Below are positions 1 through 64,000 of a DNA stretch of 64,000 nt, piece after piece; the stretch's first letter is position 1, and each line of letters begins with the position of its first letter. The notes beneath the pieces were generated by a model, which made no database searches, was not told the origin of the DNA, and was given only the letters and a program-made list of their open reading frames with translations. Location: positions 434,001-498,000 of the forward strand of contig NZ_SOEO01000003.1 of NCBI RefSeq assembly GCF_004365655.1, in the 5' to 3' direction. Both the position numbers and the translations under genes were made by a program. Source of the DNA: Epilithonimonas xixisoli (GTDB lineage: Bacteria; Bacteroidota; Bacteroidia; Flavobacteriales; Weeksellaceae).

Positions 1-1
1 A

Positions 2-547
2 ACTCAAGCCTTGGAAGATGCATTTGAGCCTGGCGATATCAGAAAAGAATTCACTATTTTGAGAGAGGGTGAAACCACTCTTGAAGGTGATTTGATCAAA
101 AAAGGAGATCCTCAAGCAGGGAATACTTGGAGTCAAAAAGTTTATGTTCCAACTTCATTAAACAATAATGCTTGTGGATATGGATCAATACAGAACTTAA
201 GAATTCTAAGATTTGCAGATATTCTTTTGATTAATGCAGAAGCTGCAAATGAGTTAGGAAATACTGGTGTTGCAATTACAAACATTAATAAAGTAAGACT
301 GAGAGCGAATCTTGGAGAAACTCCTGCTACTTCTCAATCCGCTTTAAGATTAGCAATCTGGCAAGAGAGAAGAGTAGAATTGGCAATGGAAATGGACAGA
401 TTCCCGGATCTTGTAAGAACTGGTCAGGCTGAAACTTTCTTAGGGCCATTAGGATTCCAGAAAGGAAAAAATGAGCTATTCCCGATTCCATTGAATGCTA
501 TTATTTCAAGTAATAACATTCTTACACAAAACCCTGGTTATAACTAA
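2..547 (+). CDS. SusD/RagB family outer-membrane glycan-binding lipoprotein (5' truncated)
   Basis: This is the C-terminal part (about 180 residues) of a SusD/RagB protein, open to the left edge of the window. The frame is open from base 2, so the first TTG at base 11 is not the true start. The C-terminal SusD features are visible: a helix with ILRFADILLINAEAANEL, then an IWQERRVELAMEMDRFPDLVRTG block, then ELFPIPLNAI and a final QNPGYN, which is how most family members end. SusD proteins sit on the cell surface, cap the SusC TonB-dependent channel and capture oligosaccharides. The susC partner is expected just upstream, outside the window. The next genes encode glycan-degrading enzymes, so this is the binding part of a polysaccharide utilisation locus. 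The family call is secure; the substrate is inferred from the neighbours. Confidence 0.93.
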   Translation, partial: TQALEDAFEPGDIRKEFTILREGETTLEGDLIKKGDPQAGNTWSQKVYVPTSLNNNACGYGSIQNLRILRFADILLINAEAANELGNTGVAITNINKVRLRANLGETPATSQSALRLAIWQERRVELAMEMDRFPDLVRTGQAETFLGPLGFQKGKNELFPIPLNAIISSNNILTQNPGYN

Positions 548-571
548 CAGTTTTTATAACTCAGAATACTA

Positions 572-601
572 AGAGGAGAGTTTTTATTCTCCTCTTTTTT
601 T
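572..601 (+). terminator. Rho-independent terminator after susD
   Basis: The arms AGAGGAGA and TCTCCTCT form an 8-bp stem followed by a T run, 25 bases after the susD stop codon. It would end or attenuate the susCD transcript before the glucanase gene, a common arrangement that keeps surface-protein mRNA more abundant than the enzyme mRNA. Confidence 0.8.
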
Positions 602-625
602 ATAAATTAATTATAATATAAAATT

Positions 626-2014
626 ATGAAAAGTATATTATCATTATCAATCATTTCATTATCAGTATTGTTATCTTGCAAAAATTCTCAAGTTTCAAGT
701 TCAAGTACTGATAACAAAACAATTTCAAAAAACCTCTCAGACAATCAATTGATGGACAAAGTTCAAAGCGATGCCCTCAAGTATTTCTGGGATTTTGCAG
801 AACCAAATTCTCTCTTGGGAAGAGAACGCTACCACGAGGACAATATTTATCCGGATAATGACAAACACGTAGTCACCACCGGAGGATCAGGTTTCGGATT
901 GATGACGCTTTTGGTAGGAATCGATAGAAAATTCATTCCAAGAAAAGAAGCCGTAAAAAGATTGACTCACATCGCAGATTTTCTAGATAAGGCAGAACGT
1001 TTCCACGGTGCTTGGCCACATTGGATCAATGGCGAAACAGGAAAAATGACGCCGTTTGGAAAGAAAGACAATGGCGGAGATTTGGTGGAAACCGCATTTC
1101 TTGTTCAAGGGATTATTTGTGTTCGTGAATATTTCAAAGACGGAAACGAAGAAGAAAAAGCACTCGCTGCGAAAATGGACAAACTCTGGAAAGGCGTGGA
1201 GTGGAACTGGTACACAAAAGGTGGCGAGAAAGTCCTCTATTGGCATTGGTCGCCAAGTTACGGCTGGGAAATGAACTTTCCGCTCGAAGGTTACAACGAG
1301 TGTCTGATCACTTACGTTTTAGCCGCTGCATCACCAGACTATTCCATCGATTCCGAAACTTACAACAAAGGTTGGTCACGCAACGGAACCTACACAACAG
1401 ACAGAACAAAATACGGTTTACCGCTTTACGTCAAACACAATTACGCAGAAGAATTCGGTGGCCCATTATTCTGGTCTCAATACTCGTATTTAGGCTTGGA
1501 TCCAAGAGGATTGTCAGATCAATACGTAAAAAGCTACTGGGATTTGAACCGAAATCACGTCTTAATTGATTACAAATATTGCGTCGAAAACCCGCTCAAT
1601 TACAAAGGTTACTCCGAGAAATATTGGGGATTGACGGCAGGTTACACCAGAAACAAAGACGGTTCTGTAGGTTACGCCGCTCACCAACCAATGAAAGAAG
1701 ATTTGGGTGTCATTACGCCAACCGCTGCGCTCAGCTCGATGCCTTACACGCCAAAAGAATCTATGGATTTTCTAAGGTTTTTATACGAAGAAAAACCAAA
1801 TTTCATAGGAAAAGCTGGACCTTACGACGCAACTTCAATTCATTTTAATGACTGGACAACGCCTCGTTATCTCGCTATAGATCAGGGAACTATCGCCCCA
1901 ATGATCGAGAATTACCGCACAGGATTGCTCTGGAATCTCTTTATGAATGCCCCAGAAATCCGAAACGGACTCAAAAAAATCGGTTTTAAGTCCGCAGAAC
2001 ATAAGATTGACTAA
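626..2014 (+). CDS. GH144-like endo-beta-1,2-glucanase lipoprotein (glycoamylase family, PF10091)
   Basis: A 462-aa protein with a lipoprotein signal (hydrophobic run, then LLSC at residues 15-18), so it is probably anchored in the outer membrane. The body matches the family named 'glycoamylase' (PF10091), which contains GH144 endo-beta-1,2-glucanases. The acidic cluster DNGGDLVE gives D148, D152 and E155, and E225 lies in GYNECLITY. The spacing (4, 3 and 70 residues) agrees with the catalytic-site acids I recall for the Chitinophaga enzyme CpSGL (D135, D139, E142, E211; spacing 4, 3, 69). That agreement is the main reason to prefer endo-beta-1,2-glucanase over glucoamylase. It is flanked by SusD and a GH3 beta-glucosidase, as in the Bacteroides beta-1,2-glucan locus. 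The frame is intact and the length is normal for the family. Confidence 0.85.
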   Translation: MKSILSLSIISLSVLLSCKNSQVSSSSTDNKTISKNLSDNQLMDKVQSDALKYFWDFAEPNSLLGRERYHEDNIYPDNDKHVVTTGGSGFGLMTLLVGIDRKFIPRKEAVKRLTHIADFLDKAERFHGAWPHWINGETGKMTPFGKKDNGGDLVETAFLVQGIICVREYFKDGNEEEKALAAKMDKLWKGVEWNWYTKGGEKVLYWHWSPSYGWEMNFPLEGYNECLITYVLAAASPDYSIDSETYNKGWSRNGTYTTDRTKYGLPLYVKHNYAEEFGGPLFWSQYSYLGLDPRGLSDQYVKSYWDLNRNHVLIDYKYCVENPLNYKGYSEKYWGLTAGYTRNKDGSVGYAAHQPMKEDLGVITPTAALSSMPYTPKESMDFLRFLYEEKPNFIGKAGPYDATSIHFNDWTTPRYLAIDQGTIAPMIENYRTGLLWNLFMNAPEIRNGLKKIGFKSAEHKID

Positions 2015-2078
2015 CCAAAAAGTACTATCTTTAAACACGAATATTTAATGTATCTTTTTGAGACATTGAATAGTTTTT

Positions 2079-2184
2079 AGGAGCTATTTCCCGCTTTTCG
2101 TTGCAATCTTTTTTGCATCACGATTTGCATAAAGTAGAACTTGAGCATACGCAAAAAAGGATTTCCACTGCAATCGGGGCTATG
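2079..2184. repeat. Dispersed intergenic repeat, family 2 (copy 1)
   Basis: The segment starts GAGCTATTTCCCGC, continues through a CTTTTTTGC / GCAAAAAAGG inverted pair and ends ATCGGGGCTATG. A second copy with the same landmarks is at 34605-34744. The long-range pairing suggests a large hairpin. No coding potential was found. Confidence 0.65.
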
Positions 2185-2238
2185 GGATTTGTAAATCAAT
2201 TGAAACATTTGTTAATAAGCGAGATATTTCACATAAGT

Positions 2239-2470
2239 CATAGTTCCGTAGGAAAGAAAAATTTGTAACATCGATTAGAAATTATAAGAAAAGCTCCAGC
2301 GGAACAAAACGTTTGTAATTAAAAAAATACATTAAGTTTAAAGCTCCGAAGGAGCGATACGTGTGTAGAAAAATAATGCTATTAAATAAAAGCTCCAGCG
2401 GAGCGACCTGTTTGTAGCGTTCAAAAATCATAGAAAGCGAAGCTCCGTAGGAGCGATATGTTTGTGTCAT
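2239..2470. repeat. Array of five ~50-bp units with palindromic core (REP-like family 1)
   Basis: Five cores start at 2243, 2293, 2343, 2392 and 2442, a spacing of 49-50 bases. Each is a 4-5 bp stem with a 3-base loop, such as GCTCC-agc-GGAGC, followed by a conserved flank resembling gacctgTTTGTAG. In the first unit the stem is changed to TTCC-gta-GGAA with pairing kept. It fills most of the 514-base gap before the esterase gene. A minus-strand ORF over it is an artefact of the repeat. Confidence 0.85.
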
Positions 2471-2528
2471 CTTTTAAAATTGTTAATTGAAACGCCTTTG
2501 CGAAACACAATTCGAAAAACGAAACAAA

Positions 2529-3233
2529 ATGAATTTAAAACAAAAATTTCTTCCGTTTTTATTTTTAGGAATCACATCTTTGGCAACCGCTCAGGAAATC
2601 AAATCTGAGTTCAACAAAGAAGTCAAAGTCCAGAAAAAAATGTCCTACATTTTGGATATGCCTCAAAACACAAAATCCAAAATTCCTTTGATCGTTTTCC
2701 TTCACGGTTCTGGCGAGAGAGGCAACGATCTGGAGATTGTGAAAAATCACAGCCCATTTACTTATAAGAATTTAATCAAAGAACCCGTTGCGATTTTAGC
2801 ACCTCAATGTCCAGCGAATACTTGGTGGGATACAGAAGCAGTTTATTTCCTCATCAAAGAAATCTCTGAAAAATATAAGATTGATAAGGACAGAATTTAC
2901 CTCACCGGATTATCGATGGGCGGTTGGGGAACTTTGAAATTAGCGGGCGAACATCCCGAAATGTTTGCTTCGGTTTCAGCCGTTTGTGCACCGACAGATC
3001 GCGCAATGTGGGCAAATATCCACAATTATAAAGATCTTAATATCAAATTATTCCACGGTGGAATGGACGATATTGTGCTTCCGGAAAATGCTTTTAACTT
3101 TTACCAAAAATTACATCCAGTAAATCCAAGAGCAGAACTCACGATTTTCCCAAATGACAATCATAATTCTTGGGATTCTACCTATTCGGATCCAAAGTTA
3201 TACGAATGGATGTTATCTTTGAAGAAAAATTAA
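2529..3233 (+). CDS. Secreted alpha/beta-hydrolase (carboxylesterase / prolyl-oligopeptidase-like)
   Basis: A serine hydrolase of about 234 residues with a signal peptide ending near LATAQE. I chose the ATG at 2529, because a start further upstream at a TTG (2487) would add 14 residues in front of the signal peptide. The oxyanion region is FLHGSGERGND. The nucleophile S129 lies in GLSMGGWGT (GxSxG), the acid is probably D180 in HGGMDDIVLP and the base H212 in NDNHNSWD. This is the compact 'phospholipase/carboxylesterase' type often found in Bacteroidota glycan loci, where it may remove acyl groups from the substrate or break down its esters. It lies 104 bases upstream of the GH3 gene and probably belongs to the same locus. 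The natural ester is not predictable. The catalytic triad is complete. Confidence 0.85.
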   Translation: MNLKQKFLPFLFLGITSLATAQEIKSEFNKEVKVQKKMSYILDMPQNTKSKIPLIVFLHGSGERGNDLEIVKNHSPFTYKNLIKEPVAILAPQCPANTWWDTEAVYFLIKEISEKYKIDKDRIYLTGLSMGGWGTLKLAGEHPEMFASVSAVCAPTDRAMWANIHNYKDLNIKLFHGGMDDIVLPENAFNFYQKLHPVNPRAELTIFPNDNHNSWDSTYSDPKLYEWMLSLKKN

Positions 3234-3337
3234 AATTAAAAAAAATTAAAAATATATAGAACTGAAATCACTCTTTTTGAAAATCTGAAAGTTTTTAAAA
3301 ATTGTGGTTTCAAAGACTTAAAAAATAAATTTTACTT

Positions 3338-5665
3338 ATGAAAAAGTTTGTAATCCTTGCTGCGTTAGCATTGTCGCCTTTTTTTATGGCGCAGGACATT
3401 GTATCCAAACCGGTTCAGTCTTTCCAATCTGCTCAATATCAATCCAAGAAAAAAGTTTTTGTTGACAACTTGATTTCCAAAATGACTTTGGATGAGAAAA
3501 TTGGTCAGCTCAATTTGCCTTCTTCAGGAGATTTTACAACTGGTACTGCACAAAGTTCGGATATTGGAAAAAAGATTGAGCAAGGCTTAGTTGGAGGTTT
3601 ATTTAACATCAAAGGTGTTGATAAGATTCGGGATGTACAGAAAGTAGCTGTTGAAAAAAGTCGTCTGAAGATTCCAATGATCTTCGGTATGGATGTGATC
3701 CACGGTTACGAAACAACGTTCCCGATTCCATTAGGGATTGCATCATCTTGGGATATGGATTTGATTCAAAGATCGGCTCAAATTGCCGCTCAAGAATCCA
3801 CCGCAGACGGAATCAACTGGACATTCTCACCAATGGTAGATGTTTCCAGAGATCCAAGATGGGGAAGGGTTTCCGAAGGTTCTGGTGAAGATCCGTACTT
3901 GGGAAGCCAGATCGCCAAAGCAATGGTTTATGGTTATCAAGGAAATGACTTGTCCAAGAAAAATACAATGTTGGCTTGCGTGAAACATTTCGCACTTTAT
4001 GGCGCTGGAGAAGCAGGTAGAGATTACAACACGGTTGATATGAGTCACGTTCAGATGTACAATATGTATTTCCCACCTTACAAAGCGGCCGTAGATGCTG
4101 GCGCAGGTTCTGTGATGGCTTCCTTCAATGAAGTGGACGGAATTCCTGCAACGGGAAACAAATGGCTGATGACAGACGTTCTTAGAAAACAATGGGACTT
4201 CAAAGGTTTTGTGGTAACGGATTACACTGGAATCAATGAAATGATCGACCACGGAATGGGAGATCTGAAACAAGTTTCCGCTTTGGCAATGAACGCCGGA
4301 ATCGATATGGATATGGTTGGAGAAGGATTTTTGAAAACTCTAAAACAATCCATCTCCGAAGGAAAAGTGACCGAACAGACTGTGACAGATGCTGCAAGAA
4401 GAATCCTCGAAGCTAAGTACGATCTTGGCCTTTTCGATGATCCTTACAAATATACAGATACGAAAAGAGCGCAGAAAGAAGTTTTCAGTCCGAAACATTT
4501 GGAGGCGGCAAAAACAATTGCTTCTCAATCGATGGTTTTGATGAAAAATGATAAACAAGTTCTTCCACTTAAGAAATCTGGAACTGTTGCAGTAATCGGT
4601 CCGTTGGGAGACAACGCAATGAATATGACCGGAACTTGGAGTGTTGCAGCAAAACACGCTAACTCTATTTCTTTGTTAAGAGGTTTGAAGGAAACCGTTG
4701 GGAAAGACGTTAATTTCATTTTTGCAAAAGGAAGCAACGTTTACGAAGATGCTAAAATGGAAGAAAAAGTGGCGATGTTTGGCAAGGATACAGGAAGAGA
4801 CAGTCGTCCTGCAGAAGACATCAGAAAAGAAGCTTTGGCAATTGCAAATCAAGCGGATGTGATTGTTTTGGCAATGGGAGAAAGTGCTGAGATGAGCGGT
4901 GAATCCAGCTCCAGAACAGACATCGGAATTCCTGAGACTCAAAAAGAATTGTTGAGAGAACTGAAAAAAACTGGAAAACCAATCGTCATTGTTTTGTTCA
5001 CAGGTCGTCCATTGGTTTTGACGGAAGAATCTCAATTGGCAGATGCAATCCTGAATGTTTGGTTCCCAGGAAGTATGGCTGGTTACGCAATTTCAGACGT
5101 TCTTTACGGAAAAGTAAATCCATCAGCGAAGTTGCCAATGACGTTCCCAAGAAGCGTAGGACAAGTGCCACTTTATTACAATTCGAAAAATACAGGTCGT
5201 CCATTAAGCCAAGAAAATACAGACAAATGTACATTTGAAAAGTTCCGTTCCAACTATTTGGATGAGTGCAATACGCCACTTTATCCGTTCGGATTTGGAT
5301 TGAGTTATACTAAATTTGGCTATTCAGATGTTTCTGTCAGCAATGCGAAACCAGTTGGAAATACACCGATTGAAGCTTCTGTAACATTGACGAACAATGG
5401 AAAATATGAAGGTGCAGAAATCGTTCAGCTTTACATCAGAGATTTGGTTGGAAGCAACACGAGACCTGTAAAAGAACTGAAAGGTTTCCAAAAAGTTTAC
5501 CTGAAAGCAGGCGAAAGCAAAAAAGTGACTTTCAAGATTTCTCCAGAAGATTTGAAATTCTTCAACAACCAATTGAAATACGATTGGGAAGCCGGAGATT
5601 TCGATATTATGATCGGAACCAGCTCCAGCGAAGTGAAAACGACGAGAGTGAATTGGAGTAAATAA
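3338..5665 (+). CDS. bglX: GH3 family beta-glucosidase, periplasmic
   Basis: A 775-aa protein with a Sec signal peptide (residues 1-19, ending FMAQD). It has the three usual GH3 parts: an N-terminal TIM barrel (about 40-370), an alpha/beta sandwich (about 400-640) and a C-terminal fibronectin-like domain (about 680-765). The nucleophile is D295 in VVTDYTGIN. A likely acid/base is E522 in MSGESSSRTD. The barrel also shows FGMDVIHGYETTFPIPLG and the substrate-binding KHFALYGAGEAGRDYN. It cleaves glucose from the non-reducing end of beta-gluco-oligosaccharides in the periplasm. Next to a GH144-like enzyme it probably acts on sophoro-oligosaccharides (beta-1,2), as BT_3567 does in Bacteroides. 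Linkage preference cannot be read from the sequence alone. Length and architecture match BglX. Confidence 0.93.
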   Translation: MKKFVILAALALSPFFMAQDIVSKPVQSFQSAQYQSKKKVFVDNLISKMTLDEKIGQLNLPSSGDFTTGTAQSSDIGKKIEQGLVGGLFNIKGVDKIRDVQKVAVEKSRLKIPMIFGMDVIHGYETTFPIPLGIASSWDMDLIQRSAQIAAQESTADGINWTFSPMVDVSRDPRWGRVSEGSGEDPYLGSQIAKAMVYGYQGNDLSKKNTMLACVKHFALYGAGEAGRDYNTVDMSHVQMYNMYFPPYKAAVDAGAGSVMASFNEVDGIPATGNKWLMTDVLRKQWDFKGFVVTDYTGINEMIDHGMGDLKQVSALAMNAGIDMDMVGEGFLKTLKQSISEGKVTEQTVTDAARRILEAKYDLGLFDDPYKYTDTKRAQKEVFSPKHLEAAKTIASQSMVLMKNDKQVLPLKKSGTVAVIGPLGDNAMNMTGTWSVAAKHANSISLLRGLKETVGKDVNFIFAKGSNVYEDAKMEEKVAMFGKDTGRDSRPAEDIRKEALAIANQADVIVLAMGESAEMSGESSSRTDIGIPETQKELLRELKKTGKPIVIVLFTGRPLVLTEESQLADAILNVWFPGSMAGYAISDVLYGKVNPSAKLPMTFPRSVGQVPLYYNSKNTGRPLSQENTDKCTFEKFRSNYLDECNTPLYPFGFGLSYTKFGYSDVSVSNAKPVGNTPIEASVTLTNNGKYEGAEIVQLYIRDLVGSNTRPVKELKGFQKVYLKAGESKKVTFKISPEDLKFFNNQLKYDWEAGDFDIMIGTSSSEVKTTRVNWSK

Positions 5666-5761
5666 TTAGTTGATGGTATTTGGTTGTCGGTTGATGGGTT
5701 TATTCAAAATCTTAAAAAAAATGACCAATTCATAGACTTTCGCTAGAATCATAAATAATAT

Positions 5762-5789
5762 AAACGGGCTATTTAAGCCCGTTTTTTAA
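5762..5789 (+). terminator. Rho-independent terminator after the glucan locus
   Basis: The arms AAACGGGCT and AGCCCGTTT (loop attta) are followed by further T residues, about 100 bases after the bglX stop. Confidence 0.8.
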
Positions 5790-5799
5790 TTCTAAAATA

Positions 5800-5938
5800 G
5801 AAAGCCACAGCGTGGCGACCTGTTGGTAGAAAAAAATAGCACAAGGAAATTAAAGCTCCAGAGGAGCGGACTGTTTGTAGAAAAAAAACGCAAGTCAAGC
5901 AGAGCTCCGTAGGAGCGACATATTTGTGTTTACATAAT
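5800..5938. repeat. REP-like family 1 array, three units
   Basis: Cores at 5804 (GCCAC-agc-GTGGC), 5855 (GCTCC-aga-GGAGC) and 5904 (GCTCC-gta-GGAGC) are spaced 51 and 49 bases. The flanks resemble gacctgttggTAGaaaa. The first unit uses a different stem with full pairing kept. Confidence 0.85.
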
Positions 5939-5980
5939 GGAATTTTATTAATATCAATCAGTTCTAAAATTTTACCATAA

Positions 5981-6014
5981 AAAAGCCTTTCAAAATTAAT
6001 TTCTAAAAGGCTTT
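5981..6014. terminator. Bidirectional terminator downstream of the sugar dehydrogenase
   Basis: AAAAGCCTTT pairs with AAAGGCTTTT across a 14-base loop, with A and T runs on either side. It lies about 100 bases downstream of the stop of the minus-strand dehydrogenase gene and would terminate it. Confidence 0.7.
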
Positions 6015-6053
6015 TTATTTTGTTTGTCTGATATTCTACAAGACTCCAACGAT

Positions 6054-6109
6054 TGTCAGTCTTAGGCTCTCGAAGACTTCAAAACTGTCAGTCTGAGGCT
6101 CTCGAAGAC
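6054..6109. repeat. Two copies of a 24-bp dispersed repeat (family 3)
   Basis: Near-identical copies at 6054-6077 and 6086-6109 start TGTCAGTCT and end CTCTCGAAGAC. Further copies are at 21165-21188, 31892-31915 and 32869-32892. Confidence 0.75.
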
Positions 6110-6116
6110 CATTAAT

Positions 6117-7478
6117 CTAATATTCCTTAAGTATCTTCTGGCTCATTATTTTAACATCATCTTTTTTAAGAACCAAAATATATTCTCCAGGCGTCAAAAG
6201 TGAGATGTCAACACTTTTGTCGTTTTCTGCAACATTACTTTCTGAGATTGTTCTTCCAGCCAAATCTAAAATTTCGGCTCTCACATTTTTCTCGTTAAGG
6301 TTTTTGATGTAAAGCACATTTTTGGCCGGAAGTGGCGCAACCAAAATCTTAGTTGTAGGAATGTCGTTCACCGACAAGTTGCTGGATTTTACTTTGAATA
6401 TCTTACCATTGCTCGCCCCAACATAAAGTTGTTTTTGATTGTCTTCTCCAAAGGTTGTGAAACTATTTCCACTAAAAGCAGATGACCAAGTGATGCTGGT
6501 ATTATCCAAAATTCCGATTTGCTGAGAACAGAAATCTGCAAAAATATACTTTCCAACCAGATCAGGATAAAGATTTCCTCTGTAAACATAACCGCCAGTA
6601 ATCGAACATTTTCCACCAGAATGGTCATAATCTACGACTGGAAAAGTCATTGTAGAAGCATTGGCGCAACCAGCAATGTTGTATTCATTATTTCCTTCAT
6701 AGCATCTCCAACCGTAATTCACGGCGGGCGTGGTTGCAGGAACTCTGTTGATTTCTTCGATCAAATTTTGTCCCACATCCGCAATCCAAATATTGTTCGT
6801 TGTTCTGTCAAAAGAAAATTTCCAGCCGTTTCTTAGTCCATAAGACCAGATTTCGTCTGCGCCATCTACGCCTACAAAAGGATTGTCAGTTGGAACATTG
6901 TATGGATTATTAGTGTTGACATCAATTCTCAAAAGCTTTCCTAAAAGCGAATTTCTGTTTTGTCCATTATTATCTGGATCGCCACCGCCACCGCCATCTC
7001 CGGTTGAGATATAAAGATAACCGTCCGCTCCAAAATGAATACTTCCGCCATTATGATTGGTTTCAGATTTAGGAATCGACATCATTACTTTTTCAGTTGA
7101 AGGATCAGCAATATTTGGATTTGTAGAATTGGCTGTAAATCTTGAAACCGTAATCGTTCGGCCAGCTCGGTTGTAATAAACGTAGAAATAACGATTGGTT
7201 GCAAAGTCCGGATGAAAGGCCAAACCAAGCAATCCCATTTCGCCATTGTAATTGACTCTATCTGTAATGTTTAGGAAATCGGTTGTTTCAAAAGTGCCGT
7301 TGGTGTTCAAAATTCTAATCGTTCCGGTTTGCTGAACTACGAAAAGTCGGTTGTCATTGGTTGGAGAAGCGATGATTTCCACAGGATTGGTAGCCGTTGC
7401 AAATTCTTCCAAAATGATTTGTTGTGAGTATATTTCCGTTGCAAATGCGCAAGAGATAATGAGTATTAATTTTCGCAT
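6117..7478 (-). CDS. PQQ-dependent sugar dehydrogenase-like beta-propeller protein with T9SS sorting domain
   Basis: A 453-aa secreted protein with a signal peptide at residues 1-18 (ending EIYSQQ). The core (about 22-370) matches the soluble glucose/sorbosone dehydrogenase family (PF07995). Visible motifs are RLFVVQQTGTIRI, GLLGLAFHPDF, HNGGSIHFGADGYLYISTGDGGGGGDPDNN, IWSYGLRNGWKFSFD and IADVGQNLIEEINR. These blade motifs carry the calcium and PQQ ligands in characterised members. Residues about 375-453 form a type A T9SS sorting domain (a SVNDIPTTKILVAPLP linker, then a beta-rich module ending IMSQKILKEY), so the protein should be exported by Sec and then moved to the surface or outside by T9SS. 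The substrate is unknown; many flavobacterial members have no tested activity. It is transcribed alone, convergent with the glucan locus. Confidence 0.88.
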   Translation of the reverse strand: MRKLILIISCAFATEIYSQQIILEEFATATNPVEIIASPTNDNRLFVVQQTGTIRILNTNGTFETTDFLNITDRVNYNGEMGLLGLAFHPDFATNRYFYVYYNRAGRTITVSRFTANSTNPNIADPSTEKVMMSIPKSETNHNGGSIHFGADGYLYISTGDGGGGGDPDNNGQNRNSLLGKLLRIDVNTNNPYNVPTDNPFVGVDGADEIWSYGLRNGWKFSFDRTTNNIWIADVGQNLIEEINRVPATTPAVNYGWRCYEGNNEYNIAGCANASTMTFPVVDYDHSGGKCSITGGYVYRGNLYPDLVGKYIFADFCSQQIGILDNTSITWSSAFSGNSFTTFGEDNQKQLYVGASNGKIFKVKSSNLSVNDIPTTKILVAPLPAKNVLYIKNLNEKNVRAEILDLAGRTISESNVAENDKSVDISLLTPGEYILVLKKDDVKIMSQKILKEY

Positions 7479-7665
7479 AACTTATTATTTTTGAGATTAT
7501 TAATAAAGTTACCAAATTTCATACCTTACCAATTCATAATTATTTAATTAATAACAAAACCTAATTTTTAACTTGATTTTTGAACGAAAAGTTGGAATTA
7601 TTTTCATTATCAAAACTATAATGCACTTTTCTCATTTTCAAATTCTTATTTCCGCTATAAATCAT

Positions 7666-7673
7666 TATATTTG
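7666..7673 (+). promoter_or_regulatory. -7 box (TATATTTG) of the secDF promoter
   Basis: An exact TAnnTTTG match, 29 bases upstream of the secDF start codon, giving a short leader. I saw no equally clear -33 element. Confidence 0.6.
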
Positions 7674-7702
7674 CCGACTTAATTTATATATATCGTAAGA
7701 AA

Positions 7703-10612
7703 ATGCAAGGAAAAGGACTCGTTACATTAGTTGCCATCGTTCTTGGATTAATTTGCCTCAATGAGCTTCTGCCTTCTTTCTATGCCAACAAAATAGAAAA
7801 AGAAGCAAAAGCAATTGCCGGTGAAAATCCAGTGAAATACCAGGCTGAGCTCGCAAGACTTTCTAAAGACACTCTTAATCTAGGTTTTACATCGCTGGAT
7901 TACAGATCTGCAAAAGAGAAAGAAATGAAACTTGGTTTGGATCTTAAAGGTGGTATCAACGTATTGCTGGAGATCAATCAGAGAGATTTGGTAAATGATC
8001 TTAGTAATTACTCTACAAATGCTACTTTAGTAGAAGCACTTAACAGAACAGACAAAGCACAGAAAAACTCAAGTAAACAATACATCGAGGATTTCTTCAT
8101 CCAGTTCGAAGCTGTTAACAAAGAAAAAGGTACCAACCTAAAACTTGCAGATCCTGAGATCTTCGGAAACACCAATCTTTCTGAGATCAAGTTCAATACA
8201 CCGGATGATCAGGTAAAAAATATTATCAGAAAAAAAATTGATGCGTCTGTAGGAACGGCTTATGAAGTTCTTAGAACACGTATCGACAAAATGGGTGTGA
8301 CGCAACCAAACGTTCAGAGAGTTCCTGGAACTGGAAGAATCTTGGTAGAAATGCCTGGTATCAAAGATATCGACAGAGTTAAAAAAATGCTTCAAACTTC
8401 TGCAAAACTTCAGTTTTGGGAAGTGCAGTTGGGGCAAGAAGTGGTTCCATATTTCTCTCAGCTAGACCAATTGGTTAAGGCTAAAGGAGATTCTATCGGC
8501 GTTGCAAAAACAACGAATTTGATGAACTTGATTCAATTGAATTCTACACCTGGAAATGCTGTGGCGAATGTGAAATTGTCTGATACAGCAGTGGTAAACA
8601 AATTACTTAACAGCGATGTGGCCATCAAAGCCAGACCTGTTAACTTGAAATATACGCAGTTTATGTGGGGCTACAAGCCAGAGACTAACAATACGAATAG
8701 TCTTGTTTTGTACGCCATCCGTGGAAACATCACTCAGAAAGCGCCAGTTGACGGTGCTGTAGAGTCTGCAAACATCAGCTATGACCAGTTAGGTCGTATC
8801 GTTGTAGATATGCAAATGGATTCTCAAGGTGCACGTGACTGGAAAACGATGACGGAAAAAAACAAAGGAAAAGTAGTGGCTGTAACTTTGGACAACAGAG
8901 TTTACACTGCGCCTTCTGTAAATGAAGTGATTCCAAATGGAAGAACTCAGATTTCCGGAAACTTCACTCAGGAAGAAGCTAAAGATTTGGTAGATGTTCT
9001 AGGGGCTGGTAAATTGCCTGCAGGTGCGAAGATTGTACAGGCAGACGTTGTAGGTCCATCTCTTGGAGCTGAGTCTATCAATGATGGTGTACTTTCATTC
9101 CTTATTGCATTTGCCGTGATTATTGTTTATATCATTTTCTACTACGGTGGTGCTGGTATTTATGCAGTCATTGCAATGGTGATCAACTTATTCTACATCT
9201 TTGGAATTATGGATTCCGTGGATGCTACTTTGACGCTTCCTGGTATCGCGGGTATCGTACTATCTATGGCAATGGCGGTGGATGCGAACGTTATCATCTA
9301 CGAGAGAACCAAAGAAGAATTGTTTAGAGGAAAGAGCATTATGGAAGCTTACAAAGATGGTTTCAAACACGCGATTTCTGCGATTATCGATGGTCACGCA
9401 ACGACTTTCATCACAGCATTGATTCTTTACATCTTCGGAACTGGTCCTATCAAAGGATTTGCAGTAACATTGATGATTGGATTGGTAATGACATTGTTCA
9501 CATCCGTTCTATTATCAAGAGTAATGATCTTCAGCAGATTGGAGAAAGGAAAATCACTTTCTGTTTGGACTGCACCAACTAAGAACTTATTCAGAAATAC
9601 TTGGATCGACTTCATCGGGAAAAGAAAATATTCTTACATCGTATCATCTATCTTAATGGTAATCGCTGTCGCATCTATCGCAATCAACGGCTTCAAATAT
9701 GGTATTGATTTTACAGGTGGACGTAACTATGTCGTGAGATTCGAAAAACCTGTAGATGCAGAAAAAATTGAAGCTAATATTGGAAAATTGATGGTAACTG
9801 CAGATGGTCAAAACAATATTGTAGAAGCTAAAACTTTCGGTAACTCTTCTCAGTTGAAAATCACTACAGATTATTTGATTGATGATGAGTCTCTTGCAGC
9901 AGATCAAACAGTAGAGCAAAAAATCTACGAAGGCATCAAGGCAGATTTGCCGGCAGGAATGACTTTGGCAGAGTTTAAAGCAGCAGATAAAGACCACGCC
10001 GGGATTGTTTCTTCTACGAAAGTAGGACCAACGGTTGCAGATGACATCAAGACGCACGGTATGTTGGCAGTAGGTGCGGCTCTATTAGGAATCTTTATCT
10101 ATATCTTGGTAAGATTTGACAAATGGCAGTTCTCACTTGGAGCAGTTGTTGGTTTATTCCACGATGCGGTTGTAATCCTTGGGGTTTACTCATTGTTCTA
10201 CAAAGTGATGCCGTTTAATATGGAGATCAATCAGGATTTCATTGCAGCAATCCTTACGGTGATTGGATATTCCATCAATGATACCGTTATCATCTTCGAT
10301 AGAATTAGAGAATATCTGCGTGAGAAAAAAGCATTGACTTTAGCAGGATTGTTTGATGATTCCATCTCCAGTACAATTGGTAGAACCTTCAACACCTCTT
10401 TCACTACGATTTTGGTAATCCTTGCGATTTTCATCTTTGGTGGAGACAACTTGAGAGGCTTTATGTTCTGTCTATTGATTGGTATCGGATTCGGAACCTA
10501 TTCATCCATCTTCATCGCATCGGCTACGGCTTATGACTTCCTAAAAGGAAAGAAAAAAGAAGACAAAGTAACAGGGAAATCTTCTATCAGCAATGCTGAA
10601 ATAGTAGAATAA
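7703..10612 (+). CDS. secDF: Fused protein translocase subunit SecDF
   Basis: A 969-aa fusion of SecD (about 1-620) and SecF (about 640-950), the form usual in Bacteroidota. SecD has an N-terminal membrane helix, LGLDLKGGINVLLE near residue 77, a large periplasmic P1 region with RIDKMGVTQPNVQR, and five membrane helices with the AMAVDANVIIYERTKEE signature. SecF begins with a helix at about 646-662, then KYGIDFTGGRNYVVRFEKP, and carries GYSINDTVIIFDRIRE in its last helices. The complex uses the proton gradient to pull preproteins out of the SecYEG channel on the periplasmic side. The window also holds many Sec-dependent T9SS cargo genes. The gene is monocistronic and is followed by a strong terminator. 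Confidence 0.98.
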   Translation: MQGKGLVTLVAIVLGLICLNELLPSFYANKIEKEAKAIAGENPVKYQAELARLSKDTLNLGFTSLDYRSAKEKEMKLGLDLKGGINVLLEINQRDLVNDLSNYSTNATLVEALNRTDKAQKNSSKQYIEDFFIQFEAVNKEKGTNLKLADPEIFGNTNLSEIKFNTPDDQVKNIIRKKIDASVGTAYEVLRTRIDKMGVTQPNVQRVPGTGRILVEMPGIKDIDRVKKMLQTSAKLQFWEVQLGQEVVPYFSQLDQLVKAKGDSIGVAKTTNLMNLIQLNSTPGNAVANVKLSDTAVVNKLLNSDVAIKARPVNLKYTQFMWGYKPETNNTNSLVLYAIRGNITQKAPVDGAVESANISYDQLGRIVVDMQMDSQGARDWKTMTEKNKGKVVAVTLDNRVYTAPSVNEVIPNGRTQISGNFTQEEAKDLVDVLGAGKLPAGAKIVQADVVGPSLGAESINDGVLSFLIAFAVIIVYIIFYYGGAGIYAVIAMVINLFYIFGIMDSVDATLTLPGIAGIVLSMAMAVDANVIIYERTKEELFRGKSIMEAYKDGFKHAISAIIDGHATTFITALILYIFGTGPIKGFAVTLMIGLVMTLFTSVLLSRVMIFSRLEKGKSLSVWTAPTKNLFRNTWIDFIGKRKYSYIVSSILMVIAVASIAINGFKYGIDFTGGRNYVVRFEKPVDAEKIEANIGKLMVTADGQNNIVEAKTFGNSSQLKITTDYLIDDESLAADQTVEQKIYEGIKADLPAGMTLAEFKAADKDHAGIVSSTKVGPTVADDIKTHGMLAVGAALLGIFIYILVRFDKWQFSLGAVVGLFHDAVVILGVYSLFYKVMPFNMEINQDFIAAILTVIGYSINDTVIIFDRIREYLREKKALTLAGLFDDSISSTIGRTFNTSFTTILVILAIFIFGGDNLRGFMFCLLIGIGFGTYSSIFIASATAYDFLKGKKKEDKVTGKSSISNAEIVE

Positions 10613-10634
10613 ATTTCCTCAAAATATATAATGA

Positions 10635-10664
10635 AAAAGCCCTCAAGAGATTGAGGGCTTTTTT
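10635..10664 (+). terminator. Rho-independent terminator after secDF
   Basis: AAAAGCCCTCAA and TTGAGGGCTTTT form a perfect 12-bp stem with a gaga loop and T run, 22 bases after the stop codon. Confidence 0.92.
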
Positions 10665-10678
10665 GTGCATGTTTATGT

Positions 10679-10850
10679 TAATTAATCCCATCGGGATTGA
10701 CTGTTAATAGAAAAAAGAAGTATTCGTAAAAATAAAGCTCCAGAGGAGCGACCTGTCTATTTTTTTGCTTAAAATTATTATGCTGACGCGAGCATCTTGC
10801 TCGTGTTTTTTATGTTTGAATCACGAGCGGGACGCTTGCGCTAGCAAGGT
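10679..10850. repeat. Direct repeat copy A (~170 bp) carrying two REP-like units and a CGAGCA hairpin
   Basis: This segment and 11047-11213 align over nearly their full length with scattered substitutions. Each contains an AATCCC-atc-GGGATT core, a GCTCC-aga-GGAGC core about 50 bases later, a hairpin CGAGCA-tct-TGCTCG, and a tail with CACGAGCGGGACG. It lies in the 656-base gap between secDF and a small membrane protein gene; I see no gene in that gap. Confidence 0.8.
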
Positions 10851-10920
10851 GCTTTGTAATGTGTTTTCGGATTTTTTGAATATTTTAATCATCATTGTAT
10901 GAATATTAAAATATAATGTA

Positions 10921-11000
10921 AAGGTCGCTCCTCCGGAGCTGTAATAATTTTGGAGAAGCTATTTTCTATTAACAGAACGCTCCTAATGGAGGTGTGTTTA
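10921..11000. repeat. REP-like family 1, two units in inverted orientation
   Basis: Cores GCTCC-tcc-GGAGC at 10927 and CTCC-taat-GGAG near 10980 lie about 52 bases apart. Read on the minus strand, the conserved flanks (gacct..., ctgttaatagaaaa) follow each core, so the pair is inverted relative to copies A and B. Confidence 0.75.
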
Positions 11001-11046
11001 ATCTAATTGTGATTTTTAACAAAAAGTCTGATGAACCCGTAATCCG

Positions 11047-11213
11047 TAATTAATCCCATCGGGATTGACTGTTAATAGAAAAAGAAGTAATCCTAAAAAT
11101 AAGCTCCAGAGGAGCGACCTGTCTATTTTTCTGCTGAAAATTATTATGCAGGCGCGAGCATCTTGCTCGTGTCTTTTATTGAATCACGAGCGGGACGTTC
11201 GTGCTAGCGAGGT
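11047..11213. repeat. Direct repeat copy B (~170 bp)
   Basis: Second copy of the segment at 10679-10850; cores at 11053 and 11103. The two copies flank the inverted pair, giving a nested direct/inverted structure of about 530 bases. Confidence 0.8.
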
Positions 11214-11268
11214 TTTTTTACTGAAGATAAGGCAAGTAGATTTTGTAAAATATTTGCTAGAATCAACT

Positions 11269-11904
11269 TTAATTACAATTGTAATCTTTTTTTAATAGTT
11301 CTGTATCATCATCAAGTTTGTTCTTAGTTGAATAAAAATTAAGAAGAATTTTGGATAAATTTTTATCCTCATTTATAGTTGCATCAACGTATACTACTTT
11401 ACTATCTGATTTAATTGGGTTTATAAAACTTCCTAAATATTTCCCTGGAATTTCTAAAGTGTCATTTTTATTTATTCTGTAATATCTAAAATAATAGTTT
11501 CCTCCATAATCTTTGATTGTCCCATTATAAAATAGAATTCCATTTTTTGGAAGATATAGTTTTTCAAATCCATCTTTTACTATTACTTTTTGTCCACATT
11601 CTTTTTCAGTAATAATAACTGCATTACCATTAAAGTTTTCTGGAAAAATAAAGTCAATTTTTTGAGAGTTGTAAAATCTATATTTTTCAGCTAGTATTTC
11701 GTACAGATCTGTATTTGGTAGAAATAAATAAAGTAGTGGAATTAAAGTAAAGAGAATTTTTTCAATAACTGTTGTTTTGTAAGCCCATACAAAAATCAGG
11801 CAAGTAATAAAAATTATAATTCCAAAAATTAAGTATTCTGAGAATATGAAAAAAAACAAAATATAGTTTATGATACCTATAATCAATGGAATACGCTCTT
11901 TCAT
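11269..11904 (-). CDS. Hypothetical membrane protein, possibly DUF6843-like
   Basis: A 211-aa protein with three closely spaced hydrophobic segments (about 5-25, 27-45 and 50-67), then a soluble region of about 140 residues. The soluble part begins KIDFIFPENFNGNAVIITEKECGQ and contains PKNGILFYNGTIKDYGGNYYFRYYRI. The 'IFPENFNG.AVI' pattern reminds me of DUF6843 proteins, but I cannot confirm this. Base composition is very AT-rich, even compared with its neighbours, and the gene sits beside a repeat cluster, so it may be a recent acquisition. It has no obvious partner: the next gene upstream is divergent. Coding is likely because the frame is long and uninterrupted with a sensible topology. 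Function unknown. Confidence 0.7.
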   Translation of the reverse strand: MKERIPLIIGIINYILFFFIFSEYLIFGIIIFITCLIFVWAYKTTVIEKILFTLIPLLYLFLPNTDLYEILAEKYRFYNSQKIDFIFPENFNGNAVIITEKECGQKVIVKDGFEKLYLPKNGILFYNGTIKDYGGNYYFRYYRINKNDTLEIPGKYLGSFINPIKSDSKVVYVDATINEDKNLSKILLNFYSTKNKLDDDTELLKKDYNCN

Positions 11905-12064
11905 TAAATTTAGCTGAAACTTTAAAAAGTGTAGAAAAGGTTGTTGTGTATTATTAATGAATTTCTATTAATTTTTATCGTTTGAATTTGAAAATAATCT
12001 ATTGATAATACTTCTATCTTTATTGAGAGATAGCAAAATCAAAAAATTCCTATCTTCGCAACTT

Positions 12065-13282
12065 ATGAAACAAAATCAAAAATCCGCTGCCATTGGTTTC
12101 ATCTTTATCACGCTGTTGATAGATATTACAGGCTGGGGAATCATCATTCCCGTAGTTCCAAAACTGATAGAAGAACTGATTCACGCAGACATCAGCGAGG
12201 CTGCGAAATATGGAGGTTGGTTGAGTTTTGCGTATGCGTTTATTCAGTTTGTGTTCTCGCCACTGGTGGGAAATCTGAGTGATAAATACGGCAGACGACC
12301 CGTGATTTTGCTTTCCCTTTTTGGATTCTCAATAGATTATATATTTCTGGCTTTGGCGCCAAGTATTTGGTGGCTTTTCGTGGGAAGAATCATTGCCGGA
12401 ATTACTGGTGCGAGCGTCACAACGGCAAGTGCCTACATCGCGGATATTTCTACAGATGCAGACCGTGCGAAGAACTTCGGGATGATTGGGGCGGCGTTTG
12501 GATTGGGCTTTATCATCGGACCTGTTTTGGGGGGAGTTTTGGGGCATTATGGTGCGAGAGTTCCGTTTTATGCGGCGGCGGTCTTGTGTATGATCAATTT
12601 TATTTATGGTTACTTCGTTTTGCCAGAGAGCCTTTCCAAAGAAAACCGACGGGAATTCAGTTGGAAACGCGCCAACCCGATTGGATCTTTCAAATTCTTA
12701 AAAAAACATCCAGAGATCTCAGCACTTACAACGGCTTTGATTTTAATTTACATTGGCGGACACGCAGTCCAAAGCAACTGGAGTTTCTACACGATGTACA
12801 GATTCAGTTGGGATGAGAGAATGGTGGGGATTTCGCTCGGTGTTGTCGGTTTGCTAGTCGGTCTTGTGCAAGGTGTGTTGATCAGATGGATCAATCCGAA
12901 GATTGGCGATCAGAAGAGCGTGATCTATGGCTTGCTGTTGTATTCTTTGGGAATGTTGCTGTACGCCTTTGCTACCGAGGGTTGGATGATGTTGGTTTTC
13001 ACGATTCCATATTGTTTAGGCGGGATTTGTGGTCCGGCGTTGCAATCTATTATTACCAAAAATATTCCGTCTAATGAGCAAGGTGAATTGCAAGGCGCGC
13101 TCACGAGTTTGATGAGTGCCACCGCTATCATTGGCCCACCGCTGATGACGCAATTGTTCTATTATTTCACGCACAAAGAAGCGCCGTTTATTTTCCCGGG
13201 AGCGCCATTTTTCTTGGCTTTCTTGTTGTTTTTGGCTGGGATTTATTTTGTTTATGTGAGTTTTAAAGGGAAGAAATCTTAG
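12065..13282 (+). CDS. MFS transporter of the TCR/Tet type
   Basis: About 405 residues with twelve predicted membrane helices. I chose the ATG at 12065 ([14 protein letters not shown]...) because the upstream in-frame extension to 12002 encodes a polar stretch before the first helix and overlaps the likely promoter (TATCTTCG at 12051-12058). Diagnostic features are [18 protein letters not shown] in helix 1 and the motif A loop [19 protein letters not shown] between helices 2 and 3. [18 protein letters not shown] in helix 4 and [16 protein letters not shown] in helix 5 are the drug-proton antiporter signature of TetA-like proteins. Family members export drugs such as tetracycline in exchange for protons, but many chromosomal copies in this phylum give no resistance. 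The substrate is therefore open. Stands alone; convergent with the ClC gene. Confidence 0.88.
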
Positions 13283-13290
13283 ACTTAATT

Positions 13291-13320
13291 TTCTCGCAGA
13301 TTCGGCTGATTTTGCAGATT
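13291..13320. repeat. Dispersed 'TCTCGCAGATT' repeat (family 4, single arm)
   Basis: The segment begins TTCTCGCAGATTC and ends TTTTGCAGATT. It matches one arm of the longer inverted repeat at 21219-21288 and a copy near 34921-34955. It lies in the 63-base convergent gap between the MFS and ClC genes. Confidence 0.6.
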
Positions 13321-13345
13321 CTTTTAATATTAAGAACGAATTAAA

Positions 13346-14596
13346 CTAAGCTTTCGGAACGTAAGTATAAACATTGTACGGAATGATTTTCTCCGCCGTT
13401 TTCTTGGACAGAACGCAACCTATTAGAATCGGGAAAAATAATTCGTAGCCATTTGGAACGAGACTGCAAGCCAATATCAAAGCGGTGAAAGGTGCAAATA
13501 TGGCAGCCGATAATGTGGCGCCAATTCCTATCAAAACGAAATTAATCAAAATCAAAGAGGTTCCGAAAAACGTGTTGCACGCAATGGCAAATGCCAATCC
13601 CAAATAAGCGCCTGCCACAATGCTGGGCGCAAAAACACCACCGTCGCCACCGGCACCCAATGTGAGTGAGGATACGAGAGGTTTTAATAATATCAATCCC
13701 AATAAAAATAATAGTGAGAAATGATGCGGATGATGTAGCAATTCATTAAGTGAATGATAACTGTCTCCATACAAAAAAGGAAACAAGCAAATCAAACCAC
13801 CCACAGCCAACGCACCCAGATTGACTCTCACAAAATTATTATTGATGCCCGAGAAAAATTCTTTGATCTTGATGACCAATAATGTGAAGTAAACCGACAA
13901 AGTACCACTCAACAAACTCAATACAATCATAAACGGAACTGCGACCCAATGCCATTCTTTCACAGGGAAATTGATTAAAGGATTGGATGGGAAGAAGTAC
14001 AGGAAAATCCAAGAGATGATGGCGGCAGAAGCACAACTTAGCAATAATGTTTTATTAACTTTCCGCGCAATGACTTCCAACGCAAACAGACATCCGACAA
14101 AAGGATTCCCAAACAGAATCGCAACACCTGCGACAACGCCTGCACAAATGAGTTCCAGTTTGTAAACGTTGGCTGCAAAATGTTTTTCGTAAACTGAATT
14201 TCCAACCGTTGCAGTCGCCACTACCGTAGAAACCTCGATGCCAGTGGAGCCTCCGAAAATGACGGTCAAAAATCCATTGATGTAATGCGAAGGAATTTTA
14301 AAAAATGGCAAATGGTCTTTCCGCTGATCCACAGTTTTGTAGATCTCAGTAATCCCTTTGTTTCTTCGGTTTTTGAATACGTATTTCCTTAAAAAATAAA
14401 TGGCAGTAATTCCAATTGTTGGCAGAATAATGAAAAGATAAACGGATGTTTTCTCTGCCCATTCGAAAATATGTTCCTGAAAATATTCGGTGAGATTCTT
14501 GAGACTTAAGGCTAAAACAGAAGCAATAACGGCTATGAATAATGAAGATGTTATTAATTTTAAATAATTGTGTGCCTGTACTTTCTGTCTTGTCAT
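13346..14596 (-). CDS. ClC family voltage-gated chloride channel / Cl-/H+ antiporter
   Basis: A 416-aa polytopic protein with conserved ClC signatures: GGSTGIEVSTV near residue 115 (the GxxGxE region), GNPFVGCLFALEVIAR near 160, and GAGGDGGVFAPSIVAGAYLG near 315 (GxFxP, with the chloride-coordinating region). There is no cytoplasmic CBS pair, as expected for short bacterial members. ClC proteins move chloride, either passively or coupled to protons, and often help in acid or osmotic stress. The E of GSTGIE occupies the place of the 'gating' glutamate in the family motif GKEGP, although the surrounding residues differ (Ile before it), so coupling cannot be decided. The gene is a single unit, divergent from tatA. 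Confidence 0.9.
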   Translation of the reverse strand: MTRQKVQAHNYLKLITSSLFIAVIASVLALSLKNLTEYFQEHIFEWAEKTSVYLFIILPTIGITAIYFLRKYVFKNRRNKGITEIYKTVDQRKDHLPFFKIPSHYINGFLTVIFGGSTGIEVSTVVATATVGNSVYEKHFAANVYKLELICAGVVAGVAILFGNPFVGCLFALEVIARKVNKTLLLSCASAAIISWIFLYFFPSNPLINFPVKEWHWVAVPFMIVLSLLSGTLSVYFTLLVIKIKEFFSGINNNFVRVNLGALAVGGLICLFPFLYGDSYHSLNELLHHPHHFSLLFLLGLILLKPLVSSLTLGAGGDGGVFAPSIVAGAYLGLAFAIACNTFFGTSLILINFVLIGIGATLSAAIFAPFTALILACSLVPNGYELFFPILIGCVLSKKTAEKIIPYNVYTYVPKA

Positions 14597-14732
14597 TGTC
14601 TCAAACTCTTAAAGCTCACAAATTTACGGCAAAAATATTTGTTTGACGAAGGAGAAAGCGCAATTACTGATTTCAAGGTTTTTTTAAGGAAAAATTATCA
14701 ATAATCTGTATATCACTTCTGTAAATGTTTCT

Positions 14733-14740
14733 TAATTTTG
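14733..14740 (+). promoter_or_regulatory. -7 box (TAATTTTG) of the tatA promoter
   Basis: TAnnTTTG match that ends only four bases before the tatA ATG. If used, the tatA-PAP2 transcript would have almost no leader. There is no good TTTG -33 element at the right distance. Confidence 0.5.
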
Positions 14741-14744
14741 CAAT

Positions 14745-15068
14745 ATGGAATTGAGTATTGGAGAAATGCTGATGATTGCTTTGGCGATTGTCGTTTTGTT
14801 CGGACCAGATAAGTTACCCGAGATCGCGAGAGGTCTTGGCGAGGGCGTTCGTAAAATGCGTGGCGCAGTAGATGATATCAAAACCGAAATCATGAAGGAA
14901 GCCGACAATCCATTGTCCGAAATTAAAAATGAAATCGAAAAGGTGAAGCAATCTGCACAGGATTTCAATCCATTGGCAGAGAAGAAGAATGATGCTTTTC
15001 CCAAAGATGATACTCCAAAAATAGACCATTCCGAAGACGATTCCCACGAAGGTCCAGTAAGCAGATAG
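14745..15068 (+). CDS. tatA: Twin-arginine translocase subunit TatA/TatE family
   Basis: A 107-aa single-span protein: a hydrophobic N-terminal helix (about 5-19), the FGPDKLPEIARGLGEGVRKMRG hinge and amphipathic helix typical of TatA/TatB, then a long charged helix and a disordered acidic tail. The Tat complex exports folded proteins across the inner membrane, with TatA forming the passage. The 'FGPDKLPE' hinge and the tail length could also suit TatB; Bacteroidota usually have only TatA and TatC, so TatA is preferred. No tatC is nearby. The PAP2 phosphatase gene starts one base after its stop codon, so the two are surely cotranscribed. Confidence 0.9.
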   Translation: MELSIGEMLMIALAIVVLFGPDKLPEIARGLGEGVRKMRGAVDDIKTEIMKEADNPLSEIKNEIEKVKQSAQDFNPLAEKKNDAFPKDDTPKIDHSEDDSHEGPVSR

Positions 15069-15069
15069 T

Positions 15070-15642
15070 ATGAACGGACTTATAGAAAAAGATCACGAAC
15101 TATTATTATTTCTCAATGGATTGGGCAATTCTGCCTTTGATCCTTTTTGGCTTACGATTACGGGGAAATGGTTTTGGATTCCATTTTATGTCATTCTACT
15201 TTACTTGTTTTATAAAAGTTTTCCGCTTCGCAAATTCTTTTTCATTCTCGTTTTCATCGCTATTGGTGTTACGATTTCGGATCAGTTGGCGAGTATTTTT
15301 AAGCACGGGATACAGCGTTTTCGGCCTTGCCACGATGAGTTGCTGATGGAAAAAATGCGAATGGTAATCTGTGGCGGTAATTTCGGATTTTATTCGGCGC
15401 ACGCTTCTAGTTCCTTTTTTGTTGCCACTTTTGTTTCTATTTTGTTAGGAAAGAAGTACAAATACTTGTCAATTATTGTTTTTGTTTGGGCGAGCCTTGT
15501 GTCGTACAGCCGGATTTATCTGGGCGTTCATTTTCCGTTTGATGTCGTATTTGGCGCGCTCGTCGGTTTTCTACTCGGCGGCTTCTTGGCAGAATTGACG
15601 AAGAAAGTCATCTATAAGAATCAACTAAGACCTAATTCCTAA
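15070..15642 (+). CDS. PAP2 family phosphatase (membrane)
   Basis: A 190-aa membrane protein with the three-part acid phosphatase motif: KHGIQRFRPCHDE (near 80-90), SAHASSSFF (the PSGH-equivalent, with SAH) near 115-123, and SRIYLGVHFPFDVVFG (SRxxxxxHxxxD) near 145-160. The active site faces the periplasm. Typical substrates are undecaprenyl pyrophosphate or phosphatidic acid/phosphatidylglycerol phosphate. The PSGH motif appears as YSAHASS, a common variant. It begins one base after tatA. The end is only 12 bases from the convergent rlmH stop and I see no terminator in that gap. Confidence 0.92.
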   Translation: MNGLIEKDHELLLFLNGLGNSAFDPFWLTITGKWFWIPFYVILLYLFYKSFPLRKFFFILVFIAIGVTISDQLASIFKHGIQRFRPCHDELLMEKMRMVICGGNFGFYSAHASSSFFVATFVSILLGKKYKYLSIIVFVWASLVSYSRIYLGVHFPFDVVFGALVGFLLGGFLAELTKKVIYKNQLRPNS

Positions 15643-15654
15643 AAAATCTACAAC

Positions 15655-16128
15655 CTAATCATTATGATAAGGTTTCCCTTGCAAAATAGTTGCGGCTCTA
15701 TAAATTTGTTCTACAAAAAATAACCGGATCATTTGGTGTGTGAAGGTCATTTTGGAAAGTGAGATTTTCTCATTGGAACGGTGATAGATTTCGTCTGAAA
15801 AACCATACGCACCACCAATCAGGATATTAACTTTTTTCACAGAACTTCCCATCCAAAAATCAATTTTTTCTGAGAATTCCCGGCTGGTAAATTGTTTTCC
15901 TTTTTCGTCCAGAAGAATCACAAGGTCAGAAGAATCGATTTGATTTTGGAATAATTTGGCTTCCTCTTTTTTCAGTTGTTCAGAACTTAGGTTTTTGGCG
16001 TTCTTCACATCCGGAATTTCGATGAGGTCAAAATTCCAGTATTTTGGGATTCTCGGAAGATAATATTTGATAAGCGAGATGATTTCCTTATCGTCGGTTT
16101 TCCCGATGCAGATCAAATTAATACGCAT
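15655..16128 (-). CDS. rlmH: 23S rRNA (pseudouridine-1915-N3)-methyltransferase RlmH
   Basis: A 157-aa SPOUT-class methyltransferase at its normal length. It shows the start MRINLICIGKTD, then LLDEKGKQFTSREFSEKI, the SAM-binding knot VNILIGGAYGFSDEIYHR, and the conserved C-terminal block MTFTHQMIRLFFVEQIYRAATILQGKPYHND. It methylates the pseudouridine in helix 69 of 23S rRNA, at the subunit interface. It is divergent from the yihY gene, with 30 bases between start codons. Confidence 0.97.
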   Translation of the reverse strand: MRINLICIGKTDDKEIISLIKYYLPRIPKYWNFDLIEIPDVKNAKNLSSEQLKKEEAKLFQNQIDSSDLVILLDEKGKQFTSREFSEKIDFWMGSSVKKVNILIGGAYGFSDEIYHRSNEKISLSKMTFTHQMIRLFFVEQIYRAATILQGKPYHND

Positions 16129-16132
16129 TTAG

Positions 16133-16140
16133 TATATTTG
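16133..16140 (+). promoter_or_regulatory. -7 box (TATATTTG) of the yihY-family gene
   Basis: Exact TAnnTTTG match in the divergent rlmH/yihY gap, 18 bases before the ATG at 16159. Confidence 0.6.
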
Positions 16141-16158
16141 TGGTGCAAAGATAACTGA

Positions 16159-17082
16159 ATGGCAAAAAAATTACAGCGTTTTTTCCTCAAAATCAAAAAC
16201 TTTTTCGATGATATTCACATTCCGGTTCTCGGGATTTCTCTCTGGAAAATGTTTTCGATCTACTCCGATGCGATTTTCAAAAATCCTTTGGGAAGACAGG
16301 CTGCCAGCATTTCCTGGAATTTTTTCCTAAGTCTTTTCCCGATGATTTTGTTCTTTTTGTCCGTCTTGCCGTTTATGCCACATTACGACAAACTACAGTT
16401 TTATATCTTCGAAGTTTTGATGCCAAGGGTTTTCCCGTCTCATATGCAGAGCGATGTCACGACGTACATTCAGGAGAGTATTATTCCGAATATGAAGTCC
16501 ATTAGCAATCTAACCATATTATTATCGTTCGTTTTTGCAACCAACGGCTGTTTTACCTTGATTAATGGTTTTAATAGAAATACAGAATTACAGAGAACTT
16601 TTGTGAAAGAATATCTTTTGGCGATGCTCGTCACCATTTGTTTCCTGAGTTTGGTTTGTCTTTCGATTTTCGGAATATATTACAGCGAGGTCGTTTTGAA
16701 GCTTTACACACCGACTTACGACATCACTTGGTTCACCAAAAACCTGACGAAGATTATCAGTTTTGTATCCTTTCCACTTTTTTATTTCGTATTGCTGTCA
16801 TTGTTCTATTGGGTTGGTTGTATCAAGATTACGAGAATTAGGGAAGCTTTTCCTGGCGCTATTCTTACCACGATTTTGTTTGTTTTACTCACTTACTTCT
16901 TCGCTATTTATGTGGCTAATATTGCCAGATACAACGTGCTTTATGGTTCCATAGGCTCCATTATTTTGGTGATGGTCTGGGTGAATGTGAATGTGTTTCT
17001 TGTCTTGATGGGCAATGAACTCAATCTCGCCATCAAAAAAGTGAAGCTGGAAAAACTCATCCGAGAAGAGATGTATTCTTAG
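16159..17082 (+). CDS. YihY/BrkB family inner-membrane protein
   Basis: A 307-aa protein with six predicted membrane helices and the PF03631 signatures: RQAASISWNFFLSLFPMILFFLSVLPF near residue 50, the FVFATNGCFTLINGFNR segment, and GSIGSIILVMVWVNVNVFLVLMGNELN near 270. The name BrkB comes from a Bordetella serum-resistance gene; the family is also wrongly called ribonuclease BN in old annotations. Its transport role is unknown. It is followed by an 85-base gap and then a 36-aa Lys-rich gene. Confidence 0.9.
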   Translation: MAKKLQRFFLKIKNFFDDIHIPVLGISLWKMFSIYSDAIFKNPLGRQAASISWNFFLSLFPMILFFLSVLPFMPHYDKLQFYIFEVLMPRVFPSHMQSDVTTYIQESIIPNMKSISNLTILLSFVFATNGCFTLINGFNRNTELQRTFVKEYLLAMLVTICFLSLVCLSIFGIYYSEVVLKLYTPTYDITWFTKNLTKIISFVSFPLFYFVLLSLFYWVGCIKITRIREAFPGAILTTILFVLLTYFFAIYVANIARYNVLYGSIGSIILVMVWVNVNVFLVLMGNELNLAIKKVKLEKLIREEMYS

Positions 17083-17167
17083 TTTTAATTGAGTTTTATT
17101 AATATTATCAAGTATTTAATTGAATAATTAATTATATTTATAAAACGAATTTCAAAAAATTAAGACA

Positions 17168-17278
17168 ATGGCAAAAGGACAAGATGCAAAAAAAGCAGCA
17201 AAAAAAGAACCGCTGAAAACAGCAAAGGAAAAAAAAGAAGCCAAAAGAGAAAAGAAAAATGCTTCTAAAAGAGATTAA
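17168..17278 (+). CDS. 36-aa lysine-rich basic protein
   Basis: A short ORF starting MAKGQDAKKAAKKEP and ending NASKRD. About 40% of residues are Lys or Arg and there are no hydrophobic clusters, so it should be soluble, unstructured and possibly nucleic-acid binding. It is credible as a gene: it has its own ATG after an AT-rich spacer, composition quite unlike a chance ORF (no Cys, Trp, Phe or Ile), and a terminator six bases after its stop. I recall similar 'MAKGQDAKK' proteins being annotated in other Flavobacteriia, but could not check this. Function unknown. Confidence 0.75.
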   Translation: MAKGQDAKKAAKKEPLKTAKEKKEAKREKKNASKRD

Positions 17279-17283
17279 TACCT

Positions 17284-17316
17284 AAGCCTTTCGATAGATT
17301 ATTGAAAGGCTTTTTT
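17284..17316. terminator. Bidirectional terminator between the Lys-rich gene and nhaA
   Basis: AAGCCTTTC pairs with GAAAGGCTT across an 11-base loop and is followed by T residues on the plus strand. The 3' arm overlaps the nhaA stop codon, so the final nhaA codons (KKAFQ) are encoded inside the hairpin. Confidence 0.85.
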
Positions 17317-18462
17317 ATTAAATTTCAAAATCATAAATCCAATAATTCCAGACAAAACGGACGCTATCAAAATGCTGATTTTGGAAATATTCTGAGTTTC
17401 AACTTCATCTGGAAAGGCCAACAGAGATACAAAAATCGACATTGTAAATCCAATTCCTGCGAGAAATCCGACGCCCAACATATCTTTCCAAGCGGAGAAA
17501 GTTGGCAGTTCTGCCCATCTCAATCGGATTGCCAAAAATGAAAATATATTGATTCCCAAAACTTTTCCAACCAGTAATCCACCGATGATTCCCAAACTCA
17601 AAGGATTGATAAAACCTTCAAAAATCTCTTTCTGAAAAGTAATATTCGTGTTGGCCAAAGCAAACAAAGGCATTATCACAAAACTAACGGGAATATGAAG
17701 TTTCTGTTCCAATTTTTCCAATGGCGAAGGCTCTGTTTCGGAAATGTTTGTTGGAATTGTAAAAGCTAGAATAACGCCGGCAATTGTCGCGTGAATCCCA
17801 GAATGGTGCATAAAATACCAAAGAAATAAACCCGGAATCAGATAAAATATTAAGTTTTTAATTCCTGATTTATTTAAAATTATTAACAAAACTAAAATTC
17901 CTCCACAGATTCCCAAAGACAGCCAGTCAATTTGAGCTGTATAAAACAATGCAATCACGAGAATCGCACCCAAATCATCCACAATTGCCAACGCGCTAAG
18001 GAATATTTTGAGTGAAGCCGGAACGCTTTTTCCCAACAGAGAAATGATGGCTAAAGAAAATGCAATGTCTGTTGCCATCGGGATTGCCCAGCCATTTTTG
18101 TATTCGGAATTGTAATTGAAGGCCAAATAAATCAGCGCAGGAATCAACATTCCGCCAACGGCACCAAAGATCGGAAGACTGGCTTTTTTGATGTCCGAAA
18201 GTTCGCCTTCCAAAAGTTCTCGCTTGATTTCCAAACCAACCAAAAGGAAGAAAATCGCCATCAATCCATCATTAATCCAAACCGAAACCGAATAATTCAA
18301 ATGGAAAATGTCTGTCCCCAATTTTGAATCTAACAAGCTTTGAAAATCTGCGGATAATGAGCTGTTTGCTACCAGCAAAGAAATCAAAACGCAAACTATC
18401 AGAACAATTCCGGAGCTTTTGCTGTTGTGAAAAAATTGTTGAAAATACTTAGTTAAAATCAT
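17299..18462 (-). CDS. nhaA: Na+/H+ antiporter NhaA
   Basis: A 387-aa antiporter with about 12 helices. Clear family blocks are NDGLMAIFFLLVGLEIKRELLEGEL (near 63-87), GWAIPMATDIAFSLAIISLLG, and ALAIVDDLGAILVIALFYT with the paired aspartates that bind sodium and protons. GIGFTMSIFVSLLAF lies near the C-terminus. NhaA exports sodium in exchange for protons and matters for salt and alkaline tolerance. Its start codon overlaps the stop of the upstream RelA/SpoT gene by four bases (ATGA type), so the two are translationally coupled. Confidence 0.97.
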   Translation of the reverse strand: MILTKYFQQFFHNSKSSGIVLIVCVLISLLVANSSLSADFQSLLDSKLGTDIFHLNYSVSVWINDGLMAIFFLLVGLEIKRELLEGELSDIKKASLPIFGAVGGMLIPALIYLAFNYNSEYKNGWAIPMATDIAFSLAIISLLGKSVPASLKIFLSALAIVDDLGAILVIALFYTAQIDWLSLGICGGILVLLIILNKSGIKNLIFYLIPGLFLWYFMHHSGIHATIAGVILAFTIPTNISETEPSPLEKLEQKLHIPVSFVIMPLFALANTNITFQKEIFEGFINPLSLGIIGGLLVGKVLGINIFSFLAIRLRWAELPTFSAWKDMLGVGFLAGIGFTMSIFVSLLAFPDEVETQNISKISILIASVLSGIIGFMILKFNKKAFQ

Positions 18463-20663
18463 CCGAGTCGCTTCACTTTAGAAACACCATTGATGCTTTT
18501 CAGTTTTTTAAATGTCTCTTCCAATTGGCTTTTATTTTTCACTTCCAGATTGATGTTTCCGGTGAAAATTCCATCGTTGGAAGCGATGCTCATACTTTTC
18601 ATATCCATATTCATAGATCCACTGATGACGGCTGTAATGTCATTAATCATTCCCATTCTGTCCAGACCTTCGATCTCAATTTTAATTCTATTTTTGAAGC
18701 TTTCCGCATTCACCCATTTGGCTTGCAAAACTCTGTAATCGTAGTTGGCTCTCAGGTTGATGGCATTTGGGCAATTTTCACTGTGAACTTTGATGCCGTC
18801 GGAAATAGTGATGAACCCAAAAATCTTATCACCTGGAATCACCGTACAGCATTTTGCGAAAGAATAATTCAGTTTTTCCTCATCTTTCCCAAAGACAATC
18901 ATATCCAGGTTAGAATCTACTTTTTCTACAAATTGCTCCTTGTTCGAAGTCTTTCTGAAACGTTGGAAAAGGTTGCTCAGAATGCTTTTTCCGTCTGCAT
19001 AGCGTTTGATGTCGCCAATGTCAAAAGTTCCATTTTGGAATCCGAGAAACAAATCCTGAGAGGTTTTTAGATTAAGAAATTTCTGAATGGCATTCACTTC
19101 TTCCTCGCTGTAGTTCAGTTTCGCGTGGCGCATTTTTCTTTGCAGAATTTCTTTTCCTTCCGCTGTATTTTGATTTTTTTCAGAATTAAGGATGTTCTTA
19201 ATCTTAGATTTAGCTTTGGAAGTCACTACAAACTCCAACCAATCTGCTTTTGGTTTTTGATTCTGAGAAGACAGAATATCAATCTGATCTCCGTTTTGAA
19301 GCACGTAACTAATTGGAACCAATTTTCCGTTGATCTTTGCGCCCAGACATTTCATTCCCAAATCTGAGTGCACAGAAAATGCAAAATCCAAAGCTGTAGC
19401 GCCAGTTGGCAGAATTTTGATTTCACCTTTTGGCGTAAAAACGAAAACTTCTTTTGAATAGAGATTTAGTTTAATGTTATCAAGAAGTTCAGATGTAGAA
19501 AGGTTTTGCTGTTGTTCCAAAACATCGCGAATCTCGGAAACCCAATTTTCAAAACGTTGATCATCGGTGTTTTTTCGGTAGCCTTCTTTGTATTTGTAAT
19601 GCGCGGCGACTCCTTTTTCGGCAATTTCGTTCATTCTTTCGGAACGGATTTGCACCTCGATCCATTTTTTGTCCGGGCCCATCACAGTGAGATGGAGACT
19701 TTCGTAGCCTGTAGATCTCGGCTGCGAAATCCAGTCGCGCATTCGGGCAGGATTGCTGTGGTAGAGATCTGTAACGATAGAATAAATTTTCCAAGCCAGG
19801 AATTTTTCATTTCGAGGATCGGATTTATATATAATTCGAATGGCGTAATTGTCATAAACTTCCTCAAAAGTCACATTCTGCTTTTGCATTTTACGATAAA
19901 TCGAGGAAATGGCTTTTGCGCGGCCTTTGATGGTGAAGTTCAGGTTTTCCTCTTTCAGTTGTTCAGAAACTTCTTTGGAAAATTCTTGTACATATTTTTC
20001 TCGACCCTCTTTTGCTGTTTCCAATTTGTCCAGAATGTCATTGTAAACTTCTGGATTATTGTATTTTAAAGACAAATCTTCCAGTTCCGATTTGATGGAA
20101 TAAAGTCCAAATCTGTGAGCCAAAGGTGCGTAGATGTAAGCTGTTTCTGCCGCAATTTTTTTCTGTTTGATGGGATGCATGCTTTCCAGCGTCCGCATAT
20201 TATGCAGTCTGTCGGCAATCTTGATAAGAATCACCCGAAAATCCTCTGAAAGTGTAAGCAGTAACTTTCTGTAATTCTCAGACTGAACCGAGATATTCTG
20301 CTGGTTCATCACAGAGATTTTTGTCAAACCATTCACGATGTCGGCAATCGTTTCGCCGAAGATTTTTTTGAGATCATCGTAAGTGTATTCAGAATCCTCG
20401 ATCACGTCGTGGAGTAGGGCGCAGGCAATACTTGTTGCTCCTAAACCGACTTCATTGGCTACAATTTTTGCGACTTCTATCGGATGATAGATGTAGGGTT
20501 CGCCGGTTTTTCTGCGTTGATCTTTGTGCGCATCCAAAGCGATATCGAAAGCCTTTCGGATCAGCTTGTTTTGCTCCTCATCTAGCGTTCGGTAAGTGTT
20601 GGTAATGAGGTCTTTGTATCTTGCAAGGATTTCCTTGTTTTCCTTCTCTAAATCGTAATTCAT
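18459..20663 (-). CDS. spoT: Bifunctional (p)ppGpp synthetase/hydrolase (RelA/SpoT family)
   Basis: A 734-aa RSH protein of normal length. The N-terminal HD hydrolase domain (about 30-200) keeps YHP (H60) and ALLHDVIEDSEY (H85-D86). The synthetase domain (about 250-370) has YAIRIIYKSD, GYESLHLTVMGPD and the EVQIR motif, followed by GVAAHYKYKEG. The TGS domain follows (about 410-470, VFVFTPKGEIKILPTGATALDFAF), and an ACT domain lies at the C-terminus (about 655-734). Both active sites look intact, so it should make and degrade the stringent-response alarmone. It is the first gene of a two-gene operon with nhaA (4-base overlap); the coupling to a sodium antiporter suggests a stress link but is not proof of one. 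Confidence 0.96.
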   Translation of the reverse strand: MNYDLEKENKEILARYKDLITNTYRTLDEEQNKLIRKAFDIALDAHKDQRRKTGEPYIYHPIEVAKIVANEVGLGATSIACALLHDVIEDSEYTYDDLKKIFGETIADIVNGLTKISVMNQQNISVQSENYRKLLLTLSEDFRVILIKIADRLHNMRTLESMHPIKQKKIAAETAYIYAPLAHRFGLYSIKSELEDLSLKYNNPEVYNDILDKLETAKEGREKYVQEFSKEVSEQLKEENLNFTIKGRAKAISSIYRKMQKQNVTFEEVYDNYAIRIIYKSDPRNEKFLAWKIYSIVTDLYHSNPARMRDWISQPRSTGYESLHLTVMGPDKKWIEVQIRSERMNEIAEKGVAAHYKYKEGYRKNTDDQRFENWVSEIRDVLEQQQNLSTSELLDNIKLNLYSKEVFVFTPKGEIKILPTGATALDFAFSVHSDLGMKCLGAKINGKLVPISYVLQNGDQIDILSSQNQKPKADWLEFVVTSKAKSKIKNILNSEKNQNTAEGKEILQRKMRHAKLNYSEEEVNAIQKFLNLKTSQDLFLGFQNGTFDIGDIKRYADGKSILSNLFQRFRKTSNKEQFVEKVDSNLDMIVFGKDEEKLNYSFAKCCTVIPGDKIFGFITISDGIKVHSENCPNAINLRANYDYRVLQAKWVNAESFKNRIKIEIEGLDRMGMINDITAVISGSMNMDMKSMSIASNDGIFTGNINLEVKNKSQLEETFKKLKSINGVSKVKRLG

Positions 20664-20748
20664 CTGTGAATGTTAACTATAACGAATATAAGAAAATTAA
20701 TACAGATTATCAAGCTATATTTGTATCGCTTTTTTATATTGAATTGAT

Positions 20749-21186
20749 TTGATGACAGAAAAATTCCATAAAATATTCAGAAATAGTTACAAGATTTTAA
20801 TTCCGTTTTACACGGTTTTTCTTTTGTATCTGATGTTTTTTGGATTTGGGAGAAGTCAATATGATTTTAATATCGTAAGATTGCTTCCAATGATTTCGAC
20901 TGCTGATTTTGTGATGAAAACGGTGGATTTGAAAACGATTATTATTAATGTTTTCGGAAATGTAATAATGTTCACACCTTTTGGTTTTCTTGGAATTGTC
21001 TTCCCAAAACTCAATGATTTTAAAACATTAATTATCAACTTTCTTTCCGCAATCATCATTATAGAAAGTCTGCAATATTTCACAAGACTTGGCGTATTCG
21101 ATATTGATGATGTAATTTTGAATACAATTGGCGTTGCAATTGGATTTTGGATTTATAAAAAGTTGGCTTCGAGAGCCTCAGCCTGA
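20749..21186 (+). CDS. VanZ family membrane protein
   Basis: A 145-aa protein with four predicted helices and the VanZ-like pattern: FLLYLMFFGFGRSQYDFNIVRLLP near the start, NVFGNVIMFTPFGFLGIVFPKL near 65-85, and ESLQYFTRLGVFDIDDVILNTIGVAIGFWIYK near 105-138. VanZ gives low-level teicoplanin resistance in enterococci; the family is widespread and most members have no known role. The last six residues (ASRASA and the stop codon) are encoded by a copy of a dispersed 24-bp repeat (21165-21188), so the native C-terminus may have been replaced by repeat insertion. Divergent from spoT. Confidence 0.85.
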   Translation: MMTEKFHKIFRNSYKILIPFYTVFLLYLMFFGFGRSQYDFNIVRLLPMISTADFVMKTVDLKTIIINVFGNVIMFTPFGFLGIVFPKLNDFKTLIINFLSAIIIIESLQYFTRLGVFDIDDVILNTIGVAIGFWIYKKLASRASA

Positions 21187-21188
21187 CA
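21165..21188. repeat. 24-bp dispersed repeat (family 3) overlapping the vanZ stop codon
   Basis: The copy starts GGCTTCGAGAG and ends CAGCCTGACA; it matches 32869-32892 in the same orientation and 6054-6109 and 31892-31915 in the other. Confidence 0.75.
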
Positions 21189-21218
21189 TTGGAAATCAAA
21201 ATGATATTTTGATATTTC

Positions 21219-21288
21219 TCTCGCAGATTTAGCAAATTTTGCAGATTCAATACAATTAAAATCTGCTTCATCTGCCAAATCTGCGAGA
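21219..21288. repeat. 70-bp inverted repeat with 'TCTGCGAGA' arms (family 4)
   Basis: The arms 21219-21234 and 21273-21288 pair over 16 positions with one mismatch (TCTCGCAGATTT... and ...AAATCTGCGAGA). It sits in the convergent gap between vanZ and proC and could act as a two-way terminator, but it lacks a clear T run. Related arms are at 13291-13320 and near 34921-34955. Confidence 0.7.
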
Positions 21289-21320
21289 TTTTAAAATTCA
21301 CTACAAAAATTACAATTCAA

Positions 21321-22124
21321 CTATTTGTTCAATTCCTTAGCACGGTTTTCCGCCGCCAAGATTCCTTTTTTAAGGATTGATTTCAATTCGTTTTCCTCAA
21401 AAGTTTTGAGTGCAGCTTCCGTAGTTCCGCCTTTTGATGCGACGTCTTTGATTAATTCTTCCAAAGATTTATCAGAATTATTGATAAGATGATATGCGCC
21501 AAGCATTGTCTGTTTCACGAATAATTTAGAAAGATTTTCATCGATTCCCATCTGTGTTCCAGCTTTTATCATTGCATCTATGATGTAATAAAAATACGCT
21601 GGTCCGCTTCCGGAAAGAGCGGTTACGCCATCCAAAAGTTTCTCGTCTTCCAAGTAAACGGAACGTCCGGTGGAATTTAATAATCTCTCTACGTTCATCA
21701 ATTCAGAAAAAGAAATTCCGTCTGCAGCAGTGTAACCTGTGATTCCCATTCCTAGAAGCGTAGGAGAGTTTGGCATTGCCCGAACCACGAATTTATGATC
21801 TAAAAGTTTCTGAATTTTTTCGATGGAAATTCCCGCCATTATCGATAAGACCAAAGATTTGTCCGAAATTTTGAAAGGCAGATTCTCCGCAACGAAAGCA
21901 AAATCCTGAGGTTTCACAGCGATGATAATTAAATCAGCTTCCAGATTTTGGATTTCCTCAAAAGTTGAGATTTCCGAGTCGGGGAAAGATTCTTTTAGTT
22001 TGGTTTTTTTATTCTCATTTCTGGTGATGAGGTGTAGGTTTTGTGGTTTTATCAATTCGTATTTCAAGAATGATTTTGAAAATGATAAACCCATATTTCC
22101 TGCGCCGAGAACTGCTATTTTCAT
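21321..22124 (-). CDS. proC: Pyrroline-5-carboxylate reductase
   Basis: A 267-aa enzyme for the last step of proline synthesis (NADPH-dependent reduction of pyrroline-5-carboxylate). The Rossmann motif GAGNMGLSFSKSF is at residues 6-18, IIIAVKPQD lies near 70, and the C-terminal dimer domain has the ALSGSGPAYFYYIIDAM signature (near 165-180) and DVASKGGTTEAALKTFE near 235. Length and motifs are standard. It is separated by about 60 bases from the hypothetical gene upstream and may be expressed alone. Confidence 0.97.
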   Translation of the reverse strand: MKIAVLGAGNMGLSFSKSFLKYELIKPQNLHLITRNENKKTKLKESFPDSEISTFEEIQNLEADLIIIAVKPQDFAFVAENLPFKISDKSLVLSIMAGISIEKIQKLLDHKFVVRAMPNSPTLLGMGITGYTAADGISFSELMNVERLLNSTGRSVYLEDEKLLDGVTALSGSGPAYFYYIIDAMIKAGTQMGIDENLSKLFVKQTMLGAYHLINNSDKSLEELIKDVASKGGTTEAALKTFEENELKSILKKGILAAENRAKELNK

Positions 22125-22183
22125 TTGTGTTTTTTGGTTTTAATTAAAGCTTTTATTTATAAAATTTTAAACTAAAGAATCAT

Positions 22184-22690
22184 TTAATTCCATTTTACTC
22201 CAAACGATACAATGATGAAGTAAATGATGAACATTATTATATTCGTGATTAAATTCGCAAAAATGAAAGGCTTAATTATACTCCAATCTTTCGTTTTTTG
22301 TTTTAAAGCTAAAAAATAAAATGGAAATTCAATTATCAAAGTGGCAATGAAAGAAATTCCCATTCCACTTAAAAAGCCACCTAATTTATATTCTCCTAAT
22401 CTAGTTTTTCCTCCCCAAAAATCTGTATTTCCACTAAGTTCAGAAAAATGTGGGGCGATATAATATAATCCTATAAACATTGAAACGTAATTCGCCAGAA
22501 TAATGAGCCATTTTCTATTTGAAACATTGAATTTTGAAGTTAAAATTTTACTTTCATAAATTCCAATTATAGCATTTATCCAGACTAAATGTATAAATCC
22601 AAACCACATCATTGGAGAACCAGCATTTGCCAAAACAAAATTTGGTAATAGAAGTAAGACCAAAAGAATTAGTGGATTTTTTTTACTCAT
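22184..22690 (-). CDS. Hypothetical membrane protein, 168 aa
   Basis: The first 21 residues look like a cleavable signal or a first helix (LILLVLLLLPNFVLANAGSP). Three to four more helices follow (about 30-48, 62-80, 105-127 and 142-163). No motif points to a function. It begins 18 bases downstream of the DsbA-like gene on the same strand, so the two are probably cotranscribed. The 'NAGSPMMWFGFIHL' start after the signal is distinctive and could serve as a search query. Function unknown. Confidence 0.75.
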   Translation of the reverse strand: MSKKNPLILLVLLLLPNFVLANAGSPMMWFGFIHLVWINAIIGIYESKILTSKFNVSNRKWLIILANYVSMFIGLYYIAPHFSELSGNTDFWGGKTRLGEYKLGGFLSGMGISFIATLIIEFPFYFLALKQKTKDWSIIKPFIFANLITNIIMFIIYFIIVSFGVKWN

Positions 22691-22708
22691 TTATTGCGTA
22701 CCTAAGAA

Positions 22709-23410
22709 TTAACAATTCCCGTTCACATCACAAGAATTACCATCTTGAATAATATCAAATTTCGAATCGTTTTCAGCAAATTCATTCCAACTTTTTTCCA
22801 AAACTTCTGAAAATAAATGCGTTGGTTGCGCTCCCGAAATTGCATATTTTTGATTGAATACAAAAAACGGAACACCACGGATTCCAAGATTTGAAGCTTC
22901 GGCAATGTCTTTATTTACAAGATTTTTTAATTCTGAAGATTGAGTTGCTTTAGTGATTTCGTCTTTAGAAAATCCAATTTTTTCTCCGATTTCCGAAAGA
23001 ACTTCTACATCGTCAATATCTTTTCCTAAAATGAAATAAGCCTCAAACAAAAGTTCTTCCATTTCATTGGCTTTTCCTTTTTCTTTAGCCAGTTGAACCA
23101 GCATTTGGCTTTTGAAAGAATTAGAAACTTTCACATCATCAAAATTGAAATCGATGTCAGCATTTTTCCCAGCTTGAATCAGATTTTCGTGCATCTGCAT
23201 AATTTGAGACATCGGAAAACCTTTGATTTCTGAGAGATATTCGTAATGATTTTTAGATAAATCTGTTTTCATATTCGGGTCCAACTGAAACGAATGCCAA
23301 TTGACTTCCACTTTTTCATTTTGGGTAAAATCCTGAAGTGCTTTTTCAAAATTTCTCTTCCCCACAAAACAAAACGGACAACGTGTGTCGCTCCAAATAT
23401 CTACTTTCAT
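22709..23410 (-). CDS. DsbA family oxidoreductase (FrnE-like)
   Basis: A 233-aa thioredoxin-fold protein with the active site CPFC at residues 11-14 (WSDTRCPFCFVGKRNFE). The inserted helical domain typical of FrnE/2-hydroxychromene-2-carboxylate isomerase-like proteins follows, and the cis-proline region is LGIRGVPFFVFNQKYAISGAQP near 185-205. There is no signal peptide, so it acts in the cytoplasm. FrnE of Deinococcus is a disulfide isomerase linked to oxidative stress. A second cysteine pair occurs at the extreme C-terminus (CDVNGNC). Confidence 0.92.
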   Translation of the reverse strand: MKVDIWSDTRCPFCFVGKRNFEKALQDFTQNEKVEVNWHSFQLDPNMKTDLSKNHYEYLSEIKGFPMSQIMQMHENLIQAGKNADIDFNFDDVKVSNSFKSQMLVQLAKEKGKANEMEELLFEAYFILGKDIDDVEVLSEIGEKIGFSKDEITKATQSSELKNLVNKDIAEASNLGIRGVPFFVFNQKYAISGAQPTHLFSEVLEKSWNEFAENDSKFDIIQDGNSCDVNGNC

Positions 23411-23442
23411 TTTTTGTTATTTTAAATATTTTCTAATTCTAC

Positions 23443-23475
23443 AACCTCTTCAGAGTTTCAAACTCTGAAGGGGTT
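23443..23475. repeat. Palindrome with 'CAGAG-TTTCAAA-CTCTG' core (family 5)
   Basis: The arms AACCTCTTCAGAG and CTCTGAAGGGGTT pair over 13 positions with one mismatch around TTTCAAA. It lies between murB (upstream on the minus strand) and the DsbA-like gene. It may terminate murB, although no T run follows. A related palindrome is at 38844-38869. Confidence 0.6.
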
Positions 23476-23485
23476 TCTGGTGGTT

Positions 23486-24499
23486 TTAAATAATATTCAC
23501 TTCTCGCTCCAGCTCAATTCCATATTTTTCCTTTACAGAATCAATAATCATCGTTGAAAAATCAAAAATCTCTTTTCCAGTCGCATTCCCAGTCGCATTG
23601 ATGATGACCAAAGCCTGCAATTTGTGAGAAGCCACATTTCCGATTTGCTTGCCTTTCCAGCCACATTGTTCAATCAGCCAACCAGCCGGAACTTTCACAA
23701 AATCACCATTAGGATAACCTGGAATATTTTCAAATTTTAGTTTTAAAGTTTCATATTGAGCGAGTGGAATTGTTGGATTTTTAAAAAAACTTCCGGCGTT
23801 TCCAATCTCTTTTGGGTTGGGTAATTTGCTTTGTCTAATGTTGATGACAGCTTTCGAAACGTCTTGAATGGTAGGATTAATGATTTCCATTTTTTCAAGC
23901 TCTGACTGAATCGCGCCATATTCCACATCAATTCTGTGAATATTTGTTGTCAATCGGAAAGTCACTTCCAAAATCACATATTTTCCCTTTCCTTCCTGCT
24001 TGAAAATCGAATCTCTGTAACCGAATCTACATTGTTCTGAGTTTAAGGTTTCGAGTTCAAGCGTTTCGAGATTCAAAACTTTGCAAGACTCAAAAACGTC
24101 TTTGATTTCCGTTCCATAAGCTCCGATATTCTGCATCGGCGAAGTGCCTACATTTCCTGGAATTAAGGATAGATTTTCCAATCCACCGTAATTTTTCTCC
24201 AGACAAAACATCACAAATTGATGCCAGTTTTCGCCCGCTTTTGCAGTGACAAAAACTTCATTTTCATTAATTATTTCGTCCGTAATTCCTTTCAGATTTA
24301 GTCTAATCACCACACCGTCAAAATCCTTTGTCAAAAGCAAATTGCTTCCGCCACCTAAGAAAAGTTTTGGAGTTTGAGGATTGGAATGTTTGAGGGTTTC
24401 TGTAAGTTCTTCTGCGGAATTAACTTCGGCAAAATATCTTGCGGAAACATCGACTCCAAAAGTGTTGTATGGTTTTAGGGAAATGTTTTCTTGAATCAT
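23486..24499 (-). CDS. murB: UDP-N-acetylenolpyruvoylglucosamine reductase MurB
   Basis: A 337-aa FAD enzyme of peptidoglycan precursor synthesis that reduces enolpyruvyl-UDP-GlcNAc to UDP-MurNAc. The start NTFGVDVSARYFAEV and the FAD-binding LFLGGGSNLLLTKDFDGVVI (near 45-65) are clear. SLIPGNVGTSPMQNIGAYGTEI (near 115-137), FGYRDSIFK and GSFFKNP complete the type I MurB pattern. The start codon overlaps the stop of the upstream lipoprotein gene by one base, indicating translational coupling. Confidence 0.97.
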   Translation of the reverse strand: MIQENISLKPYNTFGVDVSARYFAEVNSAEELTETLKHSNPQTPKLFLGGGSNLLLTKDFDGVVIRLNLKGITDEIINENEVFVTAKAGENWHQFVMFCLEKNYGGLENLSLIPGNVGTSPMQNIGAYGTEIKDVFESCKVLNLETLELETLNSEQCRFGYRDSIFKQEGKGKYVILEVTFRLTTNIHRIDVEYGAIQSELEKMEIINPTIQDVSKAVINIRQSKLPNPKEIGNAGSFFKNPTIPLAQYETLKLKFENIPGYPNGDFVKVPAGWLIEQCGWKGKQIGNVASHKLQALVIINATGNATGKEIFDFSTMIIDSVKEKYGIELEREVNII

Positions 24500-24945
24500 T
24501 ATTTATATTGAGGAAGCAAATTATTCAATTCGGTTTTCAATTTTTCCAATTGTTTGTAACCTGCAGATTCAGTAGGAACGTTATAGATTTCGTATTCTTT
24601 TTCTGCTGTTACAATTCTAAAAATCTGATCTGGTCCATCGTAATGTCCACGTCTTTCACCACTTTGAGTTTTGTCTAAAGTTGAAATGTTGATTCCGGAA
24701 ACCAGCTTTTCCCAATCTTTGGCATTGATTTTCTTTTTTAAAGTCGGAAATTGGGTTGTTCTTCCGCCTCTTGCTACAGATTCCAAAGAATCTGGAGTTG
24801 CTGTAATGTTGGTCGAACCGCCTCTCCCAAACGTGTGAGAATAGGAAATCGACTTGATGTTGCTACTCTGAGCCACTGTTTTACAGCTCAACATTAGCAA
24901 ACAAATTGCCGAAAGAGCAAAACTTATTTTTATTATTTTCATCAT
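24499..24945 (-). CDS. Hypothetical lipoprotein, 148 aa
   Basis: Lipoprotein signal MMKIIKISFALSAICLLMLSC with the lipobox LMLSC (Cys 21), so it is anchored to the inner or outer membrane facing the periplasm. The mature part is about 125 residues, with SHTFGRGGSTNITATPDSLE and a final ELNNLLPQYK, and has no recognisable domain. It lies between an aminotransferase gene (15 bases upstream) and murB (one-base overlap) in one operon, which suggests an envelope-related role at most. Function unknown. Confidence 0.8.
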   Translation of the reverse strand: MMKIIKISFALSAICLLMLSCKTVAQSSNIKSISYSHTFGRGGSTNITATPDSLESVARGGRTTQFPTLKKKINAKDWEKLVSGINISTLDKTQSGERRGHYDGPDQIFRIVTAEKEYEIYNVPTESAGYKQLEKLKTELNNLLPQYK

Positions 24946-24960
24946 TTTATGTTTTTAAAT

Positions 24961-26163
24961 TTATTTGAATTCAGCGTTATATTTTTCAATCGCATCTTTC
25001 AAGATTTCAACACTTCTTTTTAGGTCTTCTTGTTTCAAAACATAAGCGATTCTCACTTGTTTTTTTCCCAATTCAGGATTGCTGTAGAAACCGCCCATTG
25101 GAGCAACCATCACAGTTTCGTTGTTATTAGAATAACTTTCCAAAAGCCATTGAGCGAACTTTTCTGTGTCATCCACAGGCAATTCTACGCCACAATAAAA
25201 TGCACCTTTCGGTTTCGGGCAAATCACACCCGGGATTTCATTCAATAATCCTACCAAAAGATTTCTTCTTTCTGTGTATTCTTCTCTCACTTTTGCGATG
25301 TATTCTGAATCATTTTTGTGAGCCGCCGTTGCCGCAATTTGACCTAAAAGAACTGGACTCAATCTTGCCTGAGCAAACAAAATAGCTGCATCGTGGATTT
25401 TCTTGGAACGTGTAATCAGACAACCAATTCTCGCACCACACATCGAGTATCTTTTTGATTCAGAATCGATTACGATGACGTTTGCGGCAACTTCTGGAAA
25501 CTCAAACATTGAGATTTGTTGCTCGCCATCATAAACATATTCTCTGTAAACTTCGTCAGAAATAATCACAATGTCGTGTTTTTTTGCAATCTCTGCCAAT
25601 TGCTGAAGTTCGTCTCGTGAATACAAATATCCAGTTGGATTTCCTGGATTACAGATGACAATTGCTCTTGTTTTATTCGTAATTCTTTTCTCAAATTCTT
25701 CAATCGAAGGTAAAGCAAATCCTGTATCAATCGTAGATGGAACAGCAACGATATTGATGTTGAAAGTTCCTGCAAATCCGTTGTAATTGGCGTAATATGG
25801 TTCTGGAATAATGATTTCGTCTCCATCATCACAAAGCGTAGAAATGGCGAAGTTCAAAGCTTCCGAACCGCCGTTGGTTACTATGAAATTATCTGTTGTA
25901 AGGTCATTAAAACCTAATGAATGATAATAATCTCTAAGCGCAATTCTGTAATCCAGATTACCTTCGGAAAGTGCATATTCCAAAACTTTCAGGTCGATAT
26001 TTTTTACTGCATCCAAAGCAGTTTGTGGCGTTTCGATGTCTGGCTGACCAATATTGAGGTGATAAACTTTGATTCCTTTTTGTTTTGCTTGCGTTGCAAA
26101 TGGAACTAATTTTCTTACAGGTGATGCGGGCATATGTTGTGCGCGCTGAGATATTTTCGGCAT
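24961..26163 (-). CDS. PLP-dependent class I aminotransferase (AspC-like)
   Basis: A 400-aa fold-type I aminotransferase. The N-terminal LNIGQPDIETP and EGNLDYRIALRDYY are family-typical, as is ICNPGNPTGYLYSRDEL near 170-185 (the NPTG substrate loop). PLP is held by K237 in VIDSESKRYSMCGARIG, with the conserved Asp/Tyr pair in IISDEVYREYVYDG near 200-212. These enzymes move amino groups between aspartate, aromatic or branched amino acids and 2-oxoglutarate; the exact substrate cannot be assigned. It is the first gene of an operon with a lipoprotein and murB. Confidence 0.92.
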   Translation of the reverse strand: MPKISQRAQHMPASPVRKLVPFATQAKQKGIKVYHLNIGQPDIETPQTALDAVKNIDLKVLEYALSEGNLDYRIALRDYYHSLGFNDLTTDNFIVTNGGSEALNFAISTLCDDGDEIIIPEPYYANYNGFAGTFNINIVAVPSTIDTGFALPSIEEFEKRITNKTRAIVICNPGNPTGYLYSRDELQQLAEIAKKHDIVIISDEVYREYVYDGEQQISMFEFPEVAANVIVIDSESKRYSMCGARIGCLITRSKKIHDAAILFAQARLSPVLLGQIAATAAHKNDSEYIAKVREEYTERRNLLVGLLNEIPGVICPKPKGAFYCGVELPVDDTEKFAQWLLESYSNNNETVMVAPMGGFYSNPELGKKQVRIAYVLKQEDLKRSVEILKDAIEKYNAEFK

Positions 26164-26219
26164 TATTTTTAATCTTTGAATGACAAAAATAAGCTTTAAT
26201 TTTTCAACAAAAAAATTAG

Positions 26220-26227
26220 TATTTTTG
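26220..26227 (+). promoter_or_regulatory. -7 box (TATTTTTG) of the DUF1801 gene
   Basis: TAnnTTTG match 19 bases upstream of the ATG at 26247, in the short divergent gap with the aminotransferase. Confidence 0.5.
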
Positions 26228-26246
26228 ATTTAAAATAAATCCAACA

Positions 26247-26702
26247 ATGCAGATTTTTGTTGATACAGTGGAAGAATATATTTCCCAGATTCCTGAGGAA
26301 AGAAGAGATGCTTTTAGAAAGCTTTTGGAAACTGTTGATGCCAATCTTCCGAAAGGTTTTCAGCAGACGATGCAATATGGAATGGTGACTTGGGTGGTGC
26401 CTATGGAAACTTATCCCGCAGGTTATCATTGTGCGAAAGATACGCCTTTGCCTTTCATAAGTGTGGCTTCACAAAAGAATTTTGTCGCTTTTTACAATAT
26501 GGGAATTTACGCCGATCCAGTGATTCTGGATTGGTTTGTCAAAGAATTTCCGAATCATTCCAAAAAGAAATTGGATATGGGAAAATCTTGCATTAGATTC
26601 AAAAAAATGGAAGATATTACTTTTGATTTAATTGGTGAGCTTTGTACAAAAATCTCTGTTGAGGAATGGATTGCGTCTTATGAAAAGAATTTTAAAAAGT
26701 AA
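26247..26702 (+). CDS. DUF1801 domain-containing protein
   Basis: A 151-aa protein with the DUF1801/YdhG-like fold pattern: RRDAFRKLLETVDANLPKGFQQTMQYGMVTW near residues 18-48, LPFISVASQKNFVAFYNMGIY near 72-92 and KLDMGKSCIRFKKMEDI near 110-127. Some relatives are iron-chaperone (frataxin-like Fra) or DNA-response proteins, but the family is mostly uncharacterised. It overlaps the next gene's start by 23 bases, so both are probably translated from one mRNA. Confidence 0.88.
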   Translation: MQIFVDTVEEYISQIPEERRDAFRKLLETVDANLPKGFQQTMQYGMVTWVVPMETYPAGYHCAKDTPLPFISVASQKNFVAFYNMGIYADPVILDWFVKEFPNHSKKKLDMGKSCIRFKKMEDITFDLIGELCTKISVEEWIASYEKNFKK

Positions 26703-27321
26703 TTTCCTTTATCTTATTTTTGCAACTTTCGTATTATTAAGCTGTAAAACTTACAACACATCTATTTTGGAAAACGGCGATTTGCTTTTCGTGCCATCTG
26801 TGGATTCTGGATTGTCTGGAGCGATTAATAATGTCACTCAGACAGAGAAAAAAACGTCTTATGACCATATTGGGATTTTAAAAAAAGAAGAGAATCATCT
26901 TTATGTTCTTCACGCATCGCCAAAAGGCGGTTCTCAAAAACAAAAACTTCATTCTTTTCTGAAAGAACAATCTAAATCTGGACAAAAAATTGATGTTTAC
27001 AGATTAAAATCAGAATTTCAATCATCTATTCCAAACTCTGTTTCCAAAGCTGAAACTTTGATTGGAAAGCCTTACAATTTTAATTATATTTTGGATGAGA
27101 ATTCCTATTACTGTTCAGATTTTGTGGAAAGAGCTTTTCGAGAAAATCAAATTTTTCAGTTGGAGCCAATGACTTTCATCGATCCAAAAACCAATCAGAC
27201 GAATGCGTTTTGGGAAAAATTTTATCAAGATAAAAAACTGAAAGTTCCGGAAGGCGAGCCGGGTTGTAACCCAAATGGATTGGCAAATTCTAATAAAATT
27301 GATAAAATAGGAGAACTTTAA
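26680..27321 (+). CDS. YiiX/NlpC-P60-like cysteine hydrolase lipoprotein
   Basis: About 213 residues; the ATG at 26680 gives a clean lipoprotein signal (MKRILKSNFLYLIFATFVLLSC) whereas the longer reading frame from 26632 does not. The mature part is a permuted papain-fold hydrolase of the YiiX/YaeF type (DUF830). The catalytic His is probably H63 in SYDHIGI and the Cys C145 in SYYCSDFVERAF, with GKPYNFNYI preceding it. Such enzymes are thought to act on amide or ester bonds in lipids or peptides at the envelope. The true substrate is unknown. It overlaps the DUF1801 gene by 23 bases. Confidence 0.85.
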   Translation: MKRILKSNFLYLIFATFVLLSCKTYNTSILENGDLLFVPSVDSGLSGAINNVTQTEKKTSYDHIGILKKEENHLYVLHASPKGGSQKQKLHSFLKEQSKSGQKIDVYRLKSEFQSSIPNSVSKAETLIGKPYNFNYILDENSYYCSDFVERAFRENQIFQLEPMTFIDPKTNQTNAFWEKFYQDKKLKVPEGEPGCNPNGLANSNKIDKIGEL

Positions 27322-27339
27322 TCCTATTTTTTTAAAATT

Positions 27340-27383
27340 AATTCATACTTATTTGGTATGAATTTGAAATTATTCTATTTTTG
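27340..27383 (+). promoter_or_regulatory. Promoter with palindromic operator over the -33 box (site 1)
   Basis: Perfect 9-bp arms AATTCATAC (27340-27348) and GTATGAATT (27356-27364) flank the spacer TTATTTG. The TTTG in the spacer (27352-27355) fits the -33 element of a Bacteroidota promoter, with TATTTTTG at 27376-27383 as the -7 box and 20 bases between. A nearly identical site with the same geometry precedes the DUF4395 operon (28643-28685). A bound dimer would cover the -33 box, so repression is the simplest reading. Confidence 0.7.
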
Positions 27384-27399
27384 ATTCATAATTTTTACA

Positions 27400-28638
27400 A
27401 TGGATATATTTGATAGAATAGAAAATAACCCAGGTCCGCTGGGAGAATACGCAACTTATGCCGACGGAGAATACATTTTTCCTCAATTGGAAGGCGAGAT
27501 TTCCACCAAGATGTTTTTCAAGGGTAAAGAAATGATCGTCTTCAGTCTCAACAATTATCTTGGACTTGCCAACCATCCCGAAGTTAGAAAAGTAGATGCA
27601 GAAAGCGGGCAATCTTACGGATTGGCTTATCCAATGGGATCTCGAGCGATGACGGGACAAACCAAACATCATCAGGAATTGGAAAAAGAACTGGCAGAAT
27701 TTACCCAAAAAGAAGCTTCAATATTACTAAATTTCGGCTATCAGGGAATGTTTTCTTTGATTGATACATTGTTGACGAGAAATGATGTCGTAGTCTATGA
27801 TTCGGAAAGTCACGCCTGTGCAATTGATGGTGTAAAACTTCACAGAGGAAAGCGTTTTGTTTTTGCGCACAATGATATGGAAAGTTTTGAAAAATCACTC
27901 CAAAAAGCATCAAAAATCACAGCGGAAACTGGCGGTGGAATTTTGGTTTTGACGGAAGGTGTTTTCAGTATGAATGGCGAACAAGGCAAGCTGAAAGAAA
28001 TTGTAGAACTCAAAAAGAAATACCCATTCCGACTGATTGTGGATGATGCGCACGGCTTCGGTGTGATGGGCGAAAATGGAGTAGGAACGGGCGAAGAGCA
28101 AGGCGTCCAAAGCGAAATCGATCTTTATTTTTCTACATTTACAAAATCATTTGCAAGTTTCGGCGCTTTCGTTTCCGGGAAAGCGAGTGTCATCAAATAT
28201 ATCAAATACAACATTCGTTCACAGATTTTTGCCAAAGCTTTGCCAATTGTAATGGTCATTGGCATCAGAAAACGATTGGAACTGGTAAAACAAAATCCGC
28301 AATTCCGAACTCGACTTTGGGAAAATGTTTTTAAAATTCAGAAAGGTCTGAGAGATTTAGGATTTGATATTGGGAAAACAAATACTTGCATCACGCCGGT
28401 TTTCATCAAAGCTGATACATTGGAAGCGACTTTGATTGTGAAAGAATTGCGTGAAGTTCACGGGATTTTCACGAGCATTGTGGTTTATCCTGTCATTCCA
28501 AAAGGTTTGGTAATGCTGAGAATTATCCCGACAGCAGAGCATTCTGACGAAGAAATCGATCAATTGTTGTTGGCTTTTGAAAGTTTGAACAAGCCAAAAG
28601 AAATTGTTCCAATATTAATTAATAATGAATTAGTATAA
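27400..28638 (+). CDS. Alpha-oxoamine synthase (serine palmitoyltransferase / cysteate acyltransferase type)
   Basis: A 412-aa PLP enzyme of the alpha-oxoamine synthase family, which condenses an amino acid with an acyl-CoA or acyl-ACP and loses CO2. PLP is bound by K249 in STFTKSFASFGAF. Other family blocks are SLNNYLGLANHP near 47-58, GSRAMTGQTKHHQELEKELAEF, DSESHACAIDGVKLHRG and VDDAHGFGVMGENG near 210-223. The N-terminus (MDIFDRIENNPGPLGEYATYADGEYIFP) is unlike BioF or Kbl and resembles the serine palmitoyltransferase-like proteins of Flavobacteriia. Two products are plausible: the sphingoid base 3-ketosphinganine, or a capnine-type sulfonolipid base made from cysteate. The sequence does not decide between them. 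Its promoter carries the operator shared with the DUF4395-NIL operon. Confidence 0.85.
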   Translation: MDIFDRIENNPGPLGEYATYADGEYIFPQLEGEISTKMFFKGKEMIVFSLNNYLGLANHPEVRKVDAESGQSYGLAYPMGSRAMTGQTKHHQELEKELAEFTQKEASILLNFGYQGMFSLIDTLLTRNDVVVYDSESHACAIDGVKLHRGKRFVFAHNDMESFEKSLQKASKITAETGGGILVLTEGVFSMNGEQGKLKEIVELKKKYPFRLIVDDAHGFGVMGENGVGTGEEQGVQSEIDLYFSTFTKSFASFGAFVSGKASVIKYIKYNIRSQIFAKALPIVMVIGIRKRLELVKQNPQFRTRLWENVFKIQKGLRDLGFDIGKTNTCITPVFIKADTLEATLIVKELREVHGIFTSIVVYPVIPKGLVMLRIIPTAEHSDEEIDQLLLAFESLNKPKEIVPILINNELV

Positions 28639-28642
28639 ATTT

Positions 28643-28685
28643 AATTCCTACTTATTTGGTGGGAATTAAATAATTTATATATTTG
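28643..28685 (+). promoter_or_regulatory. Promoter with palindromic operator over the -33 box (site 2)
   Basis: AATTCCTAC (28643-28651), spacer TTATTTG and GTGGGAATT (28659-28667); the spacer is identical to site 1 and the arms pair with one mismatch, extended by TTT/AAA outside. TTTG at 28655-28658 and TATATTTG at 28678-28685 form a near-consensus promoter with 19 bases between. Transcription would start near 28691, just before the structured leader. Confidence 0.72.
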
Positions 28686-28689
28686 CAAT

Positions 28690-28809
28690 AGAATTAAGAT
28701 TAAATGAAAAGCATATTCTCTCATATCATAATGTGTAACCCCAAGTAAATCATTGGATAGGAGAGAATATGTCTTTAAGCTTTACCTATTTCGGTAGAGC
28801 TTTTTTTTT
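28690..28809 (+). ncRNA. Structured leader RNA ending in an intrinsic terminator (putative attenuator)
   Basis: From the predicted start near 28691, the RNA forms a 15-bp helix: AAAGCATATTCTCTC (28708-28722) pairs with 28761-28776 with one bulged U. The enclosed 38 bases may form ATC/GAT and AATG/CATT helices around a loop with CCCC. A terminator follows directly: AAGCTTTACC (28777-28786) and GGTAGAGCTT (28793-28802), then nine T in total. The DUF4395 start codon is only 17 bases after the T run, with no room for another promoter, so the operon must be read through this terminator. I do not recognise a known SAM riboswitch motif. An independent RNA such as 6S-Flavo is an alternative. Confidence 0.65.
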
Positions 28810-28826
28810 AAAATTAATATAAAACT

Positions 28827-29267
28827 ATGGGAAAATTTGCTAACAAAAATATCTACATTGATGACAGTGCATCGTCAATTGTTGCCTATCAAGTGATTTT
28901 GATAACTGTTTTTGGAATCCATTTCCAACAGCAATGGTTGTTACTTTTTCTGGCTTTCGATTTTCTTCTTCGAGCCACGGGATTGTTCGCTTCGCCATTA
29001 TATTTCGTTGCGAAAAAAGTTTCAGAGTTTCTCTATTTTGAAAAGAAACCTGTTTTTGCAGGACCCAAGAGATTTGCAGCGATGCTGGGATTTGTAATGA
29101 CAATCCTGATTGCATTTTCTTATGATTCTCAAATCGGGATTTTCCTTGGAATTACGCTGATTGCTTTGGCCTCTTTGGAAAGTGTTTTCCAAGTCTGCGT
29201 TGGCTGTTACATTTTTAATTTTCTAATTGTCCCGATTCAAAACAAATTCAACAACTCACCAAAATAA
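28827..29267 (+). CDS. DUF4395 integral membrane protein
   Basis: A 146-aa protein with four predicted helices and a central amphipathic segment, matching DUF4395. The C-terminal helix holds a CVGCYIFN motif (near residues 130-137), a CxxC pair typical of this family and suggestive of sulfur or redox chemistry. DUF4395 proteins often accompany thioredoxin-like or thiosulfate/sulfur-metabolism genes, but no function has been shown that I know of. The gene is preceded by a terminator-ended leader and followed after three bases by the NIL-domain gene. Confidence 0.85.
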   Translation: MGKFANKNIYIDDSASSIVAYQVILITVFGIHFQQQWLLLFLAFDFLLRATGLFASPLYFVAKKVSEFLYFEKKPVFAGPKRFAAMLGFVMTILIAFSYDSQIGIFLGITLIALASLESVFQVCVGCYIFNFLIVPIQNKFNNSPK

Positions 29268-29270
29268 TAT

Positions 29271-29588
29271 ATGATTATGATTTACAAACAAGAAACTTTA
29301 GGCAACAATTTTGTCCCGAAGCCAGCAAAGGAAATTATTCTGGAAATAGAACTGAATGGAAAAATCAGATTTGATCTTCTGCTTTACACGATTCACAACC
29401 ATTACAAAATCAGTTATAAAATCGTGAACGCACACATCGAATATCTGAATGGAAACAACTTCGGAAACGTAAAACTTCTTCTGAAAATAACGGATGATGA
29501 GATTGACAAAATCGAAAATTATCTTGGCGAATATAAAATGATGAGTTGCAAAATACCTGTCTTACAACAAAAAAAGGAAGCTTCATAA
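29271..29588 (+). CDS. Stand-alone NIL-domain protein (MetN C-terminal domain-like)
   Basis: About 105 residues; a second ATG at 29277 is an equally good start. Residues about 25-98 match the NIL domain found at the C-terminus of the methionine ABC transporter ATPase MetN. The match includes IRFDLLLYTIHNHYKISYKIVNAHIEYLNG and NFGNVKLLLKITDDEIDKIENYL, in line with MetN's 'NIISAQMDY..G..FG' segment. In MetN this domain binds methionine and inhibits transport. Here no ATPase is attached and no metI/metQ is nearby, so it may serve as a free sensor or regulator. It is cotranscribed with DUF4395. The stop codon overlaps the following terminator stem. Confidence 0.82.
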   Translation: MIMIYKQETLGNNFVPKPAKEIILEIELNGKIRFDLLLYTIHNHYKISYKIVNAHIEYLNGNNFGNVKLLLKITDDEIDKIENYLGEYKMMSCKIPVLQQKKEAS

Positions 29589-29602
29589 AGAGCTTCCTTT
29601 TG
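29572..29602. terminator. Terminator after the NIL gene (bidirectional)
   Basis: AAAAGGAAGCT pairs with AGCTTCCTTTT around an 8-base loop. It includes the last codons of the NIL gene and also faces the convergent murA gene. Confidence 0.85.
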
Positions 29603-29651
29603 ATTTTATAATTAAGGTCTAAATTCTAACATCTAAACTCTAATTTCTTTT

Positions 29652-30959
29652 TTAAATTCTTCTAATATCAGCACCAATCGCTCTCAATCTTTCATCGATA
29701 TTTTCATAACCACGATCGATTTGTTCGATGTTTTGAATCACGGATTTTCCTTCCGCGGAAAGTGCCGCGATCAACAAAGCATTTCCAGCTCTGATGTCTG
29801 GCGAAACCATTGTTGTCCCGCGCAATGGCGTTTCTTGATTCATTCCGATGACAGTTGCTCTGTGCGGATCGCAAAGAATGATTTGCGCACCCATATCAAT
29901 CAATTTATCTACGAAGAACAAACGGCTTTCGAACATTTTCTGATGAATCAAAACAGAACCTTTTGCCTGAGTTGCCACAACTAATATTATTGATAACAAA
30001 TCCGGCGTAAATCCAGGCCAAGGCGCATCTGAAACTGTCAAGATAGAACCGTCAATAAATTTCTGAATCTTATAATTTTCCTGAGACGGAATATAAATAT
30101 CATCGCCTCTTTGCTCCAATTCTATTCCTAGTTTTCTAAATGTGTTTGGAATCACGCCCAGCTCATTCCATTTTACGTTTTTGATGGTGATCTCAGATTT
30201 CGTCATTGCGGCCAAACCAATCCAAGAACCTATTTCCACCATATCTGGAAGCATTGTATGCTCTGTTCCGTGAAGTTTATCCACGCCTTCCACAGTCAAA
30301 AGATTGGAACCGATTCCGGAAATATTCGCACCCATTCTGTTCAGCATTTTGCATAATTGCTGAAGATACGGCTCGCACGCGGCATTGTAGATTCTTGTTT
30401 TTCCTTTTGCCAAAACTGCTGCCATTACGATGTTTGCAGTTCCGGTAACAGAAGCTTCTTCCAGAAGGATGAATTTCCCGTTTAATTCTTTAGCTTTAAG
30501 TGAATAGAATGCTTCTTCCTCGTCATAAGAAAATTCTGCACCCAATTCCACAAAACCTTGGAAGTGCGTGTCCAAACGTCTTCTTCCGATTTTGTCTCCA
30601 CCAGGAGTTGGCAAATAAGCTTCGCCAAATCTCGCCAACATTGGTCCAAGAATCATCACAGAACCTCTCAGTTTTGCACCGTCTTTTTTGAATTCTTTAG
30701 ATTTTATATAATCGAAGTTGACTTCATCTGCTTTGAATGTGAAATCACCTTTTCCGTTTTTCGTCACTTTTACGTTGAAGTCCTGAAGGATTTCTATCAA
30801 TTTATTCACATCCTTGATGTCTGGGATGTTATCAATCCTCACTTCATCTTCCGTCAGCAAAACAGCACAAAGAATCTGCAACGCTTCATTCTTCGCACCT
30901 TGAGGCGTGATCTCTCCGCTCAATTTTTTACCACCTCTTATTTCAAAAGCTCCCTCCAT
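29652..30959 (-). CDS. murA: UDP-N-acetylglucosamine 1-carboxyvinyltransferase MurA
   Basis: A 435-aa enzyme that starts peptidoglycan precursor synthesis by adding enolpyruvate to UDP-GlcNAc. GGKKLSGEITPQGAKNEALQIL opens the EPSP-synthase-like fold; K23 and N24 are the usual catalytic pair. The active-site loop reads LPTPGGDKIGRRRLD, with Asp (D122, bases 30594-30596) where the classic enzyme has Cys (Cys115 in E. coli). Cys-to-Asp MurA enzymes are active but not alkylated by fosfomycin. The rest is normal, including DMVEIGSWIGLAAM and the C-terminal RGYENIDERLRAIGADIRRI. It directly follows the DUF4290 gene with no gap. Confidence 0.97.
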   Translation of the reverse strand: MEGAFEIRGGKKLSGEITPQGAKNEALQILCAVLLTEDEVRIDNIPDIKDVNKLIEILQDFNVKVTKNGKGDFTFKADEVNFDYIKSKEFKKDGAKLRGSVMILGPMLARFGEAYLPTPGGDKIGRRRLDTHFQGFVELGAEFSYDEEEAFYSLKAKELNGKFILLEEASVTGTANIVMAAVLAKGKTRIYNAACEPYLQQLCKMLNRMGANISGIGSNLLTVEGVDKLHGTEHTMLPDMVEIGSWIGLAAMTKSEITIKNVKWNELGVIPNTFRKLGIELEQRGDDIYIPSQENYKIQKFIDGSILTVSDAPWPGFTPDLLSIILVVATQAKGSVLIHQKMFESRLFFVDKLIDMGAQIILCDPHRATVIGMNQETPLRGTTMVSPDIRAGNALLIAALSAEGKSVIQNIEQIDRGYENIDERLRAIGADIRRI

Positions 30960-31616
30960 TTATCTTCTTTTGTTTTTATGATTTTGAAAATTATTCTTAC
31001 GATTATTGTTGTTATTTTGATTTCTACTGTTGTTGCTTCGATTGTTGTTGTTATTTCTGTTCGTAGCGTAGTAGATTTTGCTTTTGTCTAATGAATCCAA
31101 ACCTGTGAGATCCAATCTTTCTTTAGAAAGTTCTTTCAGATGTCGGAAAATCACATCATCCTGCACGTGTTCCTTGTTGTAAACATTGTAGGATTTTTTC
31201 ATATTATTAGCAATCACTTGTATCAGTGCGTCTTTCTCGTCGCCTTCTTCCAGGGCAATTGCTTTATCTATGAGTTGAAGAATGCTTTTTCCGTAGAATT
31301 TGTAGGCATTGTCCAAAGAAGGATAATCCATTTTTCTTGGTTTGGTAACCAAGTCATCTGCGGAAAGAATCGGGTACGGTGAGTCAACATCCAGATTATG
31401 ATCTGCCAAAATAAAAAGGTGATCCCAAAGTTTGTGTTTGTAATTCTCCTCGTCGCGAAGATGTGGGTTTCTCTGTCCCATAAATTCTACGATTGCAGTC
31501 GCCATTTCATTGCGTTCTTCTTTGTCAGCTAGGGTTTTGCAATGCTCCACAAGCTGTTGTATGTTGCGCCCATATTCGGGCATTAGTAGTTGTGTTCTGT
31601 CGGTATTATAATCCAT
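30960..31616 (-). CDS. DUF4290 domain-containing protein
   Basis: About 218 residues. I prefer the ATG at 31616 (MDYNTDRTQLLMPEYGRNIQ); a TTG nine bases upstream is the only other choice. Residues 1-180 match DUF4290, a family restricted to Bacteroidota and usually placed next to murA, as here. The last 40 residues are an Asn/Arg-rich low-complexity tail (NRNNNNNRSNNSRNQ...) ending KNKRR, likely disordered and possibly RNA-binding. The function of the domain is unknown; linkage to murA suggests an envelope role. murA's start codon follows its stop with no gap. A TATATTTG box lies just upstream. Confidence 0.9.
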   Translation of the reverse strand: MDYNTDRTQLLMPEYGRNIQQLVEHCKTLADKEERNEMATAIVEFMGQRNPHLRDEENYKHKLWDHLFILADHNLDVDSPYPILSADDLVTKPRKMDYPSLDNAYKFYGKSILQLIDKAIALEEGDEKDALIQVIANNMKKSYNVYNKEHVQDDVIFRHLKELSKERLDLTGLDSLDKSKIYYATNRNNNNNRSNNSRNQNNNNNRKNNFQNHKNKRR

Positions 31617-31731
31617 AATGTGCAAATATAAAACATTTCGGGTTCAAACTTTGAAATTCAAAATCGAGTGTTTAAATTTTTTCTTGATTAATGTTTTCTG
31701 GCTTGAAAAAATTACGTCCTAAAAAAAATAA

Positions 31732-31842
31732 AACCACATAGACACATAGAATATATAATATCTGTTTTTGAAAAGCTAAAATAGAAATAGGTGTCAACTA
31801 TTTCATCTTAAAACTCAATAAAAACTATGTGTCTATGTGGTT
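31732..31842. repeat. 111-bp element with perfect 18-bp terminal inverted repeats
   Basis: AACCACATAGACACATAG at 31732-31749 is perfectly complementary to 31825-31842. The 75 bases between have no ORF. The size and ends resemble a MITE, but I see no target-site duplication. It lies in the 308-base gap upstream of the DUF4290-murA operon. Confidence 0.7.
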
Positions 31843-31891
31843 AATCTAATTCTACAGACTGAAATTAATAGGTTCAAAAGTTTTTTACTTC

Positions 31892-31915
31892 TGTCAGGCT
31901 GAGGCTCTCGAAGCC
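31892..31915. repeat. 24-bp dispersed repeat (family 3)
   Basis: Copy starting TGTCAGGCTGAGG and ending TCTCGAAGCC, nine bases downstream of the DCC gene stop. Confidence 0.7.
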
Positions 31916-31924
31916 CAATATAAA

Positions 31925-32350
31925 TTATTTTTCAATAAATTTCTTCCGCTGTTCCGCACTAGGCAAAAAACATTGATTGGAAGCCAATTTTTTTCTATTT
32001 CTGGAAACAAGATTATAAAATTGATTTCCAATAGAATCTGGAAGTGTTTTTCCTATCGAAGCCAATGAATATATTCCGCCTATTTCAGAAGCGATTTTTA
32101 GGATTGCCTGATATTTTGTTAAATAAAAACTGTCTGGTTTCCAAAGATAAATCGTATCAAAAACCTGATTGGGAAGATTTCTTTCTGTTAAAAACTTCTG
32201 TCCAAATTCCGATTGCAGAGATGAGAATAAGAATTTATTATTTTTATCTTTTTCCAAAATCCATTGCACCCAATGGTTGCAAAATCCACATTCTCCGTCG
32301 TAGAAAACGATGTGTTTGTCTTTGAAACTAGCTGATAATTCGTTTGTCAT
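31925..32350 (-). CDS. DCC family thiol-disulfide oxidoreductase-like protein (DUF393)
   Basis: A 141-aa protein with the DCC signature: VFYDGECGFCNHWVQW (C21 and C24, residues 15-30), LFSSLQSEFGQKFL near 40-53 and a C-terminal basic segment. Members have a thioredoxin-like fold and are presumed to handle thiols, but few are studied. The gene overlaps the upstream haem-binding gene by four bases, so the pair forms one operon, and the joint occurrence suggests a redox function. Confidence 0.9.
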   Translation of the reverse strand: MTNELSASFKDKHIVFYDGECGFCNHWVQWILEKDKNNKFLFSSLQSEFGQKFLTERNLPNQVFDTIYLWKPDSFYLTKYQAILKIASEIGGIYSLASIGKTLPDSIGNQFYNLVSRNRKKLASNQCFLPSAEQRKKFIEK

Positions 32351-32808
32351 AAGGCGTTTGCTTGTTGGATTTGTTTTTGAACCATTCGGAAATAATCTAC
32401 CAATTGTTTTCTTTGCTCGTCAGATAATTTCGCATCTGGATGTCCCAAAGTGTAACTTTCCAAAGGCATTTTTTTCTGTTCTACATATTCCGAGGCTTCC
32501 TCCAATTTGTGGATTTGGCGTTTGGAATCGTATGTTGCAAATGTAGAAAAATTAAGTTCCAATCTGGCTTCATCGATATGATTTTTCAAAAGCCAACCCG
32601 CTGGCTGAATGTAACTGTAAGCCGGATATTTGGTTTCATTGGAATGGCAGTCGTAGCAGGAATTTCGAATGAGATTTGCAATCGGTTCCGGGGTATTTTT
32701 AATCCTAATAAAATCCATTCCGTCATTGGTTGCAGGATTCACTTTATCAATTTGAAAAAACTGAATCATCACAAAAGTCACCAAAAGAACAATTAATACT
32801 TTTTTCAT
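32347..32808 (-). CDS. Haem-binding domain-containing protein (c-type cytochrome-like)
   Basis: A 153-aa protein with an N-terminal membrane anchor (residues 1-20) and one CxxCH haem motif at 51-55 (SCYDCHSNETKYP), followed by YSYIQPAGWLLKNHIDEARLELNFS. This matches the 'haem-binding domain' family PF14376, common in Bacteroidota. The haem would be attached covalently in the periplasm. It may carry electrons for an unidentified partner. The downstream DCC gene starts within its stop region (4-base overlap). Confidence 0.9.
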   Translation of the reverse strand: MKKVLIVLLVTFVMIQFFQIDKVNPATNDGMDFIRIKNTPEPIANLIRNSCYDCHSNETKYPAYSYIQPAGWLLKNHIDEARLELNFSTFATYDSKRQIHKLEEASEYVEQKKMPLESYTLGHPDAKLSDEQRKQLVDYFRMVQKQIQQANAL

Positions 32809-32868
32809 AGTTTGATTTTTAAAATTGATATTACAAATTCTTGTCCAAAATTATGAATCAAGAAAAAA

Positions 32869-32892
32869 GGCTTCGAGAACCTCAGCCTGACA
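32869..32892. repeat. 24-bp dispersed repeat (family 3)
   Basis: Copy starting GGCTTCGAGAAC and ending CAGCCTGACA, in the 441-base gap between the haem-binding gene and der. The rest of that gap holds only the der promoter; I see no further gene. Confidence 0.7.
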
Positions 32893-33145
32893 AGGAAGAA
32901 AAAAGACAAAAGTATTAAAAGTATAAAGATCCAAATTTGTAAAATCAGTAAATTAAGAATTTTAAGTTTTGGTTTTGACCTTCAAATCTTTGATGAGTTT
33001 TACGTCTTTGCGAACCTTAAAATATTTTCAACAATGTCAAAAAATCTTAGCGGACTTTGTGTTAAAATTTCCGTATAACTATTCATCACAAAAACCTTGA
33101 ATCTGAAACTCAAAACATTAAACCCAACCTAAACAACAATTTTCG

Positions 33146-33153
33146 TACATTTG
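33146..33153 (+). promoter_or_regulatory. -7 box (TACATTTG) of the der promoter
   Basis: TAnnTTTG match 96 bases upstream of the der start codon, implying a leader of about 90 bases. Confidence 0.55.
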
Positions 33154-33249
33154 CAAAAATTTTGGGCTTCGAAAGTCGGAGTAACCCATTCTTAACCAAG
33201 TCTTACGCTCAATGATTCTTAACCTGAGCTGAGACCAAGAAACAAATTT

Positions 33250-34557
33250 ATGTCAAATATTGTCGCAATCGTTGGGCGTCCCAACGTAGGAAAATCTACA
33301 TTATTTAATCGATTATTAGAAAGAAGAGAAGCCATTGTAGATTCTACAGCCGGCGTTACGCGTGACCGTCATTACGGAAAATCTGACTGGGCTGGTGTAG
33401 ATTTCACAGTAATCGATACGGGTGGTTATGATGTTGGAACGGAGGATGTCTTCGAACAAGAAATCCGCAAACAAGTACAATTGGCTGTGGACGAGGCAAC
33501 TTCCATCATCTTTATGGTGAATGTGGAAGAAGGTCTTACAGACACAGATCAAGAGATCTACGAATTATTAAGAAAAGCAAACAAACCGCTTTATTTGGTG
33601 GTGAACAAAGTGGATTCCTCAAAAGAAGAATTGCCAGCAACCGAGTTCTACCAATTGGGCGTTGAAAAATATTATACTTTATCCTCTGCAACAGGCTCAG
33701 GAACAGGAGAATTGTTGGATGATGTCGTGAACGATTTCCCAACAACGGAATATAAAGATCCGTTCGAAGGATTGCCAAAAATCACAATCGCTGGTCGTCC
33801 AAACGTAGGGAAATCGACGATGACGAACGCACTTTTGGATGTAGAAAGAAACATCGTAACCGACATCGCAGGAACTACGAGAGACAGCATCCAGACTTTG
33901 TACAACAAATTCGGGCACGAGTTTGTCCTTGTTGACACAGCCGGAATGAGAAGAAAATCTAAGGTCAACGAAGATCTGGAGTTCTATTCCGTGATGCGTT
34001 CCATCCGCTCTATCGAGTATTCCGATGTTGTCATCCTAATGGTAGATGCAACTTTGGGCTGGGAATCTCAAGATATGAACATCTTCGGATTGGCTCAGAA
34101 AAACAGAAAAGGAATCGTAATTGTTGTAAACAAATGGGATCTTGTAGAAAAAGAAACCAACACAATGCGTGATTTTGAGGCCGCGATCAAGCACAAAATC
34201 GGACAATTTACAGATATTCCAATCCTTTTCGTTTCGGCTTTGACGAAACAAAGAATCCTGAAAGCCGTAGAAATGGCGATGGAAGTGTATGAAGCAAGGT
34301 CCAAAAAAATCAAAACTTCCAAACTGAATGAAGTGATGCTTCCTGTTTTCGAAGCATTGCCACCGCCGGCCATCAAAGGAAAATTTGTGAAAATCAAATA
34401 TTGCGTGCAGTTGCCAACGCCAAGTCCACAATTCGTGTTCTTCTGCAACCTTCCGCAATATGTGAAAGAGCCCTACAAACGCTTCGCAGAAAATCAATTG
34501 AGAAAACATTTCGGATTTACCGGAGTTCCAATCGAAGTTTACTTCAGGCAAAAATAA
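33250..34557 (+). CDS. der: Ribosome-assembly GTPase Der (EngA)
   Basis: A 435-aa protein with two tandem GTPase domains. The first has VGRPNVGKSTLFN (8-20), DTGG and NKVD; the second has AGRPNVGKSTMTN near 180, DTAGMRRK near 228 and NKWD near 290. The C-terminal KH-like domain ends with GFTGVPIEVYFRQK. Der acts in 50S subunit maturation and is essential in many bacteria. Length and motifs are standard. Confidence 0.98.
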   Translation: MSNIVAIVGRPNVGKSTLFNRLLERREAIVDSTAGVTRDRHYGKSDWAGVDFTVIDTGGYDVGTEDVFEQEIRKQVQLAVDEATSIIFMVNVEEGLTDTDQEIYELLRKANKPLYLVVNKVDSSKEELPATEFYQLGVEKYYTLSSATGSGTGELLDDVVNDFPTTEYKDPFEGLPKITIAGRPNVGKSTMTNALLDVERNIVTDIAGTTRDSIQTLYNKFGHEFVLVDTAGMRRKSKVNEDLEFYSVMRSIRSIEYSDVVILMVDATLGWESQDMNIFGLAQKNRKGIVIVVNKWDLVEKETNTMRDFEAAIKHKIGQFTDIPILFVSALTKQRILKAVEMAMEVYEARSKKIKTSKLNEVMLPVFEALPPPAIKGKFVKIKYCVQLPTPSPQFVFFCNLPQYVKEPYKRFAENQLRKHFGFTGVPIEVYFRQK

Positions 34558-34563
34558 AACATC

Positions 34564-34600
34564 AACCCTTTCTTAGTTCAAACTTCGAGAGGGTTTTTTA
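34564..34600 (+). terminator. Probable terminator after der
   Basis: AACCCT pairs with AGGGTT (extended by TC/GA) across a long loop, followed by six T. Moderate quality. Confidence 0.6.
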
Positions 34601-34604
34601 TTTT

Positions 34605-34744
34605 CAGGAGCAACACGTTTTTGGATTCTTTTCACCATTCCAACCCGCTATCCACTATATCTTTTTTGCTTTCAGAACGATTTGTCATCAATAGAAAATT
34701 TCTAAAAGAAAGCAAAAAAGGATGTCACTACTATCGGGGCTATG
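34605..34744. repeat. Dispersed intergenic repeat, family 2 (copy 2)
   Basis: Shares with 2079-2184 the CCGCTATCC-type left part, the CTTTTTTGC / GCAAAAAAGG inverted pair, and the right end ATCGGGGCTATG. The middle differs in length. Confidence 0.65.
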
Positions 34745-34808
34745 TTGAGGTTTCCCATCATCTTTCACTATTTGAAAAACGCGTACGATGACAAAGTAAA
34801 TTCTGGAA

Positions 34809-34955
34809 AAGTCGCAGAGCGACGACCTGTTAATAGAAAAAGAACATCAACACAAGCAAAGCTCCAGAGGAGCGACCTACCAAAATAAAAAAAGTTGAAT
34901 TTGTTTAATAACGATACAAAATCTGCAAAATTCGCAAAATCTGCGAGAGAAAATT
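34809..34955. repeat. REP-like family 1 pair followed by a family 4 arm
   Basis: Cores GTCGC-aga-GCGAC (34811) and GCTCC-aga-GGAGC (34861) are 50 bases apart; the first is followed by gacctgttaatagaaaa. Near 34921-34955 an ATCTGCAAAATTCGC...CTGCGAGAG arm of family 4 follows. This is the bulk of the 468-base gap between der and upp. Confidence 0.8.
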
Positions 34956-35025
34956 TCATCAAAAAAATCATCCAAATCCAAACAATTTGTAAAATTTTAC
35001 GATATTTACCCACAAAATAAACGAA

Positions 35026-35676
35026 ATGCTAAAAGTTTTATCAGAAGAATTCTCATTGGTGAATTCCTGGATCAATGATCTTCGAAATGTTGAGGTACAA
35101 AATGACCGTTTAAAGTTCCGTAGAAATATGGAGCGCATCGGCGAGATTGCCGCCTTCGAGATTAGCAAAACTTTGGATTATAAAGATATCGAAATCACAA
35201 CACCACTTGAAAATATCAAGGTGAAAGAAATAGAAACTCAACCAGTAATCACAACCATTCTAAGAGCTGGCGTTCCTTTGTTTCAAGGTGTTCTAAATTA
35301 TTTTGATAAAGCAGATTGTGGTTTTGTAGCAGCTTACAGAAAGCACGATGCCAATGATTACTTTTCCATCAAACAAGATTATTTGACTTGTCCAAAATTA
35401 GATGGTCGCCCATTGATTGTTGCAGATCCAATGCTAGCAACCGGCGCATCACTCATCGAAGCAATCAAAGATCTTTTGACAAACGGAAAGCCAACTTCGA
35501 TTCATATCGTAGCAGCTATCGCAAGTAGGCAAGGTGTAGAAACGATTCAAAAAGCCTATCCTGACGCAAAAATCTGGATTGGCGCATTAGACGAAAGTTT
35601 GACATCAAAAGGTTACATCACGCCAGGTTTGGGTGATGCAGGGGATTTGTCTTACGGGGAAAAATTGCAACGATAA
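35026..35676 (+). CDS. upp: Uracil phosphoribosyltransferase
   Basis: A 216-aa pyrimidine-salvage enzyme making UMP from uracil and PRPP. It has ILRAGVPLFQGVL near 83-95, the PRPP loop IVADPMLATGASLIEAI near 130-146 and the uracil-binding YITPGLGDAGDLSYG near the C-terminus. The N-terminal segment (about 1-45) is slightly longer than in E. coli Upp, as in related flavobacterial proteins. Single-gene unit; convergent with the DUF3267 gene at a 3-base gap. Confidence 0.96.
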   Translation: MLKVLSEEFSLVNSWINDLRNVEVQNDRLKFRRNMERIGEIAAFEISKTLDYKDIEITTPLENIKVKEIETQPVITTILRAGVPLFQGVLNYFDKADCGFVAAYRKHDANDYFSIKQDYLTCPKLDGRPLIVADPMLATGASLIEAIKDLLTNGKPTSIHIVAAIASRQGVETIQKAYPDAKIWIGALDESLTSKGYITPGLGDAGDLSYGEKLQR

Positions 35677-35679
35677 ATG

Positions 35680-36243
35680 TTAAGATATTTTTCGGAAAAT
35701 ATAGTATCCTGCTTCTGAGGGATGATCTTGGACATAGTCTTCAGGATCTTCTTTCTTTATTAGAGAATAAATCATCAAATCTCCAGCCGCTGCACTAGAG
35801 AAAAAAATTCCAAACAATAGAAGAGGAATATTCCCGATTGTTAAACTAATTAACCCTGGAATGATGCCTATTAAAAAGAAAGGCGCAAGCAAAGCAACAA
35901 CATAGTTTTTGATTTGTAATGGTTCTTTACAATGGCAGTAGGGTGTGAGCATTTTCCATAGTATTCCAAACTTTACAGATTTAAATCCTCGGCTTGCATA
36001 CAGAGAGAAAAACAGCCCGTGAATCAATTCGTGAAGAATAATCCCTAAAATTAAGACAACAAAAGGCAAGAAAGCTAACAGAATGACATTCCCTACGTTT
36101 TTCAATGAAAAATTAAATCCCCAAATGAAATAATAGGGAATAGCAAAAATAAGAGTAATTACAACCAGGTATATTAATGCTGCGGAATTTGCTTTCTGGA
36201 GATCAATAGTTTTTTTCTCTTTTTTATAATTTTCTAAATTCAT
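35680..36243 (-). CDS. DUF3267 putative membrane metalloprotease
   Basis: A 187-aa protein with four predicted helices and an HExxH motif (HELIHGLFFS, H71 to H75) inside a membrane helix, the hallmark of the DUF3267 'putative zincin peptidase' family. SVKFGILWKMLTPYCHCKEPLQIKNYVVALLAPF follows, as in family members. Activity is inferred from the motif; no substrate is known. It lies next to comF-like DNA-uptake gene but with a 30-base gap and no evident link. Confidence 0.85.
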   Translation of the reverse strand: MNLENYKKEKKTIDLQKANSAALIYLVVITLIFAIPYYFIWGFNFSLKNVGNVILLAFLPFVVLILGIILHELIHGLFFSLYASRGFKSVKFGILWKMLTPYCHCKEPLQIKNYVVALLAPFFLIGIIPGLISLTIGNIPLLLFGIFFSSAAAGDLMIYSLIKKEDPEDYVQDHPSEAGYYIFRKIS

Positions 36244-36273
36244 TTTCTGTCTTTTTTTGTCAAAATATTTGTT

Positions 36274-36930
36274 TCACACATCCATCGCCATCACAAGCAA
36301 ACTGATTTTCACATTTTCAGAATTTTGCAGGATTTCCCAAGCGATGTTAGAACTGGTGTTTCCCGTTGTGTAAACATCATCAATTAATAAAATATGCTTA
36401 TCACAGATCTTCTCAGTCAGTTGATAGGCATTTTTTGTTTTCAATCGTTCGCTTTGTCCCTTCTTCGCTTGAGCTTTGGAATGTTTTGTTCTTTTGAGTA
36501 ATTGATGATTGATTGGAATCTGATAATGTCTTGACAATTCATTTCCGAAAATATGAAGTTGATTGTAACCTCTCTGCTTTAATTTTTTGGGATGGAGTGG
36601 AACAGGTGCGATGAGATCTGGCTTTTGGTTTTCGAAATTTAATTTCTCGATGGTCCATTCTGCAAGGATTTTTCCAAGCTTTTCCCGGTGATTGTATTTG
36701 AGTTGTTGGATGATTTTCTGCGCCAGACTTTCCTTTTCGTACAACATTAGAGAAAATGCATTCTCAACAGGAAATAGGAGAGAGGCTTTCTCTTTCAAAC
36801 CATTACTATCACAGAATTGATGATTGGAAAAATGAATATTGTCTTTGCAAATTTCACAAACGATTTCATCTTTGTCAATCAACTGATTGCAATCCAGACA
36901 ACGGTTTGGAAAAAGAAAATCGAGGATCAT
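36274..36930 (-). CDS. ComF family phosphoribosyltransferase-like protein
   Basis: A 218-aa protein with an N-terminal CxxC zinc finger (CLDCN at 11-15 and CEIC at 30-33) and a type I phosphoribosyltransferase domain ending with the PRPP loop HILLIDDVYTTGNTSSN near 180-196. ComF and GntX relatives are needed for DNA uptake or use of DNA as a nutrient. The phosphoribosyl function has not been proven for most. It has its own start 100 bases downstream of the phosphorylase-like gene terminator. Confidence 0.93.
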   Translation of the reverse strand: MILDFLFPNRCLDCNQLIDKDEIVCEICKDNIHFSNHQFCDSNGLKEKASLLFPVENAFSLMLYEKESLAQKIIQQLKYNHREKLGKILAEWTIEKLNFENQKPDLIAPVPLHPKKLKQRGYNQLHIFGNELSRHYQIPINHQLLKRTKHSKAQAKKGQSERLKTKNAYQLTEKICDKHILLIDDVYTTGNTSSNIAWEILQNSENVKISLLVMAMDV

Positions 36931-36973
36931 TGTTTGTGTTTTGAGATTTAAAATTAATAAAAATATTCAAAAC

Positions 36974-37000
36974 AAAAAACCTCTTCAAGAGAAGAGGTTT
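36974..37000 (-). terminator. Terminator of the phosphorylase-like gene
   Basis: On the minus strand AAACCTCTTC pairs with GAAGAGGTTT (loop tctt) and is followed by a T-rich run, 32 bases after the stop codon of the minus-strand gene. Confidence 0.85.
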
Positions 37001-37031
37001 GGAATTTTATGTTTGAGAAATTAACTCAGAA

Positions 37032-38684
37032 TTAATACAACAATTTGTAATATTCATCTGCCATTCTATCGCTTCCGAACTGGATTTTCACATCGTCCAT
37101 CGCGTTGTGAACGATCTTTCTCCATTGGTCTGGCTTTTCGTAATAAGCTGGGATAATCTCATTTTCCAAAACATCATAAAGATTATTAAGGTCAAATTGA
37201 TCCTGCTCTATCGTTGGCCAATTGTCGTAATCTGCTTTTGGAACTACGAAAGAGTTTTCGCCGTGTTTCGCAAATTCCGGAATCCATCCGTCGTCGGTTG
37301 AAAGGTTGACGGATCCATTCATAGAAGCGGTCATCCCACTGGTTCCGGAAGCCTCTCTTGGAACTCTTGGGTTGTTCAACCAAATGTCAGAACCTTGCTT
37401 CAAAGCTTTACTTAAAGCCAATTCGTAGCCAGTAAGCACCGCCATATTTTTATGATTCTTACTTTCCTCCACCAAATTGTTGAAAGTAGAGATTGCGCCA
37501 TAATCCATCGGATATGGTTTTCCTGCCCAAATGATCTGAACCGGATGTTCTTTGTTTTCCAGCATTCTTCTGAAACGCTCTTTGTCTGCCAAAAGTAGGT
37601 CGGCTCTTTTGTAACCTGCGAAACGTCTTGCCCAAACAATGGTCAGAACTTTTGTGTCAAACATATTGCCAGTTTGATCTGCTACGATTCTGAAGGCTCT
37701 TTTCTTTAGATAAGCTTTTCTGATGTCAAATTCTTCATTGTCGCCATTGTCTTTGTGCTGATAAAGTGCTTTGTCTCCCCAATAACCGAATTCCTGAGCG
37801 TTGGTAATAGATTTGATTTCGCAAATCCCTTCATATTTGTTCCACATTTCTCTGGAAACCACGCCGTGCAACTGGGAAACACCATTTGCAACTCTCGCCA
37901 TTCTCAACGCACAAAGTGAGTGGTTGAATCTGTCGTCTTGAACGCCTTCGATGGTTTTAACTTCATCGATTGTCAATCCGCAGAAATAGGACATATCGTG
38001 GCAAAGATGGATGTTGTGTTTCTCGTTTCCAGCCTCTTCTGGTGTGTGCGTTGTGAAAACTAATTTTTCTTTCACTTTAGCCAAATCACCACCGTATTTT
38101 CTTAATAAATAAAATGCCGCTGGCAATCCGTGCGCCTCATTCAAATGGTAAACATCTCTTTCGAAATTCATTTCGTCCAATAGTTTTGCACCACCTTTTC
38201 CTAGAAGGATGTATTGTGCAACTTTGGTGGACTCATTTGCGTCGTATAGTTTGTGGCAAATTGTTTTTGATAAATGGTCATTCTCAGGCACATCTGTGCT
38301 TAGGAAGAACATTGGGCAAGTTTTGAAAGTCTCTGGCGCCAAGTACCAAACTTTTACCCAAACCGGAGCGTTGTGAATCTCGATTTGAAATTTGATGCCC
38401 GTATCTTCCAGGAAGCTGTACATTTTCTTGGTCCAGATCGGATTTAGGGTTTGATCCATATTTCTGCTTTGGTCGTAGTAGCCATATTTCCACAAGATTC
38501 CGATTCCCACGAAATCCTGTTTCAAATTGTACGCACTTTTCATATGAGAACCCGCAAGAAATCCTAGACCGCCACTGTAGATTTTCAGTGCCTGATCTAT
38601 CGCGAATTCCATGGAGAAATAAGCTGTTTTTTTTGTGTAATCTGGATTGATGCTGTAAGGCATCTTGAAGTTTTTAAAATCCAT
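37032..38684 (-). CDS. Alpha-glucan phosphorylase family protein (GT35) with Thr at the PLP-lysine position
   Basis: A 550-aa protein of the short alpha-glucan phosphorylase type (TIGR02094-like). Its N-terminal half shows TAYFSMEFAIDQALKIYSGGLGFLAGSHMKSA and EAHGLPAAFYLL. The C-terminal half has VWARRFAGYKRADLLL and IWAGKPYPMDYG, then NNPRVPREASGTSGMTASMNGSVNLS. Classical phosphorylases have Lys in 'EASGTGNMKxxLNG' to bind PLP; here the residue is T452 (codon ACC, bases 37329-37331). The fold is kept, but phosphorolysis with PLP would not work by the known mechanism. The protein could be a regulator or a non-PLP glycosyltransferase. It is monocistronic, with a TATATTTG box on the minus strand near 38720. 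Confidence 0.85.
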   Translation of the reverse strand: MDFKNFKMPYSINPDYTKKTAYFSMEFAIDQALKIYSGGLGFLAGSHMKSAYNLKQDFVGIGILWKYGYYDQSRNMDQTLNPIWTKKMYSFLEDTGIKFQIEIHNAPVWVKVWYLAPETFKTCPMFFLSTDVPENDHLSKTICHKLYDANESTKVAQYILLGKGGAKLLDEMNFERDVYHLNEAHGLPAAFYLLRKYGGDLAKVKEKLVFTTHTPEEAGNEKHNIHLCHDMSYFCGLTIDEVKTIEGVQDDRFNHSLCALRMARVANGVSQLHGVVSREMWNKYEGICEIKSITNAQEFGYWGDKALYQHKDNGDNEEFDIRKAYLKKRAFRIVADQTGNMFDTKVLTIVWARRFAGYKRADLLLADKERFRRMLENKEHPVQIIWAGKPYPMDYGAISTFNNLVEESKNHKNMAVLTGYELALSKALKQGSDIWLNNPRVPREASGTSGMTASMNGSVNLSTDDGWIPEFAKHGENSFVVPKADYDNWPTIEQDQFDLNNLYDVLENEIIPAYYEKPDQWRKIVHNAMDDVKIQFGSDRMADEYYKLLY

Positions 38685-38843
38685 TAGTTTAATAATTTAA
38701 AAGGTCTTGTCTATATGGCTGCAAATATAATAAATAGTTTTTGGTACAGTGCCTTAGGTGTTATAAAGTCATAAAATTAGGTTGACACAATCAGTCATTT
38801 GCGTCCCAATACCTGTTTCTTAACTTTTCGTCTTGGATTTAGC

Positions 38844-38869
38844 TTTGTCAAGATTTCAAACCTTGACAA
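38844..38869. repeat. Palindrome 'TTTGTCAAG ... CTTGACAAA' (family 5)
   Basis: The arms TTTGTCAAG and CTTGACAAA are perfect, separated by eight bases containing TTTCAAA, as in the palindrome at 23443-23475. It lies in the 316-base gap between the phosphorylase-like gene and the orphan nuclease-like gene; nothing else is recognisable there. Confidence 0.55.
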
Positions 38870-39000
38870 AACTTTATATCGCAATCTGAAACTCAAAATC
38901 CAAAAAATAAAACCTCGAAACGTTAAATTTTATTCACATAAGTATTTTGTAATCAATTATTTATTAGATTAGTACAGGTTTAATTTCTAATAATAATGCG

Positions 39001-39780
39001 ATGATTTATTGTGAAGACCTTCAGAAGAATTTGGATGTGTATGTGGCCTCCAAAACCAGTAATTCAAATGATCTGGTAAAATGGTATGACTCCATTACAA
39101 GCGCCAATCTGCACGAGCGGGAAGAATATCAAAAGAAAACCGAACTCCTTTTGCTCAGCACTTTGTTCGCCCATTATCCGGATATCGAGATTGAAAATTT
39201 GATTGGCGAAAGTCCGGATTTCATTATTAATTATCAGGGAAAGCGCATTGGTGTAGAAGTTTCGGAGATTATCAACCATCTTGAGCTCAAGAAAAAGGAA
39301 AGCTACATCAATCATATTTTCCGAACTGTGGAAAAACTTTTGTCCGAATACAAAAGTCTCTCCGGGATCTATCATCTTAATATCGATTATTTTCAGGACG
39401 ATTTTTACCAGCAACCTGAGCAATTAATCAAGGAAATATCGTCTGCCATTACCAATAACAAAAGAACAAAACTCGTAAAACATATTAGAAGAACGCCCCA
39501 TCAAAAAGGCGTTCTTTTGTTTTTGGAGTATCAGTTGTCTTTGTTTGATGAGCTGCATTCTGATAAAATATTGGAAGTCATCGAAAAGAAAAACTCCAAA
39601 TACCCATTGTACAACAGCAAAGCGAAAGAGTGCTGGCTGGTGCTGGTTTCCAATATGCACAACATCGCCTCGCGCTACAGCTACATCCACGCCAAAGAGG
39701 AGCTTAAAAAAGTGAAAAGTCCGTTTACCAAGATCCTGCATTTGGAAAATCTTTACAGTCAGATGATGGTGATTAAGTAA
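39001..39780 (+). CDS. Hypothetical protein, possible PD-(D/E)XK-type nuclease
   Basis: A 259-aa soluble protein with no signal peptide. Residues about 60-90 read PDIEIENLIGESPDFIINYQGKRIGVEVSEI: 'PDF... GVEV' spaced as in restriction-endonuclease-like folds, after a helical lead with Glu residues. The typical final Lys of (D/E)xK is absent (E-V instead of E-x-K), so catalysis is uncertain. The rest has several amphipathic helices and a KGVLLFLEYQLSLFDEL strand-helix. The gene is isolated, with no methylase or toxin partner. The ORF is long and clean, so it is a real gene. Function unknown. Confidence 0.6.
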   Translation: MIYCEDLQKNLDVYVASKTSNSNDLVKWYDSITSANLHEREEYQKKTELLLLSTLFAHYPDIEIENLIGESPDFIINYQGKRIGVEVSEIINHLELKKKESYINHIFRTVEKLLSEYKSLSGIYHLNIDYFQDDFYQQPEQLIKEISSAITNNKRTKLVKHIRRTPHQKGVLLFLEYQLSLFDELHSDKILEVIEKKNSKYPLYNSKAKECWLVLVSNMHNIASRYSYIHAKEELKKVKSPFTKILHLENLYSQMMVIK

Positions 39781-39856
39781 AATATTTTTAAAATATTGAT
39801 TTATAATGTATTGAATTAATTTAAATGAAATTGTTATTTTAATTGAAAAATAAGTT

Positions 39857-39864
39857 TATATTTG
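39857..39864 (+). promoter_or_regulatory. -7 box (TATATTTG) of surface-protein gene A
   Basis: Exact TAnnTTTG match 27 bases before the ATG at 39892. Confidence 0.55.
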
Positions 39865-39891
39865 GTAATAAGGTAAAAATAGTATCATATT

Positions 39892-42800
39892 ATGAAAGTA
39901 AATTTATTGATTTGTGGCTTTGAAAGGGTATTTCGCAATTTTATATTTTTTTGTTTAATGTTATTTTGTGTAGTAAATATTTCTGCGCAAGCAACTCTGA
40001 ACTATTTTGAGGATTTTGAAGGTACCAACAACTGGACTTTTGTAAATGGAACTCAAGCCAACAAATGGCATGTGGGCAGTGCTACATCTAATGGTTTGGG
40101 ATCTAAATCGCTTTATATCTCAAATGATAATGGCGTAAACAATACATACAACATCAATAGTGCTTCCGTTACACACGCCTACAGAGGTATTACGATTCCA
40201 GCTGGAACTACCAATACAACCCTTAGCTTTGATTGGCGGGCCGAAGGTGAGAGGGGTTGTACTTTAGTTGTTTTTTGTACTGATTATGATTATTTTCGTG
40301 TTTGGCTAGTGCCTTCTACGTTTAATCCTACAGCGGGAACTCAAATTACTGCTGGCGGAGGAAACATACAAGTAGATGGTAATTTTAGAGGGCAAGGATC
40401 CTTTGTAACATTTACAGGCACTGAAAACCTCAGCACTTTTGCCGGAACCACAATGAAACTTGTTTTTGAATGGAGAAATGATGGTAATACTGGAACTCAA
40501 CCACCTGCTGCTATTGATAATGTCTCTTTAAATGTCAATAGCTGTATTATCAATCCCACTACCACCAACACCTATGACAGGATTCTAAATATGAGCCTTA
40601 CTAATTCATTAGGTTCAACTTATACCAATGCGACTCCTACGGGAAATTCTGGCTATTTGTACACCAATAATCAACCGCCATTGGATCTTGTAAGAGGTTC
40701 TACGACCAATACACTTTCTATGACTTTTGGTACAGATGATCCTGCCAATGTACAGTACAGTGGTGCATGGATAGATTTTAATGGTAATGGTATTTTTGAA
40801 GCTTCAGAAACCATTGCAATGGCAACTTCTCCAGCAACCAGCAACGCCAGCGTGATTTATACTTTTTCTATACCTGCCGGGGCAAGCCTGGGACAAAAAA
40901 GAATAAGATTGCGAGGCGGAAGTGATACAGCATATACAAACGCAGGAGCTTGTAATACCAGTATATATGGCGATACAGAAGACTATAATGTCAATATTGT
41001 GGATTCATCTATCTCAAACAATTATACTTGGAACGGAAACGTGAATTCCAATTGGCAGATTGCTTCGAACTGGTCGCCCAATGGCATTCCAACTACTTTT
41101 GATAACATCACCATCGTTTCCGGAGCAAACAATCTTAATATTACAGACAATCGCACCATCAATAATTTTGCATTGAATGGTAATTTGAATATGGCGGCAA
41201 ATAGTAATTTGATTATCCGAGGAAATGTCTCATACAACGGTTCTGCTGCTGCGAATCTGAATTGCGCCAGCAAAATCGAAATCAGAAGTGCCTCATCGCA
41301 AACCATTCCGCCTCTTAACTATGGTACGCTGGATGCTACTGGTGGAAGCAGAATTCTGCCAAATACTGGCACAGTCGGGATCTGTAATATTTTTACGCCT
41401 GGCGTAGGAACTTACACGGTGACAGGAAGTACAGTAAACTATTTCTCACCAACAGCAGCTAACAACTACACTTTGTCACCTTTCACTTACAACAATTTAA
41501 GATTCAGCGGGGCTGCAACGTTTACGATTGGACAAGGGAATACAATCAATGTTCAAGGGAATTATACGCAATCTGCAGGTCTTGTGAATCTTACCAACTT
41601 TACAAGTGGCAACAATACTTTGAACATCGATGGCGATATGAGTATCACTGGAGGTACTTTTAATATGAATGCCAACGCAACTGCTGGTGCGACTTCCACT
41701 GTTAACCTCAAAGGAGATCTTACCATAAGTAGTGCTGGAAAATTGGATGCAACACAAGGCAACAATACAGGTAAGGTTTTTAATTTTAATGGAATTGGAA
41801 ATGGAACTTCGGCAAGTCAAATCCAGAGTTTGAATGTCGCGTTTCCAGATGCTGCAAGGAACCGAAGAATCCAGTTTTATGCAAAAACAGGAAGTTACGT
41901 GCAGTTGTCCCGCGATTTTGATTTGGGTGATAATTCCAGATTTTACGTAGAAGGCGGCGCTGTATTGGATTTTGGATTTACAGGAACTACGCCTAACAAC
42001 ATTACCGGAAACGGAAGAGTGGCGACAGATTTTACGGCTTCAGCAGGTGCGTATCTTAAGATTTCATCCCCGCAAGGCGTTTCTGATACTGCAGGGGCTG
42101 TAGGCAACATTAGAACGACCAACAATCCAAGTTTTGCTGCTAGCACATTCCATTACATCGGAAAGGTGAACCAGAGTATGGGTACGGGCATTGGAAGTGG
42201 ACTCAACGGAAGTGCTGTGATTGTGGAGCTGGATAATAACAGCTTAGTTTTGTCCCCTAGCAACGAATTTAGGCTGATTAATTTACCAAACGTTAATATT
42301 AATAATGGCTTGGGAGGCGCTCTGGACATCAGGAGAGGAAGAGTAGAAGAGACGGATACCAACTTCATATCGAATGGAAGTACAGTCAGCGGTTCTGGTA
42401 CGCTCAAAATGGCAACCGGCACTTCCTATAAGATTACCAAACCCTCAGCAAGTGCAACCGAAGCAGAATATGTTCCGAGATTCCTAAAGTTCGAGCTTGC
42501 GGGCGGAGAGATAGAATTGGCCTCTACAGGAAACCAAATCTTGAGAGCTAGCAACGCCTACCAAAATCTGGCCTTTACCAATACGGGCACCAAAACATTA
42601 CGTGGTACTACAACAGTTGCCAACTTGACCAGAGTCACAGGAGGCTCGCTCATCATCCCAAGCACAGCAGACAATGTATCGGCAATCGTTCTTACAGCTA
42701 AAAAAGGACTTCAAAATACAGGCGGAACGGTTACTTTCGAAAACAACGCCCAGTTGTTGCAGGATGCCGATGCGGTGAACGTGGGAAATATCCAATCCCA

Positions 42801-44172
42801 AAGATTGGCAACAGATATCAACAACCTCAGCACCCGTATGGACTACATCTACTGGAGTTCGCCGGTAGCGGGGCAAGGTTTGCAGGCTTTCTCTCCGGGT
42901 ACGCCAGCTAACCGACTATATCAATACAACGAAAGCAACGACCTCTTCAATGCGGTGAATCAAACCTTGGAGCCGAACTTTGTGGCGGGAAAAGGTTATG
43001 CTTTCCGGGCAGAAAGTACAGTGGTGAACGGCAGTTCCAAAACTTATGCTTTCACAGGAACGCCAAACAATGGAAACATTAATTATGATATCAAAAGATC
43101 GCCAAACACTGGCGCTGGCAACAGTGTAATCCACGGGTACAATCTTGTAGGAAATCCGTATCCTTCTAACATTAGGTTTGATGAATTGTATCTCGGCAAC
43201 AGTGCTTTGATTTGGAACACGGCGTATTTCTGGACCAACAACAATTTTACACCAAACCAAGCAGGCTCGGGATATGTGCCAAACAACTATGCTATCTACA
43301 ATGGGACAGGAGGCAACAGTGCCACGCAGGCAGCCAATGGCACAGGTATCACGGTGGCTCCGAATGGAATTGTGAAAGTAGGGCAAGCCTTCATCATTCA
43401 GAAAAAGGATTTTGGAACGGGCAGTCTTCAGTTCAGAAATTCTTACAGTGCTTCCAATGTACTAAGGGTGGCGGATAATGGTACTTTCTTCCAAAAAAAT
43501 GGAGCGTCCAAAAACAGATTCTGGCTCACGCTTACTTCGCCTAAAGATATCGTCAATTCCATCTTGGTGGGCTATATCCCGGGTGCGACGGATGGATATG
43601 AGATTGACTTCGATGGTGAGCTGTTTGTGGTAGGTTCGGATTCTTTTTATTCTGTTTTAGGGGCTAGGAAACTGGCTATCAATGGGAAGTCTGATGCGTT
43701 TAGCGTGGAGGATGTGGTGCCAGTGGGCAACGTTTTCTCCGTTGCAGGAGATTATACCATCAAATTACAATCGCCGGAAGGGATTTTTGAAAACAATCAA
43801 ACCATTTATTTGAAAGATAAATTGCTGAACAAGTACATCAACCTAAGTCAAGAAAACAGCTACACGTTTGCAGCAGTGAAAGGAACAGATGCTACACGTT
43901 TCGAAATCGTTTACAAAGAATCTACAGTTCTGGGCAATGCAGAAACTGGAAAGTCAGATTTCCAAGTGTACAGAGATGGCGAAGCGTTTGTCGTAAAATC
44001 TTCCAAGGTTTTGGGTGAGATTGTACTCTACGATGCGAGTGGAAAACTGGTAAGAAGCTATCGTTCCCATACCAAAGATTTCAAAATAGAAGCGGCGACG
44101 CTGCCCAATGGCATCTTCATCATCAAAGCAGAAAACAGTGGCGATGTGCGGACCAAGAAAATCATTCGATAG
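39892..44172 (+). CDS. T9SS-sorted surface protein A, 1426 aa (anchor-J and GEVED domains)
   Basis: A secreted protein with a signal peptide whose hydrophobic core is at 17-32 and ends VNISAQ. Residues about 38-215 look like a MAM/'choice-of-anchor J' lectin-like domain (EDFEGTNNWTF ... AAIDNVSLNV). About 265-370 match a GEVED-type domain (AWIDFNGNGIFEASE ... YGDTEDYNVNI). The middle (about 380-930) is rich in repeated Asn/Thr/Gly strands and may form a beta-helix. From about 930 the module shared with proteins B, C and D begins (IYWSSPVAGQGLQ, NLVGNPYPSNI, NRFWLTLTSP). The last 75 residues are a type A T9SS sorting domain ending DVRTKKIIR. A role in adhesion is inferred from size and domain types. 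Confidence 0.85.
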   Translation: MKVNLLICGFERVFRNFIFFCLMLFCVVNISAQATLNYFEDFEGTNNWTFVNGTQANKWHVGSATSNGLGSKSLYISNDNGVNNTYNINSASVTHAYRGITIPAGTTNTTLSFDWRAEGERGCTLVVFCTDYDYFRVWLVPSTFNPTAGTQITAGGGNIQVDGNFRGQGSFVTFTGTENLSTFAGTTMKLVFEWRNDGNTGTQPPAAIDNVSLNVNSCIINPTTTNTYDRILNMSLTNSLGSTYTNATPTGNSGYLYTNNQPPLDLVRGSTTNTLSMTFGTDDPANVQYSGAWIDFNGNGIFEASETIAMATSPATSNASVIYTFSIPAGASLGQKRIRLRGGSDTAYTNAGACNTSIYGDTEDYNVNIVDSSISNNYTWNGNVNSNWQIASNWSPNGIPTTFDNITIVSGANNLNITDNRTINNFALNGNLNMAANSNLIIRGNVSYNGSAAANLNCASKIEIRSASSQTIPPLNYGTLDATGGSRILPNTGTVGICNIFTPGVGTYTVTGSTVNYFSPTAANNYTLSPFTYNNLRFSGAATFTIGQGNTINVQGNYTQSAGLVNLTNFTSGNNTLNIDGDMSITGGTFNMNANATAGATSTVNLKGDLTISSAGKLDATQGNNTGKVFNFNGIGNGTSASQIQSLNVAFPDAARNRRIQFYAKTGSYVQLSRDFDLGDNSRFYVEGGAVLDFGFTGTTPNNITGNGRVATDFTASAGAYLKISSPQGVSDTAGAVGNIRTTNNPSFAASTFHYIGKVNQSMGTGIGSGLNGSAVIVELDNNSLVLSPSNEFRLINLPNVNINNGLGGALDIRRGRVEETDTNFISNGSTVSGSGTLKMATGTSYKITKPSASATEAEYVPRFLKFELAGGEIELASTGNQILRASNAYQNLAFTNTGTKTLRGTTTVANLTRVTGGSLIIPSTADNVSAIVLTAKKGLQNTGGTVTFENNAQLLQDADAVNVGNIQSQRLATDINNLSTRMDYIYWSSPVAGQGLQAFSPGTPANRLYQYNESNDLFNAVNQTLEPNFVAGKGYAFRAESTVVNGSSKTYAFTGTPNNGNINYDIKRSPNTGAGNSVIHGYNLVGNPYPSNIRFDELYLGNSALIWNTAYFWTNNNFTPNQAGSGYVPNNYAIYNGTGGNSATQAANGTGITVAPNGIVKVGQAFIIQKKDFGTGSLQFRNSYSASNVLRVADNGTFFQKNGASKNRFWLTLTSPKDIVNSILVGYIPGATDGYEIDFDGELFVVGSDSFYSVLGARKLAINGKSDAFSVEDVVPVGNVFSVAGDYTIKLQSPEGIFENNQTIYLKDKLLNKYINLSQENSYTFAAVKGTDATRFEIVYKESTVLGNAETGKSDFQVYRDGEAFVVKSSKVLGEIVLYDASGKLVRSYRSHTKDFKIEAATLPNGIFIIKAENSGDVRTKKIIR

Positions 44173-44199
44173 ATTTTCAAATCACAATTATCATCAACA

Positions 44200-44238
44200 A
44201 AAGAAATACACTTCCGAAGCGGGAGTGTATTTCTTTTC
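44200..44238 (+). terminator. Terminator after surface protein A
   Basis: AAAGAAATACACT and AGTGTATTTCTTT form a perfect 13-bp stem with an 11-base loop and a T-rich end, 27 bases after the stop. Confidence 0.9.
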
Positions 44239-44422
44239 CTAGGATACAAATATTGTTTTATAAAGTGAATATTATGTTAAATTATTTTGTTATCATAGAT
44301 TAATATATTATGTTAAATAGAATGTTATGAATTTTTTTGTGGTAAAATTTACTCTTTGAATTAATTTATTTTTTAATTTCACACCAATGCAAATGACTGC
44401 AGAAATACAAAAAAAATTTATT

Positions 44423-44809
44423 ATGCCCATTAAGTACAAATTGATTGAAAAATCACAACCTGGAGTTGTGAACGGAGGAACAAAGAAGTGGTACGCCAAT
44501 GTTTATAATGATGGTGAGGTCACTATCGATGATCTGGTGAAGCAAATAGAGAAATTCTCTGCACTCTCCGAAGCAGATATTCGAGGTGTCGTGATTGCAC
44601 TGGAAAATGTGATGCAGGACGAACTGGCAAACGGAAAAATCATCCGGATGGATAAGCTGGGAAGCTTCTACCCAAGCCTTTCCAGTGAAGGCGTTGTGAA
44701 ACCCGAAGATTTTACCGCGGCCAACATCAAATCTGCCAAGGTTAATTACCGTCCGGGAAAGCGTATTTTAGATATTCTTTCCACAGCAACCTTCAAAAAG
44801 AAAGAATAG
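44423..44809 (+). CDS. HU-family DNA-binding protein (HU-HIG type)
   Basis: About 128 residues; the ATG at 44423 (MPIKYKLIEKSQPG) is preferred over an upstream one at 44387 because family members begin at this point. Matches the Bacteroidota HU-HIG-like family: VNGGTKKWYANVYNDGEVTIDDLVKQIEKFS, then SEADIRGVVIALENVMQDELANGKIIRMDKLGSFYPSLSSEG, then a basic C-terminus. Proteins of this type bind DNA as dimers and shape the nucleoid. It stands alone within the surface-protein array and is followed by an unusual 22-bp tandem repeat that doubles as a terminator. Confidence 0.9.
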   Translation: MPIKYKLIEKSQPGVVNGGTKKWYANVYNDGEVTIDDLVKQIEKFSALSEADIRGVVIALENVMQDELANGKIIRMDKLGSFYPSLSSEGVVKPEDFTAANIKSAKVNYRPGKRILDILSTATFKKKE

Positions 44810-44822
44810 TCTGCTGAGAAAG

Positions 44823-44904
44823 CACACGTGTCGTCACCCAACGGCAAGCGTGTCATCGATCAACCACACGCGTGTCATCAGACGATGGCACGCGTGTTTT
44901 TTTT
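44823..44904 (+). terminator. 22-bp tandem repeat ending in a terminator hairpin
   Basis: Units start at 44823, 44845, 44867 and (partial) 44889, each opening with CACACGTGTC or CACGCGTGTCATC-like sequence and repeating every 22 bases. The last full unit and the partial one form the stem ACACGCGTGTCATC / GATGGCACGCGTGT (one wobble), followed by eight T. This would end the HU-gene transcript. Confidence 0.8.
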
Positions 44905-45082
44905 AGCTCCTCAATCTGGTGTTGCAAGAGCTAATGTTAATTATTTATAAAACAGATGCTAATTAAATTTGAATTTAATGTTAATTCCGGTATTAATTTT
45001 ACAATAGATAAGGGTGTTTGGAAGCGATAATTACATTTGCGTTAAGAATTCCTTTTTGCGGTTTTTGGCTGGCTGAGATGGG

Positions 45083-45090
45083 TATATTTG
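45083..45090 (+). promoter_or_regulatory. -7 box (TATATTTG) of surface-protein gene B
   Basis: Exact TAnnTTTG match 16 bases before the ATG at 45107. Confidence 0.55.
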
Positions 45091-45106
45091 CGTTCTAAGT
45101 AAACAA

Positions 45107-48100
45107 ATGAAAATGAAAACAAATTTATTCTCTCAGAGAACACTTTTTCTTGTCAAATCAGCAAAGGCTTTTTTTCTTCTTTTTTTTATGTTCGTTGGGG
45201 TTTCTGCTTGGGGGCAGACTTGCGATGATTTAACTTGGGTAGGCTCAGGAACAGGGAATTTTCAAGGTTGTGGAGGTGCTGTTTTTGGTTTTGATTCTTC
45301 GGGAGATTCTGTTACAAGTTCAGAAGTAAACAATCCACAAAATTTATCTTTTTCCAAAAAAAGAAGTGGCAGTTTGTCTACTAGGACGATGACTTTACAA
45401 ATTACTACAAATGCAGCTTATACAACTTGGGCTACGGTGGCTACCATTGATTTTTCCAGTGCTTCTAGTTGTGTTTCACAAACTGTCGATTTGAGCTCGT
45501 ATACAGGTCTTAGAAAAATAAGATTTATAGATGGATCTGGTGATGCACGTCAGAAAGGAATTAGTAATATTAGTCTTACTTGTGAGGATGCTACAACATA
45601 TACACTTACGTACAACGGCAACGATAATACGTCAGGAACTGTACCTTCTGCTGTAACAGCTAGTTCTACAACACTTGCAGCAGCCGGGACAATGGCTAAG
45701 TCTGGCTACAGTTTTTCTGGTTGGAATACTAATATTTCAGGTACAGGAACTAATTATAACGCAGGAACCACAAGCTATGCAATATCCTCAGACCATACAT
45801 TGTATGCACGTTGGGGTTTCACGGTTTCTTATAGTAACAATGGTGGTGCAGGAACGGCAACTGCTCAAACTGGATATTACAATGGAACCACAGGTGTAAA
45901 ATCTGGAACATTGACTTTGAATAATGGTTCGGGTTTCACAAGGGCAGGATACACTTTCGGTGGTTGGAAGACTACTGCAGGTGGCGCATCAGCCAACTAT
46001 AGTGCAGGAGGTGTTTATACCCACATTGTATCTGGTAGTGCAATTACACTCTACGCGCATTGGGTTCTTAATGCAGCTACACTTACATTGAGCCCAAACA
46101 GTTTATCCGGCTTTACCTATTCAGAGAGCAATGGCTCATCTGCTTCGCAGAATTTTACCATTACGGGTAGTACTTTGGATGGTTCTAATGTCAGCATTCT
46201 CCCCGGAGATGATTATGAAATATCCATTGATAATGGAGTCACTTGGTTGGATTACAGCAATGCACCAGTGAATGTGCCTTATACAGGTTCTTCTGTCTCT
46301 AGACAAGTTTCGGTCCGTTTAAAAGCTGGCTTGGCAGTAGGAAATTATAATAATTCCAGTAATCATATCATCGTTGTAAGCGGTGGTGGCGTGTCATCCA
46401 GCCCCGAAGTTGCTCTGTCTGGAACAGTGACTGCTTGTCTTGCGCCTACAACACAATCTACACTCTCTACATTCACAGCAATTGGTATCAATGGAATGAC
46501 TGTGAATGCGACTGCAGGAAACGGCGTAGGGAGAATCATTAAAATCAATACAACCAATAGCTTTACAAACCCTACCAGCTCCAATGCTTTGCCCACTGCA
46601 AATACAGTTTATGCAGGAAGTGGAGAGCAGGTGATCTACGCTGGATTAGGAAACACGGTAGCAGTAACAGGTTTGTCACATTCTACTACCTATTGGTACA
46701 GAGTTTATGAGTACAACATTTGCTCGGGCAACTATATCTACAACATGACGGCACCTACAAATAATCCAAGAAGCCAAGCGACACTTTGCGATGTGCCGGC
46801 AATGCCAAATGGAGAGGTGGATGTGGATCCATCTTGCGGGTCTGTAGATCTTGTGTACCAACACGGAACTTTACAACCACAGTCGGGTGTCAGCTATTAT
46901 TGGCAGACATCGGCTAATGGGACTTCTACTGTTAACTCTACAAATAACATCTACACCGTGACTACGGGAGGGAAATATTATGTTCGTGGCTATAATGGCA
47001 GTTGCTGGGGACCTGCATTCGAGATGAATGATACGGTTGTCATTCTTTCGCCAGTATCAGTGGCGACTCATCCGGCTAATCAATCTGCAACGGTGGGAGC
47101 AACGGCTACATTTGCTGTTACTGCATCTAATATATCAAACTACCAATGGCAAGTTTCTACAAACAATGGAACGACTTGGACTAATGTTCCAAGTGCAACT
47201 GCTTCAACATACACCACAGCAGCTACAACGCTGGCCATGAACGGCTACCGATACAGAGTTCGTTTGAGTAATACTTGTGGAACGTTGACTTCTAATGTGG
47301 CAACGTTGAGTGTTAATAATACGCCTGTTTCTATTTGGAGTAATGAGATTACGGGAACTAATCCTAATACCTCTAATCCATATACAATCGGAGATACTAA
47401 GAATGCTAACATAGAAGTGTCTGGTATTGGAAGAGGATCTGGTATTACAGGCACCAATGCAAATAATCGTTATACAGCAAATGGATGGAATACTTCGGCT
47501 ATAGATTTGACTGCTTATTTTGAATTTACATTGACACCTAATGATAATTATAGAATTGATCTCAGTAGTTTTGAATATACTGGTCAAGCTTCTGGAACTG
47601 GTCCTACTAGTTTTGCATTTAGAAGTAGTATTGATGATTATGTAAGTAACATAGGTATTCCTTCAGCGAATGGAATTTCTATTAATTTGACAAGCACAGA
47701 CTATCAAAATTTAACGTCTCCAATTACTTTTAGAATCTATGGATGGGGAGCGAGCGCGTTAGGAGGAACTTTCAGTATCAATGATTTTAATTTTAAAGGA
47801 AACGTAATCGCAGCTTGTACACCTCCAACTATTAACGCATTCCCAACAACGGGACCAGTAGGTACAATAGTTACAATCACTGGAAGTAATTTTGTAACAG
47901 GTTCTACAGTTAAGTTCGGAACAGCCAATGCAACAGTGGAGTATGTAAGCGCAACAGAAATCAAAGCAACTGTTCCTGCTGGAGCAGATGGTAATATAAT
48001 TGCTACGACATCTTTAACTTGTCCTTCTGAAACAAGTTTTACACTAATCAAAGAAGATGCTTCTGGTTGTGAAAGTACATCAGGTGGGACAGGTTCTACT

Positions 48101-50485
48101 CCTGCAACGGATCTCATAATCTACGAAGTTTATGATGAAAATGGAGGAACTGGTGGTACGATTACGTTGTTTAATGGAACCACTTCATCCATAAGTCTTA
48201 ATAATTATATTCTTCAAAGAGCGGGTGATTATGGAGAAACTTATAATGATACATACATCACTTTGACGGGTTCAATTGCTGCGGGAGAACTTGGATTAGT
48301 AGGTGTTAGTGGTTCTAAATGTCCTTATTTACCTACCAATGGATCGATCAGTAATGGGTTCAATGATAATGATGGTTTCAGACTCAAGAAAGGCTCTTTA
48401 ATTATAGATGATGTAAAAGCACCTAATTATACAGGTTATTATCTAAAAAGAAAAGCAACTAACTTATCACCAAAATCTACCTTTGATGCTAATGATTGGG
48501 TAGAGACAAGTGTAGATACAGATGAATGTTTAACAGGTGTAGGAGTAGCACCAACACTTGCTCTACCATCGCCGCCGCCTACCATTGTAGAAAATCCGAC
48601 ATACGCGATATCTTGTGAGGTTAATAATGCTGCACTGACCCTTACCGCTACGGAAGGTTACACAGGTGGAAGAACTTTAGCTTACCAATGGTATGTTTTA
48701 GGAAACAATGGAACTTGGACAGAGGTTGCGAATACTGGTGTTTATTCAGGCGCAACTACTGCAACGCTTAATATTAGCAATGTTGTCGGTCTGGATAATT
48801 ATCAATATTACTGTCAGGTGAGAGAAAATACAGCAACTTGCTTCACCGCGACCAATGCGACTCAAATCAAAGAAGCCACAAATACCTGGACTACAGCAAG
48901 TGTTTGGACCAATAAAATGCCTGTGTTGGCAAGCAAAGTCATCATCGAAGGGAATTATGATACAGCTGTTAACGGCTCGTTGAATGTCTGCGAACTAACC
49001 GTAAATGCTGGAGGAACAATGATGGTGAAAGCGAACAATCCTATCACTGTTAAAAAGAAAATCATCAACAATAATACAGCGGATAATAGTTTTGTTGTAG
49101 AAAGTGATGCAAACCTGATTCAAACAGATAACATCGCAAACGAAGGTGCTATAAAAGTAGAAAGAAGCGTCACAGGAATGAACAATGATGCCGCTACAGC
49201 CATCGATTATGTTTATTGGAGTTCGCCGGTGAGTGGACAAGCCATCAAAGGTTTTTCACCCAATACGCCTGCAAGCGGTTATCAGGAATATAAAGAGTCT
49301 AACGATAGATTTGTGGTGACAAAAGACGCAGATTTTCTTACAGGAAAAGGTTATGCTATCCGTGCAGAAGGCTTGTTGTCAAATGGTTATAGCAAAGTCT
49401 ATGAGTTCAAAGGTGTGCCGAACAATGGAGATCTCTCTACGCCACCATTAGACAAATCTGCTGGCGCGGACAAGGGATACAACTTGATTGGTAATCCATA
49501 TCCATCTAATATTGATTTTGACCAGTTTCACGCATTAAACTCAGATAAAATCTACGCTACAGCTTTCTTCTGGACCAATAATACTTACACAAAACAGCAA
49601 ATGGGTTCTGGATATGCAGGAAACAATTATGCGGTTTATAATATTACAGGAGGCGTGCAGTCCACTTATGATGATTTGAATCCGAATTATAAAGTGGCAC
49701 CAAACGGTAAAATAAAAGTAGGGCAGGCCTTCATTGTTCAATCCAAAATTGCTGGCGCGTTGGATTTTAAAAACAGCGTAAGAGTGACAGATAATGGAAC
49801 TTTCTACCAAAAAACAGCGCCTAAAAATCGTTTTTGGCTCGCTATGAAAGCGCCTAATAATCTGGTGAATACGATTCTGGTAGGTTATATTCCAGGAGCG
49901 AGTAACAATTATGAAACCGATTTCGATGCGGAGTTGTTTGCTATTGGGTCAGATTCTTTTTACTCAGTTTTGGGGGCTAGGAAATTAGCCATTCAGGGAA
50001 AAGCGAACAATTTTTCTACAGAAGATGTCATAGCTCTTGGCAATGTATTCGCAGGGAATGGCACTTATACCATAAGATTGGAAAATCCGGAAGGTTTGTT
50101 TAATAACAATCAAAATATTTATTTGAAAGATAATTTATTAAACAAATATATCAATCTAAGCAGTGAAGGCAGTTATACTTTTGAAGCGACTAAAGGCACT
50201 TACAGCAACCGTTTTCAAGTGGTTTACAAAGATGGATCTGCTTTAGGGCAAGATCAGGTTTCCAAATCAAACTTCGAAGTTTATAGAAATGGCGAGCATT
50301 TCGTTATAAGATCTTCTCAGAAACTTGGAACCGTAGCCTTGTATGATGCAAGCGGAAGATTGGTTCGCCAATTCTATTCCAAAGAGAAAACTTTGACACT
50401 ACCTGTTGAAAATTTAGCACAGGGTGTGTACATTATCAAAGCAGAAAATGCTGGCGATGTGAAAACGAAAAAGATTATCAAGTAG
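45107..50485 (+). CDS. T9SS-sorted surface protein B, 1792 aa (InlB-type repeats, TIG, LTD domains)
   Basis: A signal peptide with a 20-residue polar start and core at about 20-34 (FFLLFFMFVGVSAWGQ). Residues about 165-320 contain two Listeria-Bacteroides (InlB B) repeats ending TLYARWG and TLYAHWV. A fibronectin-like region (about 450-560), an Ig-like PKD/SPRY-type stretch with YQWQVSTNNG (about 650-740) and a TIG/IPT domain (about 908-985, GPVGTIVTITGSNF) follow. A lamin-tail (LTD)-like domain (about 988-1130, LIIYEVYDENGG) and an Ig-like domain precede the conserved C-terminal module (from about 1260). A type A T9SS domain (about 1720-1792) ends DVKTKKIIK. The LTD-Ig-C-terminal half is closely related to protein C. 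Surface adhesin is the best guess. Confidence 0.87.
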   Translation: MKMKTNLFSQRTLFLVKSAKAFFLLFFMFVGVSAWGQTCDDLTWVGSGTGNFQGCGGAVFGFDSSGDSVTSSEVNNPQNLSFSKKRSGSLSTRTMTLQITTNAAYTTWATVATIDFSSASSCVSQTVDLSSYTGLRKIRFIDGSGDARQKGISNISLTCEDATTYTLTYNGNDNTSGTVPSAVTASSTTLAAAGTMAKSGYSFSGWNTNISGTGTNYNAGTTSYAISSDHTLYARWGFTVSYSNNGGAGTATAQTGYYNGTTGVKSGTLTLNNGSGFTRAGYTFGGWKTTAGGASANYSAGGVYTHIVSGSAITLYAHWVLNAATLTLSPNSLSGFTYSESNGSSASQNFTITGSTLDGSNVSILPGDDYEISIDNGVTWLDYSNAPVNVPYTGSSVSRQVSVRLKAGLAVGNYNNSSNHIIVVSGGGVSSSPEVALSGTVTACLAPTTQSTLSTFTAIGINGMTVNATAGNGVGRIIKINTTNSFTNPTSSNALPTANTVYAGSGEQVIYAGLGNTVAVTGLSHSTTYWYRVYEYNICSGNYIYNMTAPTNNPRSQATLCDVPAMPNGEVDVDPSCGSVDLVYQHGTLQPQSGVSYYWQTSANGTSTVNSTNNIYTVTTGGKYYVRGYNGSCWGPAFEMNDTVVILSPVSVATHPANQSATVGATATFAVTASNISNYQWQVSTNNGTTWTNVPSATASTYTTAATTLAMNGYRYRVRLSNTCGTLTSNVATLSVNNTPVSIWSNEITGTNPNTSNPYTIGDTKNANIEVSGIGRGSGITGTNANNRYTANGWNTSAIDLTAYFEFTLTPNDNYRIDLSSFEYTGQASGTGPTSFAFRSSIDDYVSNIGIPSANGISINLTSTDYQNLTSPITFRIYGWGASALGGTFSINDFNFKGNVIAACTPPTINAFPTTGPVGTIVTITGSNFVTGSTVKFGTANATVEYVSATEIKATVPAGADGNIIATTSLTCPSETSFTLIKEDASGCESTSGGTGSTPATDLIIYEVYDENGGTGGTITLFNGTTSSISLNNYILQRAGDYGETYNDTYITLTGSIAAGELGLVGVSGSKCPYLPTNGSISNGFNDNDGFRLKKGSLIIDDVKAPNYTGYYLKRKATNLSPKSTFDANDWVETSVDTDECLTGVGVAPTLALPSPPPTIVENPTYAISCEVNNAALTLTATEGYTGGRTLAYQWYVLGNNGTWTEVANTGVYSGATTATLNISNVVGLDNYQYYCQVRENTATCFTATNATQIKEATNTWTTASVWTNKMPVLASKVIIEGNYDTAVNGSLNVCELTVNAGGTMMVKANNPITVKKKIINNNTADNSFVVESDANLIQTDNIANEGAIKVERSVTGMNNDAATAIDYVYWSSPVSGQAIKGFSPNTPASGYQEYKESNDRFVVTKDADFLTGKGYAIRAEGLLSNGYSKVYEFKGVPNNGDLSTPPLDKSAGADKGYNLIGNPYPSNIDFDQFHALNSDKIYATAFFWTNNTYTKQQMGSGYAGNNYAVYNITGGVQSTYDDLNPNYKVAPNGKIKVGQAFIVQSKIAGALDFKNSVRVTDNGTFYQKTAPKNRFWLAMKAPNNLVNTILVGYIPGASNNYETDFDAELFAIGSDSFYSVLGARKLAIQGKANNFSTEDVIALGNVFAGNGTYTIRLENPEGLFNNNQNIYLKDNLLNKYINLSSEGSYTFEATKGTYSNRFQVVYKDGSALGQDQVSKSNFEVYRNGEHFVIRSSQKLGTVALYDASGRLVRQFYSKEKTLTLPVENLAQGVYIIKAENAGDVKTKKIIK

Positions 50486-50510
50486 GATGCAATAAAAAAA
50501 TATCAATCAA

Positions 50511-50537
50511 AAACCATCTGTTGCAGGTGGTTTTTTT
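50511..50537 (+). terminator. Terminator after surface protein B
   Basis: AAACCATCTG and CAGGTGGTTT form a 10-bp stem (one wobble) around TTG, followed by T residues. Confidence 0.8.
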
Positions 50538-50611
50538 ATGGATTAATGTTATTTTTAAAATGGGTTATATGTTAATTTTCTTTTAATTTAATATTATATT
50601 TAAAATAAATA

Positions 50612-50619
50612 TATATTTG
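50612..50619 (+). promoter_or_regulatory. -7 box (TATATTTG) of surface-protein gene C
   Basis: Exact TAnnTTTG match 25 bases before the ATG at 50645. Confidence 0.55.
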
Positions 50620-50644
50620 TATTGTTAAGAAAACACTAAACGAT

Positions 50645-53600
50645 ATGAAAAAATATTTATTCTTCAACCAGAAGTGTGAGGTTTCCCCTGCCTTAAAAAC
50701 ACTTCTTTTTTCTTTCTTTATACTTTTTTTTGGTAATGTTTGGGGGCAGGTAACTTTACCACATACCCGGACAGTTTGGAATAGTACTCCCTCAGGTTGG
50801 ACGGATACGCCTTTAGACAGCTATACAACATCTTTTGCTTGCAGTGGCGATAATGGAGCAAAATTTGACACTAGCGGGGATTCTAAAATAGTGTTTTTGG
50901 ATTCTTCTCCAGATAAATTAAGTTTTACAGTTAAATCTAATACTAGCACAACATCTTCTTTGCTGATACAAGAGTCGGATGACGGAACCACTTATACAAG
51001 TGTTATTAATATGAGTGGCTCAACAGATCTTCCAACTTCTTGTACACCAAAAGGAGCTTATCAATTAAAAGCAACAACTCGTTTTATAAGGTGGACATTT
51101 ACAAAGGGTTCTAGCAATATGACAATGGACGATGTTTCTATAACGAAACTTATTTCTACTTGCACATCACCATCCACACAAGCCTCCGTTTTTTCAAGTT
51201 CAGCTGGTACGCAAACGACTGCAACAGCAAGCTGGACACGAGGATCTGGGGATAGGGTTTTAGTTTTGGCAAAGTCAGGAAGTGCTGTAGATGCAGATCC
51301 TGCGAGTGGAAATACTTATACTGCTAATGCTACTTTTGGTTCGGGAACACAAATCGGAGCAGGGAATTATGTGGTGTACGATGGAACGGGAACATCGGTC
51401 AATTTAACAGGATTGGCTACGGGTACCAATTATCATTTTGCGGTATATGAATATAATAGCACTGGAACTTGTTATAATCTAACGAAGCTTACGGGTAATC
51501 TCACAACTGCGTCAGCACCAAGTGTAACCGCTTCTGGAACATTAAATGAAGCAACGCTCAATGGAGCAACGGTCAATTTGACTCTCAATAATACGACTTT
51601 TGCAGATGCGACATTAAGTGCTGCTAATTTTACCTTGGGCAACGCACCGGCCGGAGTCAGCATTCAAAGTATTACTTACAATTCTGCCACAAGTGCAACA
51701 GTAACTTTGGCGTATGATAATACAGATTTTGATACTAATGTTACAAATTTTAATGTTATCATCAATGGTAGCGAACTCACTTCCGTATCCAATTTAACTT
51801 CAAATAATTTAACTGTTACTGCCGTTACAGAAACGTTAACCTTAAGCAGTGGTAATTTAGCTTTTGGAACAGTATGTAATGGTTCTTTTGGAGATCAATC
51901 TTTTACAATTAGCGGAACTAATTTAAAAGCTGGAACAATTAATTTTTCTGCAATAGCGGGTTATACGTATTCAGAAACTCTAGGAGGTAGTGCGATTACG
52001 GGCTTCTCACATTTGGGAGGAACGTTAGCAACTAAAACTATTTATGTTCGTTTAACGCCAACAGCATCAAATCAAACATATAATGGAACAATAACAGTTT
52101 CTGGAGGTGCTGCTCCAAATGTAACTAAGAATGTCTCTGGGAATTCAAATATTACCGCACAATCGGTTACTACAGACATAAATTCAGCTAATAATGTAGA
52201 TTATCGAAGTGCAAATCTTAGAGCTTCTGCTACAACCTTAGGCGTTTGTTCTGCAAGTATAGAAAGAGGTTTTGTGTATTCAATTACAGCTTTAAATTCT
52301 TCTCCCGTAGTTCTTGGTTCAAATGTTTCTAAGTTAGTAGAGACAGCAACTTTAGCATCTAATGCTTATGCTGAAAATACAGGTAACGTATTGGCAGAAG
52401 GCACAACGTATTCGTATCGAGCTTATATTTTTGACGGTACAAATTATGTGTATGGATTAGTTCAAACTTTTACCACAACATTTAATGGGAATTTAAACAC
52501 AGTAACAAATACAACGGCTTGTTTGACTGACGATGGAGGAACCATTAAGTGGACTGCTCCTGCATCAGGTGTTACCCCAACAGGATACATGGTTTTTGCT
52601 GTTGCTAGTGCAACAACGCCTTCGGGAGCTTTAACGAATGCTTTAGGTGATTATAGCAATGCAGATTCAAATTTTTCAGCTGTAACAAATAGTGCAGTTC
52701 CTTCTAGTTTAGGGAAATTACTTTATAAAGGTAATCCAACATCCCTTTCTGTAAATATAACGGGGCTAACAGAAAATCAAAATTATTCCTTTTTAGTATT
52801 AGCTTACCAAGACGGAGGCACAGTAAGACGATTTAATACGGCTGCAGATGGTGGTAGAGCTTTAAACGTTATCGCCCAAGATGATGTCCGGAATTTAGTA
52901 CCAACCGTGGGAACCAATCAGGTTACCTTAAATTGGAATGTGCCATTACCTTCTTCGTGTTGGGATCAATTAATTATTGTTGCAAACCAAGGGTCAGTTA
53001 CTTTTACACCTTCCGGAAGTTACACCAATGGTGATTTTGGATATGTTGCAAATGGAGTAGCTTACGCAACAAGCACATCTGTAAGTTCTAAAACGATTGC
53101 CGGACTTACGAACGGTCTTAATTATTGTTTTAAAATATTTGTAAGAAGAGGTTCTGTTTGGAGTGATGGGGTTGAGGTTTGTGCGATACCAGTAATTACG
53201 TATTGCGAATCTCAAGGCACCACTCCAGATCCTACGGGAATTACCCGAGTACGATTTAATACGATTGATAATACATCGACAAGTACTAATGCATACAGTC
53301 CTTATACATCAATTTCTACAACATTATTGCGTGGAGGTAGTTATTCCCTAAATGTTAATGTGAATACAGATGGTTTCCAAAATTATACTAAGGCTTGGAT
53401 AGATTGGAACCAAGATGGAGATTTTAATGATGCCGGAGAAGATTACGATTTGGGAGATGCATTCACAGGAACTAATGAGTTAACAAGTTTGTCCCCCCTT
53501 AATATTACAGTGCCATCTACCGCTACCCTAGGTAATACTAGAATGAGAGTTGCAACTCAATATTACAATAGTCCAAGCATTCCTATTAACTTAACACCTT

Positions 53601-56600
53601 GCGGAACTTATGCTTATGGTGAAGTAGAGGATTACACAATCACAATTACACAACCCGCAAACGCAGAAATCAACATCAAGGGAGGTGGTAATAATATTCC
53701 TAATGAGGCTGACACACCTTATCCGTTTAATAATACAATATTACTTTCAACGGCTTTAGGTTCTGATTCTCCAGAAAAAGAATTTATTATAGAAAACTTA
53801 GGATTAGCAAATCTTAACCTTACCGGAACCCCAATTATTAATATTGTAGGTGCTAATGCGTCAGACTTTATCGTGACACAACAGGCTGTTTCTCCGGTTG
53901 TAAATGGTGTCAATACTTCGTTTAAAATCTTATTCCGTCCTACAGCAGCGGGAATCCGTGAGGCGGATGTAAGCATCGCAAATGATGATAGTGATGAAAA
54001 TCCTTATACTTTCAGAATTCAAGGGACGGGTACCTGCTCTACGGCTTCAGTCTCGATTGCTGCATCACCTGCTTCGGGTCCTGCAAATACCATTGTTACT
54101 TTTACATCATCAATCAATAATCTGAGCACAGCTACTATTACCTATAATGGTGCAACTGTGTCACCAATATCCGCTACGACCTCTAAACTAGAAGTGGCAG
54201 TTCCGGCTGGTGCGCTTGATGCAAACTTCATCGTCACCTTAGCAAATGGCTGTAATTTTACGCACACATTTGATGTTACGACTTCTGATCTCACCAGTTG
54301 TGAAGCTACTTCGGGTGGTTCAAGCACCGCATCGGACTTGGTGATCTATGAAGTTTATGATGTAAAAACAGGTTCCGGTGGTTTGGTAACTATTTTTAAC
54401 AGAACAGGTGTTGCTGTCAATCTGAGTACTTATTCTATTCAAAGAAGTAGAGATCATAATGATTTGCCAAACGAACCTTATTATACTTATGCCAACCTTT
54501 CAGGCACATTGGCGGCAGGCGCGGTCGCGGTAATTGGAGTTAATGATGAGTCATCTTGTAATTACACCAGCATTCTTACGGGCAATGGAAGTTTCGGAGC
54601 TACTGGATTTAATGCAGATGACGGACTTAGGTTGATGAACGGATCTACGGTAGTAGATGTAGTCCATGCACCGAATACGACTGGATATTACCTTAGACGA
54701 AAGAACGAAAATCTATCTCCAAGTACAACTTTTGTAAGCTCACAATGGACCAATCAATTTTTAGTAGCAAATCAATGTTTGTCGGATGTCGGGCAAGCGC
54801 CAGTAGTGAAAATTGCACCAGTGGTGAACACACACCCAAGTTATACATTATCTTGTGAAGTGGATAATTCTTCTATGACCATCTCCGCTACGGAAGGAGT
54901 CGCTGGAGGATTAGGTTTGACTTATCAATGGTATGTTTTGCCAAGTTCCGGAACCAGTTGGACAGCTGTTGCAAATGGAGGCGTGTATTCTGGAGCGACA
55001 TCAGAGACTTTGAATATCAGTGATATTACAGGACTTAATAATTATCAATATTATTGTCAGGTAAGGGAAAATACTGCTACTTGTTTCACAGCGACTAATG
55101 CCGCTCAAATTAAAGAAGCTAATAATACTTGGACTACTTCTAATGTCTGGTCCAATGGAACACCAATATTAGCGAGTAAAGTCATCATCGCTGGAAATTA
55201 TGACACACAGGTAAATGGTGCTTTGGATGTTTGCGCATTAACTGTAAACTCTACTGGAACTGTAATGGTAAAACCAAACCATCCAATCAAAGTCAAAAAG
55301 AAAATTACCAATAGTAATACGACGCTTAATAGTTTCGTGGTGGAAAGTGATGCTAACTTAATTCAGGTTGATAACATCGTGAACGAAGGTGCTATAAAAG
55401 TGGAAAGAAACGTTGTGAATATGAATAATCAAGCAACGGGTACTGGTGCTCAGGTAGATTATGTGTACTGGAGTTCACCGGTATTTGAACAGCTAATCAA
55501 AGGAGTAAATGGATTCTCACCAAATACTCCATCAACGGGCTATCAACAATATAATGAAGCTAATGACAAATTCGTAACGACGCCAGATACTTATTTCCAG
55601 GCGGGAAAAGGATATTCCATCCGTGCAGAAAATGTTTTAGCAAATGGATACAACAAAACCTACAGTTTCACAGGTGTGCCAAACAATGGAGATATTACTT
55701 CTCCAGCTTTAACAAGATCCGCTGGAGCGGACAAAGGTTACAATCTTGTAGGAAATCCTTATCCTTCAAATATGAATTTTGATACGTTCTATGCTTTGAA
55801 CAGCAGTAAGATGTATAATACAGCTTGGTTCTGGACCAACATTACTTATATTTCGACACAAATGGGATCGGGATATACAGGTAATAATTACGCCGTTTAT
55901 AATGGAACCGGTGGCGTTCCTCCAGCTTTTGATCACGCCGATTATGATCCAGAAAATCCAAGTGGAATTATTCCAAACGGAAATGTAAAAGTAGGGCAAG
56001 GATTCATCGTTCAGGTTAAAGCTTCTACTTCATTGGATTTTAATAATGGAATGAGAGTAACAGATAATGGAACTTTCTACCAAAAAGGCGCTGCTAAAAA
56101 CAGATTCTGGCTTACGATGAGGTCACCAAAAAATATGGTGAATACGATTTTGCTAGGTTACATTCCAGGCGCGACCAACGGTTTCGAAACCGATTTTGAT
56201 GGTGAGTTGTTTGTTGTAGGTTCCGATTCTTTTTATTCTGTTCTTGGCGCTAAAAAATTGGCAATACAAGGGAAAGATGGAAACTTCTCAAACGAAGATG
56301 TCGTAACTCTAGGCAACGCATTTTCAGTAGATGGAACTTACACGATTGGTTTGCAAACACCGGAAGGGATCTTCAATGGAACTCAAAATATCTTCCTAAA
56401 AGATAAGTTGCTGAACAAGTATATTAATCTTAGTACAGAAACAAGTTATACTTTCACCGCAGTAAAAGGTGTAGATGCAACCCGTTTTGAGATCGTTTAC
56501 AAAGAAAGTTCGGTTCTTGGAAATGATGAAACCTCAAAATCTGACTTTATAGTTTACAGAGATCGAAATACTTTTGTAGTGAAGTCTTCTAAAAAACTAG

Positions 56601-56758
56601 GTAGAGTAGAGATTTATGACACCGGAGGCAGATTGGTTCGTCAATTATCTTCCAAAGAAAACACTTTGACAATCGATGCTTCGGATTTGCCGAATGCAGT
56701 TTACATCATCAAAGCAGAAAATTCTGGCGATATCAAAACCAAGAAGATTATTAAGTAA
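50645..56758 (+). CDS. T9SS-sorted surface protein C, 2037 aa (GEVED, anchor-D, LTD domains)
   Basis: A signal peptide with a 19-residue polar start and core at about 20-33 (LLFSFFILFFGNVWGQ). Several fibronectin-like segments fill about 170-880 (TNYHFAVYEYNSTGTC, LTENQNYSFLVLAYQDGG). A GEVED domain lies near 912-1000 (AWIDWNQDGDFNDAGEDYDLGDAF ... YGEVEDYTITI). A choice-of-anchor D domain is near 1008-1128 (DSPEKEFIIENLGLANLNLTG). An LTD-like domain (about 1228-1370, DLVIYEVYDVKTGSGG) and an Ig-like domain follow. The C-terminal module runs from about 1492, and the T9SS type A domain is at about 1962-2037 (GDIKTKKIIK). The LTD-to-end part is homologous to protein B, while the N-terminal part is not. 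Monocistronic. Confidence 0.87.
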   Translation: MKKYLFFNQKCEVSPALKTLLFSFFILFFGNVWGQVTLPHTRTVWNSTPSGWTDTPLDSYTTSFACSGDNGAKFDTSGDSKIVFLDSSPDKLSFTVKSNTSTTSSLLIQESDDGTTYTSVINMSGSTDLPTSCTPKGAYQLKATTRFIRWTFTKGSSNMTMDDVSITKLISTCTSPSTQASVFSSSAGTQTTATASWTRGSGDRVLVLAKSGSAVDADPASGNTYTANATFGSGTQIGAGNYVVYDGTGTSVNLTGLATGTNYHFAVYEYNSTGTCYNLTKLTGNLTTASAPSVTASGTLNEATLNGATVNLTLNNTTFADATLSAANFTLGNAPAGVSIQSITYNSATSATVTLAYDNTDFDTNVTNFNVIINGSELTSVSNLTSNNLTVTAVTETLTLSSGNLAFGTVCNGSFGDQSFTISGTNLKAGTINFSAIAGYTYSETLGGSAITGFSHLGGTLATKTIYVRLTPTASNQTYNGTITVSGGAAPNVTKNVSGNSNITAQSVTTDINSANNVDYRSANLRASATTLGVCSASIERGFVYSITALNSSPVVLGSNVSKLVETATLASNAYAENTGNVLAEGTTYSYRAYIFDGTNYVYGLVQTFTTTFNGNLNTVTNTTACLTDDGGTIKWTAPASGVTPTGYMVFAVASATTPSGALTNALGDYSNADSNFSAVTNSAVPSSLGKLLYKGNPTSLSVNITGLTENQNYSFLVLAYQDGGTVRRFNTAADGGRALNVIAQDDVRNLVPTVGTNQVTLNWNVPLPSSCWDQLIIVANQGSVTFTPSGSYTNGDFGYVANGVAYATSTSVSSKTIAGLTNGLNYCFKIFVRRGSVWSDGVEVCAIPVITYCESQGTTPDPTGITRVRFNTIDNTSTSTNAYSPYTSISTTLLRGGSYSLNVNVNTDGFQNYTKAWIDWNQDGDFNDAGEDYDLGDAFTGTNELTSLSPLNITVPSTATLGNTRMRVATQYYNSPSIPINLTPCGTYAYGEVEDYTITITQPANAEINIKGGGNNIPNEADTPYPFNNTILLSTALGSDSPEKEFIIENLGLANLNLTGTPIINIVGANASDFIVTQQAVSPVVNGVNTSFKILFRPTAAGIREADVSIANDDSDENPYTFRIQGTGTCSTASVSIAASPASGPANTIVTFTSSINNLSTATITYNGATVSPISATTSKLEVAVPAGALDANFIVTLANGCNFTHTFDVTTSDLTSCEATSGGSSTASDLVIYEVYDVKTGSGGLVTIFNRTGVAVNLSTYSIQRSRDHNDLPNEPYYTYANLSGTLAAGAVAVIGVNDESSCNYTSILTGNGSFGATGFNADDGLRLMNGSTVVDVVHAPNTTGYYLRRKNENLSPSTTFVSSQWTNQFLVANQCLSDVGQAPVVKIAPVVNTHPSYTLSCEVDNSSMTISATEGVAGGLGLTYQWYVLPSSGTSWTAVANGGVYSGATSETLNISDITGLNNYQYYCQVRENTATCFTATNAAQIKEANNTWTTSNVWSNGTPILASKVIIAGNYDTQVNGALDVCALTVNSTGTVMVKPNHPIKVKKKITNSNTTLNSFVVESDANLIQVDNIVNEGAIKVERNVVNMNNQATGTGAQVDYVYWSSPVFEQLIKGVNGFSPNTPSTGYQQYNEANDKFVTTPDTYFQAGKGYSIRAENVLANGYNKTYSFTGVPNNGDITSPALTRSAGADKGYNLVGNPYPSNMNFDTFYALNSSKMYNTAWFWTNITYISTQMGSGYTGNNYAVYNGTGGVPPAFDHADYDPENPSGIIPNGNVKVGQGFIVQVKASTSLDFNNGMRVTDNGTFYQKGAAKNRFWLTMRSPKNMVNTILLGYIPGATNGFETDFDGELFVVGSDSFYSVLGAKKLAIQGKDGNFSNEDVVTLGNAFSVDGTYTIGLQTPEGIFNGTQNIFLKDKLLNKYINLSTETSYTFTAVKGVDATRFEIVYKESSVLGNDETSKSDFIVYRDRNTFVVKSSKKLGRVEIYDTGGRLVRQLSSKENTLTIDASDLPNAVYIIKAENSGDIKTKKIIK

Positions 56759-56780
56759 ATTATCATTTGTACTTATCATA

Positions 56781-56811
56781 AAAAACACCTCAATTGAGGT
56801 GTTTTTTTTAT
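56781..56811 (+). terminator. Terminator after surface protein C
   Basis: AAAAACACCTC and GAGGTGTTTTT form a perfect stem with an aatt loop and T run, 22 bases after the stop codon. Confidence 0.92.
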
Positions 56812-56958
56812 TTTATTAATTTTTAGTTCATAATAGTTAATGATAATCTATTATTTTTTAATAGTTTGTGTTATAGTGATTTGATTGTATTAATAATTCA
56901 AAATAATAATCAATCTATTAGGCTGATTCATCAAAATTTGGTTATGAATTAATTAATT

Positions 56959-56966
56959 TAATTTTG
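56959..56966 (+). promoter_or_regulatory. -7 box (TAATTTTG) of surface-protein gene D
   Basis: TAnnTTTG match 28 bases before the ATG at 56995. Confidence 0.5.
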
Positions 56967-56994
56967 CGCCAGACCTTAAAAATACAAATACCTG

Positions 56995-59900
56995 ATGAAA
57001 AAACTTTTCTTATGGTTATTCCTTTGTGGAGTGACCATGCTTTTTGGGCAAGGAAAACTTCACTTTACAACCACAAATGCTGGTAGAGTAAATCTTTATA
57101 AATTTGATCCTGTAGAAGCATCTGGCTGGCCGGGAAATAATGTTGCAAATCCATCAGTTAAATTTGATGATGCAGCAGGAGGCGGTTTTTATTCAGATAA
57201 TATTAATCCTCAGAAAAAATTCATCCTAAATAATATTAATGGTTCGGGAAGTCAAACTGGAGATATTACTATTAGCCAAGACACTTGGGGGCAGTACAAT
57301 GGTACAAATACATTCACGTCATTAATGACCACTTCTACAATGACAAATGTTGGAATCGTTAAGTTTGCTTCGGGAGGTTATGCTGGTGGATGGGGAACTC
57401 AAGTCAATACAACTTATGATGCGGCCAATCAGGTTTATACTTTAACCACATCTTATACAAGCGGATTTGGATTCGATATCTTTATTAATGGAACGAAATT
57501 TTTGTACAGAACAACATCTCAAGTTACGGGATATGGTGCTTCTTACAGTAATGCCTCGGTAACAGTCACTTTCAATCCTTACACAGGAGCGATGACAATG
57601 GCGCCGGGTCCAAATGTTTCTGCGAATGATATTACTCCAACCACCATTTGTGCAGGTTCATCAGTCGATGTTCCTTACACGGCAACTGGAACTTTCGGTT
57701 CTGGAAATATTTTTACAGCGCAGTTGTCAAATGCGACGGGTTCATTTGCTACACCTCAAACTATTGGAACATTAACTTCTACCACATCTGGAACTATTTC
57801 TGCAACAATTCCAACGGGAACTGCTTATGGAACAGGTTACAGAATAAGAGTAGTATCGAGTAATCCCAATGTTGCAGGAGGGAACAATGGCAGCGATTTA
57901 ACGATTTATCCACCGATTTCTTCGGCAATAATTCAAAGTCCGAAAACCGGAACCGTTTGTGAAAATGCAGCATTCACGGTTTATGGAAGAGTAGGTGCTG
58001 CTGGAATTACTAATAACGACGCAACACCATTCTCTAATCTTTCGGCAAAATTTGGTTACGGATTATCCAACAATCCAAGTGCGTGGACTTGGGTGGATGC
58101 CACTCACAATACGCAAGGCGCAAGCATAGACGGAACAAAAGACGAATATAATTACACTATTCCTGCAAACACGCTATCAGCAGGAACTTATTATTACGGT
58201 TTTAAATTTAAAATTGGAGATTGTACAGAAGTATTGGGCGGACAAAACGGAATCTTAAATAATGATCCGGGTGTACTTACAGTTTTGCAAACCACAAAAA
58301 TTACCACGCAGCCAACGGTGACGCAGACTGTAAATTTATATGCACATACAACACTTTCGGTAACCGCATCAGGCAATGCCTCGGGTTCATTGTCATATCA
58401 ATGGTATAGAAATACAAGCAATTCCAATGCTGGAGGAGTGGCAATTCCTGGGGAAACCAATTCTTCTTATGTCGTGAATACTTACACTTCGGGGACATTT
58501 TATTATTATGCCGTTGCCAGTACGGGAGGCGGATCTTGTGATTCTTCGGCAAGTAATGTGGCAACAGTGGTAGTGAACAGTGCAGCAACATCCGGAACTG
58601 CCAATTGGGCAAACATTCAGTCGCCAAAGATGGAAACCGATGCTTATTTAGGTGTAGGAATTGATGTTTATGCTCAGGTTTTTGTGCCAGGTTCTACACC
58701 GGGTGCAGGACAAGCACCGGGAATCAGAGCGTGGATTGGTTACAGCACAAGCAATACAAACCCTAATACTTGGGCAGAAGTTCAATGGCAAGAAGCAACC
58801 ATCAACAGTTTCCAATCTTACCTTACGGATAACAATGATGAATATATGATTCAGGAATTTGGTGTAAACCTACCTGCTGGGACATATTATATAGCGTCAA
58901 GATTTCAAAAAGACTCTGGCGGATACATCTATGGCGGAACCGAGGATACGACGGATAATGTAAGTGGTGGAATCTGGGGGGTTGGACCTTACAAAAGTCT
59001 GAAACTTAATATCAATAAAATCGTTACATGGATTCCAAATGCTGGAGCAACGGCTGGAGAATGGAACAATGGCTCGGGTCCTGTAATCACAAGTCCAGCC
59101 ATCATCGCAACAGATCTTACTTCGCCACCATCTTTCTCTGCTAAGAAATTAACAATTAGTAATGGAGTAGGACTTACCATTCCAAGCGGGCAATCTGTGA
59201 CTGTGGATGATGAGTTGATTAATAACAATGGAATCTCAACTATCAAAACTTTGGTTGTGGAAAGTGGCGCCAATTTGATTCAAAACAATTCATCTGTTGC
59301 AAATACAGGAAATATCCGTGTGAAGAGGGATGCGTCTGTTCCCGCTATTCAGTACAATTTCTGGAGTTCGCCGGTTTCTGGACAGGATTTATATAATTTT
59401 TATCAATCCGGAAATGTTGTAGCACCGAAAAAGGTTTTTACATACAACACCCTTACAGATCGTTATACTGTAGTTAATTCTGGAAATTTCAGCAAAGCGA
59501 TTGGTTATTCCATCAAAGGCGAAAATTCTGGAAATTCCAATGCCGTGTTTTTCGGAGCACCTAATAATGGCAACGCTACTGTGGGTCTAGCAGCTACGGG
59601 TCAGAGATTTAATTTGATAGGAAATCCTTATGCGTCTAATATCAATGCAGATCAATTTTATGCCGAAAATGAATCTCAGATAGAGAATACGCTTTATTTC
59701 TGGGATAATACAGGAAACAATGCTCTTTCACAGATGGGAAGCGGATATGATGCTTATGGAACTAACAATTTTGCGACTTATAATGCAAGTGCAGAAATTG
59801 GAAATCCAGGAACAGGAACTCAAAACGAGGCCAGCAAAATCCCGAACGGAAAAATAGTAGTGGCACAAGGCTTCATTGTTCAAGCTAAATCTGGCGTGGC

Positions 59901-60639
59901 AAGTCCATCTGTAACTTTCAAAAATACAATGAGAACTGCTGGTGCTGGCGTTTTCTTTGCAAAACAAAATCAACAGAAGAACGCTTTTTGGTTACAGTTG
60001 ATTTCGCCTTCCCAGTTGACTAATACCACAGCTGTAGTTTATAAAGAGAATGCGCAGAATATTCTTGACAAATTTGATTCCGAATTGTCATCTCTCAGTT
60101 CCGATGCCTTATTCACTTTTGCGGAAAATGATTCTAAAAAACTCAGCATCCAAGGGAGAAATGGCAATCAAATCAGTGAAGATGTGATGAGGTTGGGTGC
60201 GCAGTTCTACAAAGATGACAATTACACTTTCGCTTTGAAAGATAAACAGGGCATCTTTGCCAACGGACAAAATATCTATCTGCACGACAAACAAACGAAT
60301 ACCTACACCAATCTGCAAAACGAAAATTACACGTTCGCCGCAGTCAAAGGTTTGAGTGAGAATCGTTTTGAAATTGTTTATAAAGAAAACACAGTGCTTG
60401 GAAATGGCGAAAGTAAAACTTCCGATTTCCAAATCTACAGGGATGGTGAAGATTTCGTTATCAAATCCCGCAAAAATCTGGGAAGAATCGAAGTCTATAA
60501 TATGACTGGACAACTGCTGAAAAATTTTGTGACCAGCCAGCAAATGCTCAAAATCAATGTTTCTGATTTGTCAGTTGGAATGTATATTATCAAGACAGAG
60601 AATTCCGGAGATCTGAAAACGAAAAAAATCATTAAATAA
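56995..60639 (+). CDS. T9SS-sorted surface protein D, 1214 aa
   Basis: A short signal peptide (MKKLFLWLFLCGVTMLFGQ). The N-terminal 200 residues form a unique beta-rich region (LHFTTTNAGRVNLYKFDP). Two copies of a recurrent unnamed module follow, at about 311-432 (FTVYGRVGAAG ... GTYYYGFKFKIGD) and 536-672 (VYAQVFVPGSTPGAGQ ... NLPAGTYYIASRF), separated by an Ig-like segment (LSYQWYRNTSNSNAGG). The conserved C-terminal module starts near 700 and includes FNLIGNPYASNI and AFWLQLISPS. The T9SS type A domain (about 1140-1214) ends DLKTKKIIK. It is the most divergent full-length member of the array in its C-terminal module. Confidence 0.87.
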   Translation: MKKLFLWLFLCGVTMLFGQGKLHFTTTNAGRVNLYKFDPVEASGWPGNNVANPSVKFDDAAGGGFYSDNINPQKKFILNNINGSGSQTGDITISQDTWGQYNGTNTFTSLMTTSTMTNVGIVKFASGGYAGGWGTQVNTTYDAANQVYTLTTSYTSGFGFDIFINGTKFLYRTTSQVTGYGASYSNASVTVTFNPYTGAMTMAPGPNVSANDITPTTICAGSSVDVPYTATGTFGSGNIFTAQLSNATGSFATPQTIGTLTSTTSGTISATIPTGTAYGTGYRIRVVSSNPNVAGGNNGSDLTIYPPISSAIIQSPKTGTVCENAAFTVYGRVGAAGITNNDATPFSNLSAKFGYGLSNNPSAWTWVDATHNTQGASIDGTKDEYNYTIPANTLSAGTYYYGFKFKIGDCTEVLGGQNGILNNDPGVLTVLQTTKITTQPTVTQTVNLYAHTTLSVTASGNASGSLSYQWYRNTSNSNAGGVAIPGETNSSYVVNTYTSGTFYYYAVASTGGGSCDSSASNVATVVVNSAATSGTANWANIQSPKMETDAYLGVGIDVYAQVFVPGSTPGAGQAPGIRAWIGYSTSNTNPNTWAEVQWQEATINSFQSYLTDNNDEYMIQEFGVNLPAGTYYIASRFQKDSGGYIYGGTEDTTDNVSGGIWGVGPYKSLKLNINKIVTWIPNAGATAGEWNNGSGPVITSPAIIATDLTSPPSFSAKKLTISNGVGLTIPSGQSVTVDDELINNNGISTIKTLVVESGANLIQNNSSVANTGNIRVKRDASVPAIQYNFWSSPVSGQDLYNFYQSGNVVAPKKVFTYNTLTDRYTVVNSGNFSKAIGYSIKGENSGNSNAVFFGAPNNGNATVGLAATGQRFNLIGNPYASNINADQFYAENESQIENTLYFWDNTGNNALSQMGSGYDAYGTNNFATYNASAEIGNPGTGTQNEASKIPNGKIVVAQGFIVQAKSGVASPSVTFKNTMRTAGAGVFFAKQNQQKNAFWLQLISPSQLTNTTAVVYKENAQNILDKFDSELSSLSSDALFTFAENDSKKLSIQGRNGNQISEDVMRLGAQFYKDDNYTFALKDKQGIFANGQNIYLHDKQTNTYTNLQNENYTFAAVKGLSENRFEIVYKENTVLGNGESKTSDFQIYRDGEDFVIKSRKNLGRIEVYNMTGQLLKNFVTSQQMLKINVSDLSVGMYIIKTENSGDLKTKKIIK

Positions 60640-60690
60640 AATGATAAGCCTCCGAAAAATGCAGATTTTTTCGATGGAATATTTTAAACT

Positions 60691-60719
60691 AAAAGCACCT
60701 CATTTTGGGGTGTTTTTTA
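60691..60719 (+). terminator. Terminator after surface protein D
   Basis: AAAGCACCTC pairs with GGGGTGTTTT (wobbles) around ATTTT and ends in T residues. Confidence 0.75.
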
Positions 60720-60847
60720 TCATTAATCCTTTATTAATCATATTTATACATTCTTGTCTCCTGATGTTTCCATATTGGATTTTTTAAATGAATGTTTGGA
60801 TTATTGTTAAATTAATAATAATTGATTGTAGATATTAAAAATCTAAT

Positions 60848-60855
60848 TACATTTG
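60848..60855 (+). promoter_or_regulatory. -7 box (TACATTTG) of surface-protein gene E
   Basis: TAnnTTTG match 45 bases before the ATG at 60901. Confidence 0.5.
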
Positions 60856-60900
60856 CAATCCTTTTTTAGGATATAAAATAAAAAAATAACAACACTTATA

Positions 60901-63900
60901 TGAGAAAAAGTTTATCCACTCCGCGCGGACGATCTCTTCAACATTTTTCGAAAATCCTTTTGCTACCAATTCTTCTTTTTTTATGGGGGAATGTTTGGGG
61001 GCAGACAATTACTATTGGTAGTGGTACAAACGTCGGAAGTAAATTGCCAGTAGTACCTTGGTACAGCTATTCTTTTTCCGAACAAATTATTCCCAAAGCA
61101 GAAATTAATACTGCAGGATCCATTACCAAGTTAAGATTTTATTCAAATGCAACTGCCTTAAATAATTCTAATAACTGGACTATATATTTAGGTCATACCT
61201 CAAAATCTAGTTTTTCTTCTGGTGCAGATTGGATATTAGCAGGTGCAATGACTCAAGTTTTTTCTGGTACGGTTACGCCTCCGAGTAGTGCTGGATGGAT
61301 GGAAATAACTCTTACAACTCCGTTTAATTATAATAATACTAATAATTTAGTTGTTGCAGTAGATGAGAATCAACTTGGATCCCGTGGTTCCTCAAGTGAT
61401 ACTTATTTTAGAATTTTTACTCCAACAGCTCCAAGTGCTACAACGAATTCTGGTTTATATTATCAAAATGATACGACTAACCCTGATCCTGCATCTATAT
61501 CACTTACAGGGACTCTGGTTAATTATAGAAACCAAATGCAATTAGTAATTGAATCAACATCACCATTTGTAACAGCAGGAACATTAACTGCTTTTGGAAA
61601 TGTTTGTATCAACACGACTACAGCTGCTAATTCATTTACACTTACAGGTGGAAATCTTACGGGTGATGTTACGGTTGGTGCATTGGCAGGATATACTTAT
61701 TCTACTACTTCAGGAGGAACTTATACATCAACTCTAACATTAACGCCTACTTCTGGTAGTTTGTCTCAAACAGTTTTTGTGAAATTTAATCCAATCTTAG
61801 TACAATCTTATGCTGGGAATATTCCAATTACTGGAGGTGGGATTGCATCTATCGTAAATGTAGCAGCATCTGGCTCAGGTATAAACACAACACCTACTTT
61901 ATCATCCAACGGAACTGCGGGAAGTATAATTTCAAACGGAGCAACTATAACTGGAAGTAATATTAGTGCGTTAGGATGTTCTACTGTTACAGGTTATGGT
62001 ATAGAATATAGTCTTACATCTGGTTTCACAGGTGGTACAGGAGCACAAGTAGCTGGGACAGGTTTTAGTGGTTCTGCTGGTGGAACTTTTAGTACAACTC
62101 TTAGTGGACTAAATCCATCTACAACATATTATTACAGAGCATATGCAACTAATGCTGGAGGAACGACTTACTACTCGACTGTAAGTAATTTTACTACAGC
62201 GTGTGCAATTGCTAATTTGCCATTAATTCAGGGATTTAATGCTGCGACTATTCCTACTTGCTGGTCTCAACAAAATGTTTCTGGAAGTTTAGCTATAACA
62301 TTTCCTACGAGTGGCTCAAACCCAACCGTTTCTGCTCCTTTTGAGGGGACAAATATGGTTTATTATAATTCATATAATAATACTTCAGCAACAAGACTAG
62401 TTAGTTTGCCGCTTACTTCAACTGGAGTGGCTAGTGTAGATGTACAATTTCAATGGTACCATTCCGCACTTGGAGGAGCTACTTCTTATTTAACTGAAGG
62501 TGTTACCGTACAATATTCAACAAATGGAACTACTTGGATAGATGCTGGCCCACAAATATTACGATATAATGCAACAACAGGATGGAGTTTAAAAAAACTT
62601 ACTTTGCCTGCTGGTGCTGGAAATCAACCTATTTTATATGTCGGATTTTTATTGCGTGGAAATACTGGATACAATATTTATATAGATGCCGTCGACATCC
62701 GTTCAACACCAACCGACGCAGTTGATTACGCCAATATCCAATATCCAGGAGTTTCTACGACAACCACTGGAACAGCAGTTGAAATTTATGGACAAACTTA
62801 TGAGCCAGGCGTAACACCAGGAGCTGGAGCAGGAGCAGGATTACAAGTATGGTATTCAAAAAATGCAACAGATGTAGATCCATCATCTGCGGCGTGGACT
62901 GGTTCTTGGATTTCCGCAACTTATCATGGAGAGTCTGGAAATAACGACGAATGGAAAGGTAGTATTACACCTATATCTGGACAAGCCGATACTTATTACT
63001 CTTTCCGTTACCAACTGAACGGCGGACCAATGAAATATGGTGGCTACTCAGCAAGCGGTGGTGGTTTCTGGGATGGAACGACTAACAAAAACGGAAAACT
63101 AAGTGTAAACTACGAAGTTTATACAACAGCTGTTACCCCTAATAATACTGTGAATAATTCTATTGATGTATATTTCAAGGATTATGTTCCGGGGTCGGAT
63201 TTCTACACCAGCGGACAAGCGGAAATATGGATGTATGCGGGTGCTCGTGTAGGTGCTACAACCTTCAATCATACAGGGGCTCAAAACTTTGGTGATAGAG
63301 CTACATTGGTAAAATTTGTTCAGCAGACTGATCCGACCATTTATAAAGCAACTATTAAATTTGCTGATGTACTTTGTGTCAACAATACCACAGATATTAT
63401 CACAGGTATTGATCTTAATTTCCAAAATCAATATTATACAAGTGGTGGTGTTGGATCCAATAACCAAACTGAGAATTTGTTCTTAGACCTTGGGGATGCA
63501 ACTGTGAGCGTGAGTGCTCCAACAGTAGCACCTGCAACTACAGTTACTACAACCACTGCAACGATCAACTGGACTGCACCTGCAACCGGCGCAATAAAAG
63601 GTTATGATTATTATTACAGCACAACTAACACAGCACCATCTGCTGGAACTACGCCAAGCGGAGCAGTTGTTGGGAATGTTTTGACTGCAAATCTATCAGC
63701 ACTCTCAGCTGGAACTACCTATTATTTTTGGGTAAGAACGAAAGGGTGTGGAGCGGCTGTTAGTGCTTGGAGTAGTAGAGAGACTTTTACAACATCTTGT
63801 GTTGTAACTCCTATTGCAATAGCAGAAGGATTTAATTCTGCAACCATACCTAATTGTTGGAAAGTTCAATTTCCGTCAAGTACAAGAATTAGTTTTGTTG

Positions 63901-64000
63901 CAAGTGGAACAAATCCTACAACTTCTACACAAGAAGGAGATCATATGGTAAGATTTAATTCTTTTAATACTTCTGAAGATGAAAGATTATCAAGTATGCC
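60901..64000 (+). CDS. Surface protein E, 3' truncated by the window (>1033 aa)
   Basis: The frame is open from the ATG at 60901 to the last base, so at least 1033 residues are seen and the stop lies outside. The signal peptide has a long basic start (MRKSLSTPRGRSLQHFSK) and core LLLPILLFLWGNVWGQ. The order is an N-terminal beta domain (about 40-215), a choice-of-anchor-D-like stretch (about 225-320), fibronectin-like (about 330-437), and anchor-J (about 438-600, PLIQGFNAATIPTCW). Two copies of the module also found in protein D follow (about 607-737 and 741-867), then a fibronectin type III domain (about 875-965) and the start of a second anchor-J domain (AEGFNSATIPNCW). A T9SS sorting domain is expected at the unseen end. 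Confidence 0.85.

Follow-up and report, generated by a model that had tools for sequence, protein, structure and literature searches.

A palindromic operator at two promoters of Epilithonimonas xixisoli points to a predicted Rrf2-type sulfur regulon

Two 25 bp palindromes lie 1.3 kb apart in a stretch of 64,000 nucleotides of the Epilithonimonas xixisoli genome (the window). Judged by their sequence, they are one common and specific operator and not a chance resemblance. Related sites across the genus indicate that the operator is associated with genes for sulfur, methionine, SAM and redox functions. An Rrf2-family sulfur regulator probably reads it, and in this genome the most likely such protein is encoded at G000:C2:457631-458053. 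In the window the operator precedes a predicted sulfonolipid enzyme and the DUF4395-NIL unit.

Operator 1 (27340..27364, + strand) consists of 9-bp inverted arms flanking TTATTTG and has the letters AATTCATAC-TTATTTG-GTATGAATT, 25 bp in all. It is predicted to lie over the -33 box of a SulA/CapB paralogue. Operator 2 (28643..28667, + strand) reads AATTCCTAC-TTATTTG-GTGGGAATT, is also 25 bp long with one of its nine arm pairs mismatched, and is predicted to lie over the -33 box of the DUF4395-NIL unit. Promoters of the phylum Bacteroidota have TTTG as their -33 box and TAnnTTTG as their -7 box. The TTTG that ends the spacer is the predicted -33 box in both operators (27352..27355 and 28655..28658, both + strand). 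The predicted -7 box follows 20 bases after the spacer at operator 1 (TATTTTTG, 27376..27383, + strand) and 19 bases after it at operator 2 (TATATTTG, 28678..28685, + strand). The initial annotation had described two palindromes with an identical spacer that contains the -33 box, and a TAnnTTTG 19-20 bases on. Both descriptions were confirmed, the palindromes letter for letter and the boxes at both sites, and the spacing to the -7 box supports its placement of the operator over the -33 box.

Allowing up to three mismatches, the pattern has two matches in the window and none in 100 dinucleotide shuffles. The genome search that had been proposed as a check proved specific, as the sole matches to the symmetrical consensus AATTCCTACTTATTTGGTAGGAATT at three or fewer mismatches in the 3.39-Mb genome are the two window operators. 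Looser patterns recover weaker copies elsewhere in the same genome. The AT-rich 5' flank is also similar between the operators (a 39-nt pair, 82%). Promoter duplication, considered unlikely from the start, was rejected because the common part is the element with some AT-rich flank and nothing longer.

The element is present at up to two mismatches in 24 of 246 genomes of the family, of which 21 are among the 23 genomes of Epilithonimonas; a reversed-pattern control yielded one match across all 246. Retention upstream of orthologues had been put forward as a check and was found for both units. The NIL-unit operator is kept in 21 of the 23 genus genomes (19 with DUF4395 and NIL, 2 with NIL alone), and a NIL-unit site was not found in the other 2. 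At each of these 21 sites the -7 box and the spacer are 19 bases apart, and the arms are conserved while the flanks vary. The enzyme paralogue was found in five of the 21 NIL-unit loci. The operator precedes it, with 0-2 mismatches to the symmetrical pattern, in 4/4 loci with that region, and in the fifth (L028) the contig ends inside the gene. Exact forms occur in 2 of 395 genomes of an order sample, both Weeksellaceae, and the exact site with its -7 box in 1 of 395 genomes of a phylum sample, that being E. xixisoli itself; each sample contains few Epilithonimonas genomes.

The loci themselves vary in gene content. One genome (G138, L230) has a broken copy of the operator-linked SulA paralogue and retains the operator and the DUF4395-NIL unit. 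The paralogue is missing at several other loci (L019, L021, L023 and the L037-type flank), with a short remnant resembling its 3' end. DUF4395 is missing in two genomes (G101 at L175 and G115 at L021); the NIL gene alone follows there, and the operator and a Met-Cys leader are kept.

A regulon of only two units, as first proposed, was not borne out. The genus appears to possess a sulfur/methionine regulon of at least seven units. In E. xixisoli the weaker copies precede metK, metNIQ, a TonB receptor and a peroxiredoxin. A scan of the genus matched 22 of 23 genomes and gave 81 forward matches versus 13 for the reversed control. Sixty regions were taken from among the matches listed, and the regulon counts are lower bounds (the listed matches for G123 and G008 are incomplete). 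In these regions 43 sites are intergenic and 17 are within ORFs, four of the 17 at one conserved coding position. All but two of the intergenic sites (41/43) precede six recurring genes at a near-constant distance: metK (at least 18), metN (at least 10), the peroxiredoxin (at least 7), a TonB receptor (at least 3), a cupin-like gene (at least 2) and NIL (at least 1). The remaining two (L141 and L159) have no sulfur link. MetK, MetN and the cys genes were named by eye; Pfam names for tested examples were peroxiredoxin, TonB plug, Cupin_8, TauE, PHO4, Inositol_P, CitMHS and Cons_hypoth698.

Three genomes outside of the genus also contain the element, in each case ahead of sulfur-linked genes. 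The site lies at rrf2/TonB beside a cys operon in one, before an Inositol_P phosphatase and a CitMHS permease in another, and before a Cons_hypoth698 transporter in the third. We take the phosphatase to be CysQ-like and the transporter to be of the YeiH type. Further E. xixisoli sites are placed before an HU-like gene (L067) and before a permease of the TauE-like kind (L068), the latter at a long distance from the predicted -7 box. Both come from this one genome and were left out of the regulon count. Rfam models identified a SAM-II riboswitch (61.2 bits) between the site and metK and a SAM riboswitch (70.8 bits) between the site and the TonB receptor in this genome, and no riboswitch at three other site loci scanned alongside.

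The cupin-like (JmjC-type) gene starts 37-40 bases after the operator (L039, L040, L041, L043, L167 and L196), and an SDR-type reductase gene is found just upstream of it in L039-L041 and L043. A sulfur role is not plain for either this gene or the peroxiredoxin. The stand-alone NIL protein (29271-29588) and metNIQ are under the same operator. MetN normally bears a NIL domain, and the stand-alone protein might modulate the metNIQ transporter.

Promoter geometry was compared among 80 listed gene-linked sites (51 distinct), which were chosen after their genes were seen. A TAnn(n)TTTG box begins 15-22 bases past the spacer in 54 of the 80, and the operator is therefore predicted to cover the -33 box there. 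The peroxiredoxin sites have the box at 22-24 bases; one listed site lacks it, and in another it begins at 11. The box is at 35 in all 19 metK sites and at 37 before the TonB receptor with the SAM riboswitch, and a separate TTTG lies just downstream of the operator in both cases. Thus the operator would sit beside, not over, the -33 box at both SAM-riboswitch promoters.

The regulator had been expected outside of the window, and the Rrf2 candidate encoded elsewhere in the genome supports this. E. xixisoli has three PF02082 genes; the match at G000:C2:457634 scores 115.7 bits. The Rrf2 encoded from G000:C2:457631 is present at 90% identity or more in all 23 genus genomes (reported identities 90-97%). 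The rrf2 gene of E. xixisoli has no adjoining site and none in the 130 bases before it. The Rrf2 locus set (29 loci, 506,669 bases) came from a contig scan with an Rrf2 pair, and contains nine sites at up to two mismatches. Six of the nine follow the stop codon of rrf2 at a distance of 13-49 bases and represent three independent lineages, with three near-identical sites in Lutibacter, one in Phaeodactylibacter and two in Cloacibacterium. The downstream gene differs by lineage (TauE-like, PHO4-type or TonB receptor), and rrf2 with its site is therefore the constant pair. The E. xixisoli Rrf2 encoded from G000:C2:457631 belongs to the type found in these lineages. In Cloacibacterium the order is cysH-cysD-cysN-cysK-sumT-cysJ-cysI-rrf2-site, the genes being named by eye. 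In a further genus (L200) the site overlaps the rrf2 stop codon. The recognition region of the L200 Rrf2 is rather different, and matching of recognition helix to operator was dropped as proof because L200 breaks the correspondence.

The genus g20 (presumably Chryseobacterium) is the largest sister genus sampled. Its Rrf2 is about 50% identical and its genomes have zero strict-pattern matches. In one g20 genome (G178) a site with 3 mismatches stands between cysH-cysD (named by eye) and another Rrf2 gene (L127, 1442); the operator may have drifted in this genus. The solved relatives of the candidate Rrf2 comprise 11 PDB matches, including the CymR chains 2y75 and 3t8r, with the Rrf2 chain 4cic the best. 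Cysteines C91, C100, C103 and C109 are conserved, identical in two aligned proteins, and their retention makes a cluster or metal possible in this Rrf2. Identity as a CymR orthologue was not assigned because this cluster-type cysteine set is present.

Rrf2-family operators can be up to about 27 bp long. The 9+7+9 bp layout fits an Rrf2-type site, with two inverted half-sites and a 7-bp centre; the site of the Rrf2 protein NsrR is 23 bp with a 7-bp centre (PMC9338935, in excerpt). A genuine sulfur operator could still be read by some other dimeric regulator, for example of the TetR, GntR or MarR type, with rrf2 merely near sulfur genes. The absence of a site beside rrf2 in E. xixisoli and the related Rrf2 of g20 genomes without strict sites are what such a regulator would lead one to expect. 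It would not explain why three independent lineages, with differing downstream genes, have the site immediately 3' of rrf2, or a length and 7-bp centre that suit an Rrf2 site as excerpted from PMC9338935, and we consider it unlikely. It is far less probable still that the palindromes are RNA or DNA hairpins, acting as terminators of the upstream genes or as processing sites. They are inverted repeats just behind genes ending at 27321 and 28638, as such hairpins would be, but their arms are AT-rich with no T run after them, and the predicted start site is downstream of them. The fixed distance to the -7 box at the DUF/NIL sites (19 in 21/21) and the conservation of the arms between variable flanks also argue against hairpins. 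An operator read by the Rrf2 protein is the interpretation that we follow below.

The first gene under the operator (27400..28638, + strand) encodes a 412 aa protein, a second paralogue of cysteate-C-fatty acyltransferase (SulA/CapB). Against solved chains it scores 576 and 517 bits with the cysteate acyltransferases 28eh and 7u7h and 227 bits with the serine palmitoyltransferase 3a2b. The Lys in SQIFAKALP aligns with the K of 28eh and 7u7h, the equivalent of Lys281, described in the excerpted text of PMC9304779 as a SulA feature replacing the Spt alanine. The enzyme is predicted to be the cysteate acyltransferase SulA/CapB, which it resembles in bit scores and in the Lys281 equivalent; the same two features led us to reject a sphingolipid serine palmitoyltransferase. 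The initial annotation had called it a sphingolipid/sulfonolipid-type enzyme; the sulfonolipid part of that label stands and the sphingolipid part does not.

The window copy differs from known SulA/CapB in being a second, operator-linked paralogue. It is 62% identical to the housekeeping SulA of its own genome, and a SulA with 61-64% identity to it occurs in each of the 23 genus genomes. No site at up to three mismatches was found within 1.5 kb upstream of the housekeeping SulA in the 23 genomes, except at L226, where the match is inside the preceding coding region. Inclusion of the main sulfonolipid genes in the regulon was rejected since the housekeeping SulA lacks the operator. The window gene, which has the operator, is therefore predicted to be a sulfur-linked extra copy. 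In at least 13 of 23 loci the gene immediately before the housekeeping SulA is, judged by eye, cysteate-synthase-like.

The DUF4395/NIL unit has a second predicted control layer, consisting of a leader ORF and a terminator, beyond what the first reading described. The leader ORF (28704..28748, + strand), MKSIFSHIIMCNPK followed by a stop, is conserved in length and in its Met-Cys. A stem, P1 (28707..28776, + strand; arms 28707-28727 and 28756-28776), encloses most of it. A predicted intrinsic terminator hairpin with a T run (28777..28809, + strand) precedes the genes for the DUF4395 protein of 146 aa (28827..29267, + strand) and the stand-alone NIL-domain protein of 105 aa (29271..29588, + strand). 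The ORF has 14-15 codons and Met-Cys in 21/21 genomes, with the consensus M..IFS.IIMCN.K and a stop codon that varies between TAA, TAG and TGA. The 15 distinct 14-codon versions have 7, 4 and 13 variable columns by codon position (13/24 third), and pairwise codon differences comprise 306 synonymous versus 417 non-synonymous changes. In P1, 132 of 143 cells are paired across 13 distinct arm pairs, a value reached by 2 of 2000 shuffles, and the pairs covary, including T-A to A-T exchanges.

A predicted intrinsic terminator follows the leader in 21/21 DUF/NIL cases and in all 10 metN leaders folded, from a set of 11. The metN leaders contain different ORFs, with at least one Cys in 10/11 and two or more in 8/11; at L182 the usual position holds no ATG-initiated leader ORF containing Cys. 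Both kinds of leader look like cysteine attenuation, in which we infer that the ORFs are translated. A Cys/Met-rich short ORF, MNTKDFTFNNPKYSFTAMCMMVCCCKVSLEAPISYGL (MCMMVCCC), was also observed directly upstream of cysH in Cloacibacterium (L092, about 1240-1355) and is a possible further candidate for a Cys attenuator.

Instead of an attenuator, the DUF4395 leader may be a simple gene for a small protein, or a metabolite riboswitch followed by a terminator. Equilibrium folding is consistent with this and shows the antiterminator switch in few leaders: with the RNA blocked at the Cys codon, the terminator is lost in 4 of 21 DUF/NIL and 1 of 10 metN leaders, so that it persists in 17/21 DUF/NIL leaders whatever the ribosome does. 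P1 is also long and covarying. An Rfam search of 27200-29700 at E<=1 gave no match, which fits a leader of another kind and means that no riboswitch listed there accounts for the DUF/NIL leader. Attenuation is favoured by an ORF that keeps its frame, length, Met-Cys and a stop of varying kind in 21/21, and by the metN leader, which has the same operator and a different ORF, with Cys in 10/11. We give the non-attenuator reading an appreciable but minor chance and continue with cysteine attenuation.

In the circuit that we propose, an Rrf2 dimer would bind the two half-sites of the palindrome. When sulfur is plentiful, Rrf2 on a site covering the -33 box would block RNA polymerase, and a shortage of sulfur would lead to its release. 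Such sites are predicted at the sulA paralogue, DUF4395-NIL, metNIQ, the cupin-like gene and TonB receptors. The metK site is about 16 bp further upstream and the effect there may differ, because this site is beside rather than over the -33 box. A second layer would act on the transcript, through the SAM-II riboswitch at metK and the SAM riboswitch at one TonB receptor. At metNIQ and DUF4395-NIL, the Cys leader ORF and terminator are probably a ribosome-dependent attenuator reading Cys-tRNA; a Met-Cys arrest peptide would be the alternative. The complete scheme is tentative, and we doubt that every part of it will hold: a single Rrf2 acting as repressor over the -33 box and possibly as activator beside it, a check on SAM or Cys-tRNA in the transcripts, and a duplicated SulA that couples the sulfonolipid make-up of the outer membrane to sulfur supply.

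The closest known system may be CymR, the Rrf2-family cysteine master regulator of Bacillus subtilis and Staphylococcus aureus (PMC2869319, PMC3828012, both in excerpt). The likeness includes the Rrf2 family, a sulfur-amino-acid regulon and, in some bacteria, a gene beside a cysteine-synthesis gene (same excerpts). CymR binds no Fe-S cluster according to the excerpted part of PMC9338935, whereas the candidate here has C91, C100, C103 and C109, and the regulon here includes metK, the sulfonolipid enzyme and TonB receptors. CymR also acts together with CysK, a partnership that is not known for the candidate. NsrR, IscR and RsrR are similar in having half-sites around a 7-bp centre, as in the 23-bp NsrR site (PMC9338935, in excerpt), a likeness of layout. 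They differ in their regulons, which concern NO or Fe-S, whereas the one here concerns sulfur.

Short ORFs with Cys codons before sulfur genes, with attenuation proposed, have been described in Actinobacteria (PMC1262725, in excerpt). The aligned Mycobacterium leaders have no conserved terminator hairpin reported in that excerpt, whereas the leader ORFs examined here each lie between the operator and a predicted intrinsic terminator. Leader-peptide attenuation occurs in flavobacteria at amino-acid operons of Flavobacterium psychrophilum, with no Cys or sulfur case among its attenuators in the excerpted text (PMC9723704). PMC11211663, also in excerpt, was a further source. Among the matches listed, the open literature gave no Rrf2 sulfur regulon in Bacteroidetes, judged by titles and the openings of abstracts, no control of sulfonolipid genes and nothing related on Rrf2 in Chryseobacterium. 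Nor did we find Cys leader-peptide attenuation in Bacteroidetes in the open literature.

If this interpretation is right, the study of sulfur control in flavobacteria would gain an operator, a candidate regulator and a list of genes. It would also gain a proposed control of a sulfonolipid enzyme. The Cys leader units would place cysteine among the amino acids that flavobacteria sense by attenuation.
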